Shown here in pieces: positions 1 through 64,000 of a stretch of DNA of 64,000 nucleotides. The stretch's first letter is position 1. Each line of letters opens with the position of its first letter. The position numbers were made by a program, and so were the translations under genes. The notes below the pieces were generated by a model that saw only the letters and a program-made list of their open reading frames with translations, had not been told where the DNA came from and did not search any database. Source of the DNA: Planctomycetes bacterium GWF2_41_51 (GTDB taxonomy: Bacteria > Planctomycetota > Phycisphaerae > Sedimentisphaerales > UBA12454); contig MHXZ01000029.1 in NCBI GenBank assembly GCA_001825665.1, forward strand, positions 1 through 64,000. Reading direction: 5' to 3'.

Positions 1-1
1 A

Positions 2-841
2 TGGAACCAGATACAGGACTGCAATGCGGCGGCGGACAGAGTATTTCAGCTTCTGGACAGCGAAGTTGAATTAGAAAAGAAAGAGCCTGTGGAAATTGGA
101 CCTGTAAAAAACAAAATTGAATTTCAAAAAATCGTATTTACTTATCCCAACTACAGTGAACCTGTATTAAAAGAGGTGAGCCTGACTGTTAATGCGGGTG
201 AAAATGTCGCGGTTGTAGGACCAAACGGCTCGGGAAAAACGACACTTATAAATCTTCTGCCCCGGTTTTATAATTGCGAAAGCGGCAGAATTGTCATTGA
301 CGGAATCGATATCAAGGATGTTTCGCTGAAAAGTTTGCGTAATCAAATAGGAATGGTAACTCAGGACGTTGTTACATTTAATGATACTATAGCAGCGAAT
401 ATAAGATATGGAAACGATAAAGCGACTATGGAAGATGTAATTACCGCGGCTAAGCAGGCTCATGTGCACGAATTTATCGAGCCGCTGGAGAAAGGATACG
501 ATACGGTTATTGGCGAACACGGGACGGGATTCAGCGGAGGCCAGTTGCAGCGAATTGTAATAGCTCGCGCTATAATTAAAAATCCATCTATACTTATTTT
601 CGATGAGGCAATGAGCCAGGTGGATGCCGACAGCGAGTCGAAGATACAGAAAGTTCTCGAAGGGCTGATGCATGGCAGAACAAGTTTTGTGATCGCGCAT
701 CGTTTCAGTACGGTAGTTTCTGCCGACAGAATCGTTGTTATGAATCACGGACGAATAGCGGCACAGGGGACACACGAGCAGCTTGTAAAGGATTGCAGTC
801 TGTATAAGAGCCTTTATGAAACGCAATTAATTGGATCATAA
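2..841 (+). CDS. ABC exporter ATPase domain, 5' partial
   Basis: The reading frame is open from the window edge, so the true start lies upstream; translation from base 2 gives a linker (about 30 residues) and then a complete nucleotide-binding domain. Visible motifs are Walker A (GPNGSGKTT), Q-loop (VTQD), signature (FSGGQLQR), Walker B (ILIFDEAMS) and the switch His (IAHRFST). The linker before the domain, with its '-AADRVFQLLDS-' stretch, is typical of fused TMD-NBD half transporters of the MsbA/lipid-exporter type, so the membrane domain should be outside the window. It is followed 18 bp later by a glycosyltransferase, which suggests export of lipid A, a lipid-linked sugar or a related glycolipid. 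The substrate cannot be read from this part. Confidence 0.9.
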   Translation, partial: WNQIQDCNAAADRVFQLLDSEVELEKKEPVEIGPVKNKIEFQKIVFTYPNYSEPVLKEVSLTVNAGENVAVVGPNGSGKTTLINLLPRFYNCESGRIVIDGIDIKDVSLKSLRNQIGMVTQDVVTFNDTIAANIRYGNDKATMEDVITAAKQAHVHEFIEPLEKGYDTVIGEHGTGFSGGQLQRIVIARAIIKNPSILIFDEAMSQVDADSESKIQKVLEGLMHGRTSFVIAHRFSTVVSADRIVVMNHGRIAAQGTHEQLVKDCSLYKSLYETQLIGS

Positions 842-859
842 TTTTGCGGATAATAATTA

Positions 860-2947
860 ATGCCAACCGTAAGCGTTTGTATTCCAACATATAACAGAGA
901 ACATCTATTAAAAGAAACTCTCGACAGTGTATTTGCGCAGACTTATAAAGATTTCGAGGTTGTTATAGTCGATGACGGGTCAACCGACGGCACAAAACAG
1001 ATGCTGGAGAAAAGCGGCTATAATGTTCGATATCATTGGCAGGAAAACATGGGAGACGCGGCGGCCAGGAATAAGCTAATCGAACTTGCGCAAGGCAAAT
1101 ATATTTCCTTTCTGGATTCGGATGACATTTTGTATCCCGATGCACTTGAGAGAATGACAGCGGCAATACCCGGCAATGGGGAAGATGTAATTATTTACGG
1201 GCCTTATACGGCAATTGACGAATCAGGCCGTGTTCTACTTAGAAAGAAAAAGAAACTTTATAATGGCAGAATAACGCAGCATCTTTTCGGAAATATTCTG
1301 ATACATTCGTGCGGGTCGCTTTTCCCAAAAAGAATCCTGGAACAAGCGGGTGGTTTCGATACCGCTTTTGCTGTTTGCTCGGATTATGATTTGTGGCTTC
1401 GGCTTTCTGTAAAATACGATTTTATAGCGATTGAACAACCTGTGTTCAAAAGAAGAAGGCATCACGGCAACATTTCCAAACCATCTTTTCAGAACAGGAA
1501 TATCGAATATAAAATACTTGAGCGATTTTATATCGAAGGCGGAGGAAAAGATTTAGTTCCGTCTGAAATGGCAATGAAGAGATTAAGCAAAGAGCAGTAC
1601 AGGGCAGCAAGAAGCGCCATAATAGAATCGAAAAGAAAGACGGCGCTTAATTATCTGGAAGGTTCATTAGAAAAGCATTTTTATTTGAAAAGCTTTGTAT
1701 GGCTTATGATAGCACAATTACGATTGCATCCTGCGATTTTGGGAAAAGACTGTTCAGATGAGCAGCTTGAAAAACAGCCGTTTGTCAGGAGAAAAAAATC
1801 CATTGAGGATTTGACTGTAGCAATTGATTTCGAACCAGTTTTTGTAAATAGATTTTCAGGTTTCTATTCCTTTGGTACAGGCCTGCTGGAAGGTTTTGCA
1901 GCAATTGAAAAAAAACCACGGCTATTACTTTTTTATTCAAGGCGTTATATTTCGGCAGCGAGGACTCTGTTAGGCTATGAACTTGATGGAACCAGCGAAC
2001 AAAGCGTTCTGGCAGTGAAAAGGCGATGGCTGGAAAAATTCTGGAAGTATTTTGATTATCCAAAGCTTGAGTATTTGAGCGGACAATTCGATGTTTATCA
2101 TTGTTTCCATCATTTAATGCCTCCGACGAATAACAAGCCAAGATTAATGACTGTTCACGATTTGAGACGTTACAAGCTGCAGGAGATTTATACTAAATCT
2201 AAACTTGCACCATTCGAGTACGCAGTAAAGAACGCGGACCATTTTCTCGCAGTTTCTCAATCGACCAAAAACGATTTGTGCTCTATTTTTAACATTGAAC
2301 ATGAAAAAGTGAATGTTATAACTCTGGCAACCAATATCAAACCTTTCGAATATGGGGAAGAACAAAAAAACAAAATCAAAAAGGATTTGTCAGCAAAGCT
2401 GAAGCAGCAGATAGATGATTATTTTGTCGTCATATCATCTCCCGATACAAGGAAAAATATACATAGAACTGTTGAGGCATTTGAAATTGCCCGAAAATCA
2501 ATGCATGAAAACTTCAAACTTATAGTTTTGGGGCAAATGCCGAAAAGAGACAAAGAATTCGTTAAAAAGTTAAATTTAAATTATTACCGCAATGTTATCT
2601 GTGCCGGATCTGTTAATGATCTGAAACCATGGCTTGGATGCGCAACAGGATTGATTTTCGCGAGCCTCTATGAAGGCTTTGGAATTCCGATTCTCGAAGG
2701 TTTCAGTTGTTCAACGCCGATAATCACATCTAATATTTCATCAATGCCGGAAGTCGCGGGCGAAGCGGCATTATATGTTGACCCATATAGTACAGAATCA
2801 ATAAGTCAGGCGATTGTAAAAATCGCAAACGATGAGGAGTTAAGAAAAAATCTTGTATCCCTGGGTAAAGAAAGGGTCAAACTGTTTACCTGGAAAAGAA
2901 CGGCAGAAGATATCATAAAAGTTTATGAAAAATTAGCGGGTATTTAA
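860..2947 (+). CDS. Two-domain glycosyltransferase (GT2-GT4 fusion)
   Basis: A 695-residue protein with two glycosyltransferase modules. Residues 1 to about 230 are a GT-A fold GT2 domain: it starts with VSVCIPTYNRE, has DDGSTDGT near residue 38 and the metal-binding DSDD near residue 86. After a linker, residues from about 310 to the end are a GT-B fold GT4 domain with an EGFGIPILEG motif near residue 603 and the usual nucleotide-sugar site (SSMPEVAGEAALYVDP). Both catalytic signatures look intact, so the enzyme may add two sugars in succession at the cytosolic face of the membrane. It lies 18 bp after the ABC exporter and overlaps the 3' end of the convergent heptosyltransferase gene by 15 bp. 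Acceptor and donor sugars are unknown. Confidence 0.9.
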   Translation: MPTVSVCIPTYNREHLLKETLDSVFAQTYKDFEVVIVDDGSTDGTKQMLEKSGYNVRYHWQENMGDAAARNKLIELAQGKYISFLDSDDILYPDALERMTAAIPGNGEDVIIYGPYTAIDESGRVLLRKKKKLYNGRITQHLFGNILIHSCGSLFPKRILEQAGGFDTAFAVCSDYDLWLRLSVKYDFIAIEQPVFKRRRHHGNISKPSFQNRNIEYKILERFYIEGGGKDLVPSEMAMKRLSKEQYRAARSAIIESKRKTALNYLEGSLEKHFYLKSFVWLMIAQLRLHPAILGKDCSDEQLEKQPFVRRKKSIEDLTVAIDFEPVFVNRFSGFYSFGTGLLEGFAAIEKKPRLLLFYSRRYISAARTLLGYELDGTSEQSVLAVKRRWLEKFWKYFDYPKLEYLSGQFDVYHCFHHLMPPTNNKPRLMTVHDLRRYKLQEIYTKSKLAPFEYAVKNADHFLAVSQSTKNDLCSIFNIEHEKVNVITLATNIKPFEYGEEQKNKIKKDLSAKLKQQIDDYFVVISSPDTRKNIHRTVEAFEIARKSMHENFKLIVLGQMPKRDKEFVKKLNLNYYRNVICAGSVNDLKPWLGCATGLIFASLYEGFGIPILEGFSCSTPIITSNISSMPEVAGEAALYVDPYSTESISQAIVKIANDEELRKNLVSLGKERVKLFTWKRTAEDIIKVYEKLAGI

Positions 2948-3820
2948 AAGGTCGTTCAATTTTTGCATAATAAGTTCAGGGGCGAGCATATCTTTGCATA
3001 CTGGTTTGTCGCAGGGCTTTTCAAGCCAGCAGGGGGCGCATGGCAGATCTGTTGTAATATTAATATTGCATGGATAAGCGAATACTCTTGGGTCTTCGGC
3101 ACCACCGATTAGAACCAGGGCGGGTGTGCTGACGGCTGTTGCAAGGTGAATAATACCTCCTTCATGCGAAATAACAGCATCGCAATGTCGCAGAACGGAA
3201 GCGGTCAGGCGAAAGCCGAGATTCCGCCAGTTTCTTGCGCCTTCGAGAAGAGGGCCTTCCTTTTTATCGCCAACCTGCAGGACAGTCATATTTGCTTTTT
3301 TCAATAAAACTGCCAATTGATCCCATTGTTCAATGGGGTAGAATTTGTTCGGTATTTTTGTTTTTATCTTGCCTGAGGGGGCGATTGCGATAAGCGGGCG
3401 CGGCAGGCGCTCCAGCCGCCATTTTCGGTATTCCAATTCTTTCTGGGTAAGATAAATGCGAGGTTTATAAATCCTGTTTTTAACTTTTATCCCTACAAGG
3501 TCATACATTCTGTCTATCATGTGACGAGGCTGGGGGGCGGTTCTAAAATCGGCGAACGTGTATTCAGTCAAAGGTATCGCACGTTTATAGAGCGACGGAT
3601 TTTTTTCCATTACCGTCCTGGCATTGTAACAGGCGGTAACATCTGGGTTGTGCTCGAAGATTTCCCAACGGCGTTTGGTCAGGACGAATATTCTCATATC
3701 TGGATATTCGTTTTTAATGCCTGCAATAACGGCCGAGGCCATAAGATTGTCGCCAAATCCATGGCCGATTGAGAGATAAACGGCTTTTCCTGCGTTTTCT
3801 GTAAATTCAGTCAATTTCAA
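2933..3820 (-). CDS. ADP-heptose:LPS heptosyltransferase-like (GT9)
   Basis: A 295-residue GT9-family protein. The N-terminus shows the family pattern YLSIGHGFGDNLMASAVIAG, and the C-terminal half carries the nucleotide-sugar region with HEGGIIHLA and a cysteine-rich LPCAPCWLEKPC segment common in this family. Known members transfer heptose or related sugars from an ADP-activated donor to lipopolysaccharide core at the inner face of the cytoplasmic membrane. The gene points towards the GT2-GT4 fusion and ends inside it (15-bp tail-to-tail overlap). It is somewhat shorter than enterobacterial WaaC/WaaF (about 320-350 residues). Family assignment is firm; the exact sugar is not. Confidence 0.85.
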   Translation of the reverse strand: MKLTEFTENAGKAVYLSIGHGFGDNLMASAVIAGIKNEYPDMRIFVLTKRRWEIFEHNPDVTACYNARTVMEKNPSLYKRAIPLTEYTFADFRTAPQPRHMIDRMYDLVGIKVKNRIYKPRIYLTQKELEYRKWRLERLPRPLIAIAPSGKIKTKIPNKFYPIEQWDQLAVLLKKANMTVLQVGDKKEGPLLEGARNWRNLGFRLTASVLRHCDAVISHEGGIIHLATAVSTPALVLIGGAEDPRVFAYPCNINITTDLPCAPCWLEKPCDKPVCKDMLAPELIMQKLNDLLNTR

Positions 3821-3885
3821 ACCTTAATTAAAGCTTCTGTATTTTACATTTTACACCGTTGCTTTCAAGAATTGTTTTTATGGTA

Positions 3886-3914
3886 TTGACAAATATAGCA
3901 AGAATATAATAAAC
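3886..3914 (+). promoter_or_regulatory. Possible sigma-70 promoter before the sugar operon
   Basis: A perfect TTGACA lies at 3886-3891. A TATAAT lies at 3905-3910, but the spacing to it is only 13 bp; at the optimal 17 bp the -10 would be ATAAAC (3909-3914). The site is within the 142-bp gap between two divergent genes, about 50 bp before the first gene of the plus-strand sugar operon. The position is sensible but the geometry is imperfect. Confidence 0.35.
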
Positions 3915-3962
3915 TTACGTGAACCGGTAGTTATAGTATTTTTTCAGCAAAGGATTGCATTA

Positions 3963-5183
3963 ATGCCTCAGTGCAGAATATGTAAAAGCAGCTACGAACC
4001 GTTCATATCATTCGGGCAAATGCCAATCGCCAACGGCTTTATTCGGCCCGAAGAATTCAGCAAAGAATACTTTTTTGAACTTGCGACCGGATTTTGCTCC
4101 AAATGCAATATGGTCCAGCTCATTGACCAGCCGAACAGGGATATGATGTTCCATGAAAACTACGCCTTCTTTTCCTCGACCTCGGCTTATATGCAGCAGC
4201 ATTTCAAGGAATTCGCCGAACTAATAATGAATGAAATCGGGCAGAAGGCAAATCCATTTGTTATGGAAATCGGCAGCAATGACGGAATAATGCTCCAGAA
4301 CTTCGCCAAGGCGAAAATCAGGCATTTAGGTATAGAACCTTCGGCCAATGTCGCAAAAATAGCATTCGACAATGGGGTAAATACGATTTCGGAATTTTTC
4401 GACGAAAATCTCGCCCGGAAAATTATGGCTGAATACGGTCAGGCTGATGCGATAACAGCGGCCAATGTTATGTGTCATATTCCAACTATTCATTCGGTTG
4501 TCGAAGGCTTTAGAATACTTCTCAAGCCAAACGGCATAATAATGTTTGAAGACCCATACCTTGGCGATATAGTCGAAAATACACTTTATGACCAGATTTA
4601 TGATGAGCATGTATTTTTGTTCTCGGTCGCTTCGATTGGTTATTTGTTCGGAGAGCACGGGCTGGAAATTGTAGATGTTATGCCGCAGATAACTCACGGC
4701 GGGTCAATGCGGTATGTGATAGCTCATAAAGGAGCAGGAAAAATATCGCAGCGGGTAATCGAACAGCGAGAAAAAGAGAAAAGGCTTGGTCTTCATCTGC
4801 CTGAAACTTATGTGCAGTTCAGGAAGAATATCGAAAACTCGCGTGACCGGCTTGTGGAATTATTGACGAGCATAAAAAAGCAGGGCAAACGAGTTGTTGG
4901 TTATGCGGCAACGAGTAAAAGCACGACAATAAACAATTATTGCGGCATTACAGCCGAGCTTGTGGAATATATCAGCGATACGACTCCGATTAAGCATGGC
5001 AAATTCAGCCCCGGTACGCACATCCCGGTAAAACCTTATAAAGATTTTTGCGATAATTATCCGGATTATGCGTTGTTATATGCTTATAATCACGCCAGAG
5101 AAATTATGGCCAAGGAGCAGAAATTTATGGCCGCCGGTGGCAAATGGATTACTTACGTTCCTAAAGTCGGAGTGCTGGGATGA
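3963..5183 (+). CDS. Sugar C-methyltransferase (zinc-binding, SAM-dependent)
   Basis: A 406-residue protein with the three-part layout of NDP-hexose C-methyltransferases (TylC3/CloU type). The N-terminal zinc-binding region shows CRIC at residues 4-7 and CSKC near residue 45. The central SAM-binding Rossmann domain has VMEIGSNDG near residue 100. The C-terminal domain has [10 protein letters not shown] and an [12 protein letters not shown] stretch. Known relatives methylate carbon 3 of 4-keto-6-deoxy nucleotide sugars. It is the first gene of a plus-strand run in which most neighbours overlap or nearly touch (to about 14134), and it overlaps the following aminotransferase by 4 bp, fitting synthesis of a branched amino-deoxy sugar. 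Confidence 0.85.
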
Positions 5184-6271
5184 TACTTTGCAGCAATCCC
5201 ACCTCTGGTTATCTTGCCTGCAAAAATGAAATCGATTCTGCTATTAAACGTGTTCTTGAAAGCGGCTGGTATATTCTCGGCGGCGAAGTCAAGACGTTTG
5301 AAGAAGAATTCGCCAAATACATCGGAGTTGATTTTGGGATTGGTGTAAACAGCGGGACAGACGCGATTGCGCTTGCACTAAGAGCTGTGGAAATCGGAGC
5401 AGGCGATGAGGTAATTACTGTTTCGCACACCGCTGTTGCGACCGTTGCGGCAATAGAAATGACAGGTGCTAAAGCCGTAATGGTTGATGTTGAGGAAGAT
5501 TATTACACGCTTGCCCCATCGAAAATAGAGGCTGCTATTACGTCTCGAACAAAAGCGATTATTCCGGTTCATCTTTATGGTCAGCCGGCGGATTTAGATT
5601 CAATTTTTAAAATTGCAAAAAAGCATAATCTGCGAGTGATAGAAGATTGTGCACAAGCACACGGCGCGGTTTATAAAAATAGACGAGTCGGTTCATTCGG
5701 CGATATGGCATGTTTCAGTTTCTATCCAACCAAGAATCTCGGAGCAATCGGCGATGGGGGGATGGTCGTTACCAATAATGCCGAACTTGCCGAACGAACG
5801 ACAATGATTCGCCAGTACGGCTGGAAAGAGCGGTATATAAGCCAGTTTGCAGGATTGAACAGCAGATTAGATGAATTGCAGGCGGCGATATTGCGGGTCA
5901 AATTGGCACATCTTGATAACGACAATGCAAAGAGAATACGTATCGCGGAAATGTATAATAAACAGTTCGGGGGAATGGATTTGATTTTGCCGAAGAAACG
6001 CGGGAACTGTACGCATGTTTATCATTTATATGTCGTGCGGACAAAAAAACGGGACGAAATGCTCCGATATTTAAAACAGAAGGGAATCGGAGCTGCAATA
6101 CATTATCCTTTGCCTGTTCATCTTCAGCCTGCATATAATCAGGGACAAAAACTGGCCGTTACAGAGAATCTTTCAAAGGAAATTTTGTCTCTGCCGATGT
6201 ATCCGGAACTAAGCGATTCCGATGTGCAGATAATAATTGATGCTGTAAAAGGATTTTATAATGAGCTTTAA
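5180..6271 (+). CDS. DegT/DnrJ/EryC1/StrS sugar aminotransferase
   Basis: A 363-residue PLP-dependent sugar aminotransferase. The PLP-binding lysine is in [15 protein letters not shown] (about residue 184); upstream are the GVNSGTDAI phosphate-binding region and [11 protein letters not shown], whose Asp contacts the pyridine nitrogen in this family. Known members transaminate a keto group on a dTDP- or UDP-sugar using glutamate or glutamine. The start overlaps the stop of the C-methyltransferase, and the gene overlaps the next methyltransferase by 11 bp, so translation is probably coupled. Together with the C-methyltransferase and the RmlC-like cupin it would make an amino, branched, deoxy sugar nucleotide; whether C3 or C4 is aminated cannot be told. 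Confidence 0.92.
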
Positions 6272-7019
6272 TATATGGGAAGGAATTTACAGCAGTTTCG
6301 CCGAGTGCCCCAAATGCGGAGATGGGTTCTCAAGTGAGAGATGGTCTAATCAGCAGCTCGAAAGAATAACAAAATTAAAAAAAGAGATAAAACAATCGGG
6401 CGAAAAAATAGTCGGATGTCAAAATGGTCTGCTGCCGGTTCTTGCGGCGGTAGTTGGCAATGGTTTAAAAAATAAAGTCAGGATTCTGGATTTTGGCGGC
6501 GGTTTGGGGAATAGTTATTTGTTGATGACTTGCGGCTGCCTCCGGAATATCGATTTTGAATTCTTCGTTCTGGAGTCGCAGGAAGTTTGTAGAAAGGGAA
6601 AAGAATTTTTTAAAGATGCCGGCAATATTCATTTTGACAGTGATTTTCCGGAAGCTATAAAAAGTTTCGATATTATTCATCTTGGTTCGTCAATTCAGTA
6701 TGTCGAAGACTGGAAAGGATTGCTGGCGGACTTTGCAAAATATAATCCGAATTATATTCTGCTTGCTGATGTTCCGGCTGGAAATATCCCGACATACGCG
6801 ACAGTTCAAAACTATTACGAATCTAAAATTCCATATTGGTTTTTTAATATAAATGATATTATCAGTGTTATGGATTCTGCGGGTTTTGTGCTTTTGTTTA
6901 GTTCGGTCTTTACAGATAAGCGGTTAGGTAAAGAGCAGTCATTGCCGCAGGATAATTTTCCGGCGAAATACCGTGTCGGAAATTCTCGCAATTTGTTATT
7001 TGTCAGGAACAATAAATGA
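6261..7019 (+). CDS. Putative methyltransferase, TIGR04325-like
   Basis: A 252-residue protein resembling the family of putative methyltransferases found in surface-polysaccharide loci (TIGR04325, from memory). It begins with an aromatic [13 protein letters not shown] segment, and the SAM-binding glycine motif is [13 protein letters not shown] at about residue 75. A later SSIQYVEDW segment fits the post-motif region. No reaction has been firmly established for the family to my knowledge. It overlaps the aminotransferase before it by 11 bp and the RmlC-like gene after it by 4 bp (ATGA), which ties it to the same sugar pathway. Confidence 0.75.
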
Positions 7020-7474
7020 TAGACGGAATAGTGATAAAAAAACTGTTGACTCATTCCGACGAAAGAGGTTTCTTTCGTGAAATAATCCGTTCAACGGACG
7101 ATTTTTTCAGTGAAGGATTTGGACAATGGAGTCATTCGCTGATGTATAGCGGCGTAGTAAAAGCGTGGCACTGGCATAAACTTCAGACAGACTGGTGGTA
7201 TGTTTGCAGCGGTGTGCTCAGAGTCGGCTTGTGCGATATGCGTAAAGAATCGAAGACATACAAGCAGACAATGGATTTTTTGATGGGAGATAATCAGCCG
7301 GCGCAGGTTCTTACAATTCCGCCGGGCATCGCTCACGGATGTAAAGCAGTGCAGGGGCCGGTAAATTTATTTTATATTACTTCGCGGATATATGACCCTG
7401 CGGATGAATTGAGAATAGCATACAATGACCCATCGATTGATTTTGACTGGCTCAAAGGCCCGGAGATAAAATAA
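7016..7474 (+). CDS. RmlC-like sugar epimerase/cupin
   Basis: A 152-residue cupin of the dTDP-4-dehydrorhamnose 3,5-epimerase family. The barrel starts at about residue 5, with the His-rich strand GVVKAWHWHKLQTDWWYV and the later IPPGIAHGCKA loop. Classical RmlC has the sequence RGLHYQ where this one has KAWHWH, so it belongs to a shorter divergent branch (RmlC is usually about 180 residues). It could be a 3,5- or 3-epimerase or a ketoisomerase acting on the C-methylated 4-keto sugar. It overlaps the preceding gene by 4 bp and sits 4 bp before the next methyltransferase. A second protein of the same branch occurs at 17217-17741. Confidence 0.8.
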   Translation: MIDGIVIKKLLTHSDERGFFREIIRSTDDFFSEGFGQWSHSLMYSGVVKAWHWHKLQTDWWYVCSGVLRVGLCDMRKESKTYKQTMDFLMGDNQPAQVLTIPPGIAHGCKAVQGPVNLFYITSRIYDPADELRIAYNDPSIDFDWLKGPEIK

Positions 7475-7478
7475 AATT

Positions 7479-8243
7479 ATGGTTAACGAGAAAATACGAA
7501 AATTCTGGGATGAAAGAGCCGGTTTCGGCGGTGTATCCGGGACAAATGATTACCTTTTAAAAAATCTTGAACTCGATGTGCTCAGGAAAAGAATCCCGGA
7601 TAAAAGCAAGATTCTTGATGTCGGCTGCGGAAATGGTGAAACTCTTATTACTCTGGTGAAAGAAAAAAACTGCTCCGGTGTAGGAATCGATTTTTCTCCG
7701 AAGATGGTTGAGTTGGCAAAAGGAAATGCCGTGAAAGCGGGTTTGCAGGAGAATTTACAGTTTGTCGAAGGTGCTTTGGAGCAAATACCCGGCGAAATAG
7801 GATTATTCGATAGTATTATCACAGAACGCAGTCTTATTAATCTCGATAGTGAAGAAAAACAATATAAAGCGTTTCTTGGAATAATGAGCCATCTCAAAAC
7901 CAAGGGTCGTTATTATATGATAGAAAGCTGCATTGAGGGACTGGAGCGGACAAATGAACTGCGGATTTCTCTTGGGCTTGAAGCGATGGCGCCGCCCTGG
8001 CATAATTTATTCTTTAAGGAAGGAATTGTCGCAAAATGGGCAGATGATAAATATGTTCTCGAAGAAGTATTTCCTTTCTCGAGCACATATCATTTTTTAA
8101 GCAGGGTAGTTTATGCGAAAATAGCGCACGATAAAAAAGAAGAACTTCGATACGATTCTGATATAAATCTTGTCTCATGCAAACTGCCGCCTATTGGTAA
8201 TTTTGGACCTGTCAGGCTTTGGCAATGGCTCAAACGGGGGTGA
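7479..8243 (+). CDS. Class I SAM-dependent methyltransferase
   Basis: A 254-residue class I methyltransferase. Motif I is ILDVGCGNGETL (about residue 45), followed by GIDFSPKMVELAKG (motif II acidic end) and a TERSLINL segment after it. The substrate is not deducible; in this setting an N- or O-methylation of the sugar intermediate is likely. An ATG follows the upstream stop by 4 bp. The downstream aminotransferase gene starts very close to its stop. Confidence 0.85.
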   Translation: MVNEKIRKFWDERAGFGGVSGTNDYLLKNLELDVLRKRIPDKSKILDVGCGNGETLITLVKEKNCSGVGIDFSPKMVELAKGNAVKAGLQENLQFVEGALEQIPGEIGLFDSIITERSLINLDSEEKQYKAFLGIMSHLKTKGRYYMIESCIEGLERTNELRISLGLEAMAPPWHNLFFKEGIVAKWADDKYVLEEVFPFSSTYHFLSRVVYAKIAHDKKEELRYDSDINLVSCKLPPIGNFGPVRLWQWLKRG

Positions 8244-8251
8244 GAATAAAA

Positions 8252-9391
8252 ATGGAAGCAGGGAATGCTATGGATAAAATATATATGGCAGGGCCGTGGA
8301 TAACGGAACTGGAAATCAAAACAGTCGAAGACGCCATGCGCAACGGGTGGTATGAGCACGCTTACGATTATTGCGAAAAATTTCAAAAGGAATTCGCTGC
8401 TTATCACAGTCGAAAATATGCAATAATGACACCAAACTGCACAACGGCGATTCATTTACTGCTGACGGGACTTGGTGTAAAAGAGGGCGATGAAGTTATA
8501 ATGCCTGAATGTACCTGGATTGCAAGCGGTGCCGGAATATCATATTTGAAAGCGACGCCGGTGTTCTGCGATATCGACCCTATAAACTGGTGTATTGACC
8601 CCAAGTCAGTTGAAAAAAGAATCACCTCAAAAACAAAAGCAATTATTGCAGTTGATTTGTTCGGCAATATGCCTGATATGGATGGATTAATTCAGGTGGG
8701 TAAAAATCATAATATTCCTTTGATAGAAGACGCCGCCGAAGCAGTCGGCTCATCGTACAAAGGCGTCAAAGCGGGCAAGTTCGGCATCGGCTCGGTTTTC
8801 AGTTTTCACAGAACTAAAACTATTACCACCGGTGAAGGCGGAATGCTGCTTTTGGATGATGACAAATTATTTGAGCGATGTTTCTTTCTTCGCGACCATG
8901 GACGAAAATCAGATGGCCCGATGTATTATAATTATGAAGTAACTTATAAATATATGCCTTTCAATGTACAGGCGGCGCTGGGATATGCACAGTTCCAAAG
9001 GATTGACGAACTTGTCGGTAAAAAAAGAGAGCAGCTTAAAATGTACAAAGAGAAGCTCAGGGATGTTAAGGATATTCAATTTAATCCTGAACCGCCGGGA
9101 GGAGTGAACGGAGCGTGGATAACTGGTTTGGTGTTCGGCAAATCGCATAAAATGACTAAACTTGACGCAATGGAAAAACTTGTAAAACTCGGATTGCCTG
9201 CAAGACCGTTTTTCTATCCTCTGTCGTCTTTGCCTGCGTATCCGGGCTTTAAGGAAAAATATGAACCGCTCAATCCTGTTGCTTACGATATATCTTCGCG
9301 CGGAATTAATCTGCCGGGAGCGGCTAATTTAACTGAAGAACAAATTAATAGATTTTGCGATGGTATTAAAACTATTTTAAAGAAAAAATAA
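8252..9391 (+). CDS. Second DegT/DnrJ/EryC1/StrS aminotransferase
   Basis: A PLP-dependent sugar aminotransferase of about 379 residues. The PLP lysine is in SFHRTKTITTGEGG, and VIMPECTWIASGAG and LIEDAAEAVGSS mark the substrate and cofactor regions, close to perosamine synthase/WbpE-type enzymes that aminate C4 or C3. The frame stays open upstream to an ATG at 8219 inside the previous gene. I prefer 8252, nine bases after that gene's stop and preceded by a G-rich GGGGGTGAG; an ATG at 8270 is also possible. The locus thus encodes two different aminotransferases, suggesting either a diamino sugar or two amino sugars. Confidence 0.9.
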   Translation: MEAGNAMDKIYMAGPWITELEIKTVEDAMRNGWYEHAYDYCEKFQKEFAAYHSRKYAIMTPNCTTAIHLLLTGLGVKEGDEVIMPECTWIASGAGISYLKATPVFCDIDPINWCIDPKSVEKRITSKTKAIIAVDLFGNMPDMDGLIQVGKNHNIPLIEDAAEAVGSSYKGVKAGKFGIGSVFSFHRTKTITTGEGGMLLLDDDKLFERCFFLRDHGRKSDGPMYYNYEVTYKYMPFNVQAALGYAQFQRIDELVGKKREQLKMYKEKLRDVKDIQFNPEPPGGVNGAWITGLVFGKSHKMTKLDAMEKLVKLGLPARPFFYPLSSLPAYPGFKEKYEPLNPVAYDISSRGINLPGAANLTEEQINRFCDGIKTILKKK

Positions 9392-9407
9392 TTTTGATGA
9401 GGATGCA

Positions 9408-11426
9408 ATGAATATATTTCTGGCTGACCTGGTACATAATTGTGTTTTGGGTGATAACCAGGTTTCCGGCGGGCAGGACTTTGTAGTTCCGCTGAATATC
9501 GGAAGTATCGCCGCATATGCACAGGCAAAATGCAGGAGTTCACTGGAAATTCATCTTTTCAAATATCCCGAAGAACTTTTAAATGCGGTTCAAAAACAAA
9601 AACCGGATTTAATCGGGTTTTCAAACTATGTGTGGAACAGAGATTTGAATTTAAAGATGGGTGCTTTAATAAAAAAACAGTATCCGGAGATTCTTACGGT
9701 AATGGGGGGACCTTCAATACGCATAGACCCGGAAGGTATCGCAGATTTTCTGCGTTCCACTCCTTTTATAGATATTTATATCATGTATGAAGGCGAATTT
9801 ATTTTTTCACAGCTTATTGACAAATTCGCACAGGAGGGCAGGTCGTTTCTTGAAAAAGATTCAAATTTGCAGGGATGTGCTTATCTGGCTTCTGATGGCA
9901 AGCTGATTTATCATGAGTCTAACGAAGAATGTAATGTCCAAGAACTCATATCTCCTTATCTTAACGGAATGATGGATGAATATCTCGAAAAAGGTTTGAT
10001 TCCATTGTTCGAGACTAACAGAGGCTGTCCGTTCAAATGTACTTACTGCACATGGGGAATTACAAGGCTGAATAAAGTGCGAGCGTTTCCTCTCGAACGA
10101 GTTTACAAAGAAATGGAATACGTTGCGGAAAAATTTTCTGATATTCCTGCATGGATTGTTGCAGACGCAAATTTCGGACTATTAAAACGTGATGTGGAAA
10201 TAGCCAAAAAAATGCGTGATATAAAAAATAAAACAGCAAGCCTGCGCAAAATTATTGTATGGGAAAGCAAAACCGCGAACGAGAGAAATCTTGAAATTGC
10301 GAAGATATTGGGCAACGATATCGGAGATGTTTTAATAGCAGTACAAACTCTGGACTCAGAGGCGGAAAAGAATATTAAACGAGTTAATATCGACATCAGA
10401 GAAATCGCCGACAATATAGGCCGACTTCATTCAGAAGGTGCATGTACTTTCACACATGTGTTATCCGGACTGCCCGGCGAAAGTTACGAGGGGCATCTTG
10501 CAACTCTGAGGAAATGCTTCGAACTGGATTTCGATTATATCCAGGTGTTCAGTACGCTGCTGCTGCCGGGGAGCGAAATGGAAAGCAGGGAATCACGTGA
10601 AATGTTCAAGCTGCAAACAAAATACCGTCTTCGCAACGGCGGGTACGGTCAATATAACGGCATTAAATCCATCGATTGCGAAGAAATTATCAGGTCAAAT
10701 TCTGCCATCAGCGAAGAAGAAATGCTGTCGCTGCGTTTGATTCACTGGCTTATCTGGTTCGGATGGAATCATGGATTCTTTAAACCAATACTGCGGTATG
10801 TTTACGAGGAACATAAAATAAATCCAATAGATGTAATGCTGGCGATAGCCAAAAGCGATAAGAAAAAATATCCTGAAGTCAAAAATTTATTTGAAAAATT
10901 TTTCGATGATGCCGAAAAAGAGTGGTTTCCAAGCATTGAAACTTTGCAGGAACATTATTTATCGCCGAAAATGTTTAACGACCTTGTAAAAAACGGATTT
11001 TCAAAGGTCGAATTCAAATATAACGCGATAATGATCCTTGAAAATAGATTGTTTGGCAGATTGCTTGATATGATTTCAGATATTGTTAATAAACGCTGTC
11101 CATCGTCCGGTGCCGACAGTATAATCGATATTATTCGGAAAATGAAAATTGAGCCAGATACGTATTTCAATGGGAATTTTGAGTTTGATAAGAAAATAAA
11201 TGTTAAAGCGGATATGGCAGTTTATGTTAAAAGGCTGATGTCAACAAAATATAAAATAAAATATGGAGATTCCTGTCTGAAGCTCGGTAAATCCGCAGAA
11301 GAAATAACGAAAATAAAACAATATCTCGTAAAATGTGGTTATAAAAATAATAAATTATATGCAGTTGAAAAAAGTCTTGGCGTACTGCCTGATGCATTTA
11401 TTTATGACGTCTGTGTTGCAGGTTAA
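9408..11426 (+). CDS. B12-binding radical SAM protein
   Basis: A 672-residue protein. Residues 1 to about 170 resemble a cobalamin-binding Rossmann domain (PDLIGFSNYVWN, VMGGPSIR). The radical SAM core follows, with the cluster motif CPFKCTYC near residue 207 (CxxxCxxC) and a TIM-barrel region up to about residue 450. The last 200 or so residues are unassigned. Known relatives methylate unreactive carbons or rearrange natural products. An RBS (GAGGA) precedes the ATG 16 bp after the aminotransferase. Its presence inside a sugar operon suggests a radical methylation or a similar change on a sugar or lipid carrier, but the substrate is unknown. Confidence 0.85.
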   Translation: MNIFLADLVHNCVLGDNQVSGGQDFVVPLNIGSIAAYAQAKCRSSLEIHLFKYPEELLNAVQKQKPDLIGFSNYVWNRDLNLKMGALIKKQYPEILTVMGGPSIRIDPEGIADFLRSTPFIDIYIMYEGEFIFSQLIDKFAQEGRSFLEKDSNLQGCAYLASDGKLIYHESNEECNVQELISPYLNGMMDEYLEKGLIPLFETNRGCPFKCTYCTWGITRLNKVRAFPLERVYKEMEYVAEKFSDIPAWIVADANFGLLKRDVEIAKKMRDIKNKTASLRKIIVWESKTANERNLEIAKILGNDIGDVLIAVQTLDSEAEKNIKRVNIDIREIADNIGRLHSEGACTFTHVLSGLPGESYEGHLATLRKCFELDFDYIQVFSTLLLPGSEMESRESREMFKLQTKYRLRNGGYGQYNGIKSIDCEEIIRSNSAISEEEMLSLRLIHWLIWFGWNHGFFKPILRYVYEEHKINPIDVMLAIAKSDKKKYPEVKNLFEKFFDDAEKEWFPSIETLQEHYLSPKMFNDLVKNGFSKVEFKYNAIMILENRLFGRLLDMISDIVNKRCPSSGADSIIDIIRKMKIEPDTYFNGNFEFDKKINVKADMAVYVKRLMSTKYKIKYGDSCLKLGKSAEEITKIKQYLVKCGYKNNKLYAVEKSLGVLPDAFIYDVCVAG

Positions 11427-11437
11427 GGAGCAGAAAT

Positions 11438-12424
11438 ATGTTGAGTCTTAAAGGGCATAGAGTTCTGATTACCGGCGGACTGGGGTTCATCGGCAGCAAT
11501 CTGGCACATAAATGTCTTCAGCTTGGAGCGCAGGTAACCATTTTTGACTGCCTTGACCCTCGTTCGGGCGGGAACCTTTTTAATATTCACGATATCAGAG
11601 GGTCAGTCGAACTTGTTCATCAGGATATTCAGGATTTCAGCAGTGTTTGTCAGCATATTTGCGATAAGACGATTATATTTAATTGTGCGGCATCGACTTC
11701 GCATCCTTTTTCCATGCGCGAGCCGTGGATAGACCTCGATGTCAACAGCAGGGGAGTCGTTAATCTGCTTGAAGCGATTCGCAGATTCAACAGGCAGTGC
11801 TGTTTTATTCATCTTGGAACCAGTACGCAGCTCGGCAAACTTCAGACTTCAATCGCTGATGAGAAGCATCCGGAGTTTCCAACAGATATTTATTCGGCTA
11901 ATAAATGCGTTTCAGAAAAATATGTTCTGATATATGCCAAATCTTATGGCATAAATACATCGGTCATAAGGCTGTCGAATGTTTTTGGGCCAAGAGCCAG
12001 CATTCACAGTGCTGATTTTACTTTCAATAATTATTTCGTCGGTTTGGCATTTCAAAACAAAGACATCACCGTTTACGGTCAAGGCGAACAAATACGAAAT
12101 GTGATTTATGTCGATGACGCAGTGGCGGCGATTATAATGGCTGCGCAAAACGCCAAAGCCAACGGCGAGACTTTTTTTGCAGTCGGTGATGAGCATTTTA
12201 GTGTAGCTCAAATTGCAGAAGCGACTGTAAAGCATATCGGTTCCGGCAGAGTTAAGTATATCGAATGGCCAAAAAGCAGAAAGGCTATCGAGGTCGGCAA
12301 CGCGTTTATCAGCAATAAAAAGATAAAAGAGTATTTAGAATGGAAACCGATGGATACTCTCGAAAGTGGTTTGCTTAAAACGAAAGCATTCTATGAAAAA
12401 AGTTTGCAGGAATATTTAAGGTAA
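11438..12424 (+). CDS. NAD-dependent sugar epimerase/dehydratase (SDR)
   Basis: A 328-residue extended short-chain dehydrogenase. The dinucleotide motif is GGLGFIGSNLA at about residues 12-22, and the catalytic Tyr-Lys pair is in YSANK near residue 152. The middle has the SNVFGPRA substrate loop seen in UDP-glucose 4-epimerase and GDP-sugar dehydratase relatives, and VYGQGEQIRNVIYVDD. It acts on a nucleotide sugar in the cytosol. A good RBS (GGAG) precedes the ATG 12 bp after the radical SAM gene. It is followed 11 bp later by another SDR gene, so the two probably work in consecutive steps. The exact reaction is not fixed by sequence alone. Confidence 0.88.
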   Translation: MLSLKGHRVLITGGLGFIGSNLAHKCLQLGAQVTIFDCLDPRSGGNLFNIHDIRGSVELVHQDIQDFSSVCQHICDKTIIFNCAASTSHPFSMREPWIDLDVNSRGVVNLLEAIRRFNRQCCFIHLGTSTQLGKLQTSIADEKHPEFPTDIYSANKCVSEKYVLIYAKSYGINTSVIRLSNVFGPRASIHSADFTFNNYFVGLAFQNKDITVYGQGEQIRNVIYVDDAVAAIIMAAQNAKANGETFFAVGDEHFSVAQIAEATVKHIGSGRVKYIEWPKSRKAIEVGNAFISNKKIKEYLEWKPMDTLESGLLKTKAFYEKSLQEYLR

Positions 12425-12435
12425 GGGGGCTTGGG

Positions 12436-13371
12436 ATGAAATTCGCAGTTACAGGCGCTTTGGGGCATATCGGGTCGCAGCTTATTCGCCAGCTTCCGAT
12501 GACATTTCCGGGTGCTGAAATAGTTATGGTCGATAATATGATGACGCAGCGATATTGTTCGCTGTTTAATTTGCCGAATGCGGGCAAATATCGTTTTATT
12601 GAAGCGGATGTACTAAATGCTGAGTTGGAAAAAATTGTCAAAGGGGCTGATGCGGTTTTTCAATTAGCTGCGATTACTGATGCCGCAGGCAGTTTTAAAA
12701 ATAAGGAACAGGTTGAAAATAATAATTTCAACGCAACCGTAAAAGTTGCCGAGGCTTGCAGCAAAGTAAATTGCCCGATGATACATCTTTCATCTACAAG
12801 CGTTTATGGAACACAGAATGAAGTCGTCGATGAAGACTGCACGCAGGAAGAACTAAAGCCTCAGAGTCCTTACGCACATACGAAGTTAAAGGAAGAAAAA
12901 TTTTTGCAGGAACTTGGCAACAAAAGTAAATTGCGTTTTGTTACCTGCCGGTTCGGAACAATCTGCGGAATATCGCCGGGCATGCGGTTTCATACTGCTA
13001 TTAATAAATTCTGCTGGCAGGCTGTTATGGGTGAGCCAATTACAGTCTGGCGAACAGCATTACATCAGAAAAGACCCTATTTGACGCTTGACGATGCGAT
13101 GAGAGCGTTTATTTTTATTATTAAAAATAATTTGTTCGACCAGAGAATATACAATGTGCTGACAAGAAATATGACAGTCAATGATATTGTTGAAATGATT
13201 AAGCAGCACATTAACAAAATTGAAATTAAGTATGTCGATACTGAAATTATGAATCAGCTTTCATACGAAGTTTTAAATAATCGTTTTTGCGGCAGAGGTT
13301 TTAATTTCGCCGGCAGTATCGAAAAATGTATCGAAGAAACAATCAAATTGCTAAGACCTGCAGGAAGATAA
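12436..13371 (+). CDS. NAD-dependent sugar epimerase/dehydratase (SDR), second
   Basis: A 311-residue extended SDR. GALGHIGSQL at residues 7-16 replaces the usual GxxGxxG with Ala and His but keeps the glycine spacing. The active site is YAHTK near residue 149, preceded by the SSTSVYGT strand with its catalytic Ser/Thr. It is shorter than its neighbour, and the two are only distantly alike. The RBS is GGGGGC before the ATG, and the gene ends 1 bp before the next one. Likely an epimerase, reductase or dehydratase on a nucleotide sugar. Confidence 0.87.
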   Translation: MKFAVTGALGHIGSQLIRQLPMTFPGAEIVMVDNMMTQRYCSLFNLPNAGKYRFIEADVLNAELEKIVKGADAVFQLAAITDAAGSFKNKEQVENNNFNATVKVAEACSKVNCPMIHLSSTSVYGTQNEVVDEDCTQEELKPQSPYAHTKLKEEKFLQELGNKSKLRFVTCRFGTICGISPGMRFHTAINKFCWQAVMGEPITVWRTALHQKRPYLTLDDAMRAFIFIIKNNLFDQRIYNVLTRNMTVNDIVEMIKQHINKIEIKYVDTEIMNQLSYEVLNNRFCGRGFNFAGSIEKCIEETIKLLRPAGR

Positions 13372-13372
13372 A

Positions 13373-14134
13373 ATGGCAGAAAAAAAATTATTTACTCGAA
13401 AAGAATTTGAAAATTTGAGAATTGAATCAGCAAAGGATATGGCTGCTGATAAAAAGTTACAGGCCGATGCCCTTGATGTGCTTGTCAGAGCGGACCAATA
13501 CCGCTGGATTCACCAGACAAACTGGCTAGGTGAGCCGATACTGAATCTTCCGCAGGATATGTTTGCGATTCAGGAAATTATTTTTAAAACCAAACCTAAA
13601 TACATAATTGAATCGGGGGTAGCGTGGGGCGGCTCACTGCTTTTTTATTCAACACTCATGGAAATCCTTAGCGGCGGGCAAATCATCGGAATCGATACGT
13701 ATATACCTGACGACCTGAAGCAGCGGCTTAATTCGCATGGCAAGATTTCTGAGCGATTAACACTGATTAATGGTTCATCTGTTGAACAGGATACAGTCAA
13801 CAAAGTAAAAGCACTTATCGGCGATTGCAGAGAAGTTATGGTGGTGCTTGATTCGTTTCATACGCACGAGCATGTGCTGAATGAATTGCGGCTGTATTCG
13901 CCTTTTGTCGGCAAAGGTTTTTATCTGATTTGCGGCGATACGATTGTGGAAGATATACCCGAACAGGAGCATCGCAGCCGTCCATGGGGTCACGGCAATA
14001 ATCCTAAAACCGCACTATGGCAGTTTTTGAAAGAGAATGACAGGTTCGAGATTGATAAAGAGATTGATAATAAACTTCTGCTAACGTGTAATCCCGATGG
14101 TTACCTAAAATGCCGCAAGGATTATTATTTTTAA
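13373..14134 (+). CDS. CmcI/cephalosporin-hydroxylase-family protein
   Basis: A 253-residue protein of the CmcI family (PF04989-type). The core is YIIESGVAWGGSLLFYS, a SAM-binding glycine loop, then GIDTYIP and the VVLDSFHTHEHV segment. Despite the family name, many relatives are SAM-dependent O-methyltransferases that act on sugars, for example rhamnosyl O-methyltransferases in glycolipid loci. It is the last gene of the plus-strand sugar operon and follows the SDR gene by 1 bp. O-methylation of a sugar hydroxyl is the best guess. Confidence 0.8.
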   Translation: MAEKKLFTRKEFENLRIESAKDMAADKKLQADALDVLVRADQYRWIHQTNWLGEPILNLPQDMFAIQEIIFKTKPKYIIESGVAWGGSLLFYSTLMEILSGGQIIGIDTYIPDDLKQRLNSHGKISERLTLINGSSVEQDTVNKVKALIGDCREVMVVLDSFHTHEHVLNELRLYSPFVGKGFYLICGDTIVEDIPEQEHRSRPWGHGNNPKTALWQFLKENDRFEIDKEIDNKLLLTCNPDGYLKCRKDYYF

Positions 14135-14243
14135 AATAAAGGTTTTTAATTGAATATAGTTACGAGCGCTGATAGTAATTTCTTCCATTGATGCAAGGTC
14201 TGGCCGAAGTGTTCGTACCATTATGGAAAACAGGTCATCTGCT

Positions 14244-15377
14244 TCATTTTGTCTGTGCAATCAGATTATCGTATATTCCTTCTATTCGTTTTATCATCAC
14301 AGAATGGTTAAAATTAATTTTAACATGTTCTCTGGCTGAATTGGTAATCTCGGTTTTCTTTTCAGCAGGTAACTCCCTGAATTTTATCATAGCATCTGCC
14401 AAAGCGTTAATATTTTCCGGGGGTGTCAAAAGTCCGAACCTGCCGTTATCCAGAATTTCAGGAATTCCGCCGATACTGCTTGCGATACAGAATACGCCTG
14501 CGGCCATCGCTTCCAATAAAGTCCGCGGCAAACCTTCCGCAACCGAGGGAAGAATAAAACAATCGATTCCACGATAAAACTCCGGCATATTTTCAACTCG
14601 ACCCGGCAAATGTACTGAATCTTTACAGCCCAATTCGGCTGCTCTATTCTCCAGCTCCGCCTTCAATTGCCCGCTTCCGGCAAAAAGCAACTTCGCATTT
14701 GGCATTATTTTTTTTATTTTAGCAAATGCCTCAATCAGGAACATCTGCCCTTTTGTCGGAGCCAGTCTCCCTGCCGTAGCGAACACAACAGCGTCATTGG
14801 AGATGTTATACTTTTGCCGCATAATCGCGCGGTCGGAACTGCTGTTTGCGAAATAATCAAAGTCTATTGAATTGCCGATGTTGATTACTTTTTGCGAATC
14901 GACAGAAGAATTATGTTTTTCAATGTCTTCTTTAACTGCCTGACCTACGGCGAAAATTCTATCGACCCGCGGCAGCAGAAAATAATTTTGCAGCTTTCTA
15001 TTTAGATTTCTTGTTCTTCCCATTCCATGCACGTGCGAAACTATTGCAGGAGTTTTTGCGATACACCCCGCTATAGTGCCGTGGAAAGTGGCCTTGTGAT
15101 GATGACAATGCAGAATATCGACGCCCTGATTCTTTAGAATCTTTGCAAGTCTGAAAAAAGAAAATGGAGCAATCGGCAGCCTGGAATTCTTTGTTACATA
15201 GAAAACTTTTTTGCCGTTCTGTTCGAGAAGATTCGGCACATCGCTTTTTTTCGTCAGATAAATCCCAATCGTTTCATATTTTTCGGGATTAATGCCGCAA
15301 ATTACAGGGACAACGGTTGGTATATTTCCGCCGAAAGTCGGCCAAAGCCTTGCAACGATAAATTTTCCATTTTTCAT
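14244..15377 (-). CDS. Glycosyltransferase family 4
   Basis: A 377-residue GT-B fold glycosyltransferase. The N-terminal acceptor domain contains DILHCHHHKAT and SHVHGMGR; the C-terminal donor domain carries ATAGRLAPTKGQ, PGRVENMPEFY and PSVAEGLPRTLLEAMAAG, the E-x7-E motif of GT4 enzymes. It is the last gene of the minus-strand rhamnose operon, starting 3 bp beyond rfbB, so a rhamnosyl or similar transferase role is plausible. It works at the cytosolic face of the membrane. It converges on the plus-strand operon, leaving about 110 bp in between. Confidence 0.9.
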   Translation of the reverse strand: MKNGKFIVARLWPTFGGNIPTVVPVICGINPEKYETIGIYLTKKSDVPNLLEQNGKKVFYVTKNSRLPIAPFSFFRLAKILKNQGVDILHCHHHKATFHGTIAGCIAKTPAIVSHVHGMGRTRNLNRKLQNYFLLPRVDRIFAVGQAVKEDIEKHNSSVDSQKVINIGNSIDFDYFANSSSDRAIMRQKYNISNDAVVFATAGRLAPTKGQMFLIEAFAKIKKIMPNAKLLFAGSGQLKAELENRAAELGCKDSVHLPGRVENMPEFYRGIDCFILPSVAEGLPRTLLEAMAAGVFCIASSIGGIPEILDNGRFGLLTPPENINALADAMIKFRELPAEKKTEITNSAREHVKINFNHSVMIKRIEGIYDNLIAQTK

Positions 15378-15380
15378 AAT

Positions 15381-16394
15381 TTACCGGTTGCCGTACATTT
15401 GCTGATAATATTGCTGATAGTTCCCGCTGGTTACACTTTCGAGCCATTTTTTATTTTGCAAATACCATTCGATTGTGCTTTTAATTCCTTCTTCAAAGTT
15501 AGTCTTGGCCTTCCAGCCGAGCTGATTATTTATCTTCGTTGAATCTATAGCGTATCGTCTGTCGTGGCCGGGTCTGTCTTTGACAAAGTTTATCAGCGAA
15601 TGAGGTTTGCCGACCGCATCGAGTATCGTCTTCACAACTTCGAGATTCGTTTTTTCATTGCTCGAACCGATATTGAAAATTTCGCCAGGCTTTGCATCGG
15701 TTAAAACTTTCCAGATTGACCTGCAATGATCTTCGACATGTATCCAGTCGCGAACATTCAAACCATCGCCATACACCGGCAGAGGCTTACCATTCAATGC
15801 GTTATTTATCATCAGCGGAATCATTTTTTCAGGAAATTGATATGGACCATAATTATTCGAACATCTGGTAATATTGTAATTTAAGCCCCACGTATGACCG
15901 AAAGCTTTTACGAGCAGGTCTGCGGCAGTCTTGCTTGCTGAATAAGGTGAATTCGGAGACAATGGCGTCTGTTCTGTAAATTTTCCTGTTGGGCCAAGCT
16001 CTCCATAAACTTCATCGGTCGAGATCTGTATGAAACGGTTGATTTTTTTATCGCGTGCCGCTTCCAGAAGAGTCAGCGTTCCGGTTACATTGGTTTCGAT
16101 AAAAACTTTCGGTTCCTGTATCGAACGGTCAACGTGACTTTCAGCAGCGAAATTAATTATTGTGTTAATCTGATATTTATCGATTAACTGCTCGACAGTT
16201 TTCCCGTCGCATATATCAGCTTTTAAAAAGACATGATTTTTATTATCGAGAAAGCCTTCGAGGTTTTCGAGATTGCCTGCATAAGTCAGTTTGTCAAGGT
16301 TCACGATGAAACAATCAGGCTGTTCTGCAAGAACGAGTCTTACAAAATTACTGCCGATAAAACCTGCACCGCCGGTTACGAGAATTCTTTTCAT
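15381..16394 (-). CDS. rfbB: dTDP-glucose 4,6-dehydratase
   Basis: A 337-residue SDR that converts dTDP-glucose to dTDP-4-keto-6-deoxyglucose, the second step to dTDP-L-rhamnose. Motifs: NAD loop GGAGFIGSNFV at residues 7-17, active-site STDEVYGE (Asp-Glu pair used for dehydration) and YSASK. Further family markers are RCSNNYGPYQFPEK and RDWIHVEDHC. The length fits RmlB. It overlaps rfbD by 4 bp. The 4-keto product may also feed the C-methyl/amino sugar enzymes on the other strand. Confidence 0.96.
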   Translation of the reverse strand: MKRILVTGGAGFIGSNFVRLVLAEQPDCFIVNLDKLTYAGNLENLEGFLDNKNHVFLKADICDGKTVEQLIDKYQINTIINFAAESHVDRSIQEPKVFIETNVTGTLTLLEAARDKKINRFIQISTDEVYGELGPTGKFTEQTPLSPNSPYSASKTAADLLVKAFGHTWGLNYNITRCSNNYGPYQFPEKMIPLMINNALNGKPLPVYGDGLNVRDWIHVEDHCRSIWKVLTDAKPGEIFNIGSSNEKTNLEVVKTILDAVGKPHSLINFVKDRPGHDRRYAIDSTKINNQLGWKAKTNFEEGIKSTIEWYLQNKKWLESVTSGNYQQYYQQMYGNR

Positions 16395-17224
16395 ATTGTT
16401 TTCAAAAACCTTTCAAGTGGTTTTTGCCACATTTCGATAGGTTTGTCAAGCAAAGACTGAATCTTGTCGCAGCAGAATCTGCTGTTGGCAGGTCTTGCCG
16501 CCGCGCTTTTAAATTCATCGCTTTTGCATGGAATTATTTCGGTTTTAAGTTCCAATTTTCCAAAAGCGAATTTCGCGACTTCGTATCGGCTTGCATATTC
16601 CGCCGCCGCATAATGAAAAAGTCCTCGATGCTTATTTTCTGCAAAGATATGAATCACTTTCGCGGCTTCCTGCGTCCATGTCGGCGAACCGAACTGGTCG
16701 TCAACCACTTTTAAGCTGTCTCTCTGCTTTGAAAGAGATATAAGTTTGCTGATAAAATTATTGCCGTTTTTTCCATAAGTCCATTGAACGCGAATAATGC
16801 CACAGTTCTGGTGATTTTCCATTAAAAGAAGTTCACCTTCGAGTTTGCTTCTGCCGTAAGCATTGATTGGCCTTGGAGTATCTGTTTCTTCGTAAGGCGA
16901 ATCTTTTTTGCCGTCAAAAACAAAATCAGTACTAATATGTATTACATAGATATTTTTTTCAGCGGCAATTTTAGCGAGGTTTTCAACCGCTTCCGCATTT
17001 ACTTTATAAGCGAGGTCGTATTGACTTTCAGCTTTCTCAACATCAGTAAACGCTGCGCAATTGATTATAACATTCGCGTTATCAACTGCCTTTTGGAGTT
17101 GAGCAAAATCTGTGATATCAAATTCGGGCAAATCGAATGTTTTTAAATTTTCTTCAGCGTAAAGGCTTCGAACTTCAGACCCGAGCATCCCTTTGGCGCC
17201 GAGCAGGACAATTTTATCAGCCAT
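16391..17224 (-). CDS. rfbD: dTDP-4-dehydrorhamnose reductase
   Basis: The last enzyme of dTDP-L-rhamnose synthesis; it reduces the 4-keto group with NAD(P)H. From the chosen start it is 277 residues. The cofactor loop is LLGAKGMLGSEVR at the N-terminus and the catalytic motif is YGRSKLEGE. STDFVFDGKKDSPYEE matches the family's conserved stretch. The frame is open a further 25 codons upstream into rfbC, but the coenzyme-binding strand normally begins a few residues from the start, so the ATG at 17224 is preferred, giving an 8-bp overlap with rfbC. Confidence 0.94.
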   Translation of the reverse strand: MADKIVLLGAKGMLGSEVRSLYAEENLKTFDLPEFDITDFAQLQKAVDNANVIINCAAFTDVEKAESQYDLAYKVNAEAVENLAKIAAEKNIYVIHISTDFVFDGKKDSPYEETDTPRPINAYGRSKLEGELLLMENHQNCGIIRVQWTYGKNGNNFISKLISLSKQRDSLKVVDDQFGSPTWTQEAAKVIHIFAENKHRGLFHYAAAEYASRYEVAKFAFGKLELKTEIIPCKSDEFKSAAARPANSRFCCDKIQSLLDKPIEMWQKPLERFLKTI

Positions 17225-17741
17225 CTTTGCGCGTCCAGTCATAAGGAATGTCGTTGTCGTGCGGATGAATTCTGAACTCATCGGGCTGTTTGTAATCATA
17301 TACTTCCGATGGGGTATTGATTATGTACGCTTCTTCCTGACTGACACACATCCATCCGTGACAAACCCCAGGCGGAATCTTTAAAACAGCCGGACAATGT
17401 TCGCTCATATAAATCTGGTTGACGCATCCTTTTGTTTTGGAGCCTTCTCGGTTGTCATAAAGCCCCACTTTAACCGTCCCTTTTGCTACATAAAAACAAT
17501 CGTATTGTTTTTTATGCCAGTGCCATGCTTTCACAACACCGGGATAAGTGGTTGTGAAATAGACTTGGCCGAATTTTACAAAAATTTCATCGTCAGCCCG
17601 CAGAATTTCTCCGAGCCTGCCGCGTTCATCAGGAAGTACCTTGACTGTTTTTGCTTTTAATCCTTCAATCAAACCTGCCGAACCGGTAACGATAATCGAA
17701 CCTTCTGAAAATACTCTTTTCAAAACTGCAATTTGTTTCAT
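17217..17741 (-). CDS. rfbC: dTDP-4-dehydrorhamnose 3,5-epimerase family
   Basis: A 174-residue RmlC-family cupin. It contains LPDERGRLGEILR (the substrate-facing strand), GVVKAWHWHKKQYDCFYV and IPPGVCHGW. The KAWHWH sequence replaces the classical RGLHYQ, as in the protein at 7016-7474, yet the gene sits between rfbA and rfbD in an otherwise complete rhamnose operon, so it most likely performs the 3,5-epimerisation. About 30 residues precede the cupin core, including a segment (VFSEGSIIVTGSAGLIEGLK) that is not typical of RmlC. It overlaps both neighbours by a few bases. Confidence 0.88.
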   Translation of the reverse strand: MKQIAVLKRVFSEGSIIVTGSAGLIEGLKAKTVKVLPDERGRLGEILRADDEIFVKFGQVYFTTTYPGVVKAWHWHKKQYDCFYVAKGTVKVGLYDNREGSKTKGCVNQIYMSEHCPAVLKIPPGVCHGWMCVSQEEAYIINTPSEVYDYKQPDEFRIHPHDNDIPYDWTRKDG

Positions 17742-18463
17742 TTTGGTGGGTCCTTTAAAACTAATTCACTTGCGGTGTTGAGCGATTCGAAAGTTCCTGC
17801 ATCTGTCCACCATCCGTCAAGAATATCGTATTCGAGCTGATGAGTATTGATGTAAGAGTTGTTTACATCTGTGATTTCGAGTTCGCCTCTGCCGGATGGC
17901 GTGAGTTTTTTGATTTTTTCAAAAACCGTATTATCGTAAAAATAAATTCCGGTTACGGCATAGTTCGTTTTGGGTTTTTTCGGCTTTTCAGTAATTTTAA
18001 CAACTTTGCCTTCATCGATTTCAGCGACTCCGAAACGTTGAGGATGCGGAACTTTTTTGAGCAGCACCCTAGCGCCGGTCTGCTGGTTATCGAATTTTTC
18101 AAGGTAGGGCTTCAGTGAACTTTTGAAAATATTATCGCCAAGAATTACCGCCAGTCCGCCGTCGTTGGCAAAATTTTCTCCAAGAGCAAGCGCCTGCGCA
18201 ATTCCGCCTGCCTGGTCCTGCACTTTATATGTGAACCGGCAGTTAAATTCTTTGCCTGAGCCGAGCAGGTTTACCACGTGTCCCATGTGGTCAACGCCGG
18301 TTACCACAAGAATTTCTTCTATCCCGGCAGAGACAAGTTTTTCGACCGGGTAATAAATCATAGGTTTGTTGCCGACAGCCAATAAATGCTTGTTTGTAAC
18401 TTTCGTCAGCGGCATCAGCCGTGAACCAGTTCCTCCGGCCAATACAATTCCCTTGATATTCAC
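17738..18463 (-). CDS. rfbA: Glucose-1-phosphate thymidylyltransferase, short form
   Basis: A 241-residue nucleotidyltransferase for the first step of dTDP-rhamnose synthesis (dTTP + glucose-1-phosphate). Motifs: LAGGTGSRLMPLT near the start, KPMIYYPVEKL, VILGDNIF with the metal-binding Asp, and ITEKPKKPKTNYAVTGIYFYD. Classical RmlA is about 290 residues; this one lacks the C-terminal helical extension that helps form the allosteric site, as in other short RmlA-like enzymes, so product feedback may differ. It is the first gene of the minus-strand operon and overlaps rfbC by 4 bp. Confidence 0.93.
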   Translation of the reverse strand: MNIKGIVLAGGTGSRLMPLTKVTNKHLLAVGNKPMIYYPVEKLVSAGIEEILVVTGVDHMGHVVNLLGSGKEFNCRFTYKVQDQAGGIAQALALGENFANDGGLAVILGDNIFKSSLKPYLEKFDNQQTGARVLLKKVPHPQRFGVAEIDEGKVVKITEKPKKPKTNYAVTGIYFYDNTVFEKIKKLTPSGRGELEITDVNNSYINTHQLEYDILDGWWTDAGTFESLNTASELVLKDPPK

Positions 18464-18767
18464 AAATATCTCCTAAAAGCGTTTTTATAATTCTAACCGC
18501 AAAAATATCCATTATCAATACTGAAAAACCATTTTTTACTGGAGGATTTTCCCTTGCATTGCCGATGAACATTATGTATAGTACCGCACAAGCTTTCTGT
18601 TAGAAGGGGCGCAGTATGGGCCAACAGCATCACGGCATAGCTGGCTCAAGCCTCAAACAGGGCCCAACCGAAGTCCGATAATCTTATTGGACACCGTGAA
18701 AACTGTAGATTTTTACATTATTGTATCAATTGACTTCGTATGTTAGTGCTTATATAGCAATAATTTA
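18464..18767. other. Intergenic region with possible structured RNA
   Basis: A 304-bp gap between the divergent rfbA and tRNA-Gln. No protein gene is convincing. Positions 18604-18710 are richer in GC than the flanks and can fold: TCACGG (18630-18635) with CCGTGA (18694-18699), an eight-base-pair hairpin at 18673-18692, a small GGC/GCC hairpin at 18643-18652, and GGGCC (18618-18622) with GGCCC (18661-18665), which would cross the first stem as a pseudoknot. It matches no RNA family I recognise. Existence as a transcript is unproven. Confidence 0.3.
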
Positions 18768-18839
18768 TACCCGGTGGTGTAATTGGTAACACAGAGGTTT
18801 TTGGTACCTCCATTCATGGTTCGAGTCCATGCCGGGTAG
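18768..18839 (+). tRNA. tRNA-Gln (anticodon TTG)
   Basis: A 72-nt cloverleaf without an encoded CCA. Acceptor stem TACCCGG pairs with CCGGGTA, discriminator G; the D arm has TTGGTAA; the anticodon stem GAGGT/ACCTC encloses the loop TTTTGGT with anticodon TTG, reading CAA and CAG; the T arm is CATGG-TTCGAGT-CCATG. The U1-A72 pair and G73 are normal identity elements for bacterial tRNA-Gln. It lies 43 bp before glmU. Confidence 0.95.
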
Positions 18840-18881
18840 TAATGTTGAAAACAGGAATGTTAAAACAAAAGTTGAGGTAAA

Positions 18882-20099
18882 ATGTCAGAAAAAGTTGCGA
18901 TAATTTTAGCGGCAGGGATAAGCAGCAGAATGAATACAAAACTTCCCAAAGTTTTGCATGAAGTCTGCGGCAGACCTATGCTTGCGTACGTAATCGACGC
19001 CTGCAGGCAGGCCGGGGTACAAAAATTATATATTATCGTCGGCTATGGCAAAGAGCAGGTAATTAACTACTTCCACGACGATAAGGACATTACCTGGGTT
19101 GAGCAGAAGGAACAAAAAGGAACCGGTCATGCGGTTTTATGCTGTAAAGAGCACCTTGCCGGTTTCGAGGGCGACACTTTGATTCTCTGCGGCGACGGCC
19201 CTTTAATCAGGTATGAAACGCTTTCGACGCTTACCGAAAAGCATCAGCGTGAAGTTTCTTCCGCAACACTTGCGACCGCGATTCTAAATGAACCAACCGG
19301 TTACGGCAGAATCCTCCGCGACAGTTACGGAAATATTCAGGGCATTGTTGAAGAAGCCGACTGCACACCTGAACAGAAGACTATAAAAGAAGTAAATCCA
19401 AGCTATTATTGCTTTAAGAATAAAGTATTGTTCGAAGCTCTTGATAAAATTACGCCCAACAATGTAAAAAATGAATATTATCTTACCGATGCGCTGCGTT
19501 TGATTATCGAAGCGGGGCACAAGGTTATCGCAGTTACCGCAGTTGCCGCGCAGGATGCGATGGGCGTCAACAGCCGTCAGCAGCTCAGCGAAGCCGGCAA
19601 GATTATGCAGCGAAGGATTCAGGATAAATTTATGAAAATGGGGGTAACGATTGTTGACCCGCCGAATACCTGGATTGACGCTCGTGCCATAATCGGACAG
19701 GATACAGTAGTTGAGCCGTTTACGTATATTCACGGCAGAGTAAAAATTGGAATCGGATGCAGAGTCGGACCGTTTGCTTATGTACGCGAGGGTACGGTTC
19801 TCGGCAATGATGTCGTTTTGGGCGTTTTTACTGAAGTTAAAAATTCTACTCTTTCAGACGGCGTTCGCGCAAGGCATCTAAGTTATATCGGAGATTCAGA
19901 ACTGGGCAAAAACGTAGACATCGGCGCAGGTGCAATAACAGCCAACTTTGACGGCCGAAGCATTCAGCGCACCAAAATTGGCGATGGCGTTTTTGTTGGT
20001 CCTGGTTCGGTTATCATTGCTCCGATAGACATTCCGTCAGGGGTGCAAATAACACCAGGTTCGGCAGTTTCATCAGAAAATATGGAAAAGGGAAAGTAA
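18882..20099 (+). CDS. glmU: UDP-GlcNAc pyrophosphorylase / GlcN-1-P acetyltransferase
   Basis: A 405-residue GlmU-type protein. The N-terminal uridylyltransferase has LAAGISSRMNTKLPKVLH and LCGDGPL; the C-terminal part is a left-handed beta-helix of hexapeptide repeats. The acetyltransferase site is kept: ARHLSYIGDSELG holds the catalytic His and Tyr, and GAGAITANFDG the following loop. It is shorter than E. coli GlmU (456 residues), the loss being spread over the linker and last coils. It supplies UDP-GlcNAc for peptidoglycan and lipid A. The gene order glmU-prs-rplY-pth is common in bacteria and supports the call. Confidence 0.92.
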   Translation: MSEKVAIILAAGISSRMNTKLPKVLHEVCGRPMLAYVIDACRQAGVQKLYIIVGYGKEQVINYFHDDKDITWVEQKEQKGTGHAVLCCKEHLAGFEGDTLILCGDGPLIRYETLSTLTEKHQREVSSATLATAILNEPTGYGRILRDSYGNIQGIVEEADCTPEQKTIKEVNPSYYCFKNKVLFEALDKITPNNVKNEYYLTDALRLIIEAGHKVIAVTAVAAQDAMGVNSRQQLSEAGKIMQRRIQDKFMKMGVTIVDPPNTWIDARAIIGQDTVVEPFTYIHGRVKIGIGCRVGPFAYVREGTVLGNDVVLGVFTEVKNSTLSDGVRARHLSYIGDSELGKNVDIGAGAITANFDGRSIQRTKIGDGVFVGPGSVIIAPIDIPSGVQITPGSAVSSENMEKGK

Positions 20100-20109
20100 A
20101 GGATTGTTA

Positions 20110-21072
20110 ATGACGACTAACAATAACATAAAGGTATTCAGTGGCTCGAGTAATCCCGTACTCACGCAAAAAATCTGTGATTATCTCGGAATACCCGTTG
20201 GCGGAGCCAATATAGAAAAATTTCCGGATGGTGAAAAAATTATTAAATGCGAAGACGATGTTCGCGGCAGAGATTGTTTTGTTGTTCAATCAGGCTGTGA
20301 ACCTGTTGACGAAAATATCATAGAGCTTTTGATTTTCCTCGATTGCCTCAAACGCGCAAGCGCAAGAAGAGTAACGGCTGTAATACCGTATTTCGGTTAT
20401 GCCCGCCAGGACAGAAAAGACGAAGGCAGGGTGCCGATTACGGCAAAGCTGATTTCAAATTTGATTACCACTGCCGGAGCCGACAGGGTTCTTGCGATGG
20501 ATTTGCACGCAGCACAGCTTCAGGGCTTTTTCGATATTCCGATGGACCATCTGTTCGCAGAACCTGTTTTGACAAACTATTTCAGGACAAAGAAGTTCAC
20601 CGACCTGACAGTTGTATCTCCCGATGTGGGGAATATCAAACGCGCGGCAAGATATGTCGAACATCTCAACGGTGAGCTGGCTATAATTCACAAAAGACGC
20701 CTCAGCAGCAAGGAAGTCCAATGCGGCGCAATCATCGGTAACGTCAAAGGCAAAGACGTTCTGATGTGCGACGATATAATTTCAACCGCAGGAACCGTGT
20801 GCAGCGCCGCAAAACTCGTCAAAGAGCAGGGTGCGAATAAAGTCTATGTAGGCGCGACACACGCGTTGTTCGCCGATAAAGCGATAGAAAAAATTAAAAA
20901 TTCTCCGATTGATGAGGTAGTCGTTACAGACACCATTCCTCTCAAAGAAGAAGCCAAACAGTTGGACAACATTAAGGTTCTTTCTGTTTCGAGCATTCTC
21001 GGAGAAGCGATAAAACGTATTCACAGTAATGAATCCATTAGTTCAATGTTTAAAATTAATAAAATGAGGTAA
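20110..21072 (+). CDS. prs: Ribose-phosphate pyrophosphokinase
   Basis: About 320 residues. It makes PRPP from ribose-5-phosphate and ATP for nucleotide, His and Trp synthesis. Class I features: KVFSGSSNP at the start, YFGYARQDRKD (ATP loop), AMDLHAAQLQGFFDIPMDHL (metal-binding DLHA), and the PRPP loop VLMCDDIISTAGT. The frame includes a TTG two codons upstream, but the ATG at 20110 has AAAGGA at proper distance. It lies 10 bp after glmU and 5 bp before rplY. Confidence 0.96.
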   Translation: MTTNNNIKVFSGSSNPVLTQKICDYLGIPVGGANIEKFPDGEKIIKCEDDVRGRDCFVVQSGCEPVDENIIELLIFLDCLKRASARRVTAVIPYFGYARQDRKDEGRVPITAKLISNLITTAGADRVLAMDLHAAQLQGFFDIPMDHLFAEPVLTNYFRTKKFTDLTVVSPDVGNIKRAARYVEHLNGELAIIHKRRLSSKEVQCGAIIGNVKGKDVLMCDDIISTAGTVCSAAKLVKEQGANKVYVGATHALFADKAIEKIKNSPIDEVVVTDTIPLKEEAKQLDNIKVLSVSSILGEAIKRIHSNESISSMFKINKMR

Positions 21073-21077
21073 AAAGT

Positions 21078-21746
21078 ATGGTATCGAAATCTGGTTTGGT
21101 TCTAAAAGCACAAACAAAAAGTGAACGTGGAAAAAAGCATAATGCTAAGCTGCGTCAGCAGGGTATTATTCCTGCCATAATTTACGGCCACAAACAGGAG
21201 CCGCAGCCTGTGGTTCTTAATGAGCATGATTTTGCCGAAGTTCTTCATTACGGCAAAAAGCTGCTTGATATCGAAGTCGATGGCAAGCCTACAAAGCTTC
21301 TGCTTAAGGATATTCAGTACGATCATCTCGGCAAGAGAATGATTCACGCTGACTTAGTCAGAGTTGATTTGAGTGAGAAGGTTACTGTAGCAGTTCCGCT
21401 TATCTTTAAAGGTACCGCAGCAGGCGTAGCTGAAGGCGGCGTAACAGAAGAACATCTCGACAGCATTGAAATCGAATGTACAGTTACCGAAATACCCGAG
21501 TCAATCGAAGTATCGATTAAGGGTCTCAAAATTGACGATTCAATGTACGTCAAAGACATTGTGCTGCCGCAGGGCACTAAGCTTGTTACGAATCCTGAAT
21601 TGCTTGTAATGGCGTGCAAAGAACCGGTTGAAATTGTTGAACCGTCTCCTGAAGAAGCTGGTCTCGAGCCTACAGCTCCTGAAGTTATTACTGAACGTAA
21701 ACCTAAGGAAGAAGAAGGCGAAGAAGCTGGTAAAGAGAAAAAATAA
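21078..21746 (+). CDS. rplY: 50S ribosomal protein L25/CTC family
   Basis: A 222-residue two-domain L25 (CTC form). The N-terminal 5S rRNA-binding domain has LRQQGIIPAIIYGHKQEPQPV; the C-terminal TL5-type domain contains the IPESIEVSI and LPQGTKLVTNPE strands. A Glu/Lys-rich tail (from about residue 190) is low complexity. It belongs to the large ribosomal subunit. It is placed between prs and pth as in many bacteria. Confidence 0.95.
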   Translation: MVSKSGLVLKAQTKSERGKKHNAKLRQQGIIPAIIYGHKQEPQPVVLNEHDFAEVLHYGKKLLDIEVDGKPTKLLLKDIQYDHLGKRMIHADLVRVDLSEKVTVAVPLIFKGTAAGVAEGGVTEEHLDSIEIECTVTEIPESIEVSIKGLKIDDSMYVKDIVLPQGTKLVTNPELLVMACKEPVEIVEPSPEEAGLEPTAPEVITERKPKEEEGEEAGKEKK

Positions 21747-21770
21747 TTTTAACCTGCCGGGAATTTTCCA

Positions 21771-22346
21771 ATGGACGAGATTAGATTAATAGCAGGTCTT
21801 GGAAATCCGGGCAGCGAATATGACGGTACTCGTCATAATATAGGATTTGAAGTAGTAGATAAGCTGGCTGATAAGTATGGCGTGGAACTGAAAAAAGGAA
21901 AGTTCGGCGCAGCTTTTGGTCAGACTGCTCTTGAAGATAAAAAGTTAATATTGTTAAAGCCGCTCAAATATATGAACAACAGCGGACAGGTAATCGCGAC
22001 TGCCGCCGGTTTTTACAAATTGCAGCCTTTGCAGATTCTTGTAATAACCGACGATTTGGCGCTCGAGCCGGGGACTATCAGGATGCGTGCATCAGGTTCT
22101 GCCGGCGGGCACAACGGGTTGGTCGATATTATCGAGAAACTCGGAACTTCCGATTTCCCCCGTCTGCGTATAGGTATTGGCGACAAAGGACCGGCCGTTG
22201 GAAAAGATTACGTTCTTTCAAGGCCCGGCTCCGCCGATAGAGAGCTTTTGCGAGAAGCTGTCCAGCAGGCAGTCGAAGCATCTATTTGCTGGATGCAGCA
22301 GGGTGTCGATGCGGCAATGACAAAATTTAATAGGAAAAAAATATAG
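21771..22346 (+). CDS. pth: Peptidyl-tRNA hydrolase
   Basis: A 191-residue Pth1. It frees tRNA from stalled peptidyl-tRNAs. Hallmarks: AGLGNPGSEYDGTRHNIGF with the catalytic His, LLKPLKYMNNSG, ITDDLALEPG with the catalytic Asp, and GSAGGHNGLVDI. Length is normal. It lies 24 bp after rplY. Confidence 0.96.
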   Translation: MDEIRLIAGLGNPGSEYDGTRHNIGFEVVDKLADKYGVELKKGKFGAAFGQTALEDKKLILLKPLKYMNNSGQVIATAAGFYKLQPLQILVITDDLALEPGTIRMRASGSAGGHNGLVDIIEKLGTSDFPRLRIGIGDKGPAVGKDYVLSRPGSADRELLREAVQQAVEASICWMQQGVDAAMTKFNRKKI

Positions 22347-22438
22347 GACAGACCTGTGTGTCTGCCCGGCGAACACGAAGTGTCGTCCTTTTATTAAGAT
22401 AACAAAATATAATTTTTTTAGTATTTAAGGAGTTTAAT

Positions 22439-22894
22439 TTGGAAACCGTAACCAAAAGATTGTATGAGGCATTGTTTCTCATTGATACTGGTGAAGCCGC
22501 TGCTGACTGGCAGGGCATAAATGACCATTTGAAAAAGATTTTCGATCGCAATGAAGCTGAAATTCTCAGTATGCGTAAATGGGATGAAAGACCTCTTGCC
22601 TATCCTATATTGGGCAAAAAGAGAGGCACTTATATCCTTGTTTATTTCAACGCGCTTTCCTCAGTTCTCGATGCGATTGAACGCGACATAAGACTTTCTG
22701 AAAGAATTATGCGGGTTCTCATCCTTCGCGGCGACCATATAACACCTGAAGATATGGCAAAAGATACTCCCGCGACTCTAACAGAAAAAGGAATCGAGAA
22801 GCCGCCGGTTGCTGCGGCCGCCGCTGTCGAAGCTGTTGTCGAAGAAGATGAAGTAGATGAGATTCCCGGAATTACGGATATTGATGTGAAATAG
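22439..22894 (+). CDS. rpsF: 30S ribosomal protein S6
   Basis: A 151-residue S6. The core beta-alpha fold begins RLYEALFLIDTGEA and includes RKWDERPLAYPILGKKRGTYIL and RIMRVLILRGD; a C-terminal extension of about 45 residues is acidic and Ala-rich. The start is TTG at 22439, chosen because AAGGAG lies six bases before it and no ATG occurs in the needed region. It heads the rpsF-ssb-rpsR-rplI-dnaB cluster. Confidence 0.93.
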   Translation: METVTKRLYEALFLIDTGEAAADWQGINDHLKKIFDRNEAEILSMRKWDERPLAYPILGKKRGTYILVYFNALSSVLDAIERDIRLSERIMRVLILRGDHITPEDMAKDTPATLTEKGIEKPPVAAAAAVEAVVEEDEVDEIPGITDIDVK

Positions 22895-22938
22895 ATTTCG
22901 GCGTTTCCCTGTTATAGGGTATTCGAAAGGATTTTATT

Positions 22939-23373
22939 ATGGCTAATTTCAATAAGGTTATACTGCTCGGCAATCTGACGCGCGACCCGCAGTTATCTTA
23001 TCTGCCAAGTCAAACGCCTGTTGTGGATTTTGGACTTGCTACTAACAGAAAGTGGACAAGCCAGGATGGCCAGCAGCGTGATGAAACCTGCTTTGTCGAT
23101 TGCAGAGCTTTCGGCAAACCGGCCGAGACAATTAATAAGTACTGCAAAAAAGGCAGACCGCTTCTGGTTGAAGGAAGGCTTACTTTCGATAGCTGGACAG
23201 GTCAGGACGGCACTAAACGCAGTAAATTAAGAGTTACGATTGAAAGTTTCCAGTTTGTTTCGTCTGCACCAGGCTCAGGTCAGGGCGGCGGCGGTGGTGA
23301 ATCTCAGATTCCCGCCAATGATGCCCCTATGGACCAGTCTGCATCTGCAGGCGGTGATGATATTCCGTTTTAA
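22939..23373 (+). CDS. ssb: Single-stranded DNA-binding protein
   Basis: A 144-residue SSB. The OB-fold (residues 1 to about 108) shows NKVILLGNLTRDPQLSYLPS and ETCFVDCRAFGKPAETI. A Gly-rich linker follows, and the C-terminus ends in the acidic tip GGDDIPF used to bind partner proteins. It coats ssDNA in replication and repair. It sits between rpsF and rpsR in the standard order. Confidence 0.96.
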   Translation: MANFNKVILLGNLTRDPQLSYLPSQTPVVDFGLATNRKWTSQDGQQRDETCFVDCRAFGKPAETINKYCKKGRPLLVEGRLTFDSWTGQDGTKRSKLRVTIESFQFVSSAPGSGQGGGGGESQIPANDAPMDQSASAGGDDIPF

Positions 23374-23421
23374 TTTAAAATTAAAATTTGAAATTTAAAA
23401 TTTATTTTTAGGAGTTCTTAA

Positions 23422-23691
23422 GTGAGAAGCCAGGGTTTTAAGAAAAAGCCGGATAAGATGAAAAAAAGAAAACGGCGTGAAAATGTTACCCAGCAGAATC
23501 AATGCAGGTTCTGCCGGTCTAAAACCGAGTATGTAGATTATAAGGATATCGATGTTTTGGGCAAACTGCTTACGCACCGCGGCAAAATTTTCTCGCGAAA
23601 ACGAAGCGGAAATTGCGCAAGCTGTCAGAGAAAAGTGAAACTTGCGATTAAACGGGCTCGGTTTATGGGTTTGCTTCCGTTTACAAGCTAA
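23422..23691 (+). CDS. rpsR: 30S ribosomal protein S18
   Basis: An 89-residue S18. It has CRFCRSKTEYVDYKDIDVL and GKIFSRKRSGNCASCQRK; the four cysteines (CxxC ... CxxC) indicate the zinc-binding form. The start is GTG at 23422, preceded by TTAGGAG at the right distance. The 48 bp between ssb and this gene are an AT-rich, nearly palindromic stretch built of AAATTT-type words. Confidence 0.95.
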   Translation: MRSQGFKKKPDKMKKRKRRENVTQQNQCRFCRSKTEYVDYKDIDVLGKLLTHRGKIFSRKRSGNCASCQRKVKLAIKRARFMGLLPFTS

Positions 23692-23742
23692 GTGGTTCTT
23701 AATTTTTAAAATAATGCAGACATAATCTGTTTGGAGAAAAGT

Positions 23743-24246
23743 ATGGACGTTTTATTATGTGAAGATGTTGAAAATCTTGGCTGGTACGGCGAAGTCGTAA
23801 AAGTCAGTGAAGGTTACGCAAGAAATTATCTTTTGCCGCAAAGGCTTGCGATTGCGCCTTCAGAAGCGAAAATAAAGGCGATGGCAGAAGAGAAAACTAA
23901 AAGAGATCAGCAGCGAAAAGTTGTCATCGACAATTTCAGAAAAGCTGCCGATGCTGTCGAAGGCGCTGAAGCTGTTCTCGCTGCAAAGGCTAACGAACAG
24001 GGACATTTGTTCGGCTCGATTACTGAAAGGGAGATTGCTGAAAATCTTCGCGGTCAGGGGTTTGCGGTTGAAGATAAATTTGTTCGACTCGAAGAGCATA
24101 TCAAAGAGGTCGGCCAGCACGATGTTAAATTGAGATTCGCACAGGATATTTTCGCGACAGTAAAAGTTACTGTTGTACCAGAAGCCCAGGCTCAAAGTAC
24201 GGAAGCTAAAGATGCCCCAAACCAAGGACAGACAGAGCAGGAATAA
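23743..24246 (+). CDS. rplI: 50S ribosomal protein L9
   Basis: A 167-residue L9. The N-terminal domain is MDVLLCEDVENLGWYGEVVK followed by GYARNYLLPQRLA, the rRNA-binding signature. A long central helix leads to the C-terminal domain (GHLFGSITEREIAE, AVEDKFVRL). The ATG at 23743 has GGAG six bases upstream; an in-frame TTG at 23731 lies before that site and is unlikely. The 3' end overlaps the start of dnaB by 35 bp. Confidence 0.95.
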   Translation: MDVLLCEDVENLGWYGEVVKVSEGYARNYLLPQRLAIAPSEAKIKAMAEEKTKRDQQRKVVIDNFRKAADAVEGAEAVLAAKANEQGHLFGSITEREIAENLRGQGFAVEDKFVRLEEHIKEVGQHDVKLRFAQDIFATVKVTVVPEAQAQSTEAKDAPNQGQTEQE

Positions 24247-25621
24247 GCCCGCCGCAAGGCAAGCTGATATTTCTTCAGTCTCGCTGACCGGAAGGACTAT
24301 GCCTGAATCGCTCGAAGCCGAAGCTGCTGTGCTCGGCTCGATGATTCTTGACCCGCAATGTATCGGGCTTGTGGTTCAGAAAGTTGTTTCCGCTGCTTTT
24401 TATCGCATCGAACATCAGATGATTTTCGAAGCGATTATTTCGCTCTGGGATAAAAAGAGCGATGTGTTCGATCTTTTACTGCTCAGAGATGAGCTTAAAA
24501 ATCGCAAACAGCTCGATGAAGTCGGCGGTCCGGAGTATCTCGTCAAAGTTGCTGAATCAGTTCCGTCAAGCGCCAACGTCGAGCATTATGTGCAAATCGT
24601 TAAAGATAAGCAGATGATGCGCGAACTTATCAGCGCAGCGGGCGAAGTTTTGACAGAAGCCCTCGAGGATTCCGGTAATACCGCTGAAAAATTAGACAGG
24701 GCAGAGCAGAAAATATTTGCAGTTACGCAGACAAAAGTCAGCGGAACCGCCGCTTCGATGAAAGAGCTTTTAACAGAAGCTTTCGAAGCCATTGATAAAA
24801 GACAGGGACATCATATTACAGGTCTGCCGACTGGTTATGCAGAGCTTGATGATTTGACCTGCGGTTTGCAGAATGGTGAAATGGTTATCATCGCCGGCAG
24901 ACCCAGTATGGGAAAAACAAGTTTCGCGATGAATATCGCAGAGCATATCGGAGCAGATAACAATATTCCGGTCGCGATTTTCTCTCTTGAAATGAGCCGC
25001 CAGCAGCTTGCCGAACGTATGCTTTGCAGCAGAGGAATGATAGATTCGCAGGTTGTGCGAAAAGGCCTCATTAATGACAGCCAATATCAGGAGCTTGTTC
25101 ATGCCGCAAGCGAACTTAGTGAAAAGCCGATTTTCGTTGACGATACACCCGGCATTACTCCGCTCGAACTTCGCGGAAAAGCAAGAAGACTTCGCAGCAG
25201 ATACGGAATAAAAAGTATTTTTATAGATTATTTGCAGCTTATGAGTATGGGCGGCTCAGTTGAGTCGCGCCAGCAGGAAGTTAGTGAAATAAGCAGGTAT
25301 TTAAAGGCGCTTGCAAGAGAGCTTGAAGTGCCTGTTGTTGTTTTGAGTCAGCTTAACCGTGCTTCAGAAGGCAGGGAAGGGCATCGGCCCAGAATGAGCG
25401 ACTTGCGCGAAAGCGGTAGTATTGAACAGGACGCCGATGTCATTATGCTGCTGCATCGTGAGGATTATTATCACAAAGGCGAGGAAGGTTACGAAAATAC
25501 GTCCGGTGCTGAAGTGATTATAGCCAAGCAGCGTAACGGCCCCACTGATACGGTTGAACTTAGCTTTAATGGTACTTACACCCGCTTTGCCAATAAGATG
25601 CGGGTCAAAGAGCCTTTTTAA
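24212..25621 (+). CDS. dnaB: Replicative DNA helicase DnaB
   Basis: About 469 residues. The N-terminal DnaG-interacting domain starts at PESLEAEAAVLGSMILDP; the RecA-like C-terminal motor has Walker A GRPSMGKTSFAMN near residue 228, IFIDYLQLM (Walker B) and the arginine-rich RMSDLRESGSIEQDAD segment. No intein interrupts the Walker A or the DnaB signature. The frame is open to a GTG at 24173, but ATG 24212 is preceded by GGAAG and avoids a longer overlap with rplI. It unwinds DNA at the replication fork. Confidence 0.95.
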   Translation: MPQTKDRQSRNKPAARQADISSVSLTGRTMPESLEAEAAVLGSMILDPQCIGLVVQKVVSAAFYRIEHQMIFEAIISLWDKKSDVFDLLLLRDELKNRKQLDEVGGPEYLVKVAESVPSSANVEHYVQIVKDKQMMRELISAAGEVLTEALEDSGNTAEKLDRAEQKIFAVTQTKVSGTAASMKELLTEAFEAIDKRQGHHITGLPTGYAELDDLTCGLQNGEMVIIAGRPSMGKTSFAMNIAEHIGADNNIPVAIFSLEMSRQQLAERMLCSRGMIDSQVVRKGLINDSQYQELVHAASELSEKPIFVDDTPGITPLELRGKARRLRSRYGIKSIFIDYLQLMSMGGSVESRQQEVSEISRYLKALARELEVPVVVLSQLNRASEGREGHRPRMSDLRESGSIEQDADVIMLLHREDYYHKGEEGYENTSGAEVIIAKQRNGPTDTVELSFNGTYTRFANKMRVKEPF

Positions 25622-25660
25622 GCTCGATGGACAGGATGGTTTTACAAGAAAGGGATTTTT

Positions 25661-28030
25661 ATGAATTACCAATGCCCTGAGTATCATAGACCGGCAAAGA
25701 TTTTATTTTCCGTTATTATTCTTTTTGTTATTAGTGCTTTCGCATGGTCTGAGCCGAATTCACACGAACAGGCTGATGTTCTTTCTGTTCCCCAACCTCC
25801 ATCCCCTGAAAACAGGATTATCGATAGTATTGAGGTAAGAGGAAACGTTTATCTCAGCAAAGAACAAATTATAGTCGCGGTAAGAAGCAGGGCAGGACAG
25901 GAATTTATCGCTGCTCAGGCAGAGGAAGACGCCAAAAGAATCGCCGCTCTTACCGGGGTTGAGTTCGCCTATTACAGTGTCGAACCTGTCGGTGAAAAGG
26001 TGAAACTTATTTTCGTAGTTAAAGAAAAGGTTGTTATTCGCAAATTGACTTTTTCGGGCGATGATAAAACCCCGACAAGCAAATTAACTGAAAAGCTTGG
26101 CTTTCAAAGAGGCGATTATCTTGACCGACTTACCGCCGCAAGCGGCGCAGAAAACCTTACAGAACATTATAATAAAACAGGTTATCCTTTCGTAAAAGTA
26201 ACTTTCGACGATTCACAAATACAAAATGGGATTTTGCATTACACGATTGATAAAGGCCCGAAAGTAAAAATTAAGAAAACCCGCTTCGAAGGTAACAAGG
26301 CTCTTAAAAAAGGCGAACTCAATAAAGTAATTAAAAGCAAACCGAAAAATTTATTGATTTTCCAGAATTATTTTAAGCAGAGCGTTCTCGATGATGATAT
26401 TGTGAAATTGCAGCAGGCGTATGATAAAAGAGGTTATCTCGATACTAACGTTGAGGCGAAAACAAATTTTATAAAAAACAGAACCGGCGTTGAGATTACT
26501 TTCGTCATTGAAGAAGGCAAACAATACGATGTCGAAAAAATAGAACTGACCGGCAATGAATTTTTGACAGATGCAAATTTGATGAGTACTTTCCGGCTTA
26601 AAGTCGGTCAGTTCTACAGCAATGAAAAAGCAGAATATGACAAAGAAGAAATTTTAAAAGCATATCGTCAGCGCGGTTTCATAAATGTTGCTGTTGAATC
26701 GTCACGGCAGTTTGTTTCTGATAATAAGATCATTGCGAAATTTGATATCGAAGAAGGCGAAAGATTCCGCATTGGTATAATTAATATTTCAGGAAACAAA
26801 ATGGTGCAGGATAAAGTAATCCGCAGAATCCTCGATGAAAGTGAATTCAAACCAGGCGAATGGTACAACGCTCACATCGCACAGGGAACAGGCGAAGGTC
26901 TGCTTGAAAAAGATGTAAGAGGAAGTGTTTACTCTGAAACGGCTGTTATTACGCCCGCAGGCGACAAGCCCGGCCAAAGAGACGCCGAAGTCAGAATTAA
27001 AGAAGGAAAAACAGGTTCCATTATTTTCGGTGCAGGCGTCAGCAGCACCGATGGCTTAATCGGACAGGTCGTTTATGAACAGCGAAATTTCGATTATAAA
27101 AAATGGCCGAGCAATTGGCGAAAATTCTTTTCTGAAAACGCTTTTAAAGGCGCAGGCCAGACTTTGAGAATAGCGCTCGAACCCGGTACACAGGTCAGCC
27201 GGTATTCAGTTAGCTTTACAGAACCATTCCTGAAAGATAAACCAATTTCAATGACTCTCGCCGGTTCAAGTTGGGAAAGGGGAAGAGAAAGTTACGATGA
27301 GGAACGCCAGAAAGGTTTTTTGGGTTTCACCAAAAGAATGAAAAAAGGCTGGTATAGAACTTTGGCGTTCAGAGCGGAAAATGTAAATGTTGAATCGATT
27401 GAGGATGATGCTCCGGAGGAAGTTCGAGATGTGGAAGGCGGCAATCTTTTAGGAGGAGTTAAAGTTGGTTTCGGAAGAAATACAACTGATAACAGATTTC
27501 TGCCTACAAAAGGCAAAAATTATGAATTAAGTTATGAACAGGTTGCAGGCGACCACACATTCGGCGTTGTTGAGGGAACTTATCGCTGGTATAAGACTTT
27601 GCGCGAGGATCTCGCAAGACGTAAAACCGTCCTTGAAACAAAATTATACGCCGGCTCGATTGTAGGCGATGCCCCGTTATTCGAAAAATTCTACGGAGGC
27701 GGAATCGGCAGCATCAGAGGTTTTGATTATCGCGGAGTTAGTCCGAGAAGCGGACCTGATGATGACCCCGTAGGCAGCGATTGGATAGCAACCGCAAGCA
27801 GCGAAGTTTCAATACCGCTGTATTCTGAAACCCTTGCCGGTCTTTTGTTTGTCGATACAGGAATTATTGAAACAGGCGGAGTCAGAGCCTCCGTCGGTAT
27901 CGGTGTGCAGATTATGATACCGCAGTGGTTCGGCCCTGTTCCTATGAGATTCGAACTTGCCGCACCGCTTATGAAAAGCGACGAAGACGATACCCAGATA
28001 TTCAGCTTTTCTGCCGGTGCTTTGTTTTAG
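25661..28030 (+). CDS. bamA: Outer-membrane protein assembly factor BamA
   Basis: A 789-residue Omp85 protein. An N-terminal hydrophobic signal segment (residues about 12-30) is followed by several POTRA repeats (to about residue 430), with IEVRGNVYLS, KIKKTRFEGNKALKKGEL and IELTGNEFLTDANLM each opening one. The C-terminal beta-barrel holds the family loop motif FYGGGIGSIRGFDYRG. It folds and inserts outer-membrane proteins. It heads the envelope operon and has a strong RBS (AAGAAAGG). Its presence shows a true outer membrane. Confidence 0.94.
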   Translation: MNYQCPEYHRPAKILFSVIILFVISAFAWSEPNSHEQADVLSVPQPPSPENRIIDSIEVRGNVYLSKEQIIVAVRSRAGQEFIAAQAEEDAKRIAALTGVEFAYYSVEPVGEKVKLIFVVKEKVVIRKLTFSGDDKTPTSKLTEKLGFQRGDYLDRLTAASGAENLTEHYNKTGYPFVKVTFDDSQIQNGILHYTIDKGPKVKIKKTRFEGNKALKKGELNKVIKSKPKNLLIFQNYFKQSVLDDDIVKLQQAYDKRGYLDTNVEAKTNFIKNRTGVEITFVIEEGKQYDVEKIELTGNEFLTDANLMSTFRLKVGQFYSNEKAEYDKEEILKAYRQRGFINVAVESSRQFVSDNKIIAKFDIEEGERFRIGIINISGNKMVQDKVIRRILDESEFKPGEWYNAHIAQGTGEGLLEKDVRGSVYSETAVITPAGDKPGQRDAEVRIKEGKTGSIIFGAGVSSTDGLIGQVVYEQRNFDYKKWPSNWRKFFSENAFKGAGQTLRIALEPGTQVSRYSVSFTEPFLKDKPISMTLAGSSWERGRESYDEERQKGFLGFTKRMKKGWYRTLAFRAENVNVESIEDDAPEEVRDVEGGNLLGGVKVGFGRNTTDNRFLPTKGKNYELSYEQVAGDHTFGVVEGTYRWYKTLREDLARRKTVLETKLYAGSIVGDAPLFEKFYGGGIGSIRGFDYRGVSPRSGPDDDPVGSDWIATASSEVSIPLYSETLAGLLFVDTGIIETGGVRASVGIGVQIMIPQWFGPVPMRFELAAPLMKSDEDDTQIFSFSAGALF

Positions 28031-28071
28031 TATATATATTTTCAAAAGGAAAATTAAGAAAGGAATATTGT

Positions 28072-28692
28072 ATGAAAAAAAATCTTATTATCGCCGCATG
28101 TCTGGCCGGATTATTTGTGCTGGCTTTCTGTGTTGCAAATTCCGGCGGCGCAAAGGAAAAACCTCTCCCTGCTCCGCGAATCGGAATAGTCAGTGTCAGG
28201 GATGTTTTTGATAACTGTACATTAAAAGTAGCGACCGAAAAGGAACTTGCCGCCGAAGGCGAAAGCCGCTATGCCGATATTAAGAAAATGGAGCAGGATA
28301 TCGAAAACGAAAAAAATGCTCTGACAAAACTCAAAGAAGACAATCCTGAATATATGCTTTCACTTAAAGCTTTGATGATGAAACAATCGCAGTTTGAAGC
28401 TGAAAAAGAATTTTACCAGCAGGATTTGACTGTGAAGGAAATGCGCGGCAAAGAAAAAATTTACCGCAAAATTCTCGAATCAGTTGCCGAAGTTGCGAAA
28501 GAAAAAGGCATGAATATGATTATAAACAGAGATGATAATTATCTCAATCAGCCTGAATCTTCGCCTCCCGCTCAAAATCCGACCGATTTGATTCTGACCA
28601 CCCGCACGCACAAACTTCTTTACTATGATAAAGAATATGATATGACACAGGATGTTCTCGTAAACTTGAATAATAAAGCTTTGAAAAAATGA
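28072..28692 (+). CDS. OmpH/Skp-family periplasmic chaperone
   Basis: A 206-residue OmpH/Skp-like protein. A signal sequence covers residues 1 to about 25, and the mature part begins PRIGIVSVRDVFDNC, the usual Skp N-terminal strand. A long charged coiled-coil region follows (KKMEQDIENEKNALTKLKED). Skp proteins hold unfolded outer-membrane proteins for BamA, which is encoded directly upstream. The ATG at 28072 was chosen over upstream in-frame starts because AGAAAGGAA precedes it and a signal peptide begins there. It overlaps lpxD by 4 bp. Confidence 0.85.
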   Translation: MKKNLIIAACLAGLFVLAFCVANSGGAKEKPLPAPRIGIVSVRDVFDNCTLKVATEKELAAEGESRYADIKKMEQDIENEKNALTKLKEDNPEYMLSLKALMMKQSQFEAEKEFYQQDLTVKEMRGKEKIYRKILESVAEVAKEKGMNMIINRDDNYLNQPESSPPAQNPTDLILTTRTHKLLYYDKEYDMTQDVLVNLNNKALKK

Positions 28693-29726
28693 GACCAGTG
28701 AAGATTACAGTTGACCAAATCGCTAAATTAATAAAAGCGCAGCTAATCGGTGCAGGCAATGCCGAGATTACCGGCGTTTCACCATTTGAATCCGTTTCAC
28801 CAAATCAGATTACTTTCGCGGCCAATGAGAAATTGCTCGAGCAAATCGGAAGCTGCAAAGCCGCCGCGGTGATTGTGAAAAAACAGGTCCAATCGCCTGT
28901 TCCGCTGCTTGTAGTCGATAATGTCGAGCGTGCACTGATTGAAACTTTGAAGCAGTTTATGCCGCCGCTTGAAAAATCTCAGCCCGGAATTCACAAATCC
29001 GCTGTAATCGACGAAGGCGCTTCCATTGACCCAACCGCTTCAATCGGTCCGCTTGCTTATATTAGAAAAGGTGTTAAAATCGGAGCAGGAACAGTTATAG
29101 GTGCAGGCTGCAAAATTGGCCAGGACACTACAATCGGTACAAATTGCAAACTCGATGATAACGTTGTTGTTTATCACAACTGTACCATTGGAAATTACTG
29201 TTTTATATACGCAAACTCGACTATTGGTGCGACCGGTTTCGGCTATTATTTTATCGACGGTCAGCATAGGCTCATTCCGCATATCGGTGGAGTGATTATA
29301 GAAGATTGCGTTGAAATCGGTGCCAACACTTGTGTTGACAGGGCGAAATTCGGGAATACCGTTATTGGTGCCGGAACAAAGATAGACAATCTCGTTCAGA
29401 TAGCACATAATGTTGTAACAGGTAAATGCTGTCTGATTGCCGCACAGGTCGGCATCTCCGGCAGCAGTAAGCTCGGCAACGGTGTCGTTCTCGCCGGCCA
29501 GGTCGGTCTAAAAGACCATATAAACATTGGCGATATGACGCAGATTGGTGCTCAGGCAGGCGTTATTAGTGATATCGCACCCAATCAGCAGATCGTTGGT
29601 TCGCCTGCGATTGACAGCAAAGAATTTTTTAGGCATCTGATTATGACGCAGAAGTTGCCAGAGATGAGCAAACAGTTGAAACAGTTGTTAAAGAAAGTGC
29701 AGCAGCTTGAATCCCGCACCTTATAG
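28689..29726 (+). CDS. lpxD: UDP-3-O-acylglucosamine N-acyltransferase
   Basis: A 345-residue LpxD for the third step of lipid A synthesis. The N-terminal uridine-binding domain (ITGVSPFESVSPNQITF) is followed by a left-handed beta-helix of hexapeptide repeats. The catalytic His lies in NLVQIAHNVVTGK. GFGYYFIDGQHRLIPHIGGV matches the family's loop. A C-terminal helix is present. It overlaps the ompH stop by 4 bp; the order bamA-ompH-lpxD is the standard one. Confidence 0.95.
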   Translation: MRPVKITVDQIAKLIKAQLIGAGNAEITGVSPFESVSPNQITFAANEKLLEQIGSCKAAAVIVKKQVQSPVPLLVVDNVERALIETLKQFMPPLEKSQPGIHKSAVIDEGASIDPTASIGPLAYIRKGVKIGAGTVIGAGCKIGQDTTIGTNCKLDDNVVVYHNCTIGNYCFIYANSTIGATGFGYYFIDGQHRLIPHIGGVIIEDCVEIGANTCVDRAKFGNTVIGAGTKIDNLVQIAHNVVTGKCCLIAAQVGISGSSKLGNGVVLAGQVGLKDHINIGDMTQIGAQAGVISDIAPNQQIVGSPAIDSKEFFRHLIMTQKLPEMSKQLKQLLKKVQQLESRTL

Positions 29727-29811
29727 CATTTGGTTCTTTGCCAAAAGGTGCGAAATTTAGAATATGGATGATAACACGTATAATGGATAATTTTAATAAT
29801 ATAGGTGCGGG

Positions 29812-31122
29812 ATGAAGCCGCAAAAAACAATAGCTAACGAAGTCAGACTCGCCGGAAAGGGAATGTTTGGCGGCCAGGACGCGAAAGTTCTTTTCAAACC
29901 CGCGGAGGTTGACGGAGGCATTGTTTTTGTTCGGCGTGATATGCCCGAGCCGGTCCGCATCGAAGCCAATACAAAAAACATCGGCCAGAGAAGCAGAAGA
30001 ACCGCTCTCATTCGCGGTGATGCAGCAATTGAAACCATCGAGCATTGTATGGCCGCTATTAACGCTCTTGAAATCGATAATATAATTATCGAAGTTGAAG
30101 GCCCTGAAATGCCCGGCTTCGACGGCGGCCCAGGCGAATATTTCAAAGCTCTGAAAAAATGCGGCTCTATAGAACAGACCAAACCCAAAAAAGAAATGAC
30201 AATCACTGAGCCGGTTACCATTTCCGATGGCGATGCGGCGATATATGCTCTGCCTTCATCTTCAGAAGGTTTGCAGATTACTTACGATTTGGATTATACA
30301 AAACACACCGGCATCGGCAGGCAGATGTTAAGCTGTTCGCTGACTACCGATTATTTCGAAGTCAATCTCGCGCCCGCAAGAACATTTCTGCTCGAAGCCG
30401 AAGCAAGACAATTCCAATCTCACGGCATTGGCACGCATTTAAGCCCGAAAGACATACTCGTTATCAGTTCTGATGGCCCGATTAAAAACAGTTTCAGATT
30501 CCCCGATGAATGCGTTCGCCATAAGATTGTCGATTTGATTGGCGATATCGCTCTTGTCGGCAGAAGAATTTCCGGCCGAATCGTTGCGTATAAAAGCGGA
30601 CACAATCTAAATCAAATGCTCGCCAAAAAACTCGTTCAGCAGGCCGAGCAGCAGGACAGAATTACAAAAGCCGGAACCGATGCTCTTCTCGATATTCGCA
30701 GGATTCAAAAAATTCTGCCGCATCGCTACCCGTTTCTGCTCGTCGATAAAATTATCGAAATCGACGGCGACAGATCGATCAAAGGTGTTAAAAACGTAAC
30801 GTTTAACGAAATATTTTTCCAGGGACATTTCCCCGGAACCCCGATAATGCCCGGCGTTTTAATTCTCGAAGCCCTCGCGCAGGTCTCCGGTTTGCTTTTC
30901 GCGCAAAAGCTCGAACACACCGGTAAACTTGCTCTTTTACTCGGTATGGACCATGTAAAACTCAGAAAAACAGTCGTCCCCGGCGACCAGTTGATTCTCG
31001 TTTCTGAAACCGTCAGGGTCAGAAGCAAAACTGCCGTTTGTAAATGTGAAGCTTTGGTTGGTGACGCCAAAGCCGTTGAAGCCGAAATTAAATTTATACT
31101 CGTTGATGACGAGACTGTTTAA
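29812..31122 (+). CDS. LpxC-FabZ fusion enzyme
   Basis: A 436-residue bifunctional protein. Residues 1 to about 285 are LpxC, the zinc deacetylase that commits UDP-acyl-GlcNAc to lipid A: AIETIEHCMAAI, HKIVDLIGDIAL (zinc His and Asp) and KSGHNLN (catalytic His). Residues from about 295 are FabZ, the 3-hydroxyacyl-ACP dehydratase: IQKILPHRYPFLLVDKI and GHFPGTPIMPGVLILEALAQ with the active-site His and Glu. Such fusions are known in Bacteroidetes and some planctomycete-related groups. Both catalytic sets are intact. The arrangement couples hydroxyacyl use between lipid A and fatty-acid synthesis. Confidence 0.95.
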   Translation: MKPQKTIANEVRLAGKGMFGGQDAKVLFKPAEVDGGIVFVRRDMPEPVRIEANTKNIGQRSRRTALIRGDAAIETIEHCMAAINALEIDNIIIEVEGPEMPGFDGGPGEYFKALKKCGSIEQTKPKKEMTITEPVTISDGDAAIYALPSSSEGLQITYDLDYTKHTGIGRQMLSCSLTTDYFEVNLAPARTFLLEAEARQFQSHGIGTHLSPKDILVISSDGPIKNSFRFPDECVRHKIVDLIGDIALVGRRISGRIVAYKSGHNLNQMLAKKLVQQAEQQDRITKAGTDALLDIRRIQKILPHRYPFLLVDKIIEIDGDRSIKGVKNVTFNEIFFQGHFPGTPIMPGVLILEALAQVSGLLFAQKLEHTGKLALLLGMDHVKLRKTVVPGDQLILVSETVRVRSKTAVCKCEALVGDAKAVEAEIKFILVDDETV

Positions 31123-31126
31123 ATTA

Positions 31127-31192
31127 ACAGTGTTAATCAGTGTAAATCCGTGTCTGAAAAGACCGTGTAAATCTGTATCAGATTTTTTTTCA
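31127..31192. repeat. Degenerate intergenic repeat (CAGTGTAAATC type)
   Basis: The gap between lpxC-fabZ and lpxA contains near-copies of one phrase: GTTAATCAGTGTAAATCCGTGTC and GTGTAAATCTGTATC. The same words recur in degenerate form at about 45900-45935 (ACGCTGATTTACACTG). Such phrases are widespread low-grade intergenic repeats in bacterial genomes; no function is known. Confidence 0.4.
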
Positions 31193-31205
31193 GGAATAAA
31201 TTGAA

Positions 31206-32021
31206 ATGACAAAAATTCATCCGACAGCGGTAATTGAAGCAAGTGCACAAATTGGTAATGATGTTGTGATTGGCCCCAATTGCTACATCGACACCGGCGC
31301 ACATATAGGTGCAGGCTGTATTCTCGATGCAAATGTTGTTATCGGTAAAAATATCAAAATCGGCGAAAAGAATATTTTTTATCCAAACTGTGTTATTGGC
31401 AGAAATCCCCAAATGCTTGGCGCTACTCCAGACACGGTTATGGGCGCACTTGAAATTGGCAATAATAATATAATTCGTGAATTTGTTACGATTCATCCGA
31501 GCATATATACAGACAGCAAAACGATTATCGGCAATAATAATTTAATTATGGTCGGAGTGCATATCGGGCACGACTGCATTGTTGAAGACAAAACCGTTTT
31601 AAGCAATGCGACTCAGATAAGCGGGCACTGCAAAATCGAAACCGGCGTCTGGCTCAGCGGTGGAGTTATGGTGCAGCAGTTCACGACTCTTGGCAAGTGG
31701 TGTTATGCCGCTGCTATGGCAGGCATTAATCACGATATTCCTCCTTTCGTTATTGTCAGCGGCCATTATCCTCCTGAAGTCAGATTGATTAACAAAAGAG
31801 GTCTGGTTCGCGCAGGCCTGAATGAAGACCAGCAGAAAGCCGTTAATCAGGCGTTTAGATTTTTATACAAGAGCAAAACACCTCTTCTCGAAAACGCAAA
31901 AACTCTGGCTTCCGAAAACGGCATAGATGAAAACGTTAAAGCAATGATAGATATAATTATCAGAAGCGGCGAGCACCGTTACGGCCGCTACCTCGAATCA
32001 TTGCGTCGAAAAGGACATTAA
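31206..32021 (+). CDS. lpxA: UDP-GlcNAc (or GlcNAc3N) acyltransferase LpxA
   Basis: A 271-residue LpxA, first step of lipid A synthesis. Hexapeptide repeats form the beta-helix from the N-terminus (IHPTAVIEASAQIGNDVVIG); the catalytic His region is MVGVHIGHDCIVED, and VWLSGGVMVQQFTTLG and MAGINHDIPPFVI match the family. The C-terminal helical domain (LVRAGLNEDQQKAVNQAFRF) is complete. The next gene is a Gfo/Idh oxidoreductase, the arrangement of species that make UDP-GlcNAc3N, so an amino-sugar substrate is conceivable. Confidence 0.94.
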   Translation: MTKIHPTAVIEASAQIGNDVVIGPNCYIDTGAHIGAGCILDANVVIGKNIKIGEKNIFYPNCVIGRNPQMLGATPDTVMGALEIGNNNIIREFVTIHPSIYTDSKTIIGNNNLIMVGVHIGHDCIVEDKTVLSNATQISGHCKIETGVWLSGGVMVQQFTTLGKWCYAAAMAGINHDIPPFVIVSGHYPPEVRLINKRGLVRAGLNEDQQKAVNQAFRFLYKSKTPLLENAKTLASENGIDENVKAMIDIIIRSGEHRYGRYLESLRRKGH

Positions 32022-32035
32022 TAATTACACGGGTT

Positions 32036-32096
32036 TCAGAGCCGCGACAGTACTTGTCCTTCGTAGCTTTAGCGAAGTAGGAATGGAGCGGGTAAA
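32036..32096 (+). repeat. Dispersed hairpin repeat, copy A
   Basis: A 61-bp element with the core CCTTCGTAGCTTTAGCGAAG and the flanks CAGAGCC.CGACAGT and ATGGAG.GGGTAAA. It is almost identical to copy B (35304-35363) and shares its flanks with copy C (39383-39413), which lacks the hairpin core. It ends 8 bp before the next gene. Confidence 0.85.
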
Positions 32097-32104
32097 AGGA
32101 TAAT

Positions 32105-33109
32105 ATGGAAAAAATCAGAACAGCAGTCGTCGGCGCAGGAAAGATGGGACAAATCCACGCCAAGGTTCTCAGTAAGCTGCCCGAAAGCAGTCTGACAGCC
32201 ATTGTCGATGTCCAGCAGGATAAAGCCAAAAAACTTGCGAAGGAATTTAAATGCCAGGCTTTCACTGACCCAAAAGAACTCATCGGCAAAGTTGATGCCG
32301 TTACAATTTCCGCTCCGACAAAAAGCCATCTCGAGCTTGCGGAGCTTTTGATAAAAAATAAAATTGCGGTACTGATTGAAAAACCACTTGCAGCAAGTTC
32401 AGAGCAGGGCGAAAAAATTGTAGCCCTTGCAAAGCAATATGATACAGTCGTCGCCGTCGGCCATTCCGAAAGATGTAATCCCGTTGTCCAGGCGATGAAG
32501 AGACTCAAAATTGAACCCAAGTTTATTGAGGCAACAAGAATCAGCCCATACTCTTTCCGTTCTACAGATATTGGTGTTGTGCTCGATGTAATGATTCACG
32601 ATATCGATATTATTCTCGCGCTGGCTCAAAGTCCCGTTAAAAACGTCGATGCCTTTGGCGTAAACGTAATTGCAGATGCAGAGGATATCTGCAATGCTCG
32701 AATATTTTTTGAAAACGGCTGCGTCGCCAACGTAACCGCTTCGAGACTGGCGCTTAAGACCGTAAGAAAAATCCGTGTCTTCAGCAGGCAGGCTTATTTA
32801 AGTCTCGACTTTCTTAAAAAGGAAGGCATTGTTATAAAGACAGACCCCAATGTTGATGTTGTCAAATGGGTCAAGGAAAAGCAGGCCCTCGGCAATTTCG
32901 ATTTCACCGGAGTCAATTGGCCTGATTTACTTCACATTGAGCAGCTTGATATCGACGATAGAGAGCCGCTTCGTGTCGAGCAGGAATCGTTTTTAGCCGC
33001 TGTCGCCGACAGGTCGAAACGTCCTGAAGTAACAGCCGAGGAAGGTCTTGCCGCATTAAAATGCGCTGAGGCAATTCTCAAGTACGTCAAAGAACACAAA
33101 TGGGAATAA
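32105..33109 (+). CDS. Gfo/Idh/MocA oxidoreductase, possible UDP-GlcNAc 3-dehydrogenase
   Basis: A 334-residue NAD(P)-dependent oxidoreductase. The Rossmann motif is VVGAGKMGQIHAKVL at residues 8-22, and the family's EKPLAAS strand (catalytic Lys region) is near residue 95. The C-terminal domain includes DVMIHDIDIIL. In Acidithiobacillus and Leptospira a family member next to lpxA (GnnA) oxidises C3 of UDP-GlcNAc so that GnnB, a DegT-type transaminase, can make UDP-GlcNAc3N. The location supports a similar role, though no transaminase is adjacent; two DegT enzymes occur at 5180-9391. RBS AAAAGGA precedes the ATG. Confidence 0.8.
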   Translation: MEKIRTAVVGAGKMGQIHAKVLSKLPESSLTAIVDVQQDKAKKLAKEFKCQAFTDPKELIGKVDAVTISAPTKSHLELAELLIKNKIAVLIEKPLAASSEQGEKIVALAKQYDTVVAVGHSERCNPVVQAMKRLKIEPKFIEATRISPYSFRSTDIGVVLDVMIHDIDIILALAQSPVKNVDAFGVNVIADAEDICNARIFFENGCVANVTASRLALKTVRKIRVFSRQAYLSLDFLKKEGIVIKTDPNVDVVKWVKEKQALGNFDFTGVNWPDLLHIEQLDIDDREPLRVEQESFLAAVADRSKRPEVTAEEGLAALKCAEAILKYVKEHKWE

Positions 33110-33227
33110 CCGTTCCGTGTTTATCGGTTACGCTGCTCGTTTCATAAAGCGTAAAACGTCAGAAATAACGATCTGTACAATCGCAATGGTAACCCCCAAC
33201 CAGCATTTAAATTTTCAATCTTCAATT

Positions 33228-34265
33228 TTAAATCTTAAATTTGCGTGCTGTTTCCATAAATACCTGCATATTTTTCAGCGGCGTTCCCGGCGGCAGATCG
33301 CATCCGGTACTCAGAAGGAAATTCGGATACTTAGCCGTTTTTTCGAGTAAATCTTTCGTTTCTTTCGCGACCTCTTCAGGTGTTCCGTCTTTCATTACCT
33401 TTGTCGGATTTACATTTCCAATTACCACGACTTTTTGAGGAACCTGCTCGAGTGCTTTTACGATATCGAATCCGGTTTCCGGAGAATCTATACTGATTGC
33501 TCCGACGCCGCTTTTAACCATTCCGTTTATCAGGTGCATTGTATTTCCGCAGATATGATAAATCGTATCTACGCCCGCGTATTTATAGCTTTGCAGAATA
33601 TGATTTACATAATGTCCGCTGAATCGATCGAACTGCTCAGGCCCGAGAATTACTCCCGTCGGTTCGAGAATGCAGAGAACATCAGCCCCCGCGTTGACCA
33701 GCGAACGAGCATATTCCATTATTATTGAAGTGCTGAACCTGCAAAACTCATCGAGTTTTTCCGGCTCAAGAATTGAATCGAACGCCACCTGCTGTGCTCC
33801 TTCAAGCAGTCCCGCCAGTGTTACCGGCCCGATTACATAAGCGCCGACAAGAACATTATCAGGCAGTCCGAGTTTCATCATTTCTATCGTTTTGATATAC
33901 GATTGAATTCTCGCATCCTGAAGAATATTTATCTGCCGAAGATAATCGAGATCATCTACTGTATTGATGGGATGATGTTCGACCGTGCTCGATTCGTGTG
34001 TTGGAAATCTCACCGGCAGCCCCAGTGCATTTGCCTCAACTGAAAGGTCCATCATCATAAACGCCGCATCAGGTTTCAATCTGTTCACCAGTGCTTCGAT
34101 GCAGTTATAGTGCATCCCGTAATTTTGCTGTGCGACCTTAATAGACATATTCAATAAATCGCAGCCCGGAAATCCTACCAGCGGAGCAGCCAGTCTTTTA
34201 TTTTGTGCGTATGCTTCTGCCGTCATTACTGCCAGCGTTTTTCTTTTTGTCAGCGAATTCTTCAT
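33228..34265 (-). CDS. Uroporphyrinogen decarboxylase-like methyltransferase (MtaA/CmuA type)
   Basis: A 345-residue URO-D superfamily protein. Motifs include LVGFPGCDLLNMSIK, HPINTVDDLDYLRQ, VLCILEPTGVILGPEQFD, YHICGNTMHLING and STGCDLPPGTPL. The C-terminal HICG...STGCD pattern with His and Cys as zinc ligands is that of MtaA/MtbA/CmuA corrinoid methyltransferases rather than heme-synthesis HemE. It probably moves a methyl group between a corrinoid and a thiol, but no corrinoid protein is nearby. Start: the frame opens 14 codons earlier (34307), but ATG 34265 has a better ribosome site (ACAGGA). Confidence 0.82.
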   Translation of the reverse strand: MKNSLTKRKTLAVMTAEAYAQNKRLAAPLVGFPGCDLLNMSIKVAQQNYGMHYNCIEALVNRLKPDAAFMMMDLSVEANALGLPVRFPTHESSTVEHHPINTVDDLDYLRQINILQDARIQSYIKTIEMMKLGLPDNVLVGAYVIGPVTLAGLLEGAQQVAFDSILEPEKLDEFCRFSTSIIMEYARSLVNAGADVLCILEPTGVILGPEQFDRFSGHYVNHILQSYKYAGVDTIYHICGNTMHLINGMVKSGVGAISIDSPETGFDIVKALEQVPQKVVVIGNVNPTKVMKDGTPEEVAKETKDLLEKTAKYPNFLLSTGCDLPPGTPLKNMQVFMETARKFKI

Positions 34266-34465
34266 ATTTGTATTCCTGTCGTTAGTATTTTCAAAGTTCA
34301 AATCCATTTAGAAATGTTTACTTCACCCTAAGTACATTGGAGATTATATGCTTTTAGAAATGCAAATGCTTAATCTATTAATTTGATTTTTAGCACTATC
34401 CTGCTATTATCGCTATTTTTTAACAAATAAACGAGAAAAAAACGGTGTCAGGAGTCGTTTCTTGC

Positions 34466-35137
34466 TTAGCGATTCTTGATCTTGGTTACGGTTTGATGTG
34501 CAATCCTGCTCGGCTCAGGTATCCTGTATTTAATGCAGCATTCAAGTACTATTCTTATCGCATCTTCAAGCCTGCATTTATGCCCGACCGAAACGAAAAC
34601 GGGGTTTACGTTATCGCGTGTTCGAACAACTGAGCCGATTATTTCTCCTTTATCTGTAAGCGGACTGACCGAACCTTTTTGTCTGGCGGGAGTATTAAAA
34701 TCGCCGATTAATCGGCTTTTTGCGCAGCCGATAGTTGGTATATCTAAAAAAAGACCGAGATGGCAGGCAATACCGAACCTTCGCTGATGTGCGGTTCCCT
34801 GTCCATCAACAATAATGGTGTCAGGAACTATTTTAAGTTTTTTCGCCGCCGCAAGACAGGCCGGCGCTTCGCGAAATGATAAAAGCCCCGGTATATATGG
34901 AAATGTAACTGGAAGAACCTCGTAAGCGGCTTCGATAATCTCGAAGTTTACCCTCGAGAGAACGATTATGCAGGCGATGACATTTTTTTTATCTTTGGTA
35001 AAAGCGCAGTCAAGCCCGGCGATTGTTTCTATTTTTTTGTCGAATTTGCGATATAGAACTTTGACTGCGAGTTCTTTTTGCAGAGCGATGGCCTCTTTTG
35101 GAGTCAGGTTCCAATTGTGTAAATTATGTATCTTCAA
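34466..35137 (-). CDS. nfi: Endonuclease V
   Basis: A 223-residue EndoV that nicks DNA or RNA 3' of deoxyinosine or inosine. The acidic triad is visible: IAGLDCAF (first Asp), LLSFREAP (Glu) and IIVDGQGTAHQRRFGIACHLG (second Asp and the conserved loop), then TIGCAKSRLIG. Length is normal. It lies downstream of a dispersed repeat and between URO-D-like and uvrA genes. Its divergence from uvrA places two repair genes next to each other. Confidence 0.95.
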   Translation of the reverse strand: MKIHNLHNWNLTPKEAIALQKELAVKVLYRKFDKKIETIAGLDCAFTKDKKNVIACIIVLSRVNFEIIEAAYEVLPVTFPYIPGLLSFREAPACLAAAKKLKIVPDTIIVDGQGTAHQRRFGIACHLGLFLDIPTIGCAKSRLIGDFNTPARQKGSVSPLTDKGEIIGSVVRTRDNVNPVFVSVGHKCRLEDAIRIVLECCIKYRIPEPSRIAHQTVTKIKNR

Positions 35138-35153
35138 TTTTACCTTTAAAAAA

Positions 35154-35197
35154 CGTCATTGCGAGGCTATCCGCAGACATCCGTGGCAATCTCAATG
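35154..35197. repeat. Dispersed CATTGCGAG...GCAATCTC repeat
   Basis: CGTCATTGCGAGG at the left and TGGCAATCTCAATG at the right enclose a short variable centre. Copies of the same ends are at 42620-42654 and, inside a gene, at 42469-42522. Repeats with such ends are common in several bacterial phyla. Confidence 0.75.
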
Positions 35198-35303
35198 TTT
35201 CGTATGGAAAGTGCTTTAATTTTATATTTTAATTCTTTTTATTTTTTGGTACAATAGCCAAATTGGTTTATTGCCCGATTTCTCTGGTCAGATACGTATA
35301 GTA

Positions 35304-35363
35304 TCAGAGCCCCGACAGTACTTGTCCTTCGTAGCTTTAGCGAAGTAGGAATGGAGGGGTAAA
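35304..35363 (+). repeat. Dispersed hairpin repeat, copy B
   Basis: Near-identical to copy A (32036-32096) with the same core CCTTCGTAGCTTTAGCGAAG, and located 53 bp before uvrA. A second repeat phrase (TCTTTGTGCCTTAGTGGC) follows at about 35383-35406, another common intergenic word. Confidence 0.85.
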
Positions 35364-35415
35364 TTATAAATTGTAATTATTCGTGTCTTTGTGCCTTAGT
35401 GGCTATTTTGTAAAT

Positions 35416-38253
35416 ATGAATAAATCCATAAAAATTATTGGTGCTTGCCAGCACAACTTAAAGAACATAAACGTCGAGATTCCTCGCGACAAATTTGTCG
35501 TTATTACAGGCATCAGCGGTTCCGGCAAAAGTTCGCTCGCATTCGATACGATTTACGCCGAAGGCCAGCGAAAATATGTCGAATCCTTAAGCGCCTATGC
35601 CCGTCAGTTTCTCGAACAAATGCAAAAGCCCGATGTTGAACATATCGAGGGTTTGCCTCCGACAATTGCCATCGAACAGCGAAGCGCATCAAGCAATCCG
35701 CGTTCGACCGTTGCGACAACGACCGAAATTTACGATTACTGCCGCGTCCTTTACGCAAGGGCGGGTACTCCGCATTGCTGGGTCTGCGGCAAGGAAATCT
35801 CAAGTCAGCACGCTACTCAGATTGTTGATAATATTATGTCGCTGCCGCAGGATACCAAGATTCAGATTTGTGCGCCGCTGATTCGCGGCCAGAAGGGCGA
35901 GCATCGTGAAATCTTCGGCAAAATTCAAAGCGAAGGTTTCGTCCGTGTCCGCCTCGACGGCACAATTTATGACGTAAAAAGTATTCCAAAGCTCGATAAA
36001 AATAAAAAGCACGACATCGCCGCGGTCGTTGATAGATTAATAATAAAGGATACCATTCGCGTCCGCCTTGCCGATTCTATTGAAGCGGCTCTCAAACTTG
36101 GCGAAGGCCTTGTGTTTGTTATGGTACAGCAGCCTTCAGAAGGCAAACAGAACGGCGGTAACGGCGGTTGGAAGGATTTGCTTTTCAGTGAAAAATTCGC
36201 CTGCGATGAGCATCCTCAATCGTCCCTCGAAGAGCTTTCACCGCGTCTCTTCAGTTTTAACAGTCCTTACGGCGCCTGCCCAAGTTGCGATGGCTTAGGC
36301 CAGATTCTCGAATTTGACGAAGACCTAATCGTACCAGACAAAAATCTTACTCTTGAAAACGGTGCGATTGACGCCTGGCGAAAAGGCGGAAAGAGAATGA
36401 ACATCTATTACAGCGCTATGATTATGAAATTCTGTGAGGATTTCGAAATCAGCCGCCAGACTCCTTTCTCCAAAATCCCGACAGATATAAAAAGAGTCCT
36501 GATGCGAGGCACAAACGAACAGGATGAGAAAAAATACGGAACGTATTTCGAAGGCGTAATTCCAAACCTCAACAGAAGATGGGAAAACACAACCAGCGAA
36601 TACGTCAAGGCACGTCTGCATGGTTATTTATCAGAGCAGCCTTGCAGAACCTGCCGCGGAACAAGACTGCGTAAAGAAGCCGTCGCTGTAACCGTTGGCG
36701 GCAAAAACATCAGTGCAGTTACCGGTATGAGTGTCGAGGAAGCCCAGAAATTTTTCGAAACTCTTGTATTGAAGGGCGAACAGGCTCTCATCGCTGTCGG
36801 CCCATTAAAAGAAATAAAAGCAAGACTGAAATTCCTCGTCGATGTCGGCTTGGGTTATATCACACTCGACCGAACAAGCGCAACTTTAAGCGGCGGCGAA
36901 GCCCAACGTATCCGCCTCGCAACACAAGTCGGCAGCGGTCTCGTCGGCTGCTGTTATGTCCTCGACGAACCGACGATTGGCCTGCACCGTCGCGACAACG
37001 ATAGACTGCTTGGAATTCTAAGACGTCTCACCGAAATCGGCAATACCGTTGTAGTCGTAGAGCACGATGAAGATGTTATCAAAAGCGCTGATTATGTTAT
37101 CGATATCGGCCCAGGCGCAGGCGACCACGGCGGCGAAGTCATCGCTGCCGGCTCATTGCAGGATATTTACGATGCTCCCCGTTCTCTCACAGGCGATTAT
37201 CTTTCCGGCAGAACAAAAATCGAAGTCCCTACCAGAAGACGCAAAGTCCGAATGAATCAATGCATCGAAGTCAAAGGCGCTTGCGAAAACAATTTAAAAA
37301 ATATCGATGTAAAGTTTCCTCTCGGCGTTTTCACCTGCGTAACAGGCGTCTCCGGCTCAGGTAAAAGCACGCTCGTTACAGATATTCTGCTCAAAGGCAT
37401 TTGGCGAAAACTTTATTACACAGGCGCAAAGCCCGGCAAACATAAAAATATCCTTGGCACAAGTCTCGTCGATAAAGTTATCGAAATCGACCAGTCCCCA
37501 ATCGGCAAAACTCCGCGAAGCAATCCAGTTACATACACCGGCGTCTTCGATTTAATCCGCCAGCTATTCGCAAAAACTCGTGAAGCCCGAATCCGCGGCT
37601 ACAACGCCGGCCGTTTCAGCTTCAACATCAAAGGAGGCCGTTGCGAACACTGCCAGGGTCAGGGCACGAAAAAAATCGAAATGCACTTCCTCCCCGATGT
37701 TTACGTCATCTGTCAGGAATGCAAAGGAAAAAAATATAATCCGCAGACACTCGAAATAACATACAAAGGCAAAAACATTGCCGATGTCCTCGATATGCGT
37801 GTCGAAGAGGCTCTGAAATTTTTTGCGAACTTCCCGAAAGTTGTCCGCCTGCTGAAAACGCTAAACGATGTCGGCCTTGGTTATATGCAGCTCGGCCAAT
37901 CTTCAACGACTCTCTCCGGCGGCGAAGCCCAGCGTGTCAAACTCTCTTCCGAACTCGGCAAAACTTCAACCGGCCACACGCTCTATCTGCTCGACGAACC
38001 GACCACAGGCCTTCATTTCGCCGACATCCATAATCTGCTCAATGTTCTGCAAAGATTATGCGACCTCGGCAACACCGTAATCGTCATCGAGCACAATCTT
38101 GATGTAATCAAACTTGCAGATTATATTATAGACCTCGGCCCCGAAGGCGGCCAGGCTGGCGGCCGGGTAATCGCCGCAGGTTCGCCCGAGGAAATTATAA
38201 AAGTCGAGCGAAGCTACACCGCGAAATATCTTAAAGAACATTTAAATGTTTAG
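35416..38253 (+). CDS. uvrA: Excinuclease ABC subunit A
   Basis: About 945 residues, the damage-recognition ATPase of nucleotide excision repair. It has two ABC modules: Walker [13 protein letters not shown] near residue 32 and [11 protein letters not shown] in the second half, each with a signature motif ([28 protein letters not shown]). The zinc-finger motifs are CWVCG/CPSCDG in the first half and [14 protein letters not shown] in the second. The in-frame ATG at 35383 would add 11 residues that do not match UvrA; 35416 begins just before [13 protein letters not shown], the conserved start. A hairpin terminator follows. Confidence 0.96.
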
Positions 38254-38275
38254 CCCCCGGTTTTACCGGGGGTTG
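38254..38275 (+). terminator. Probable terminator after uvrA
   Basis: CCCCCGGT (38254-38261) pairs with ACCGGGGG (38265-38272) over a TTT loop, an eight-pair GC-rich stem directly after the uvrA stop. The following T-tract is short (TTGTC...), so termination may be partial and may leave some read-through into mtnA. Confidence 0.6.
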
Positions 38276-38300
38276 TCTCATGTTTTTATAGGATTAAAAT

Positions 38301-39347
38301 TTGAAAACTTTTAATACTCTACAATGGATTGGCGATATTGATGGCTGCCTCGAACTGACAGACCAGCGAAAACTCCCCGCAGAGTTTACAACCATCCGTT
38401 GCAGAACCGTTGAGCAGTTATACAATTCGATAAAAACTCTCGCTGTTAGAGGCGCACCCGCAATCGGCGTTGCCGCCGCATTTGGCGTTTGCCTCGCCGC
38501 GCAGGAAACAAAAAAATTGAAACTCACCGATGCCCTCAAACTCATCGAACAGAAAATAAATTATTTAGCTTCATCACGCCCGACCGCCGTAAATTTATTT
38601 TGGGCCTTGGAAAGAATGAAGAAAAAACTAAACGAAGTTGCTGAAATTGATATTTTGCAAAAATGCCTGTTAATAGAAGCTCAAAAAATTTACGATGAAG
38701 ACGTGGAGATGTGCCGCAAAATCGGAATCAACGGCGAAAAATTCATCCTCGATAATTCCGCGATTCTCACCCACTGCAATGCAGGCGCTCTTGCGACCGC
38801 AGGAATCGGCACAGCCCTTGCTCCGATGTTCGAAGCTCAAAAGAACGGCAAAAAATTCAAAGTCTATGCCGACGAGACAAGACCGCTCCTGCAGGGCGCA
38901 CGCCTCACCGCATGGGAACTCAAACAGGCCTCCATCGATGTAACCGTAATCTGCGACAATATGGCCGGCGCATTGATGAAGGATAAAAAAATAAACGCGA
39001 TTTTCGTCGGCGCCGACCGAATCGCCTCCAACGGCGACACCGCAAACAAAATCGGAACATATTCTCTGAGCGTCCTCGCCAAATTCCACAACATCCCGTT
39101 CTACATCGCCGCTCCATCCAGCACCTTCGATTTGCAAATTCAAACCGGCAATGATATACCAATCGAGCAAAGAGCCGCCGATGAAGTTTCGAACTTTATG
39201 AATTTTATGTCTGCACCAAAAGGCATAAATGTGTATAATCCTGCTTTCGACGTAACTCCTGCGGAAAACATCACAGCAATAATTACAGAAAAAGGTGTTA
39301 TCGAATGTCCCACAAAAGAAAAAATCAAAAACCTGATAAATCATTAA
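38301..39347 (+). CDS. mtnA: Methylthioribose-1-phosphate isomerase
   Basis: A 348-residue MtnA, related to eIF2B. It turns methylthioribose-1-P into the ribulose form in methionine salvage. Markers: VRGAPAIGVAAAFG, NLFWALERM, LTHCNAGALATAGIGTALAP (catalytic Cys region), ADETRPLLQGARLTAWEL and VGADRIASNGDTANKIGTYS (catalytic Asp). The start is TTG at 38301 with AGGATT upstream; the first ATG would remove conserved sequence. The gene's end overlaps the next membrane protein by 43 bp. No other salvage gene is nearby. Confidence 0.95.
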   Translation: MKTFNTLQWIGDIDGCLELTDQRKLPAEFTTIRCRTVEQLYNSIKTLAVRGAPAIGVAAAFGVCLAAQETKKLKLTDALKLIEQKINYLASSRPTAVNLFWALERMKKKLNEVAEIDILQKCLLIEAQKIYDEDVEMCRKIGINGEKFILDNSAILTHCNAGALATAGIGTALAPMFEAQKNGKKFKVYADETRPLLQGARLTAWELKQASIDVTVICDNMAGALMKDKKINAIFVGADRIASNGDTANKIGTYSLSVLAKFHNIPFYIAAPSSTFDLQIQTGNDIPIEQRAADEVSNFMNFMSAPKGINVYNPAFDVTPAENITAIITEKGVIECPTKEKIKNLINH

Positions 39348-41173
39348 CAATCCAACCCTGTCTTGCGACTGCGGAAAAAAAACAGAGCCCCGACAGTAAT
39401 GGAGGGGGTAAAAAATTTTCGATTACACCACACAGCTTTCAAACTCTGCAAAATCTTTCCATTGAAAGAAAATTCGACATCTTTATTTTCGTCATCCTCC
39501 TCGCCTTCGGCATTTACCAATCTATAATATACTGGGGTCACCAGCCCGTCCCGCATTTTGATTTCCATTGTTTCGCCGGCGTCGGCAGAGAAATATTATC
39601 ATTGCAAATGCCCAGCGATTACAAACGCGTCCCCCTCACCGGAATGCTCCAGGTCCTTTTCGGCAAAATTACCGGCGGTGGCTACCCCGAACTACAGGGC
39701 GGCTGGCTCCTCAATTCCGTCTCCCACACTCTAACCGTAATCTTCCTTTGGCTCACCGCAAGAAAACTCATCGGTCTGCATGCCGTTTGGTTTGCGATTA
39801 TCGCTATCATAAATCCCTTCGGACTCCAGCTCCTCACCGAATCAATCGCCGAAACTCCAATGCTCTTTTTCGTCTGGGTTACATTTTATTTAATTTTCAT
39901 TCGCTCAAAATGGGCATACCTCCTCGCCTCGCTCGCGACAATGGTTCGCTACGAATGCGCCGCTCTCATCGCAGGTATGTTCATCCTCGATATGATTGAA
40001 GGCAAAAATAAAAAAGAACGCGTTATGTCTTTCGTCTATGCCGCATTAGCTTCAATTCCGCTCGCGCTTTGGATGCTTGGCACAATTTTAACCAGCAACG
40101 TTGGCGGAACTCACTATCTCAGCATTTTTTCCAAAGATTACATAAACCAGTTCACCGGCGGCGCCGACAAAAGCACCGGCTTTATAAAAAACGCAAAAGT
40201 CTTATGGGAAACAGGCTTTTACCCGCTTCTTCAGTCCTCGCCGAGAGCCTCAGAATCCTTTTCCTCCGCAGTCATAATTTTTACTCAGGTTTTCGTCGCA
40301 ATTGCCTTATTCTTTGGCTCAATCTATGGCCTTATAAAAAAACAATGGAAAATCCTCGTTCTGCTCATTTTCTTTGTCCCGTATTTTATTTCTCACGCCA
40401 AATATCCATATCCGATTCACAGGTATTACGCCACCGTATTCGCCATCGTTATGCTGATTGGAATTTATGGTATTATTAGTTTCTGGAACCTGATTAAAAA
40501 CAAATTGCCGAAACCTGCGGTTGTCATTGCGCAGTTGCTTTTATTTATAACTGCGTTTATATGGACGCTTAATTTATGTGGTTATTTCCCGCAGCTTAAA
40601 CCTATGAGCACCGCAAGCGTTTCACTGCCATTTGTCGCGATTTTAGTAACCATCCTTGCTCTCGCCGCTAATATATTTGTGTATCGAAAATTTATCTTCA
40701 CCAGGATAGTTGTTTTCTCTTTAATGATTCTGATTATTGTTTCGAATCAATTCGTTATCGCAGGCGTCGTCGGCAACGGAACCCGTGATATCGAGTTCAA
40801 GTATCTTACTGATTGGTACATCCAGAACGCAAAGCCGGATGAAAAACTCGTAACCACAGTTCCGATTATCCTTACGATTATGGCCCCGCAGTTCAAGGAC
40901 AATTTCATTCACACAAATACTTTCGATGCCAACTCCCCCGAAGAATTTATCAGGCAGTGCTATGAAAGAAATATAACCTACGTCGCCTGGGATTCCCGTG
41001 TCGGCCTGATTCCGAGCAATTTTTACTATAAGTCATGGAAAATGGAAAACATCGCCCCTTTAGCCGCCGCCCGCGACATCGGCCCGTATAAATTCATTAC
41101 TCAGTTCAGAGTAAACCAGCGAAGCTATATTAATCTCTACCGCCTCCGTCCATTGTCCGAATTGATAAAATAA
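39305..41173 (+). CDS. Polytopic membrane protein, possible GT-C mannosyltransferase type
   Basis: A 622-residue protein with about ten hydrophobic segments from residue 60 to 500, and a hydrophilic C-terminal part (about 510-622) that would be outside. The first helix is FVILLAFGIYQSIIYWG. A periplasmic loop after it (FDFHCFAGVGREIL) contains acidic and His residues as in GT-C fold lipid-linked-sugar transferases such as ArnT/PMT relatives. That assignment is by layout only. The N-terminal 50 residues are hydrophilic and contain a stretch, SPDSNGGGKK, coded by a dispersed repeat (39383-39413). The gene overlaps mtnA by 43 bp. Confidence 0.7.
   Translation: MSHKRKNQKPDKSLTIQPCLATAEKKQSPDSNGGGKKFSITPHSFQTLQNLSIERKFDIFIFVILLAFGIYQSIIYWGHQPVPHFDFHCFAGVGREILSLQMPSDYKRVPLTGMLQVLFGKITGGGYPELQGGWLLNSVSHTLTVIFLWLTARKLIGLHAVWFAIIAIINPFGLQLLTESIAETPMLFFVWVTFYLIFIRSKWAYLLASLATMVRYECAALIAGMFILDMIEGKNKKERVMSFVYAALASIPLALWMLGTILTSNVGGTHYLSIFSKDYINQFTGGADKSTGFIKNAKVLWETGFYPLLQSSPRASESFSSAVIIFTQVFVAIALFFGSIYGLIKKQWKILVLLIFFVPYFISHAKYPYPIHRYYATVFAIVMLIGIYGIISFWNLIKNKLPKPAVVIAQLLLFITAFIWTLNLCGYFPQLKPMSTASVSLPFVAILVTILALAANIFVYRKFIFTRIVVFSLMILIIVSNQFVIAGVVGNGTRDIEFKYLTDWYIQNAKPDEKLVTTVPIILTIMAPQFKDNFIHTNTFDANSPEEFIRQCYERNITYVAWDSRVGLIPSNFYYKSWKMENIAPLAAARDIGPYKFITQFRVNQRSYINLYRLRPLSELIK
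39383..39413 (+). repeat. Dispersed repeat, copy C (hairpin core absent), in coding sequence
   Basis: CAGAGCCCCGACAGTA is followed directly by ATGGAGGGGGTAAA. These are the two flanks of copies A and B, joined without the 30 or so bases between them that hold the hairpin. It lies in frame in the N-terminal part of the membrane-protein gene. Confidence 0.75.
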
Positions 41174-41197
41174 TGTATCAACAAATGTGGCGATTAG

Positions 41198-41222
41198 CCC
41201 CTGCACCTGTGGCAGGGGATTT
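41198..41222 (+). terminator. Probable terminator after the membrane-protein gene
   Basis: CCCCTGC (41198-41204) and GCAGGGG (41212-41218) form a seven-pair stem, followed by ATTTCT. It lies 25 bp after the stop, in an 85-bp gap between convergent genes, and could serve both directions. Confidence 0.55.
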
Positions 41223-41258
41223 CTAAAAATTTTCTATTTTCTATTTTAAATTTTCAAT

Positions 41259-42557
41259 CTATCTGATTCCCATCGCTTCCTTAATCTGCCGTTTATACTC
41301 CGGCCAATGCTCTTCTGCGTTGGAGGTTTGAAAATACACCGGCCCCCATTCCGAGTCTCCCCACAATTCTAACTCTCGATTCATCTTTTGCAGGAAATCT
41401 TCTGATGGATTAACCAGCATAAATATCCCGACACTTCCTTTTGGATTCTTTATAAAACCTTTTTTCATCATCCCTATAGAAATTCCTTTTTCTGCCCTCA
41501 TATCTAAATCATCTATGTCGTTAATATTTGACCTTGATAAAATCCAGTCTTTAGGAACAATCGGTTTAAGTTTTTCTGTAATTATTTCTATAGCTGACAA
41601 TTCTCCGCTGGCAACCTCAATTTCTACTGTGTTGGAATTTACTCCGTAATCGCCTCTGAACTGAAAACTGTATTTGTCCGGCTTTACGATATGATAATCT
41701 GCGCCGACATCAAAACTCTCCGCCAGAATAACGGTTTCATTCGGTTCAGTGAATTCAGTTGTTACCACAATAGAACATGGACCCGCAAGGTATTCAACCT
41801 TTTCGCCATCCGGTCCTGTTATTATCATCGGATTATGAACCGTTACATTTTTCTTTGTGTACGGCAGTGATTCATTACTGATATTTTTCATTTCAATTCG
41901 AAACGGCATCGCTTTGCCAATGGTGAATTTCTCTGCAAGAGGAGTTAATATGTACTCATACCCGATTTTGCATTTCTCTGTATCTGTTTTGAGTTCGCTG
42001 TTTATTACTTTACTTGTAAGAACTGCGTGCTTGAGCCATATATTCAGCGGTTTTGTTGGAAACTCGATCTCCCATCTCTCACCTTTCCTGCAAACTTCCA
42101 AAACCCAATCTACCGGCCATTTGTAATTAGGATCTTTTATATCTATCTCGCATCGGTAGCGGATATTTTCATCTCGGCCGCTGCTTCCGGACAGTTTGAA
42201 TGCTTTCAGTTCTGTAATCTTTTCAACCGGCACAACATCATCAAAAAACTCTTCAGCGGAATTATAATCGCCTGCTTTGCTTTTAACTTTTTCACTGCAA
42301 TATCCCAACGCACCATTCCAGTTGCAGTCTTTTAATGCTTTTTGAAATGTGACGAATACCTGATTAGCTGCCTGCGGCAGTTCCAGTCTTCTCCTTTGCT
42401 TTGGACTATTATAGTCATTTACTCCATAGCAAATTACCGCCGGAAAAATCAAAACAGCCGCCAATATTGTCATTGCGCGAAGCTTTGCGTTGGAAACGCA
42501 GAGCGACAAAGCAATCTCAGACTTTGAATTTTTAAAAAATGCTTTTTTACTTTCCAT
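41259..42557 (-). CDS. Exported or membrane-anchored protein of unknown function
   Basis: A 432-residue protein I do not recognise. One hydrophobic stretch (AMTILAAVLIFPAVICYGV, about residues 28-46) is a signal or anchor; it is preceded by an unusually long N-terminal region, part of which (SEIALSLCVSNAKLRAMT) is coded by a CATTGCG...GCAATCTC repeat at 42469-42522. The mature part has alternating strand-like segments (FRIEMKNISNESLPYT, IVVTTEFTEPNETVILAES) suggesting an immunoglobulin-like region. The ATG at 42557 has GGAGAG before it; the frame opens eight codons earlier. It probably forms a unit with the next upstream gene (42650-43936), also exported. Confidence 0.75.
   Translation of the reverse strand: MESKKAFFKNSKSEIALSLCVSNAKLRAMTILAAVLIFPAVICYGVNDYNSPKQRRRLELPQAANQVFVTFQKALKDCNWNGALGYCSEKVKSKAGDYNSAEEFFDDVVPVEKITELKAFKLSGSSGRDENIRYRCEIDIKDPNYKWPVDWVLEVCRKGERWEIEFPTKPLNIWLKHAVLTSKVINSELKTDTEKCKIGYEYILTPLAEKFTIGKAMPFRIEMKNISNESLPYTKKNVTVHNPMIITGPDGEKVEYLAGPCSIVVTTEFTEPNETVILAESFDVGADYHIVKPDKYSFQFRGDYGVNSNTVEIEVASGELSAIEIITEKLKPIVPKDWILSRSNINDIDDLDMRAEKGISIGMMKKGFIKNPKGSVGIFMLVNPSEDFLQKMNRELELWGDSEWGPVYFQTSNAEEHWPEYKRQIKEAMGIR
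42469..42522. repeat. CATTGCG...GCAATCTC repeat inside a gene
   Basis: GTCATTGCGCGAAGC at the left and AAAGCAATCTCAGAC at the right, with a 24-bp centre containing GCGTTGGAAACGC, which folds on itself. The element lies within the N-terminal coding part of the 41259-42557 gene without breaking the frame. Confidence 0.7.
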
Positions 42558-42619
42558 CGTTATCTCTCCATAACCTTTCAATATTAAATCTCAAACTCCA
42601 ATATTCAGAAGCAATTTTT

Positions 42620-42654
42620 GTCATTGCGAGGCCGAAGGCTGTGGCAATCTCAAT
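42620..42654. repeat. CATTGCGAG...GCAATCTC repeat, intergenic copy
   Basis: GTCATTGCGAGGCCGAAGGC followed by TGTGGCAATCTCAAT. It lies between two unknown exported-protein genes and its right end contains the stop codon of the 42650-43936 gene. Confidence 0.75.
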
Positions 42655-43936
42655 TTTCCGAATTTTTCGTTATTATAAATTCCATATACTCCTGCATCCA
42701 TGTGTAATTGCTGCTGTTAGTATCTATTATTGCCAGCTTTCCTGTTTTTTCCAGTGCTTTTCTAAGTTTTTCAGAAAACCTCAAATCAATAATATTTTCA
42801 CCCGGCACCGAATGTGCTTTATCGATTTGGAATAATGGCGGCTTTACTCCTTCTGTCAGGATTTCTCTGTCTATCATAATATAAGGTCGTCCATTATAAT
42901 TTATGGAGGATACTGCGATGGTCAAAAATCCGGGATATAAAATATCTTCGCCTTTTTTAACAATGAATCGAGTCGCCAGACTTTTCGATTGGGTTTTAAA
43001 TTCTATTGCCTTTGCGAATGTCAGTTCGAAAATTTGTTTGCTCCAGTCGAACCGCACAATATCGTTAATATTAAAAATCTCCTCACCTGTCATTTCATTA
43101 ATCCATCGCACTGTTTGAACTTCCTCTTTGCCGGTATCTTTTGAATTGTCCTTTAGCCACCACGGCGTTTTCATAATATTGTTAGCCTCGTTTGCGTCAT
43201 AATAAAAGTTGCATTTGTGATCGGCTAAAAAATTACTCCAAAACATCTCAGCAAATGGTTTTTCCTTAAATACAAAGTGGCCCTGCTTTTCCTGTTCCTG
43301 CAAAAAAAAATTATAAGCATCCAATGGTACTGGTCCTGCCTGACTAAATGCCACTCGCCCGCCGTATTTGTCAAAAAGTGATTTATTTATTTTCCAGTTT
43401 TTTATTAATCTTTTTCGCAGTTCGATTAGCGATTTATTCTGATTTGGATCATGCAAAAGTATTTCTATAAGGTTATTAAAACTTTTTATAATCTTCTCAA
43501 GTTCATTTTTCCTAATAGTGTTTGTATCGGGATTTTCAAATTCTTCTAAATATTTAGATCGTTGCAGCTTCCATTTGATTTTTTCTTTTGCCATCGTGCG
43601 TTCCATTCTCGCTGAGAAATCTTCTATTTCTTTATCAGTTGCTTCGAGGTTATTTGATTTTGCGTATTCTTCGAGTAATGGCGAGAATATGAGCATTCTT
43701 AAATTGGATTCTTTATATTGCTTAAGCCACTGATTGTATTTTTCAGGAGTCATTGAGTTTTTATTTTGTTCAATTACCGTTGCGTTTGGCTCTATGTCAC
43801 GTGCAAAAATTTCCTTATCCATCACAACCGCTATAACATTTTTATTCTCTTCTGCCTCGCAGTAATTTGGAAATAAATGCGTGATGATCAGGAACATCGA
43901 AATTAAAAGCGATGCAATTGAAATCTGTTTTCTCAT
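42650..43936 (-). CDS. Exported SurA-N-like protein of unknown function
   Basis: A 428-residue protein. Residues 1-27 form a signal peptide (SIASLLISMFLIITHLF, then Cys-containing NYCEAEE). The next 150 residues are mainly charged helices, with VVMDKEIFARDIEPNAT at the start, which resembles the N-terminal domain of SurA/PrsA-type peptidyl-prolyl chaperones; no PPIase domain is recognisable after it. The end of the reading frame falls in a dispersed repeat. Probably periplasmic, perhaps a chaperone-like partner of the downstream exported protein; function not assigned. Confidence 0.7.
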   Translation of the reverse strand: MRKQISIASLLISMFLIITHLFPNYCEAEENKNVIAVVMDKEIFARDIEPNATVIEQNKNSMTPEKYNQWLKQYKESNLRMLIFSPLLEEYAKSNNLEATDKEIEDFSARMERTMAKEKIKWKLQRSKYLEEFENPDTNTIRKNELEKIIKSFNNLIEILLHDPNQNKSLIELRKRLIKNWKINKSLFDKYGGRVAFSQAGPVPLDAYNFFLQEQEKQGHFVFKEKPFAEMFWSNFLADHKCNFYYDANEANNIMKTPWWLKDNSKDTGKEEVQTVRWINEMTGEEIFNINDIVRFDWSKQIFELTFAKAIEFKTQSKSLATRFIVKKGEDILYPGFLTIAVSSINYNGRPYIMIDREILTEGVKPPLFQIDKAHSVPGENIIDLRFSEKLRKALEKTGKLAIIDTNSSNYTWMQEYMEFIITKNSEN

Positions 43937-44340
43937 TTTTTCTCTCTATAATTAAAAATATTATATACGTATAATTAGGAATATTAAATCAATTTTTTAA
44001 AACACATTTTAGACAATTAAAGACCCTTAATAGGGATAGAAAAGGGCGTATTTTGATATGCTTTTCATACCATTTTTTTCAATTTTTATTCAAAATCATT
44101 CGATTTTTTTGCAAATTTCTCATTTTTTGCAAATTCGTTTTAACTTTATGATAACTAAGGAGTTGCATTTTTTAAAATAGCCGTAAGTCCTTTATTTACG
44201 TGGATTTTGCTTTACTTTTGCTTTTCATTTTCGTCCTCATTTTTGAGTTAAAAACCGCGTTTTCGATAAATTTGCGCAGGAAAAAAATTGCGTCGTTTTT
44301 GAGCTTCCGGCGTAAATTATGTAGAGTAAAATATTTAAAA
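43937..44340. other. AT-rich intergenic region without visible gene
   Basis: About 400 bp of very AT-rich sequence with long T and A runs between two divergent genes. The reading frame of the downstream NifU-type gene is open upstream to about 44200, but that stretch has no RBS and no resemblance to the family. No RNA or repeat unit is evident. Confidence 0.5.
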
Positions 44341-44349
44341 TGGTATAAT
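44341..44349 (+). promoter_or_regulatory. Extended -10 promoter before the NifU-type gene
   Basis: TGGTATAAT at 44341-44349 is an exact TGnTATAAT extended -10 element, 37 bp before the ATG at 44386. No -35 consensus is clear, which is acceptable for this class. Confidence 0.5.
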
Positions 44350-44385
44350 TTTGGTTTTAATTTATTATTAAATCAGGAGTTAAAT

Positions 44386-44646
44386 ATGTGTGAACATTGT
44401 AATTGCCAAGGCGATAAGTCCCTTAATGACAAGGTGATAGAGGTAATTAACGGCATCAGGCCGATGCTGCAAAATGACGGCGGCGATATAGAATTGGTGG
44501 AAGTTACGGCTGACAATACAGTTAAGGTTCGCCTGCAAGGCGCCTGCAAAGGTTGCCCCGGCGCTGCCATGACCCTGAAAATGGGCGTTGAACGTCTTAT
44601 GAAACAAAGAATTCCCGAAATAAAGGAAGTTGTCGCGGTTAAATAA
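44386..44646 (+). CDS. NifU C-terminal-domain Fe-S carrier
   Basis: An 86-residue protein made of the NifU C-terminal (Nfu) domain. The core reads [17 protein letters not shown] and the cluster-binding motif is GACKGCPGA (CxxC). An extra N-terminal Cys-rich start, MCEHCNC, could bind a metal too. Nfu proteins accept and hand on 4Fe-4S clusters; here it may serve the radical SAM and other iron-sulfur enzymes. The ATG is preceded by CAGGAG. It is followed 14 bp later by a glycosyltransferase gene. Confidence 0.88.
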
Positions 44647-44660
44647 GGATTATAACCTTC

Positions 44661-45428
44661 TTGCCACAAATAACTTATAATAACTTAAAAACTGTAATCG
44701 TAATGCCGGCCTACAATGCCGCTTCAACTTTGGAAGCCACATTAAAAGACATCCCGGAAGTGTTCCATAAAGACATAATTTTAGTTGACGATTGCAGTAA
44801 AGACAACACCGTCGAGATCGCTGAAAGACTGGGACTGACTGTCATAAAGCACGACCATAACAAGGGTTATGGCGGCAATCAAAAAACCTGTTACAAGGCT
44901 GCGCTCGAAAGAGGAGCCGATATTATTGTTATGCTCCACCCTGATTATCAGTACGATGGCAGACTGATTCCGTATTTCATAGGTTTTTTAACGACAGGGG
45001 TTTGCGATGTAATGCTTGGCAGCAGAATCAGAAGCCGCTCTGAAACGCTCAAATCGGGTATGCCGTTGTATAAGTACTTATTTAACAGGATGTTAACGAT
45101 TACAGAAAATTTCATTTTAGGCCAGAATTTAGGCGATTTCCATAGCGGATTCAGGGTTTACAAAAGAGAAGTTTTAGAAAAAATTCCATATCTCCTTAAT
45201 TCAGATGACTTTGTGTTCGATACTCAATTTTTGGCGCAAGCGGCGTATTTCGGTTTCAAAATCGCCGATGCCCCCGTTCCTTGCCGATACTTCAAAGAGG
45301 CCTCCAGCATCAACCTACCAAGAAGCATAAGATACGGCCTGCTAACACTTTACACAATGCTCCAATACATCCTCGCCAAATACAAACTCGCAAAATTCGA
45401 CATCTTTAAGAACACCACCAAAAAATAA
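44661..45428 (+). CDS. GT2 glycosyltransferase (dolichol-P-mannose synthase-like)
   Basis: A 255-residue GT-A fold transferase with no membrane anchor. Markers: [30 protein letters not shown] (donor-binding DD), [25 protein letters not shown] and the [10 protein letters not shown] acceptor loop. It resembles polyprenyl-phosphate glycosyltransferases that load a sugar on the lipid carrier. The start is TTG at 44661 with AGGATT before it; the first ATG (44703) would cut the first beta-strand. The membrane protein at 39305-41173, if a GT-C enzyme, could use such a lipid-linked sugar. Confidence 0.88.
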
Positions 45429-45804
45429 AGGACTTGCGAGCGATTTTTCATTTCTGCGCAAGTTTGCAACACAAGTGCGCACGAAAGTGCTAAAAAAGCC
45501 GAAAAAAAAGCGTAAAAAAAGCGGGGAAAAGTGATTAAAAAGCGATAAAAAGCGAGCGAAAAACCACGGAATTTCAGGCTATATAGGATAGACAAGGCTC
45601 TACTTTTGACGCAATTTGGATGTTTTCGTTACTGATTGCGCAAGGGTGTGTGAAAGAAGATTTTTTTTATCGGTTGAGATTGGTGGAAATGAAGGATATA
45701 ATTTTAGCTGCGATGAGGAAGCAGCAAAGAAGAAACTTAAAACTTAAAGTGTAAAACTTTGGATTCGGCAAAAGCCGAGACTATTTTTTAAGGAGGCAAA
45801 GAAA
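45429..45804. other. Repeat-rich noncoding region, first part
   Basis: About 375 bp with no convincing gene, composed in part of A- and G-rich runs with repeated AAAAAGCG-like words (45490-45565). No stable RNA-like fold or known element was identified. Confidence 0.4.
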
Positions 45805-45970
45805 AACGGAAAAATTCACCACCGAGATCGCGGTCGAGGGCAGGCTCTACGAACGAATTTGCACCACGAAGCGATGAAGGACCACGAAGATTTTTTTTAA
45901 ACGCTGATTTCGCAGATGACGCTGATTTACACTGTTGATGTTTGCCACAGAGAACACAGAGGCCACAGAG
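45805..45970. repeat. Degenerate intergenic repeats (ACCACGAAG / CCACAGAG words)
   Basis: Short words common in bacterial intergenic repeats occur in order: CACCGAGATCGC, CACCACGAAG, ACCACGAAGA, ACGCTGATTTCGCAGATGACG, then TTTGCCACAGAGAACACAG and AGGCCACAGAG. They lie just before the branched palindrome. No coding potential. Confidence 0.55.
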
Positions 45971-45974
45971 TTAA

Positions 45975-46098
45975 TTGCTTTAAGGCGTCCCGAAAATCGG
46001 GACAGAATAATTTCAAAAATAAACTCTACTCAAGCGATCTTGTTCCGAGCTTACTTTTTGAAATTATTGCCTCTAAACGAGGCCATGTCTTAAAGCAA
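45975..46098. repeat. Long branched palindrome (124 bp)
   Basis: An imperfect inverted repeat with a three-arm design. The outer arms TTGCTTTAAG (45975-45984) and CTTAAAGCAA (46089-46098) pair perfectly. Inside are two side hairpins, GTCCCGA/TCGGGAC (45987-46003) and GCCTC/GAGGC (46069-46083), one on each arm. The inner arms AATAATTTCAAAAA (46006-46019) and TTTTTGAAATTATT (46055-46068) pair over 14 bp, then TAAACTC/GAGCTTA with one mismatch. It has no coding capacity and resembles a nonautonomous palindromic element or a cruciform site. Confidence 0.75.
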
Positions 46099-46160
46099 AG
46101 TAGACGGTAGTTAGTAGTCAGTAGTAAAAAGTGGAAAGTAAAAAGTGAATAGTGACCCCG

Positions 46161-46235
46161 GTTAGTTAGCAGTTAGCAGTTAGCAGTTAGCTATTAGCTA
46201 TTAGCTATCAGTTATCAGCTATTGGTTGTCAGTTG
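46161..46235. repeat. Degenerate tandem heptamers (AGTTAGC type)
   Basis: Four consecutive AGTTAGC units, then units drifting to TATTAGC and TATCAGT, in 75 bp. It is a simple-sequence tract 160 bp before the two-gene unknown unit. Confidence 0.8.
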
Positions 46236-46395
46236 TCGGATAAGAAAAAGGATTTTAAATTATTTTGCGGTGGTCGAAAACCTTTAAAGAAAACCTTACA
46301 GGGCAGGAAAAGTCGGTTGGAAAATTAATGATGAGATAAATTGTTTGGGAAAAATTATGGGTGATAACAAGAGTTCGAGATAAAAGGCGTATATC

Positions 46396-48309
46396 ATGAA
46401 ATATCTTTTAGAAATCGCAAAATTAGTTGCAATAAACACCAAAGATGAAAAATTACAAAAATTAAAACAAGAACATAAAGCCGAAATAGAAAAAGAAATA
46501 ATCGATTTATCAGAAACAGAGTTCGAGGACGTTTTTTCAAATCTTTTTCCGAAGCAGATTCCTAATGGATCTGATTTTTATGATTTGCTTCATAATTTTC
46601 AACATAATTTAGGTTATGAAACAGTCTTTTATAATTTTTGCGGAAAAATTTGGGCAAAAGCTTATGAAAAAATGCCATCGGATGGACATGAGGCTTTACT
46701 CAATTCTTTGTTTAGTGAAAAAGGACGAGGCGTATGGAGAGCGATATTCTTCCTTCCTGAATTTTGTTCTCAAGTGGAAATAGAAGCAAAATTTGCCACA
46801 AAATGGTTTTACCGTTTTGCAAATAAAGTGAAGGATGATATGGCAAGTTATGATTTTTTTAATGGTGTAAAAAATTATGGTTATCATTTTCCTAAGGCTG
46901 GAATAGAAGCTTTTGAGATATATTTATCTGAACAGTTGGATGAATTAAGAATGTTTTTGGGTTCCCTTCTGCTCGGTGCTGTTCGATTAAAAGCAGTAAA
47001 AGAACTCTTTGATAAAAATATTACTGATAATTTGGACAAAAAATTAGTTACTAACACTGAAATAAAAAAAAGATTAGTATATTTTAAATCTCTTCCAATA
47101 TCCTTAGATACTGAAGGTTTATCTTTTCAGAAACTTGAAAGTAATCTCAATGCAATGTTAAAAGGTGAAGCAGATGAGATAAGTGAAGCATTTGCGACTC
47201 TCTATCGATGTATGAAGAGCAATCATGCTGATGAAAAATTTATAAAGTTGGCAATGAACTGGTTCCTAAAAAATACGACAAGTTTATTGCCAGATATGGC
47301 TAAACATCATTTGGTCACTGCAATATGGTTTTTTACCACGCCAAGTAAACTAAAAGAAGGGATTAAGATTTCAGATACCGATGATTTACTTGTGGCAATT
47401 CAACCTATTTCAGAAAACAATCGCGGCACATGGGATAACGTTGAAATGTATCTTACAGAACGATTGCAAAAAGATTCCAAAGGGTTTGAAGAACTCCTTG
47501 AACGGTTGGTGGATACAAACCCAAAAGGTATGCTTGCTCAATTTAAAAGTGATGTATTAGACCATTTAAAAGCAGAAATGTGTCAATCACAAATTCAAGA
47601 ATTAATGACAAAATGGTCTCTTTCAAGCAACCAATTTAAAAGGGAAATAGTCAGAACTATATTTCAAAAATCTGAATCGATTGTTCTTTCTGATAAAATT
47701 ATTTCTGAAACAAAGGAAAAAGAACTGGAAATTGCTCTATTAGAATTAATACATAAGCCATTAATAATCGCAGAAAAAACTTCCGAATATTTATTAGCAC
47801 TAGAGCCTGCTTTTCGAAATGTCAAATTAGAACTTAAGCAACAATTCAAAAATGAAATGATATTACAAGCTATTAATTTTCCGGGAGCCTGTCTTGAGAA
47901 ATGGGAAAAAATAGAAAATCCGTCTGAGTTATTAAAAGAAATAATCCAAATTGCAAAAAAATATTTTGAAAATTTAAATCTAATAAAAGATTCTCCTGCA
48001 ATATCTTTTATGTTTCCCGGTTGCAAAGAGGCTGCTGAAAGAGAGGCGAATGAGTTTGCAAATAAAGTAGAAAGAGAAGCTAAAGAAAAATCAATTTTTG
48101 CAATTTTAGCAAAAAACATAAAGATAATATATGGGACAAAATGGGCAGTTACGATGGCAGACGGAAAATTGGGACAAGCAGAAGAATTTAAAGGATTTGG
48201 TCATTCAATGGAATTCCCCAGGGTCGAAATAATCGATCCTGAAGGTATGGCTATCAGAAAACTTGAAGCTACATGTAATATTATGGAAGTAAGAAATGAA
48301 CAAGAATGA
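46396..48309 (+). CDS. Large unknown protein, first of a two-gene unit
   Basis: A 637-residue protein I do not recognise. No signal peptide or membrane segment is visible. It is rich in charged and hydrophobic helices throughout, as in helical-repeat scaffold proteins. The last 90 residues differ: a helical, charged segment (EAAEREANEFANKVEREAKE) is followed by a strand-rich end (EFPRVEIIDPEGMAIRKL). No nucleotide-binding or nuclease motif is evident. Base composition and codon use are clearly more AT-rich than in the housekeeping genes. It overlaps the next gene by 14 bp, so both are likely co-translated. The RBS is weak (AAAGGCG). Confidence 0.85.
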   Translation: MKYLLEIAKLVAINTKDEKLQKLKQEHKAEIEKEIIDLSETEFEDVFSNLFPKQIPNGSDFYDLLHNFQHNLGYETVFYNFCGKIWAKAYEKMPSDGHEALLNSLFSEKGRGVWRAIFFLPEFCSQVEIEAKFATKWFYRFANKVKDDMASYDFFNGVKNYGYHFPKAGIEAFEIYLSEQLDELRMFLGSLLLGAVRLKAVKELFDKNITDNLDKKLVTNTEIKKRLVYFKSLPISLDTEGLSFQKLESNLNAMLKGEADEISEAFATLYRCMKSNHADEKFIKLAMNWFLKNTTSLLPDMAKHHLVTAIWFFTTPSKLKEGIKISDTDDLLVAIQPISENNRGTWDNVEMYLTERLQKDSKGFEELLERLVDTNPKGMLAQFKSDVLDHLKAEMCQSQIQELMTKWSLSSNQFKREIVRTIFQKSESIVLSDKIISETKEKELEIALLELIHKPLIIAEKTSEYLLALEPAFRNVKLELKQQFKNEMILQAINFPGACLEKWEKIENPSELLKEIIQIAKKYFENLNLIKDSPAISFMFPGCKEAAEREANEFANKVEREAKEKSIFAILAKNIKIIYGTKWAVTMADGKLGQAEEFKGFGHSMEFPRVEIIDPEGMAIRKLEATCNIMEVRNEQE

Positions 48310-50143
48310 TTTGCGTGGATTTCTAACTGCCTATATTTGCAGTTTGTTGGAAAGAACAAGAGCAGAAAAAGGCACATTGAAAATTGGATTTGATTGGTTG
48401 ATTTATCAACTTGCATTTGCCAAAGGTTGGAGGCCAGTAAGGCTTCCTTTTTTTAGGCAATCAGATAAAAAGGTCGCCAAAACCAAATCAGAAGCGGAGT
48501 TTGGAGTTGACGCATGTTTTCTTGGAGAACTTAAAACTGATTTATATGTATTCGTATTAAAAGATGAAATACTTAATAATAAAAATTGGACAAAGCATAA
48601 TTTTGACAGTGATTTACGAATGGCAGCAACAATTGATGTTAAACAATATGGTCTAAATTTTATTAAATCGGTAAAAGTAATATTGGCATATAATAAGGAT
48701 GAAGACGAGAATGGAATAAGATTATACCAACAATGTGCGAATTTTCACGGAACAAAAATTGGAGACTTTGTTTCTTTATCATTTGAGAGATGGAATCTTG
48801 ATAAAATTGTTGAAGAAGTCCAAGCTCATTTAACGCCAGATTTATTACCGCAACATGTTTCGGGTAGTTTCCGATATGTATGTTCTTTGGTTGAGGATTT
48901 CAAATATGGTACTACCGAATGGGACAATTTAGTAGCACCAAAATGGCGTCATTTCTTGAATTTGGTACTAGAAAATCCTGTTGATGAAAGGAAATTGAAA
49001 TTAATCCCGGTAGCGCTAATGATTATTCATCATTATCAAAAAGATGTGAAAAACTTTTATCCAGCATGGATAGACTTAATTGAATGGGCGATGCTTTCCC
49101 TATGGAAATGTTATAAAAATAATCCGAATAAAAAGCAAAAAAAAATGAACAAATTGATTGCCGAGATATGGAAAGGTTTATATATAGCTGAATTGGAAAA
49201 GTATTTTTTAATGATTGAACCTGTGCTGACGGCTCAACACGCTTTTTCAGCCAAAAGAATAGGCACTACTTTAGCTATTTCTCCAATTAATGATGCTTAT
49301 CTTGCATATTGGCATATTGGGCGGTTGGGAATATTAACTCTTGCTCCACAGGATTTTCAAATTAATGCGAAAAATGACGTAGAAAGTATTCAAATTGCAA
49401 CAGTATTTCAGCTTTCAATTAAACGCTCCGCAGATTGGTTGATTAGATGCCTTAATATAAATCCAGCAGCTTTAAGACCGTTATTAGATCTAAATCACAT
49501 AGAGCTTTTTCTTATATGGGCAATTCTTCTTCAGGCAGGCCGTAAAAAAGATATTTATGAATGGCTTTCTGAGCTTGAAGGACGGCTACTGATGAGAAGG
49601 GCAAAGATGAATATACCGATACCATTTATAGAAGCTAACAGCAGAATGGACTTAGTTGCTGAATATGCAGCAACAGGCAAAAAGCCTTATAATTTCTCAG
49701 ATAGCAGTTCATATTTATTATTGATGATTTTAGAACTATGTTTTTCTTTGCCGGATTCAGAACGTGATGAACTTCTTAACCGTTATATGAAAAGGATTGT
49801 CAAAGGGATTGATGAAAATAATCACACTATAGCACAAGATGAAATTGATTTACAAAGTTGGGTGCCGCCGGATGATTGGTCGGGACGTATTTTAAAAGAG
49901 CCAGTTTGGGATGGGATTGCGATAACTACAGGAAATTTTGAAAGATTGGGGGAAAAGGTATTACCATTGTCAGAAAGCATAAAACAGTCTGTTGATGAAA
50001 CCAGAAAAAAATATCCTTGGAAAATACCTGAAAGAACTCCATTAGCAGTGTACATTCTTGCTTGCATCAAACATCGTTCGCCTTTACCGCCAGAATTTTG
50101 GAGAGAGACAATATTCCGGACAGAGACCAATGATAAAAAATAA
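48296..50143 (+). CDS. Large unknown protein with nuclease-like N-terminus, second of the unit
   Basis: A 615-residue protein. Residues about 64-135 look like a restriction-nuclease-type fold: SEAEFGVDACFLG (Asp72) then a strand DLYVFVLKDE (Lys89, Glu91), a charged helix region, and VKVILAYNKDEDENG. The spacing is that of a PD-(D/E)xK core, but the position two before Lys is Val, not Asp or Glu, so activity is uncertain. Residues 150-615 are mostly helical, with many aromatic residues, and have no recognised domain. No membrane segments. It starts inside the upstream gene and shares its AT-rich composition. A defence or DNA-processing role is inferred from these points only. Confidence 0.8.
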   Translation: MNKNDLRGFLTAYICSLLERTRAEKGTLKIGFDWLIYQLAFAKGWRPVRLPFFRQSDKKVAKTKSEAEFGVDACFLGELKTDLYVFVLKDEILNNKNWTKHNFDSDLRMAATIDVKQYGLNFIKSVKVILAYNKDEDENGIRLYQQCANFHGTKIGDFVSLSFERWNLDKIVEEVQAHLTPDLLPQHVSGSFRYVCSLVEDFKYGTTEWDNLVAPKWRHFLNLVLENPVDERKLKLIPVALMIIHHYQKDVKNFYPAWIDLIEWAMLSLWKCYKNNPNKKQKKMNKLIAEIWKGLYIAELEKYFLMIEPVLTAQHAFSAKRIGTTLAISPINDAYLAYWHIGRLGILTLAPQDFQINAKNDVESIQIATVFQLSIKRSADWLIRCLNINPAALRPLLDLNHIELFLIWAILLQAGRKKDIYEWLSELEGRLLMRRAKMNIPIPFIEANSRMDLVAEYAATGKKPYNFSDSSSYLLLMILELCFSLPDSERDELLNRYMKRIVKGIDENNHTIAQDEIDLQSWVPPDDWSGRILKEPVWDGIAITTGNFERLGEKVLPLSESIKQSVDETRKKYPWKIPERTPLAVYILACIKHRSPLPPEFWRETIFRTETNDKK

Positions 50144-50157
50144 TTGAAGAATTTACA

Positions 50158-50202
50158 AATTCCCGCTTCCCGCCTGCGCGGGAACAGGTTATGGCGGGAA
50201 TT
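50158..50202. repeat. Nested GC-rich hairpin
   Basis: AATTCCCGC (50158-50166) pairs with GCGGGAATT (50194-50202), and inside TTCCCGC/GCGGGAA (50167-50173 and 50178-50184) forms another hairpin with loop CTGC. It lies 15 bp after the unknown unit and may end its transcript, although it is not followed by a T-run. Confidence 0.65.
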
Positions 50203-50220
50203 AAAAAGATAAATATTAAT

Positions 50221-50475
50221 GCCCCAGTGAGATAAAAAAATAGATGCGTTTTGAGATATTGCAAAAACAAGCATGGGCAATAAATTTGTAGTAATCGTAA
50301 GATTGTAATCTCACAGGGTAAACTTACGCATTTGAATGTAAAATATTAAGATGCCCTGATGAAGTAGTTTTAAGAACTTCAATGAAGCAGCACATGATGC
50401 TTCACCCCGATGAGATAGCCCTGATGGGATAGTAACGACATCCCACAGGGTAAACTTCGCATCTCACAGGGCAGG
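50221..50475. repeat. Palindromic repeat array before the GIY-YIG gene
   Basis: A 255-bp array of alternating words. CACAGGGTAAACTT occurs at 50312-50325 and 50444-50457, each followed by (A)CGCAT, with a third partial copy near 50464. The inverted form GCCCTGATG occurs at 50353-50361 and 50418-50426. CCCTG-A-TGGGAT pairs with ATCCCACAGGG (about 50419-50450), and two small hairpins, GAAGT/ACTTC and GAAGCA/TGCTTC, lie at 50361-50403. Spacing is irregular, so it is not a CRISPR. Confidence 0.75.
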
Positions 50476-50534
50476 TCAGGACGAAAAAAGGCAATAAATA
50501 GTTTTTCGAATTTTGCATGGCAAGGTAACGTGTT

Positions 50535-50804
50535 ATGAATCAATTTTATTATGTATATATTCTAGTTTCTTTAAAAGACAAAGATTTTTATATCGGATAT
50601 ACAGACGATTTAAAAGACAGGATGGCCAGACATAATAATGGAGAAGTACAATCTACCAAAAATAGAACGCCTTTGAAACTTGTTTATTATGAAGCATGTT
50701 TAAATCAGAATGATGCCGTAAAACGCGAAAAATATTTAAAAACAACATGGGGTAAAAGATATGTTAATAACCGATTAGAAAGTTATTTCAAAAGACAAAT
50801 ATAA
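50535..50804 (+). CDS. Small stand-alone GIY-YIG nuclease
   Basis: An 89-residue protein consisting only of a GIY-YIG (UvrC N-terminal-like) domain. The fold signature reads YYVYILVSLKDKDFYIGYT (Y-x-Y and Y-I-G motifs), then LKDRMARHNNGE (catalytic Arg), STKNRTPLKLVYYEA and a KREKYLK segment with the conserved Glu. Such single-domain proteins are thought to cut DNA, but their biology is poorly known. It follows a dense palindromic array by 60 bp and has no partner gene on the right. Confidence 0.9.
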   Translation: MNQFYYVYILVSLKDKDFYIGYTDDLKDRMARHNNGEVQSTKNRTPLKLVYYEACLNQNDAVKREKYLKTTWGKRYVNNRLESYFKRQI

Positions 50805-50814
50805 GGATTTGATT

Positions 50815-50889
50815 GTGGCAGATAAAGAAGTTAAAACTATACGCAATGTGATTTATTCAGTATGGCAAGATTATAGCAGGTTTCTTTAA
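50815..50889 (+). CDS. Possible 24-residue ORF or gene remnant
   Basis: GTG at 50815 with AGGA at a fitting distance opens a frame of 24 residues (MADKEVKTIRNVIYSVWQDY then SRFL) 10 bp after the GIY-YIG stop. The composition looks protein-like, but it ends abruptly. It may be the head of a lost gene. Nothing else is visible in 50890-51047. Confidence 0.2.
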   Translation: MADKEVKTIRNVIYSVWQDYSRFL

Positions 50890-51047
50890 GAATAAAGATT
50901 GAAAATTGAAGATTGGTAATACGGTTGCGGTGACCCCTACGGGATTAAAACGATGCTCTCGGCTGACGTCTAACGGTAACGGTTAGGTATCGAATGAATT
51001 TTGGAAATGGATTTGATATTTATTAGAATTCGGCTACACTTTTCAGG

Positions 51048-51773
51048 ATGAAAAAAACAGAATCAAAGTTTAATAACAGCAGCGAATCGCAGCGAAGATG
51101 GAAATTGCCGAGGGGATTGGAAATCCTCTATGAAGATGATGATATTATTGTGGTTGATAAGCCGGCGGGGCTGCTGACTGTAAAGACAGCGACGGACAAG
51201 ACAAAGACCGCTCAATATATTCTCACCGATTATGTTCGGAAAGGGAATTATAAATCGCGCAAACAAATTTTTGTCGTTCACAGGCTGGACCAGTGGACTT
51301 CGGGGGTTTTGATTTTTGCAAAGAGCGAAGATGTGAAAGATAAATTGCAGGAGCAGTGGGACAAAACTGAAAAAAAATATCTGGCGGTTGTACACGGACA
51401 TCTGAAAGAGAAGGAAGGGGTTATCAGTTCATACCTTGCTGAAAATAAAATGTACGTTGTTTATTCGACGAAAGATCCATCAAAAGGGAAACTATCGCAT
51501 ACGGAATATAAAGTTGTTAAAGAATTTGGGCAGTTCAGTTTATTGGAAATAAATTTATTGACCGGCAGGAAAAATCAGATTCGCGTTCATCTGTCCGATA
51601 TTGGCCATCCAATTGTCGGGGACAGAAAATACGGAAAAGAAAATGATGGATTTAACAGGCTTGCGCTGCACGCGAAGTCGATTTCGTTTTTGCATCCTGT
51701 TACAGGCAAGCAGATGATGTTTGAGAGTAAAGCGCCGACGTATTTTAGGGAAATATTGAAATTTAAAATTTGA
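51048..51773 (+). CDS. RluA-family pseudouridine synthase
   Basis: A 241-residue synthase of the RluA/RluD type. The active site is VHRLDQWTSGVLIFAK with the catalytic Asp; DDIIVVDKPAGLLTV opens the domain and LLTGRKNQIRVHLSDIGHPI and GDRKYG close it. There is no S4 domain. It converts uridines in rRNA or tRNA; the target is unknown. It lies to the right of the GIY-YIG gene and 42 bp before the convergent secreted hydrolase. Confidence 0.93.
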   Translation: MKKTESKFNNSSESQRRWKLPRGLEILYEDDDIIVVDKPAGLLTVKTATDKTKTAQYILTDYVRKGNYKSRKQIFVVHRLDQWTSGVLIFAKSEDVKDKLQEQWDKTEKKYLAVVHGHLKEKEGVISSYLAENKMYVVYSTKDPSKGKLSHTEYKVVKEFGQFSLLEINLLTGRKNQIRVHLSDIGHPIVGDRKYGKENDGFNRLALHAKSISFLHPVTGKQMMFESKAPTYFREILKFKI

Positions 51774-51815
51774 TATTTAATATTTAAAATTTGTGGAATT
51801 CCCTGGGGATGATAA

Positions 51816-53666
51816 TTATTTGAGCCATGTTTCCGCAATTATGCTTAAGTCGCCAAATTCAACGCTTTCACTTTTATTTACATCTACTCCATCACACCAT
51901 TGGTTTTGGGTATTGCACTGGTCAAGCCAGCGTTCGGCAAGTAAGGCTATATCTTTGAAATTAATTTGGCAATCGCACGAAATATCGGCTGGTGTGTAGG
52001 GTCTGATTTCAACGGATGATTCAATGGGGAAATTAAATTGCAGATTGTGCCGCTGTTCTATAATGGCAGTTTGTGTGCCGTTGATGCATACCTGCAAGTC
52101 ATAATCAGCGGTGTTCGGTTCTAATATTAATGTGCCTGTGCGGGTGTTATCGGAAGTCAGAGCAGAAAAATCAAAGCTTGCTCTATCGTCCTGGAAATGA
52201 TATTCGACGGATGCGGCGGCATCATCGCCGCTGCCGAGAAAACATTTGAATTTCGGGGTTACTATAAATCCTAAAACTACAAGATTTCCATTGGCCGGCA
52301 TAGTTGGTGTTTTGAGATTGTTGTTACTCATATCGGCCATAAATAAATCTTCAATAACGTTGAGGTGTCCGGTGGTGTTGTGGCCGTGAGTCCATCTGTA
52401 AGTGTCTGTTGTTTTGCTTACATGGAGAAATACGTTGTCTTGTTGTTGTGACGGGACAGCGGCTATAAATTCTGTATCCATTATAATCGGGCACATCCAT
52501 TCAGACTGGTCGTAGGCGATATGGAAATGCGTACCACTTAAATTAGTTGCTGCTTCTTCGGCTCTTCTGACGAAGTATTTATCAGGAACCTGCGCGGGAG
52601 TTCCGCCTACGGCTGCATAGACTTTGTCTCGCCAGTTTGAAACGAGTGTTGCCCATTGGCCGTAATCGGGTATTCCGAAGAGTGCCATTGATGCTCTGAA
52701 TGTGAATGGAAAACGAATAGTGGAAAAGAAAACATTTCCGCCGCCGTTGGAATAGCCAATGATGGATGTAAGGTTCGGGTCAACTTTACCTGGGTAACGG
52801 CGTCTGGTTTCCTGTATGGCATCGTAGATGTCCATAATTTCCAGCCCGCCATCGTCATGGGTTCCGGCGGAGCCATCCCATCCACGGTAATCGACCGCGA
52901 CACAAAAGTATCCATTGCGTGCCATTCTTTCCATAGAATACATTACGGCACCTCGGGTACTTTCATAACCGTGCTGGACAACCATCATTGGAGCGTTATC
53001 TGCATTGACAGGATAAAATGCTCTTGCCCATAGGGGGCTTGTGCCATCGAACGAACTTGAGAATGAAAAATCCTCCCACATTACGACCGGCGGGGTAGGG
53101 TCAGGAATGGTTGTGTAAAATGTCGGGGGCACATATAAATAATTAAGATTGCCGTAGGCAGGGGGCGGCATGATGTTACCGGCATGAGTGCCTGTATAAA
53201 TTTGATTACGAATCGAAATGAGGTCGTCTCTATAACCTGTTATAAAGCTTAAGTCCAGCCAGGGGTCGCCGTCTCCCGCTGTCTCATCGGAAAGAATCAT
53301 ATATTCGGTATTGGAAACGAGTGTAACAGGAACTGCTAATGTTTCATAGGCATAGCCAAACGAATCTTTAGGTGAACTGCTGCTAATGACTGCTGAAGCG
53401 ACTAAAGCGCCGCCAGATACTCGGAAAAGTTCTATCGTGTGAGCGGCCTGCAAAACGCCGCCGTTATATGCGGGATTAACGGGGCGGCCTAAAGCTGTTA
53501 TCTCGAAGGGGGTTTTAGTTCTGAATGAAAAACCAACTCTGCCATTGAAATTATTGCGGGTGCCGGGATATAACTGGTCAAAAACGTTATAGTTTGCAGC
53601 GCTCAAAGCTGATGTACAGGTGAGAATAACAGCGATTAATTTTATCATTCGTTTATTATCTTCCAT
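51816..53666 (-). CDS. Secreted alpha/beta hydrolase with dockerin-like tail
   Basis: A 616-residue secreted protein. A signal peptide covers residues 1 to about 23 (MIKLIAVILTCTSALSA; a start at 53648 is equally possible). A beta-rich domain of about 150 residues precedes a hydrolase core with the nucleophile elbow GYSNGGGN (Ser) and the VVQHGYEST and VAVDYRGWDG loops, resembling S9/esterase-type enzymes; the catalytic Asp and His would lie in the next 200 residues (DLFMAD, THGHN). The C-terminus has two acidic repeats ending in LLAERWL and IIAETWL, like the dockerin-type tails of planctomycete secreted hydrolases. Probably acts on a polysaccharide ester or peptide outside the cell. Confidence 0.85.
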   Translation of the reverse strand: MEDNKRMIKLIAVILTCTSALSAANYNVFDQLYPGTRNNFNGRVGFSFRTKTPFEITALGRPVNPAYNGGVLQAAHTIELFRVSGGALVASAVISSSSPKDSFGYAYETLAVPVTLVSNTEYMILSDETAGDGDPWLDLSFITGYRDDLISIRNQIYTGTHAGNIMPPPAYGNLNYLYVPPTFYTTIPDPTPPVVMWEDFSFSSSFDGTSPLWARAFYPVNADNAPMMVVQHGYESTRGAVMYSMERMARNGYFCVAVDYRGWDGSAGTHDDGGLEIMDIYDAIQETRRRYPGKVDPNLTSIIGYSNGGGNVFFSTIRFPFTFRASMALFGIPDYGQWATLVSNWRDKVYAAVGGTPAQVPDKYFVRRAEEAATNLSGTHFHIAYDQSEWMCPIIMDTEFIAAVPSQQQDNVFLHVSKTTDTYRWTHGHNTTGHLNVIEDLFMADMSNNNLKTPTMPANGNLVVLGFIVTPKFKCFLGSGDDAAASVEYHFQDDRASFDFSALTSDNTRTGTLILEPNTADYDLQVCINGTQTAIIEQRHNLQFNFPIESSVEIRPYTPADISCDCQINFKDIALLAERWLDQCNTQNQWCDGVDVNKSESVEFGDLSIIAETWLK

Positions 53667-53765
53667 ATCCAGACATTATATAATATACGAAACAGGCATG
53701 GTTTAAAACGCCATATTGTTCCTTAAAACCACCAATTTTAGAAATTGGGAAATATGCAATCGGAC

Positions 53766-53794
53766 TTGACAAAATCGGCAAATGGTGTTATTAT
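53766..53794 (+). promoter_or_regulatory. Consensus sigma-70 promoter for ilvBN
   Basis: TTGACA (53766-53771), a 17-bp spacer and TATTAT (53789-53794): near-perfect -35/-10 geometry. It lies about 245 bp before ilvB, leaving a long leader. Confidence 0.8.
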
Positions 53795-54037
53795 CACAGC
53801 TTAAATAAATATTATGGCGCTGTTAGCAGGACGTAAATCCTGATTTGGCAGGCTGTTAATACCCACTGGGTATTTTTACTAACGCGTTGTGCGATTAAGC
53901 AAACTTTTATCCAGCTTCGCTTAACCGCGAATTTAGAACGCAGTTTTTTAAACCTAAGGGTATATAGCTCGTTGCTTAACGGTCGGCACTTCAGAAAAGT
54001 CCAAAAAAGCTTCAGTTAGCTGGAATAAGGAGCAAAA
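53795..54037 (+). promoter_or_regulatory. ilvB leader with possible attenuator
   Basis: The transcript leader contains a ten-codon frame at 53814-53843 (MALLAGRKS) with two leucine codons, then AATACCC (53858-53864) and GGGTATT (53868-53874) in a hairpin followed by TTT, an intrinsic-terminator shape. Leader-peptide attenuation is known for branched-chain amino-acid operons elsewhere; here the peptide is short and only partly Leu-rich. Nothing else is identified from 53880 to the RBS (AAGGAG) before ilvB. Confidence 0.45.
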
Positions 54038-55777
54038 ATGAAAGATTCCACATCCAAGGGGCAATCCGCCCCGGCAAATCAAGATTCACTACCAATTAAA
54101 ACAGGCGCTGAAATTGTTGTCAGTACGCTGATTGAGCAGGGCGTCGAAACGATGTTCGGTTATCTCGGCGGAGTGGTATTGCCGCTGTTTGATAAACTTT
54201 ATGATGCGCCAATCAATTTTATAATTCCACGGCACGAGCAGGGCGGCTGTCACATGGCGGACGGTTATGCGCGGGCGAGCGGGAAGGTCGGCGTTATGGT
54301 TGCGACGAGCGGGCCGGGCGCGTGCAATCTTGTTACTGGAATCGCAAACGCGATGATGGATTCTGTTCCGCTGGTTGTGCTGACGGGGCAGGTTCGCACA
54401 GACCTTATAGGAAATGACGCGTTTCAGGAAGCGGATACGACGGGTATTACGCGGCCGATTACAAAACATAATATGATTGTCAAAGACGTAAACGATTTGC
54501 AACAGGCGATTCGTGAGGCGTTTTATATTGCAAAGACGGGTCGGCCGGGGCCAGTGCTTATCGATATTCCGGTTGATGTTGAAGTTACAAAAGCTCACGT
54601 TAAACCTCTTGATGAGATTTCTTTGGCTGGGTATAAGCCGCAGGTTAAAGGGCATCATCGGCAGATAACGATGGCGGCGGAAGAAATAAATAAATCTGAA
54701 AAGCCGGTGCTTTATGTCGGCGGCGGAGTTATTTCGGCTAATGCGGCGGAAGAATTGCGGACGTTTGCGAAGAAGGCGAATCTGCCGGTTACGATGACGC
54801 TGATGGGACTTGGGGCTTATGACCAGACGCAGGCGGAATCGCTTGATATGCTTGGAATGCACGGAACGGCTTATGCGAATTACGCTGTTCAGGAATGCGA
54901 TTTGCTGATTGCGGTTGGTTCGCGGTTCGATGACAGAGTAACGGGCAAGATTAAGACTTTTGCACCGAATGCGAAGTTTATTCATATCGATATTGACCCG
55001 AGCAGTATCAGTAAAAATGTTAATGTTCATATTCCTGTTGTCGGGGACGCGAAATATATTCTCGGCGAACTGACGAAGGAAGTAAAATATAAAGAACGAA
55101 AAGAATGGTTTGCGAAAATCGCGGAATGGAAATCGAAATATCCGCTGCGATACGATAACAAGAGCGCGAATATCAAGCCGCAGTATGTTATCGAGCAGAT
55201 TTGGGAAGCGACGAAAGATAATGCGATAATCGTTACGGGTGTCGGGCAGCATCAGATGTGGACGGCGCAGTTTTATAAACATACTCAGCCGAGGCATTTT
55301 ATTACGTCGGGCGGACTTGGAACAATGGGGTTCGGGTTGCCTGCGGCAATCGGTGCGCAAATCGCAAAGCCTGATATGACGGTTATTGATATTGACGGCG
55401 ACAGCAGTTTCAATATGACGATGAACGAACTTTGCACGGCGGTTCAATATGAGCTTCCTGTTAAGGTTTGCATATTGAATAACGGATATATGGGAATGGT
55501 TCGGCAGTGGCAGGAACTGTTCTATGGCAAACGATATTCGAAAAGCTCGCTGCGGAGTCCGGAGTTTGCGGCGGTTGCGGAGGCTTTCGGTGCGGTCGGA
55601 ATTATGATCGATAAGAAAAGCGAAGTAAAGAACGGCATTGCTAAAATGCTTAAAGAGAAACGGCCGTGCGTTGTCGATTTCAGGGTCGAACGTGAAGAAA
55701 ATGTCTGGCCAATGGTTCCGGCAGGAAAGAGTCTGCACGAAATGGACGGTTTGGATATTTTTGAGAGTATGGCATAA
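54038..55777 (+). CDS. ilvB: Acetolactate synthase large subunit
   Basis: A 579-residue thiamine-diphosphate enzyme; it makes acetolactate from pyruvate for Val, Leu and Ile synthesis. Markers: TMFGYLGGVVLPL, IPRHEQGGCHMADGYARASG (TPP-activating Glu), PGACNLVTGIANAMMDSVP, and IDIDGDSSFNMTMNEL with NNGYMGMVRQWQ (the TPP-Mg motif). Length is normal. It has its own leader and promoter and is followed by ilvN after 80 bp. An equally long antisense frame is not a gene. Confidence 0.96.
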   Translation: MKDSTSKGQSAPANQDSLPIKTGAEIVVSTLIEQGVETMFGYLGGVVLPLFDKLYDAPINFIIPRHEQGGCHMADGYARASGKVGVMVATSGPGACNLVTGIANAMMDSVPLVVLTGQVRTDLIGNDAFQEADTTGITRPITKHNMIVKDVNDLQQAIREAFYIAKTGRPGPVLIDIPVDVEVTKAHVKPLDEISLAGYKPQVKGHHRQITMAAEEINKSEKPVLYVGGGVISANAAEELRTFAKKANLPVTMTLMGLGAYDQTQAESLDMLGMHGTAYANYAVQECDLLIAVGSRFDDRVTGKIKTFAPNAKFIHIDIDPSSISKNVNVHIPVVGDAKYILGELTKEVKYKERKEWFAKIAEWKSKYPLRYDNKSANIKPQYVIEQIWEATKDNAIIVTGVGQHQMWTAQFYKHTQPRHFITSGGLGTMGFGLPAAIGAQIAKPDMTVIDIDGDSSFNMTMNELCTAVQYELPVKVCILNNGYMGMVRQWQELFYGKRYSKSSLRSPEFAAVAEAFGAVGIMIDKKSEVKNGIAKMLKEKRPCVVDFRVEREENVWPMVPAGKSLHEMDGLDIFESMA

Positions 55778-55857
55778 CGAAAACGGATAACGGTTGCGGT
55801 TGAGCGGCTCGTTTGGGTTGCGTTTATCGTAAATCGTTTTCATACGAAAGGTGAGAT

Positions 55858-56355
55858 ATGAAACATATAATCAGCGCATTAGTTCAGAATAAGCCGGGCG
55901 TTCTTGCGCATGTTGCGGGAATGTTTGCGGCACGGGCATTTAATATAGATTCGCTGGCGGTCGGGCGGACAGACGATCCGGCTCTTAGCAGAATGACAAT
56001 AGTTGTTGTCGGCGATGATAAGGTTGTTGAGCAGGTGCGGAAACAGCTTGAGAAAATAGTCGAGATTGTGAAGGTTCAGGATTTTTCGTTTAAGGATGTT
56101 ATCGCGCACGATTTGATGCTGATGTGCGTTAATGCACCGCCGGAGAAAAGGCACGAGATTGTTGCGCTTGTCGAAATGTTCAAAGGGAAAGTCGTTGATA
56201 TCGGGACGAAATTCGTAATGGTCGAACTTGCAGATAGCGAAGATAAACTTGAAGCTTTTATTGATGCGTGCAAACCGTATGGAATAAAAAATATGGTTCG
56301 GACCGGAACTGTGGCGATGGCGAGATTGAGCCAGCAGGCGGTGATAAACGAATAG
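55858..56355 (+). CDS. ilvN: Acetolactate synthase small subunit
   Basis: A 165-residue regulatory subunit. The N-terminal ACT domain reads ISALVQNKPGVLAHVAGMFA then RAFNIDSLAVGRTDDP; the second domain contains IVALVEMFKGKVVDIG. ACT domains bind valine and give feedback inhibition of IlvB. It stands directly after ilvB with AAAGGTGAG before the ATG. Confidence 0.95.
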   Translation: MKHIISALVQNKPGVLAHVAGMFAARAFNIDSLAVGRTDDPALSRMTIVVVGDDKVVEQVRKQLEKIVEIVKVQDFSFKDVIAHDLMLMCVNAPPEKRHEIVALVEMFKGKVVDIGTKFVMVELADSEDKLEAFIDACKPYGIKNMVRTGTVAMARLSQQAVINE

Positions 56356-56366
56356 CGGTTTTAGTA

Positions 56367-57389
56367 TTACTGTGGCGGGGGAGTTGTGGAATTGCGGATT
56401 GTCAGTTCCTGCTTGAGCTTTATTAATTTGGGCTTATAATCAGCGGGCGAGTTGAGATTTTCAAGGAGCGTTTCGGCGGCGATGCGGCCAATCTGGCGAA
56501 GCGGTACGCCAATTGTCGTCAGAGTTGGCGTAACAATGGTACACATATACTCATCGTTGAAACAAAGCAGACTCGTCTGTTTTGGGATTTGAATTTCCAA
56601 AGCGTGCGCTCCGTGAAGAATTTTAATTGCTTCGACATGGTCGTAGGCGAGAATTACGGTTGCCTGATGCTTCAAAACAACAGAAGCGAGAAACGCGGGC
56701 GCGGAATTGAAAATTTTATCGTGGCCTTCAATTGGTTTAAGGTCATATTCCTCTAAGGTTGCCAGATAAGTATTGTGTCGGTCTTCGATACTTCTGTGTT
56801 TTTTGTGGCCTGCGGTAGGGCCTGCATAAGCGATGCGTCGATGGCCGAGTTCGTACAAATAACCAATTGCGCGGCGTGTTGCCTCGATGTCGTCAGGAAT
56901 TACTGAAGAACCGTTAGGGCCGCTGACGCCATTGATGACGACGTAGGGCAGGTGATCTTTTTCCATGACTTCGATAGTTCGCTGGGAACATTCCTGCATC
57001 ACAATAGCGCCGTCGATTCGCCAGGCTGGAAGCTCAGTATCGCTTTTTTCGAGATTCGGGACAGAAACGCAGACGTCATAACCGCGAGTATGAAGAGCGC
57101 GAACGGAAGCGTTGATAATTGTTTGATAGATGTTGCCGGGCCAGCCGATAATAAGGTCTGTGCCGAGAACGGCAATCATTTTTGTCTGACGCTGAACGAG
57201 ATTCCTGGCGGCGAGGTTGGGGCGATAGCCTAATTGTGCGGCAACGTCGAGAATTTTGGTGCGAACGACCTGGCTGACTGAAAAACCGTGTTTGTAATTG
57301 TCATTTAGAACGCGGCTGACGGTTGCCTGACTGACGCCGCATTTCTCGGCGATTTGACGGACAGTTGGTATTTGATTGTTCTCGGCCAT
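56367..57389 (-). CDS. LacI-family transcriptional regulator
   Basis: A 340-residue repressor-type protein. The N-terminal helix-turn-helix is TVRQIAEKCGVSQATVSRVL with the hinge GYRPNLAARNL; residues from about 65 form the periplasmic-binding-protein-like sensor domain (YVVINGVSGPNGSSVIPDD, GHRRIAYAGPTAGHKKH). Such proteins usually respond to a sugar. It is placed between ilvN and ilvC on the opposite strand, but that location does not by itself make it an ilv regulator. An inverted repeat CAAGT-8-ACTTG at 57481-57498, upstream of both this gene and ilvC, could be an operator. Confidence 0.92.
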   Translation of the reverse strand: MAENNQIPTVRQIAEKCGVSQATVSRVLNDNYKHGFSVSQVVRTKILDVAAQLGYRPNLAARNLVQRQTKMIAVLGTDLIIGWPGNIYQTIINASVRALHTRGYDVCVSVPNLEKSDTELPAWRIDGAIVMQECSQRTIEVMEKDHLPYVVINGVSGPNGSSVIPDDIEATRRAIGYLYELGHRRIAYAGPTAGHKKHRSIEDRHNTYLATLEEYDLKPIEGHDKIFNSAPAFLASVVLKHQATVILAYDHVEAIKILHGAHALEIQIPKQTSLLCFNDEYMCTIVTPTLTTIGVPLRQIGRIAAETLLENLNSPADYKPKLIKLKQELTIRNSTTPPPQ

Positions 57390-57578
57390 TGTTTTTGTCT
57401 AATAATGCCGATATTTCGGCAAGAATAATGCGTTAATGTCAGGTATAAAACTTAATTATAGCTAATATTGATACGAAAGACAAGTTGATATTTACTTGCA
57501 ATTATGCCGGTATCAGTGTAAAAATAAGCAGAATAGGATGCCAAACAATTTATAAAGTTTTATTAGGAGTTACTTAAA

Positions 57579-58580
57579 ATGGCAAAAATTTATTATCAAA
57601 AACAGGCACCAATAACACCGCTTAAGGGAAAAAAAGTGGCGGTTGTCGGATACGGCAGTCAGGGACATGCTCATAGTCTGAACCTTCGAGACAGCGGTAT
57701 TAAAGTTGCGGTTGCAGAGCTGAAAGGCACAGCTAATTTTAAACTTGCGCAAAAACACGGGTTCAAGCCGAGCGACATTAAAAAGGCAATGGAAGACGCG
57801 GCTCTGATAATTATTACTCTGCCGGATGAGATGCAGGCAGGGATTTATGAGAACCAGATTAAGCCGAATTTGAAGGCCGGTCAGACACTTGGATTCTGTC
57901 ACGGATTCAATATTCATTTCAAATATATCGTTCCGCCAAAAGATGTGAACGTTGTTATGATAGCTCCGAAAGGGCCGGGACATCTTGTTCGCAGCGAATA
58001 TGAAAAAGGCGGCGGCGTACCGTGCATCGTGGCAGTTGAACAGAACGCAACAGGCGACGCAATGAAAATCGCGCTTGCGTGGGGCAACGGAGTCGGCGGA
58101 GCAAGGGCGGGCATTATTCAGACAACCTACAAAGAAGAAACAGAAACCGATTTGTTCGGCGAACAGGTAGTTCTTTGCGGCGGATTGACAGCTTTGATTA
58201 AAGCAGGATTTAATACACTCGTAGAAGCAGGATACCAGCCGGAGATAGCATATTTCGAATGCATGCATGAAGTGAAGCTTATTGTTGATTTGATGTATCA
58301 GGGCGGAATGAGCTATATGAGATACAGCATTTCCAATACGGCAGAATACGGCGATTTGACAAGAGGCCCAAGAATCGTAACCGACAAGACCCGCGCAGAG
58401 ATGAAGAAAATCCTTGCTGAAATAACAAGCGGCAAATTTGCGAAAGAATGGGTCGGCGAATACAAGGGCGGAATGAAGAAATTCAACGCATTGTATAAAA
58501 AAGATTATAACTGCAAACTGGAAACAGTCGGCAGAAAACTTCGCAAAATGATGAAGTGGATACACGCGAAAGAAGTTTAA
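57579..58580 (+). CDS. ilvC: Ketol-acid reductoisomerase, class I
   Basis: A 333-residue short (class I) KARI, second enzyme of branched-chain amino-acid synthesis. The NADPH-binding loop is [37 protein letters not shown] and the Mg-binding region ([26 protein letters not shown]) are conserved. RBS AGGAG precedes the ATG. The antisense frame of the same length is a shadow. Confidence 0.96.
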
Positions 58581-58637
58581 AACAGAACATAGAATTCAGA
58601 ACTCAGAAAACAGAAACTTAATTGAAAGGAATTCGCT

Positions 58638-59417
58638 GTGAAACATAGATGTTTATTGGCAGCAGTTCTAACGTCTATCGCGGGAATGTTTTTAACGGGC
58701 TGCGGAATTGAAGAGCCGCTGGAAAGATTGTGGTTCGAAGAGCCGCCCTATACAAACCAGTTACCGGAGGCGTATCGAAAAATCGAAGTTCAAAAGACGA
58801 CAAGTGCCGAAGTTCTGGATATGGTAAAACAATACTATAAGGAACTTGTCAGCCAAAGCGAAAGCACGGTTGCATGCTGGGGCGAAAAGAAAGACACCTC
58901 GCAGTTCTGGGTTACTATGGTGGCGTTCGATGAAGAGAATTACAATGTCGCGCGCAAATATTTTCTCGCGGTAGATGAAAAGGCTTGGCATCTTCATAAT
59001 GAAAACCAAAATCTTAGGTTCGACAGCCAGGTAGCGTTGGATGAACAGACGCTTTCTGAGGCTTATACGAGTGAAAACGAAAGGCGAATCGCGATAGTTA
59101 AAAAGCTTCTTGAGATAAGCCGCGATGATTTTACCGAAGTGAAACACGACAGCAGAGTGCTTAACGAAGGCGCAATGCTGGCCAATCAAATGTACGAGAG
59201 AATTCTATATGTTCTGAACGAATCGCCTGCACTTGCGGCGAGACTTGCTGAACCGAACGGGCTCGATTATAAGAGTCTTGCTTTCGATAAAAGCAGGGCT
59301 GGGCTGTATATCGACGATGTGAATAACATCGTTACAACGAAAGTGCGAATCGGTGATGTTAAGAAACTTTGGAATATAAAATATTGGCGAAACGAAAAAG
59401 GTGAGGTCATCTATTAA
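58638..59417 (+). CDS. Putative lipoprotein of unknown function
   Basis: A 259-residue protein with a lipoprotein signal: hydrophobic LAAVLTSIAGMFLTGC with the lipobox LTGC (Cys about residue 22). The mature part is mainly helical and charged, with no recognised domain. It lies 58 bp after ilvC with AAAGGA before the GTG at 58638, and is followed by a strong terminator, so it could be co-transcribed with ilvC. It is likely attached to a membrane, facing the periplasm. Confidence 0.8.
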   Translation: MKHRCLLAAVLTSIAGMFLTGCGIEEPLERLWFEEPPYTNQLPEAYRKIEVQKTTSAEVLDMVKQYYKELVSQSESTVACWGEKKDTSQFWVTMVAFDEENYNVARKYFLAVDEKAWHLHNENQNLRFDSQVALDEQTLSEAYTSENERRIAIVKKLLEISRDDFTEVKHDSRVLNEGAMLANQMYERILYVLNESPALAARLAEPNGLDYKSLAFDKSRAGLYIDDVNNIVTTKVRIGDVKKLWNIKYWRNEKGEVIY

Positions 59418-59437
59418 ATTGCAGAAGTATTAAATTT

Positions 59438-59468
59438 AAAGGCCGGCAAAGATATGCCGGCCTTTTTT
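59438..59468 (+). terminator. Intrinsic terminator after the lipoprotein gene
   Basis: AAAGGCCGGCA (59438-59448) pairs with TGCCGGCCTTT (59455-59465), loop AAGATA, followed by TTT and TGTTT. It lies between convergent genes and can also work on the minus strand, where AAATTT follows. Confidence 0.9.
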
Positions 59469-59490
59469 GTTTCATTAAAATGGTAAAGGA

Positions 59491-60267
59491 TTATTTTTGC
59501 TTTTCCTTAGTTAATTTCTTAATCATAGGTTCCATAGCTTTTGCCCAAATTTCATATCCTTTTTCGCGGGGGTGGAGCAAATCAGGCATTACATCTCTTG
59601 GAAGTTCGCCTTTTTTATTCAGGAATTTTTTGTTTATATCCAAATAATAAACCGTTTTGTTATCAGCGATTTTTGAGAAAAGCTTACTTGCCTTGTCGTT
59701 CTTTGCCCACTGGTCATTGTAGGAAGCATCCTGTTCTTTGATTTTACGCTGCTCGGCTGTGCCACGTGGGAAAATCGCAAGCAGAAGAATTTTTGTGTTG
59801 GGCAATCTTGTTCTAAGCTGACAAACGATCGCCTTGACGCCGTCGGCAATTTCTTCGGCAGTATTGTCATTTCCGTTGGAATTATTTGTGCCAATCATAA
59901 TGACTGCCAATTTTGGGTTAATGTCGTTCACTTCGCCATTTTCAATCCGCCAAAGGACGTGCTGAGTTCTGTCGCCGCTGAAACCCATGTTTACGGCATT
60001 TCTGTTTGCGTAATATTGATCCCAAACCGGTTTGCCTGATTTTTCCCAACCGTGAGTGATGGAATCGCCAATCATTATAATATCAACATTGCCCTGTTTG
60101 ATTCTTTCGAGGATGGCGTTATGACGAGGCATCCACCAGTCCGAATCTCTGCTTACGGGAGTAACAGCTTCGTGCGAACCGAGTTTTACATCACAGGGGT
60201 TTTGGGCTGCGAATGCAAGAGAAGACAAAATAGAATAACAGAATAATGTGAGCAGTAATTTCTTCAT
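59491..60267 (-). CDS. Secreted SGNH/GDSL hydrolase
   Basis: A 258-residue secreted esterase-type protein (PAF-acetylhydrolase-like). The signal peptide ends around LSSLAFAAQ. SGNH blocks: IIMIGDSITHGW (Ser), NMGFSGDR (Gly), VIMIGTNNSNG (Asn) and PDLLHPREKGYEIWA (Asp-x-x-His). Relatives remove acetyl groups from polysaccharides or glycans; the substrate is unknown. The ATG at 60267 has AAAGGTG at a good distance; the one at 60276 has not. Confidence 0.9.
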   Translation of the reverse strand: MKKLLLTLFCYSILSSLAFAAQNPCDVKLGSHEAVTPVSRDSDWWMPRHNAILERIKQGNVDIIMIGDSITHGWEKSGKPVWDQYYANRNAVNMGFSGDRTQHVLWRIENGEVNDINPKLAVIMIGTNNSNGNDNTAEEIADGVKAIVCQLRTRLPNTKILLLAIFPRGTAEQRKIKEQDASYNDQWAKNDKASKLFSKIADNKTVYYLDINKKFLNKKGELPRDVMPDLLHPREKGYEIWAKAMEPMIKKLTKEKQK

Positions 60268-60288
60268 AAATAACACCTTTCAAAAAAG

Positions 60289-61290
60289 TTAATTTGCAAG
60301 AAGCCAATTTGCAATATTAAAGTAAAAAATTAGAGTGACAACATCAGAAACGGCCAGAACAATCGGGCCGGATGCGATTTTCGGGTCAAAGTGAAATTTT
60401 CGAATCAATGTGGGTATTATGATTCCTAAAAGGCACGCGCTTGTCATCGAAAGAAAGATGCTTAACAGAATGACAATAGTGGCAGTTAATTGGTTTTTCC
60501 ATAAAAGCGCGATAAGGCCGACGGAAATACCTCCGCCGAGACCGAGTACTAAAGCGATGAAGATTTCCAATTGAAGAGTTTTAAAAAAATGCTTCCAATA
60601 AATTCTCTTTGCGGATAAAGCCTGCAAGGTGATTGTCATGGACTGCATACTGACGCTTTCGGCAAGAGCGAGGATGATGGTGATAAATAAAGCCAGCATT
60701 GTAATTTGACTAATGAGCAATTCGTATCTGCCGGCGATAAAAGCGCAGATGATTCCGCTTGCGATATTGAAAAGCAGCCATGGGAAACGGTCTTTGAAAC
60801 TTGCCATCATCGAGAGTCTTCTGCCGTGAGCGAGGTGGATACCTATGAGCTGAAAAATATTGTCCTGCTCGCTTTTTCGGGCGAAAGCATTTACTTCATC
60901 GGTGAAAAGAGAAATGTCAATCACACCTTCTATTTTTTTATGTTTGTCCACTATCGGCAAAGCAAGGTAACGATGCTCCATGAATTTATGGCAGGCATCG
61001 AGTACGGTAGCATCATTATGAATCGAAACAACCTTTTCTATCATAATATCAGCCAATTTCTGCTTATGGTCCGCGTTCAATAATCTTCTCAGCGGCAATA
61101 CGCCGACAAGGGCCTGATTTTCATCGACAATATAGATGTAAACGATTTCGTCAGTGATGTTGTGGTTGCGAAGAAATTCAAGAGCTTGTGTGACGGTATC
61201 GTTTTGCGGGAGCGCAACAACATTTTTACCCGCGTATTTTATAACTGGGTCATTTAAACGGTCTGTCCTGATTTTTGCTGTCAACGGCAA
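60289..61290 (-). CDS. MgtE-type magnesium channel, N-domain lacking
   Basis: A 333-residue protein. Residues 25-140 form two CBS domains (YIYIVDENQALVGVLPLRRLL, then YLALPIVDKHKKIEGVIDI), and residues from about 180 five membrane helices of the MgtE pore type (ALFITIILALAESVSMQS; SGPIVLAVSDVVTLIFYF). The usual N-terminal superhelical domain of MgtE (about 130 residues) is missing, so magnesium gating would depend on CBS alone. Such short forms are known. Probably imports Mg2+. It starts 143 bp downstream of the ATP-cone gene on the same strand. Confidence 0.85.
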   Translation of the reverse strand: MPLTAKIRTDRLNDPVIKYAGKNVVALPQNDTVTQALEFLRNHNITDEIVYIYIVDENQALVGVLPLRRLLNADHKQKLADIMIEKVVSIHNDATVLDACHKFMEHRYLALPIVDKHKKIEGVIDISLFTDEVNAFARKSEQDNIFQLIGIHLAHGRRLSMMASFKDRFPWLLFNIASGIICAFIAGRYELLISQITMLALFITIILALAESVSMQSMTITLQALSAKRIYWKHFFKTLQLEIFIALVLGLGGGISVGLIALLWKNQLTATIVILLSIFLSMTSACLLGIIIPTLIRKFHFDPKIASGPIVLAVSDVVTLIFYFNIANWLLAN

Positions 61291-61433
61291 TGCTCCATAG
61301 GCTTGTGATAAACGATAAATCTTTGTTTACTTTTTGGCAAGAATAAATTGGGATTGCTGCATAAATGCATAAAAAAAATCAGGCAGCAAAAGTCTTAGCA
61401 GGCGATGGATTTCATTTTCTTCTATCCTTACCT

Positions 61434-62081
61434 TTAAGCTTCGACTGGGCAAAGTCCGTTCTGCTGCTGCCTGAGGCGGTCATCCATTACCGCATTAGAA
61501 TTCATACTTAATATTTGCTCGGAACGTGTGCGTTCGTGACTGCCCTGCCGGCAGGCATTTACGAAAGTCTGCATCAGCCAAAGCATAAGAAACTTAATAA
61601 AATCCGCAGGCACAAGATTAAAACCGGAATTAAGAATTTTTTCCTCTACCAGTGAAGCAATCGTTCGTGCTGTCGCTGTATCGAGATTGTACTCAGCTAC
61701 CAAATCATTAATAATTTTAGATTTATTCCAAGCGACAGTATTATCTGCGATACTCGACAATATATCATCGCTCTTCCTGATAACCTGCACCCTCGACCTT
61801 AAGAGATTCCTGCGGCAATGATGCTCGGAAATAACCTGAGCTGCAAAATCGAAACCGGTTGAACTGAGAACAGCTTTAATAATAGAGAAAATTTCGCTGC
61901 TGGTAACAGTGTCAGTGTCCCGGTTATTATATAAATAGAAAGTAACAGATTCCGCAAGCTGGGAAGCGAGAAAAGTATTCTTTTCCGCAGGCTCCACAAA
62001 GGCGTTTACGAATGTCGCAATAACCTTTGTATGCAGGTATTGTTCCTGACTTCCATCAGCTTTGATTACTTTAAGCTGCAA
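61434..62081 (-). CDS. ATP-cone domain protein
   Basis: A 215-residue protein. Residues 1 to about 95 are an ATP-cone: MQLKVIKADGSQEQYLHTKV is its typical start, the nucleotide-sensing module of NrdR and of ribonucleotide reductases. Residues 100-180 repeat a weaker form (VQVIRKSDD, VAWNKSKIINDLV, TARTIASLVEEKI), suggesting a second, degenerate cone. There is no zinc ribbon and no catalytic domain. It lies 23 bp downstream of nrdR on the same strand and probably belongs to the same operon. A nucleotide-sensing partner of NrdR is a reasonable guess, unproven. Confidence 0.75.
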   Translation of the reverse strand: MQLKVIKADGSQEQYLHTKVIATFVNAFVEPAEKNTFLASQLAESVTFYLYNNRDTDTVTSSEIFSIIKAVLSSTGFDFAAQVISEHHCRRNLLRSRVQVIRKSDDILSSIADNTVAWNKSKIINDLVAEYNLDTATARTIASLVEEKILNSGFNLVPADFIKFLMLWLMQTFVNACRQGSHERTRSEQILSMNSNAVMDDRLRQQQNGLCPVEA

Positions 62082-62104
62082 ATTCCACCTGTAATTAAAT
62101 TATA

Positions 62105-62596
62105 TCAATCGGAAAACAACTTGGGCTGAGTCTGGTCATCAGGCTGGGAAATAGCCTGTGTTACTTCGTCGATTAAATCGCCTGCGTCGTCGAAATGACG
62201 ATAGACACTGGCAAACCGGATGTAAGCAACCTTGTCCACAGATCTCAAATGCCTCATAGCGCTTTCACCGATAAACTTGGAATCAACTTCCCTGTCAGAA
62301 TGCCTGAAAATGTCTTCTTCTATTTTGTCAGCAAGCTGCTGAATCTGCTCGGCTGAAACCGGTCGTTTGTAACAGGCCTTCTGCAAACCGGAGATAACTC
62401 TTTCCCTATCATACGGGACTCGTGAATTGTCCTTTTTGATAACGCTAAGCTTGAAACTTTCTCCGACCTTTTCATAGGTCGTAAAACGCCTTCGACATGC
62501 AAGACACTGCCGGCGACGGCGAATAACTCTTCCAGCTTCGCTCGACCGCGAATCAATAACTTTATCCTTGTTCTCCTTGCAATATGGACATTTCAC
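62105..62596 (-). CDS. nrdR: Transcriptional repressor NrdR
   Basis: A 163-residue NrdR, the (d)ATP-responsive repressor of ribonucleotide reductase genes. The N-terminal zinc ribbon has MKCPYC and CLACRRRFTTYEKV; the ATP-cone spans about residues 45-140 with VIKKDNSRVPYDRERVISGL. It is complete. The first gene of a minus-strand operon with the ATP-cone protein. Promoter elements lie just upstream (62644-62671). Confidence 0.96.
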   Translation of the reverse strand: MKCPYCKENKDKVIDSRSSEAGRVIRRRRQCLACRRRFTTYEKVGESFKLSVIKKDNSRVPYDRERVISGLQKACYKRPVSAEQIQQLADKIEEDIFRHSDREVDSKFIGESAMRHLRSVDKVAYIRFASVYRHFDDAGDLIDEVTQAISQPDDQTQPKLFSD

Positions 62597-62643
62597 GATT
62601 CTTTATCACCGGTAAACAAAACTACAATATTTAGATTAAAAGC

Positions 62644-62671
62644 ATTGTAAAATCTATATGTAGTACGTCAA
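62644..62671 (-). promoter_or_regulatory. nrdR promoter with possible NrdR boxes
   Basis: On the minus strand TTGACG (62666-62671), a 16-bp spacer and TACAAT (62644-62649), 48 bp before the nrdR start. Two AT-rich near-palindromes, ACTACATATAGAT and CTAAATATTGTAG, lie around it about 29 bp apart, loosely like NrdR boxes, which would allow self-repression. Confidence 0.5.
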
Positions 62672-62870
62672 TCAAAAATTATTAAAAAAATAGCTATTAT
62701 CTTACAATAGCTGTGAGTTAATTATTTTGAATGACACAAACTGTTTGTGCAAAGATACTAACGGCAGAGTAAAAGAAAAACTCACAGGCGTGAAAAAATA
62801 AAATTTAAACCTAAAAAGAAAATTTAGAAATGGTCTTTGTGCTGACTAATATTAAAAAAGCGCATGAAAA

Positions 62871-62901
62871 AGGTCTCTGCGTCCCCTGTCAGCAGAGACC
62901 T
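62871..62901 (-). terminator. Hairpin with minus-strand T-run
   Basis: AGGTCTCTGC (62871-62880) and GCAGAGACCT (62892-62901) form a perfect ten-pair stem. On the minus strand it is followed by TTTTCATGCGCTTTTTT, so it looks like a terminator for a transcript coming from the right (63000-63750), upstream of nrdR. Confidence 0.65.
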
Positions 62902-63100
62902 ACCCCCAAAAAAAAGGAAAAGCGTAAACCCCCCATAGTTGTTATCCTCCGGCTGAAAGCTGCATGCGTTTGATCACAAGTGCGGAGAGTCCAGCCTGAA
63001 CAGAAAACCCCACAATCACGAGGCAGAATCCCAAAGATACTAAACCTCGCCGTTTCAGCCATCATCTGGCGGCACAAGGCCGACAGGCAACGGAGGACAA

Positions 63101-63190
63101 TTTTATTTTTAAAAGCCGATTACGACTTTTTGAATTTCACTGCCCTGGTTGGTCGGCCAAGGCAGGAAGCACAAGTTAAAGGAGGAGAGA
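63101..63190. repeat. 90-bp repeat, copy 1
   Basis: TTTTATTTTTAAA, then CTGCCCTGG...CCAAGGCAG (hairpin), CAGGAAGCACAA and a GGAGGAGA-type end. Closely matched in order and spacing by 63341-63430. Confidence 0.75.
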
Positions 63191-63340
63191 AGAAATCAAT
63201 TTAAGTTAGCGATTAACTTTTAAAATCTCAAAACTTCCTTAGTAAGGGGCAGACACATTTGACTTCACTTTGAAGCCGCGGGTCTGCCTCCCACACTAAA
63301 ACCATAAGAAATAAAGCTGACAGGTGCAAAAATTTCTTAT

Positions 63341-63430
63341 TTTTATTTTTAAAGTCATTATTAACTTTTTAATTTCCCCTGCCCTGGTTTCCCCCCAAGG
63401 CAGGAAGCACAAATAGCAGAAGGAGAATAG
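63341..63430. repeat. 90-bp repeat, copy 2
   Basis: The same order of blocks as copy 1, about 240 bp further on: TTTTATTTTTAAA, CTGCCCTGG...CCAAGGCAG, CAGGAAGCACAA, AGAAGGAGA. The hairpin loop differs (TTTCCCC instead of TTGGTCGG), while the stem is kept. Confidence 0.75.
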
Positions 63431-63670
63431 GAGCTTGTCACTCGATTCTTTTCCGCTCTCCAATAAAAAGATAAGAAATGAATTTAGGGAATGCAAATCG
63501 GGAGGTAAATATTTTTGAGAATTGTAAATAAAAAGATTATGGGACTTAATTTAAGGGTATCTCTAAAAATTAGCATAAATAAAATAAATACCGATTCGGG
63601 TAAATTGGAATATTGCTTTTTTAAATGATTTCTCCCCTCTACGAGGGTTTCCACTTTGCTCCAACGCTTC

Positions 63671-63698
63671 GTCCTGCTTCGCCAAGGCTACGCAGGAC
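63671..63698 (-). repeat. Dispersed hairpin repeat, divergent copy
   Basis: GTCCTGCTTCGCCAAGGCTA then CGCAGGAC resembles the reverse complement of the core of copies A and B (CCTACTTCGCTAAAGCTACG then AAGGAC), with paired changes that keep the stem. Confidence 0.6.
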
Positions 63699-63749
63699 TT
63701 CGGTCGAACTGACAATTAACGTTTTTTCAATTTTAGAGGTTGCCTAATA

Positions 63750-64000
63750 TTATCCTTTTGCTTTTGCATACCAGTCGGGGTCTTTGGCAAGTTTTTCTTT
63801 CGCCTCGGCGGTCATCATCGCAAACGCGGGATGGGTTGATTCCCATGCTCTTTTTTTGTAATCACCATCACGTAATTTTTCCACCTCAGCGGCGGCATCT
63901 CTGAAATAACTGCCGTAAATATGAAGCGAATCAGTGATATCAACATATCTGCCGACTTTGACAGGCTTGCTGATTTTTTCGGTGATTTTTTCGGCGATTA
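63750..64000 (-). CDS. Thymidylate-synthase-like protein, C-terminal part
   Basis: The minus-strand frame is open from the right edge to a stop at 63750-63752. The last 83 residues include VGRYVDITDSLHIYGSYFRD and end in DPDWYAKAKG. The DSLHIYGSYF block resembles the nucleotide-binding end of thymidylate-synthase-family proteins. The N-terminal part, with the catalytic Cys, lies outside the window. A role in dTMP supply would fit the nearby nrdR, but the family call depends on one motif. Confidence 0.55.
   Translation of the reverse strand, partial: IAEKITEKISKPVKVGRYVDITDSLHIYGSYFRDAAAEVEKLRDGDYKKRAWESTHPAFAMMTAEAKEKLAKDPDWYAKAKG

Follow-up and report, generated by a model that had tools for sequence, protein, structure and literature searches.

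A probable divergent Olokun gene pair with a putative Mrr-like nuclease domain in Planctomycetes bacterium GWF2_41_51

Identity and divergence of the gene pair

Two overlapping genes in the 64,000-nucleotide stretch analyzed here (hereafter the window) raise the question of whether they form an anti-phage system and, if so, which one. The pair consists of the following features:

46396–48309, + strand: oloA-like gene, 637 aa (PADLOC OloA match, AlphaFold2, Foldseek), encoding a predicted all-alpha HEAT-like solenoid
48296–50143, + strand: oloB-like gene, 615 aa (PADLOC OloB match, AlphaFold2), encoding a predicted N-terminal Mrr-like PD-(D/E)xK domain and, C-terminal to it, a predicted helical region
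48296–48309, + strand: 14-bp overlap of the oloA-like and oloB-like reading frames

The sequence-only reading of this locus had described two genes of 637 and 615 residues with a 14-bp overlap, in agreement with the ORF coordinates, and had read them as a horizontally acquired cassette, possibly an anti-phage or DNA-processing system, in which a scaffold protein is paired with an effector; our results support the reading as an acquired anti-phage cassette of this make-up, with OloB as the effector candidate. Its remark that the AT-rich composition is unlike that of housekeeping genes is borne out: the GC content is 0.317 in the oloA-like gene and 0.349 in the oloB-like gene (window mean, 0.421), the GC3 values are 0.22 and 0.265, and both measures are the lowest among the 39 long ORFs of the window. 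The same reading knew of no named system with such a pair and saw no familiar motif in the rest of the two proteins; both statements are overturned by the PADLOC-DB comparison, which names both proteins over nearly their full length. The first protein matches OloA (PDLC03925, E 3.8e-24; protein residues 42–621, profile positions 58–585 of 596), and the second matches OloB (PDLC03926, E 9.8e-30; protein residues 64–606, profile positions 39–554 of 556). Homology to OloA and OloB covers most of the length of each protein, and the two genes are adjacent on one strand with A before B, which is the Olokun order. Relatives of the two proteins that were tested in the window clade match these profiles as well, and the OloB profile found no match in 14 control genomes. 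Pfam and NCBIfam searches returned no usable match for either window protein, because neither database has a model for Olokun.

PMC10121019 cites Olokun as an anti-phage system that came from a 2022 screen (its ref. 7). PMC10855318 includes it in a list of nuclease-type systems that are either predicted or experimentally validated, and PMC12592470 describes it as not thoroughly characterized. The pair is an already named two-gene system, Olokun, and not a new kind of system; that the window copy is a divergent Olokun anti-phage system we consider very likely. What the present analysis adds is a likely nuclease domain in OloB and its likely partner, a repeat scaffold in OloA.

Like canonical Olokun, the window pair has two overlapping genes in A–B order, near-full-length profile matches, the same invariant OloB residues, and a patchy, mobile distribution. 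Comparison with canonical Olokun also revealed that (i) the identity is low, approximately 20% for OloB (approximately 17–21% against canonical members) and 15% for OloA (approximately 13–17%); (ii) the PADLOC scores of 84 bits (OloA) and approximately 101–102 bits (OloB) compare with 546 and 675 bits for the canonical OloBs in the same phylum; (iii) the N-terminal domain of the window OloB has insertions of 9 residues between Glu19 and Asp33 and of 11 residues before Gly70; and (iv) the reading frames overlap by 14 bp, whereas the canonical pairs on plasmids and virus-classified contigs, in which the A–B order is the same, mostly overlap by 4 bp. The window scores lie far below those of canonical OloB, and therefore the function of this clade may have drifted from that of canonical Olokun. 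It is highly probable that the clade would be active in defence.

A tree of 16 OloBs groups the window protein with those of the Phycisphaerae MAGs G274 (71%) and G186 (52%) and of one Myxococcota MAG (61%) in a single clade, separate from canonical Olokun, with 100/100 support and on a long inner branch (2.84 changes per column). These members extend the range of Olokun to Phycisphaerae and Myxococcota. The Myxococcota OloB is nested within the planctomycete clade (100/100 support), where it groups with G186, and this grouping points to transfer of OloB between phyla.

Predicted structures of OloB and OloA

The GVD...VLKDE block, which the sequence-only reading had correctly placed at residues 70–91 of the second protein and had likened to a degenerate PD-(D/E)xK core, lies within the following region:

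48389–48793, + strand: putative nuclease core, OloB residues 32–166 (16-sequence alignment, order of secondary-structure elements in the model, hhalign of the canonical OloB N-terminus against Mrr_cat)

In the alignment of 16 OloBs, which share approximately 20% identity with the window OloB, residues E19, D33, G70, D72, K89, and W166 are invariant, and the divergent branch thus reveals Asp33, Asp72, Lys89, Glu19, and Trp166 as residues that OloB has retained. D72 and K89 (16/16) supply the conserved Asp and Lys of the PD-(D/E)xK motif. The position two before Lys89 is normally Glu, Asp, or Gln, but each of the 16 proteins has V, S, T, L, or I there, so that the second acid or Gln of the motif is found in none (0/16); the domain is therefore called Mrr-like rather than a proven active member of the superfamily.

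The AlphaFold2 model of OloB (pLDDT 78.7, pTM 0.81; 9-sequence alignment) contains a helix (residues 32–42), 2 strands (73–76 and 82–89), helices (95–111), a strand (125–132), a helix (138–150), and a strand (159–166), beyond which helices extend up to the C-terminus. This order fits the alpha-beta-beta-beta-alpha-beta core of PD-(D/E)xK nucleases. Searched against the PDB, however, the full-length model matched no nuclease significantly: nothing scored below E 0.09, helical repeats dominated, and the nucleases XPF and Mus81 appeared only at E 0.6–0.9. A PDB sequence search gave no OloB match.

Profile comparison was made with Mrr_cat (PF04471), a nuclease domain of type IV restriction that belongs to the PD-(D/E)xK superfamily, using an in-house profile of at most 28 sequences. 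The N-terminal profile of canonical OloB aligned with it by hhalign over 107 columns (P 1.7e-4, 49% probability), and the first-helix acid, G-x-D, xxK, and the closing DGxxL element were all in register; controls with reversed or shuffled input reached P 0.007 at best. The window-clade N-terminus in turn aligned with canonical OloB (profile alignment, 95.7% probability, 1e-8), and the window clade alone did not match Mrr_cat significantly (0.2% probability). Canonical OloB thus resembles Mrr_cat in its order of elements, namely the first-helix acid, G-x-D, the xxK strand, and a final strand followed by the DGxxLxxL helix. It differs in that [VSTLI]xK replaces QxK or ExK, the first-helix acid is Asp, and the sequence match is weak, being significant for OloB only by way of the canonical proteins.

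The nuclease reading of OloB rests on conservation, secondary-structure order, and this profile comparison, which together suggest that the N-terminal domain is Mrr-like PD-(D/E)xK; this assignment is supported, not proven. The degenerate core proposed earlier accordingly stands as regards the invariant D72 and K89, the order of elements, and the Mrr_cat alignment, and is qualified by the weak match and the missing acid. On the same sequence features, OloB is somewhat likely to be a catalytically active nuclease.

OloA was modeled with helices only (AlphaFold2, mean pLDDT 83.6), as the sequence-only reading had anticipated, and its fold could now be related to HEAT solenoids. The best Foldseek matches are the HEAT proteins SF3B1, PP2A A subunit, and importins (E 2.5e-4 to 1e-2), the predicted model has the helical-pair solenoid of HEAT-repeat proteins, and HEAT_2 matches occur in 2 OloA relatives. 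A PDB sequence search with OloA gave marginal matches only. The all-alpha solenoid resembles these HEAT-repeat scaffolds in architecture, but the TM-scores are low (0.17–0.31) and do not indicate membership. OloA is predicted to be a HEAT-like solenoid, with which a scaffold or sensor role would fit. The predictions, HEAT-like for OloA and Mrr-like for OloB, provide a testable domain layout for Olokun.

In G186, oloA and oloB are separated by a third gene, which encodes 244 aa (contig C77, locus L010, 8181–8915, − strand). Its product resembles the N-terminus of canonical OloB (BLASTP 4e-06), with the Asp and Lys kept and the acid missing. From its sequence, this gene is a possible stand-alone nuclease subunit of a three-gene Olokun. 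It appears doubtful that the window clade represents an Olokun subtype of distinct function, with a remodeled nuclease active site and, in one relative, a nuclease duplicated as a third stand-alone subunit.

Variable site, neighbors, and occurrence

The site of the pair was compared with that in the same-genus genome G008, where the glycosyltransferase and pseudouridine synthase genes that flank it lie on one contig with 92–95% identity over most of their length:

45706–50348, no strand assigned: stretch without counterpart at the syntenic G008 site (flanked by blastn alignment up to 45705 and again from 50349; junction alignments)

Between these flanking genes, the window has 4.64 kb with oloAB, and G008 has 1.94 kb with 2 unrelated ORFs. 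Because the content between the same flanks differs, oloAB is located at a variable site. In place of oloAB, G008 has overlapping ORFs of 299 and 280 aa (locus L045, 1296–2195 and 2128–2970), family unassigned, in a stretch with a GC content of 0.344. This ORF pair has no Pfam or PADLOC match and may represent a further defence or mobile pair.

Downstream of oloAB lies a small GIY-YIG gene (50535–50804), which has 9 matches in the genome of the window. Compared with its G008 counterpart (L045, 3138–3407), the first 150 nt are approximately 57–77% identical and the last 120 nt are 97–100% identical; a 44-bp stretch upstream of the gene (50349–50392) is identical in G008. The mosaic gene and the identical stretch look like a recombination junction at the sequence level. 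We rejected the GIY-YIG gene as an Olokun member, since it is also present at the G008 site, which is without Olokun.

Repeats and palindromes had been reported to border the genes on both sides. They are present in both flanks, but the 2 sides do not form a matching pair. Upstream are a 7-bp tandem array (46164–46223) and, in the non-syntenic stretch, a nested hairpin (45975–46098; DNA fold −32.7 kcal/mol, z = −7.3), which occurs once in the window and nowhere in the comparison loci; an Rfam search of the cassette and its flanks, the hairpin included, gave no match. Downstream (50158–50471) are a 9-bp inverted repeat and short direct repeats, partly common to the GIY-YIG loci of same-genus genomes. 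Because the ends do not match and the downstream repeats belong with the GIY-YIG loci, the repeats do not mark element ends, and a mobile element bounded by them was rejected.

The immediate neighbors of the pair in the window are housekeeping genes, and PADLOC found no other defence gene among 10 neighbors, so a defence island in the window was rejected. The survey of relatives did place family members near defence genes elsewhere: the Myxococcota OloB (locus L016, JAFDAS010000003.1) has AbiE, RadC, and a PIN-domain gene in its neighborhood, and other relatives lie near type II/IIG restriction–modification methylase genes (L009), TIR and SIR2 genes (L055), or a NACHT gene (L057).

OloB occurs in 1/13 genomes of the family, 4/161 of the order, and 3/298 of the class, and its profile gives only sporadic matches in the class and phylum. 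In G274, oloA and oloB are adjacent. A scan of genome contigs with the single window OloB found nothing, and one with the OloB alignment found 3 loci. Viral contigs yielded nothing with the window clade and 3 loci with canonical OloB, and phage records yielded nothing with canonical OloB. A match in G724 was left out, as its open frame is not OloB-like. The pair, patchy in occurrence and horizontally spread, is of the defence type.

Proposed mechanism and alternative explanations

The most likely reading is a defence module in which OloA is the scaffold and OloB the nuclease. OloA would act as a helical HEAT-like scaffold or sensor that holds or positions OloB, whose C-terminal helical region probably docks on OloA in a complex. 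An infection signal would then recruit or free the OloB nuclease domain, which would stop the phage by cutting its nucleic acid, or that of both phage and host.

The main alternative is an Olokun homolog with a catalytically dead nuclease domain that serves as a sensor binding nucleic acid or a signal, while killing is left to OloA or to the C-terminal region of OloB. The absence of the acid or Gln two before Lys89 in every OloB would fit such a domain, and the additional nuclease-like gene of G186 looks as if activity were supplied in trans. That gene, however, likewise lacks the acid, and the invariance of Asp33, Asp72, and Lys89 across very divergent proteins would be needless in a dead domain; we regard this alternative as somewhat unlikely. 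Less probable still, and in our view improbable, is a cellular DNA- or RNA-processing pair that shares ancestry with OloA and OloB and has no role in phage defence. The strong divergence of the clade, seen in its long inner branch, and the housekeeping genes immediately beside the pair would be compatible with it, but patchy occurrence, cross-phylum transfer, low GC content, and a variable site are unlike a housekeeping pair, and the relative in another phylum adjoins AbiE, RadC, and a PIN-domain gene.

It is also conceivable that the matches to OloA and OloB are spurious and that the two genes make up some other system that has no name yet, as helical repeat proteins can match by composition and the identity is only 15–20%. 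Yet both partner profiles were matched in the right order and with near-full coverage (1e-24 and 1e-30), the invariant residues of the alpha/beta motif lie outside the repeats, the N-terminal domains align with each other, and the control genomes gave no match, which makes this explanation extremely improbable.

Genes other than a full-length OloA were seen upstream of some OloB homologs. Upstream of the Myxococcota OloB (L016, 1–269) is a gene that is not OloA; it encodes an 89-aa C-terminal piece with a CKHC motif, and the contig ends there. A search of this MAG did not find OloA; its OloB may have a different partner, or the MAG may be incomplete. In approximately 20 Klebsiella and related plasmids (among them the Klebsiella plasmid locus L058, 3096–5674), the OloB homolog is preceded by a 300-aa gene that is not a full-length OloA.
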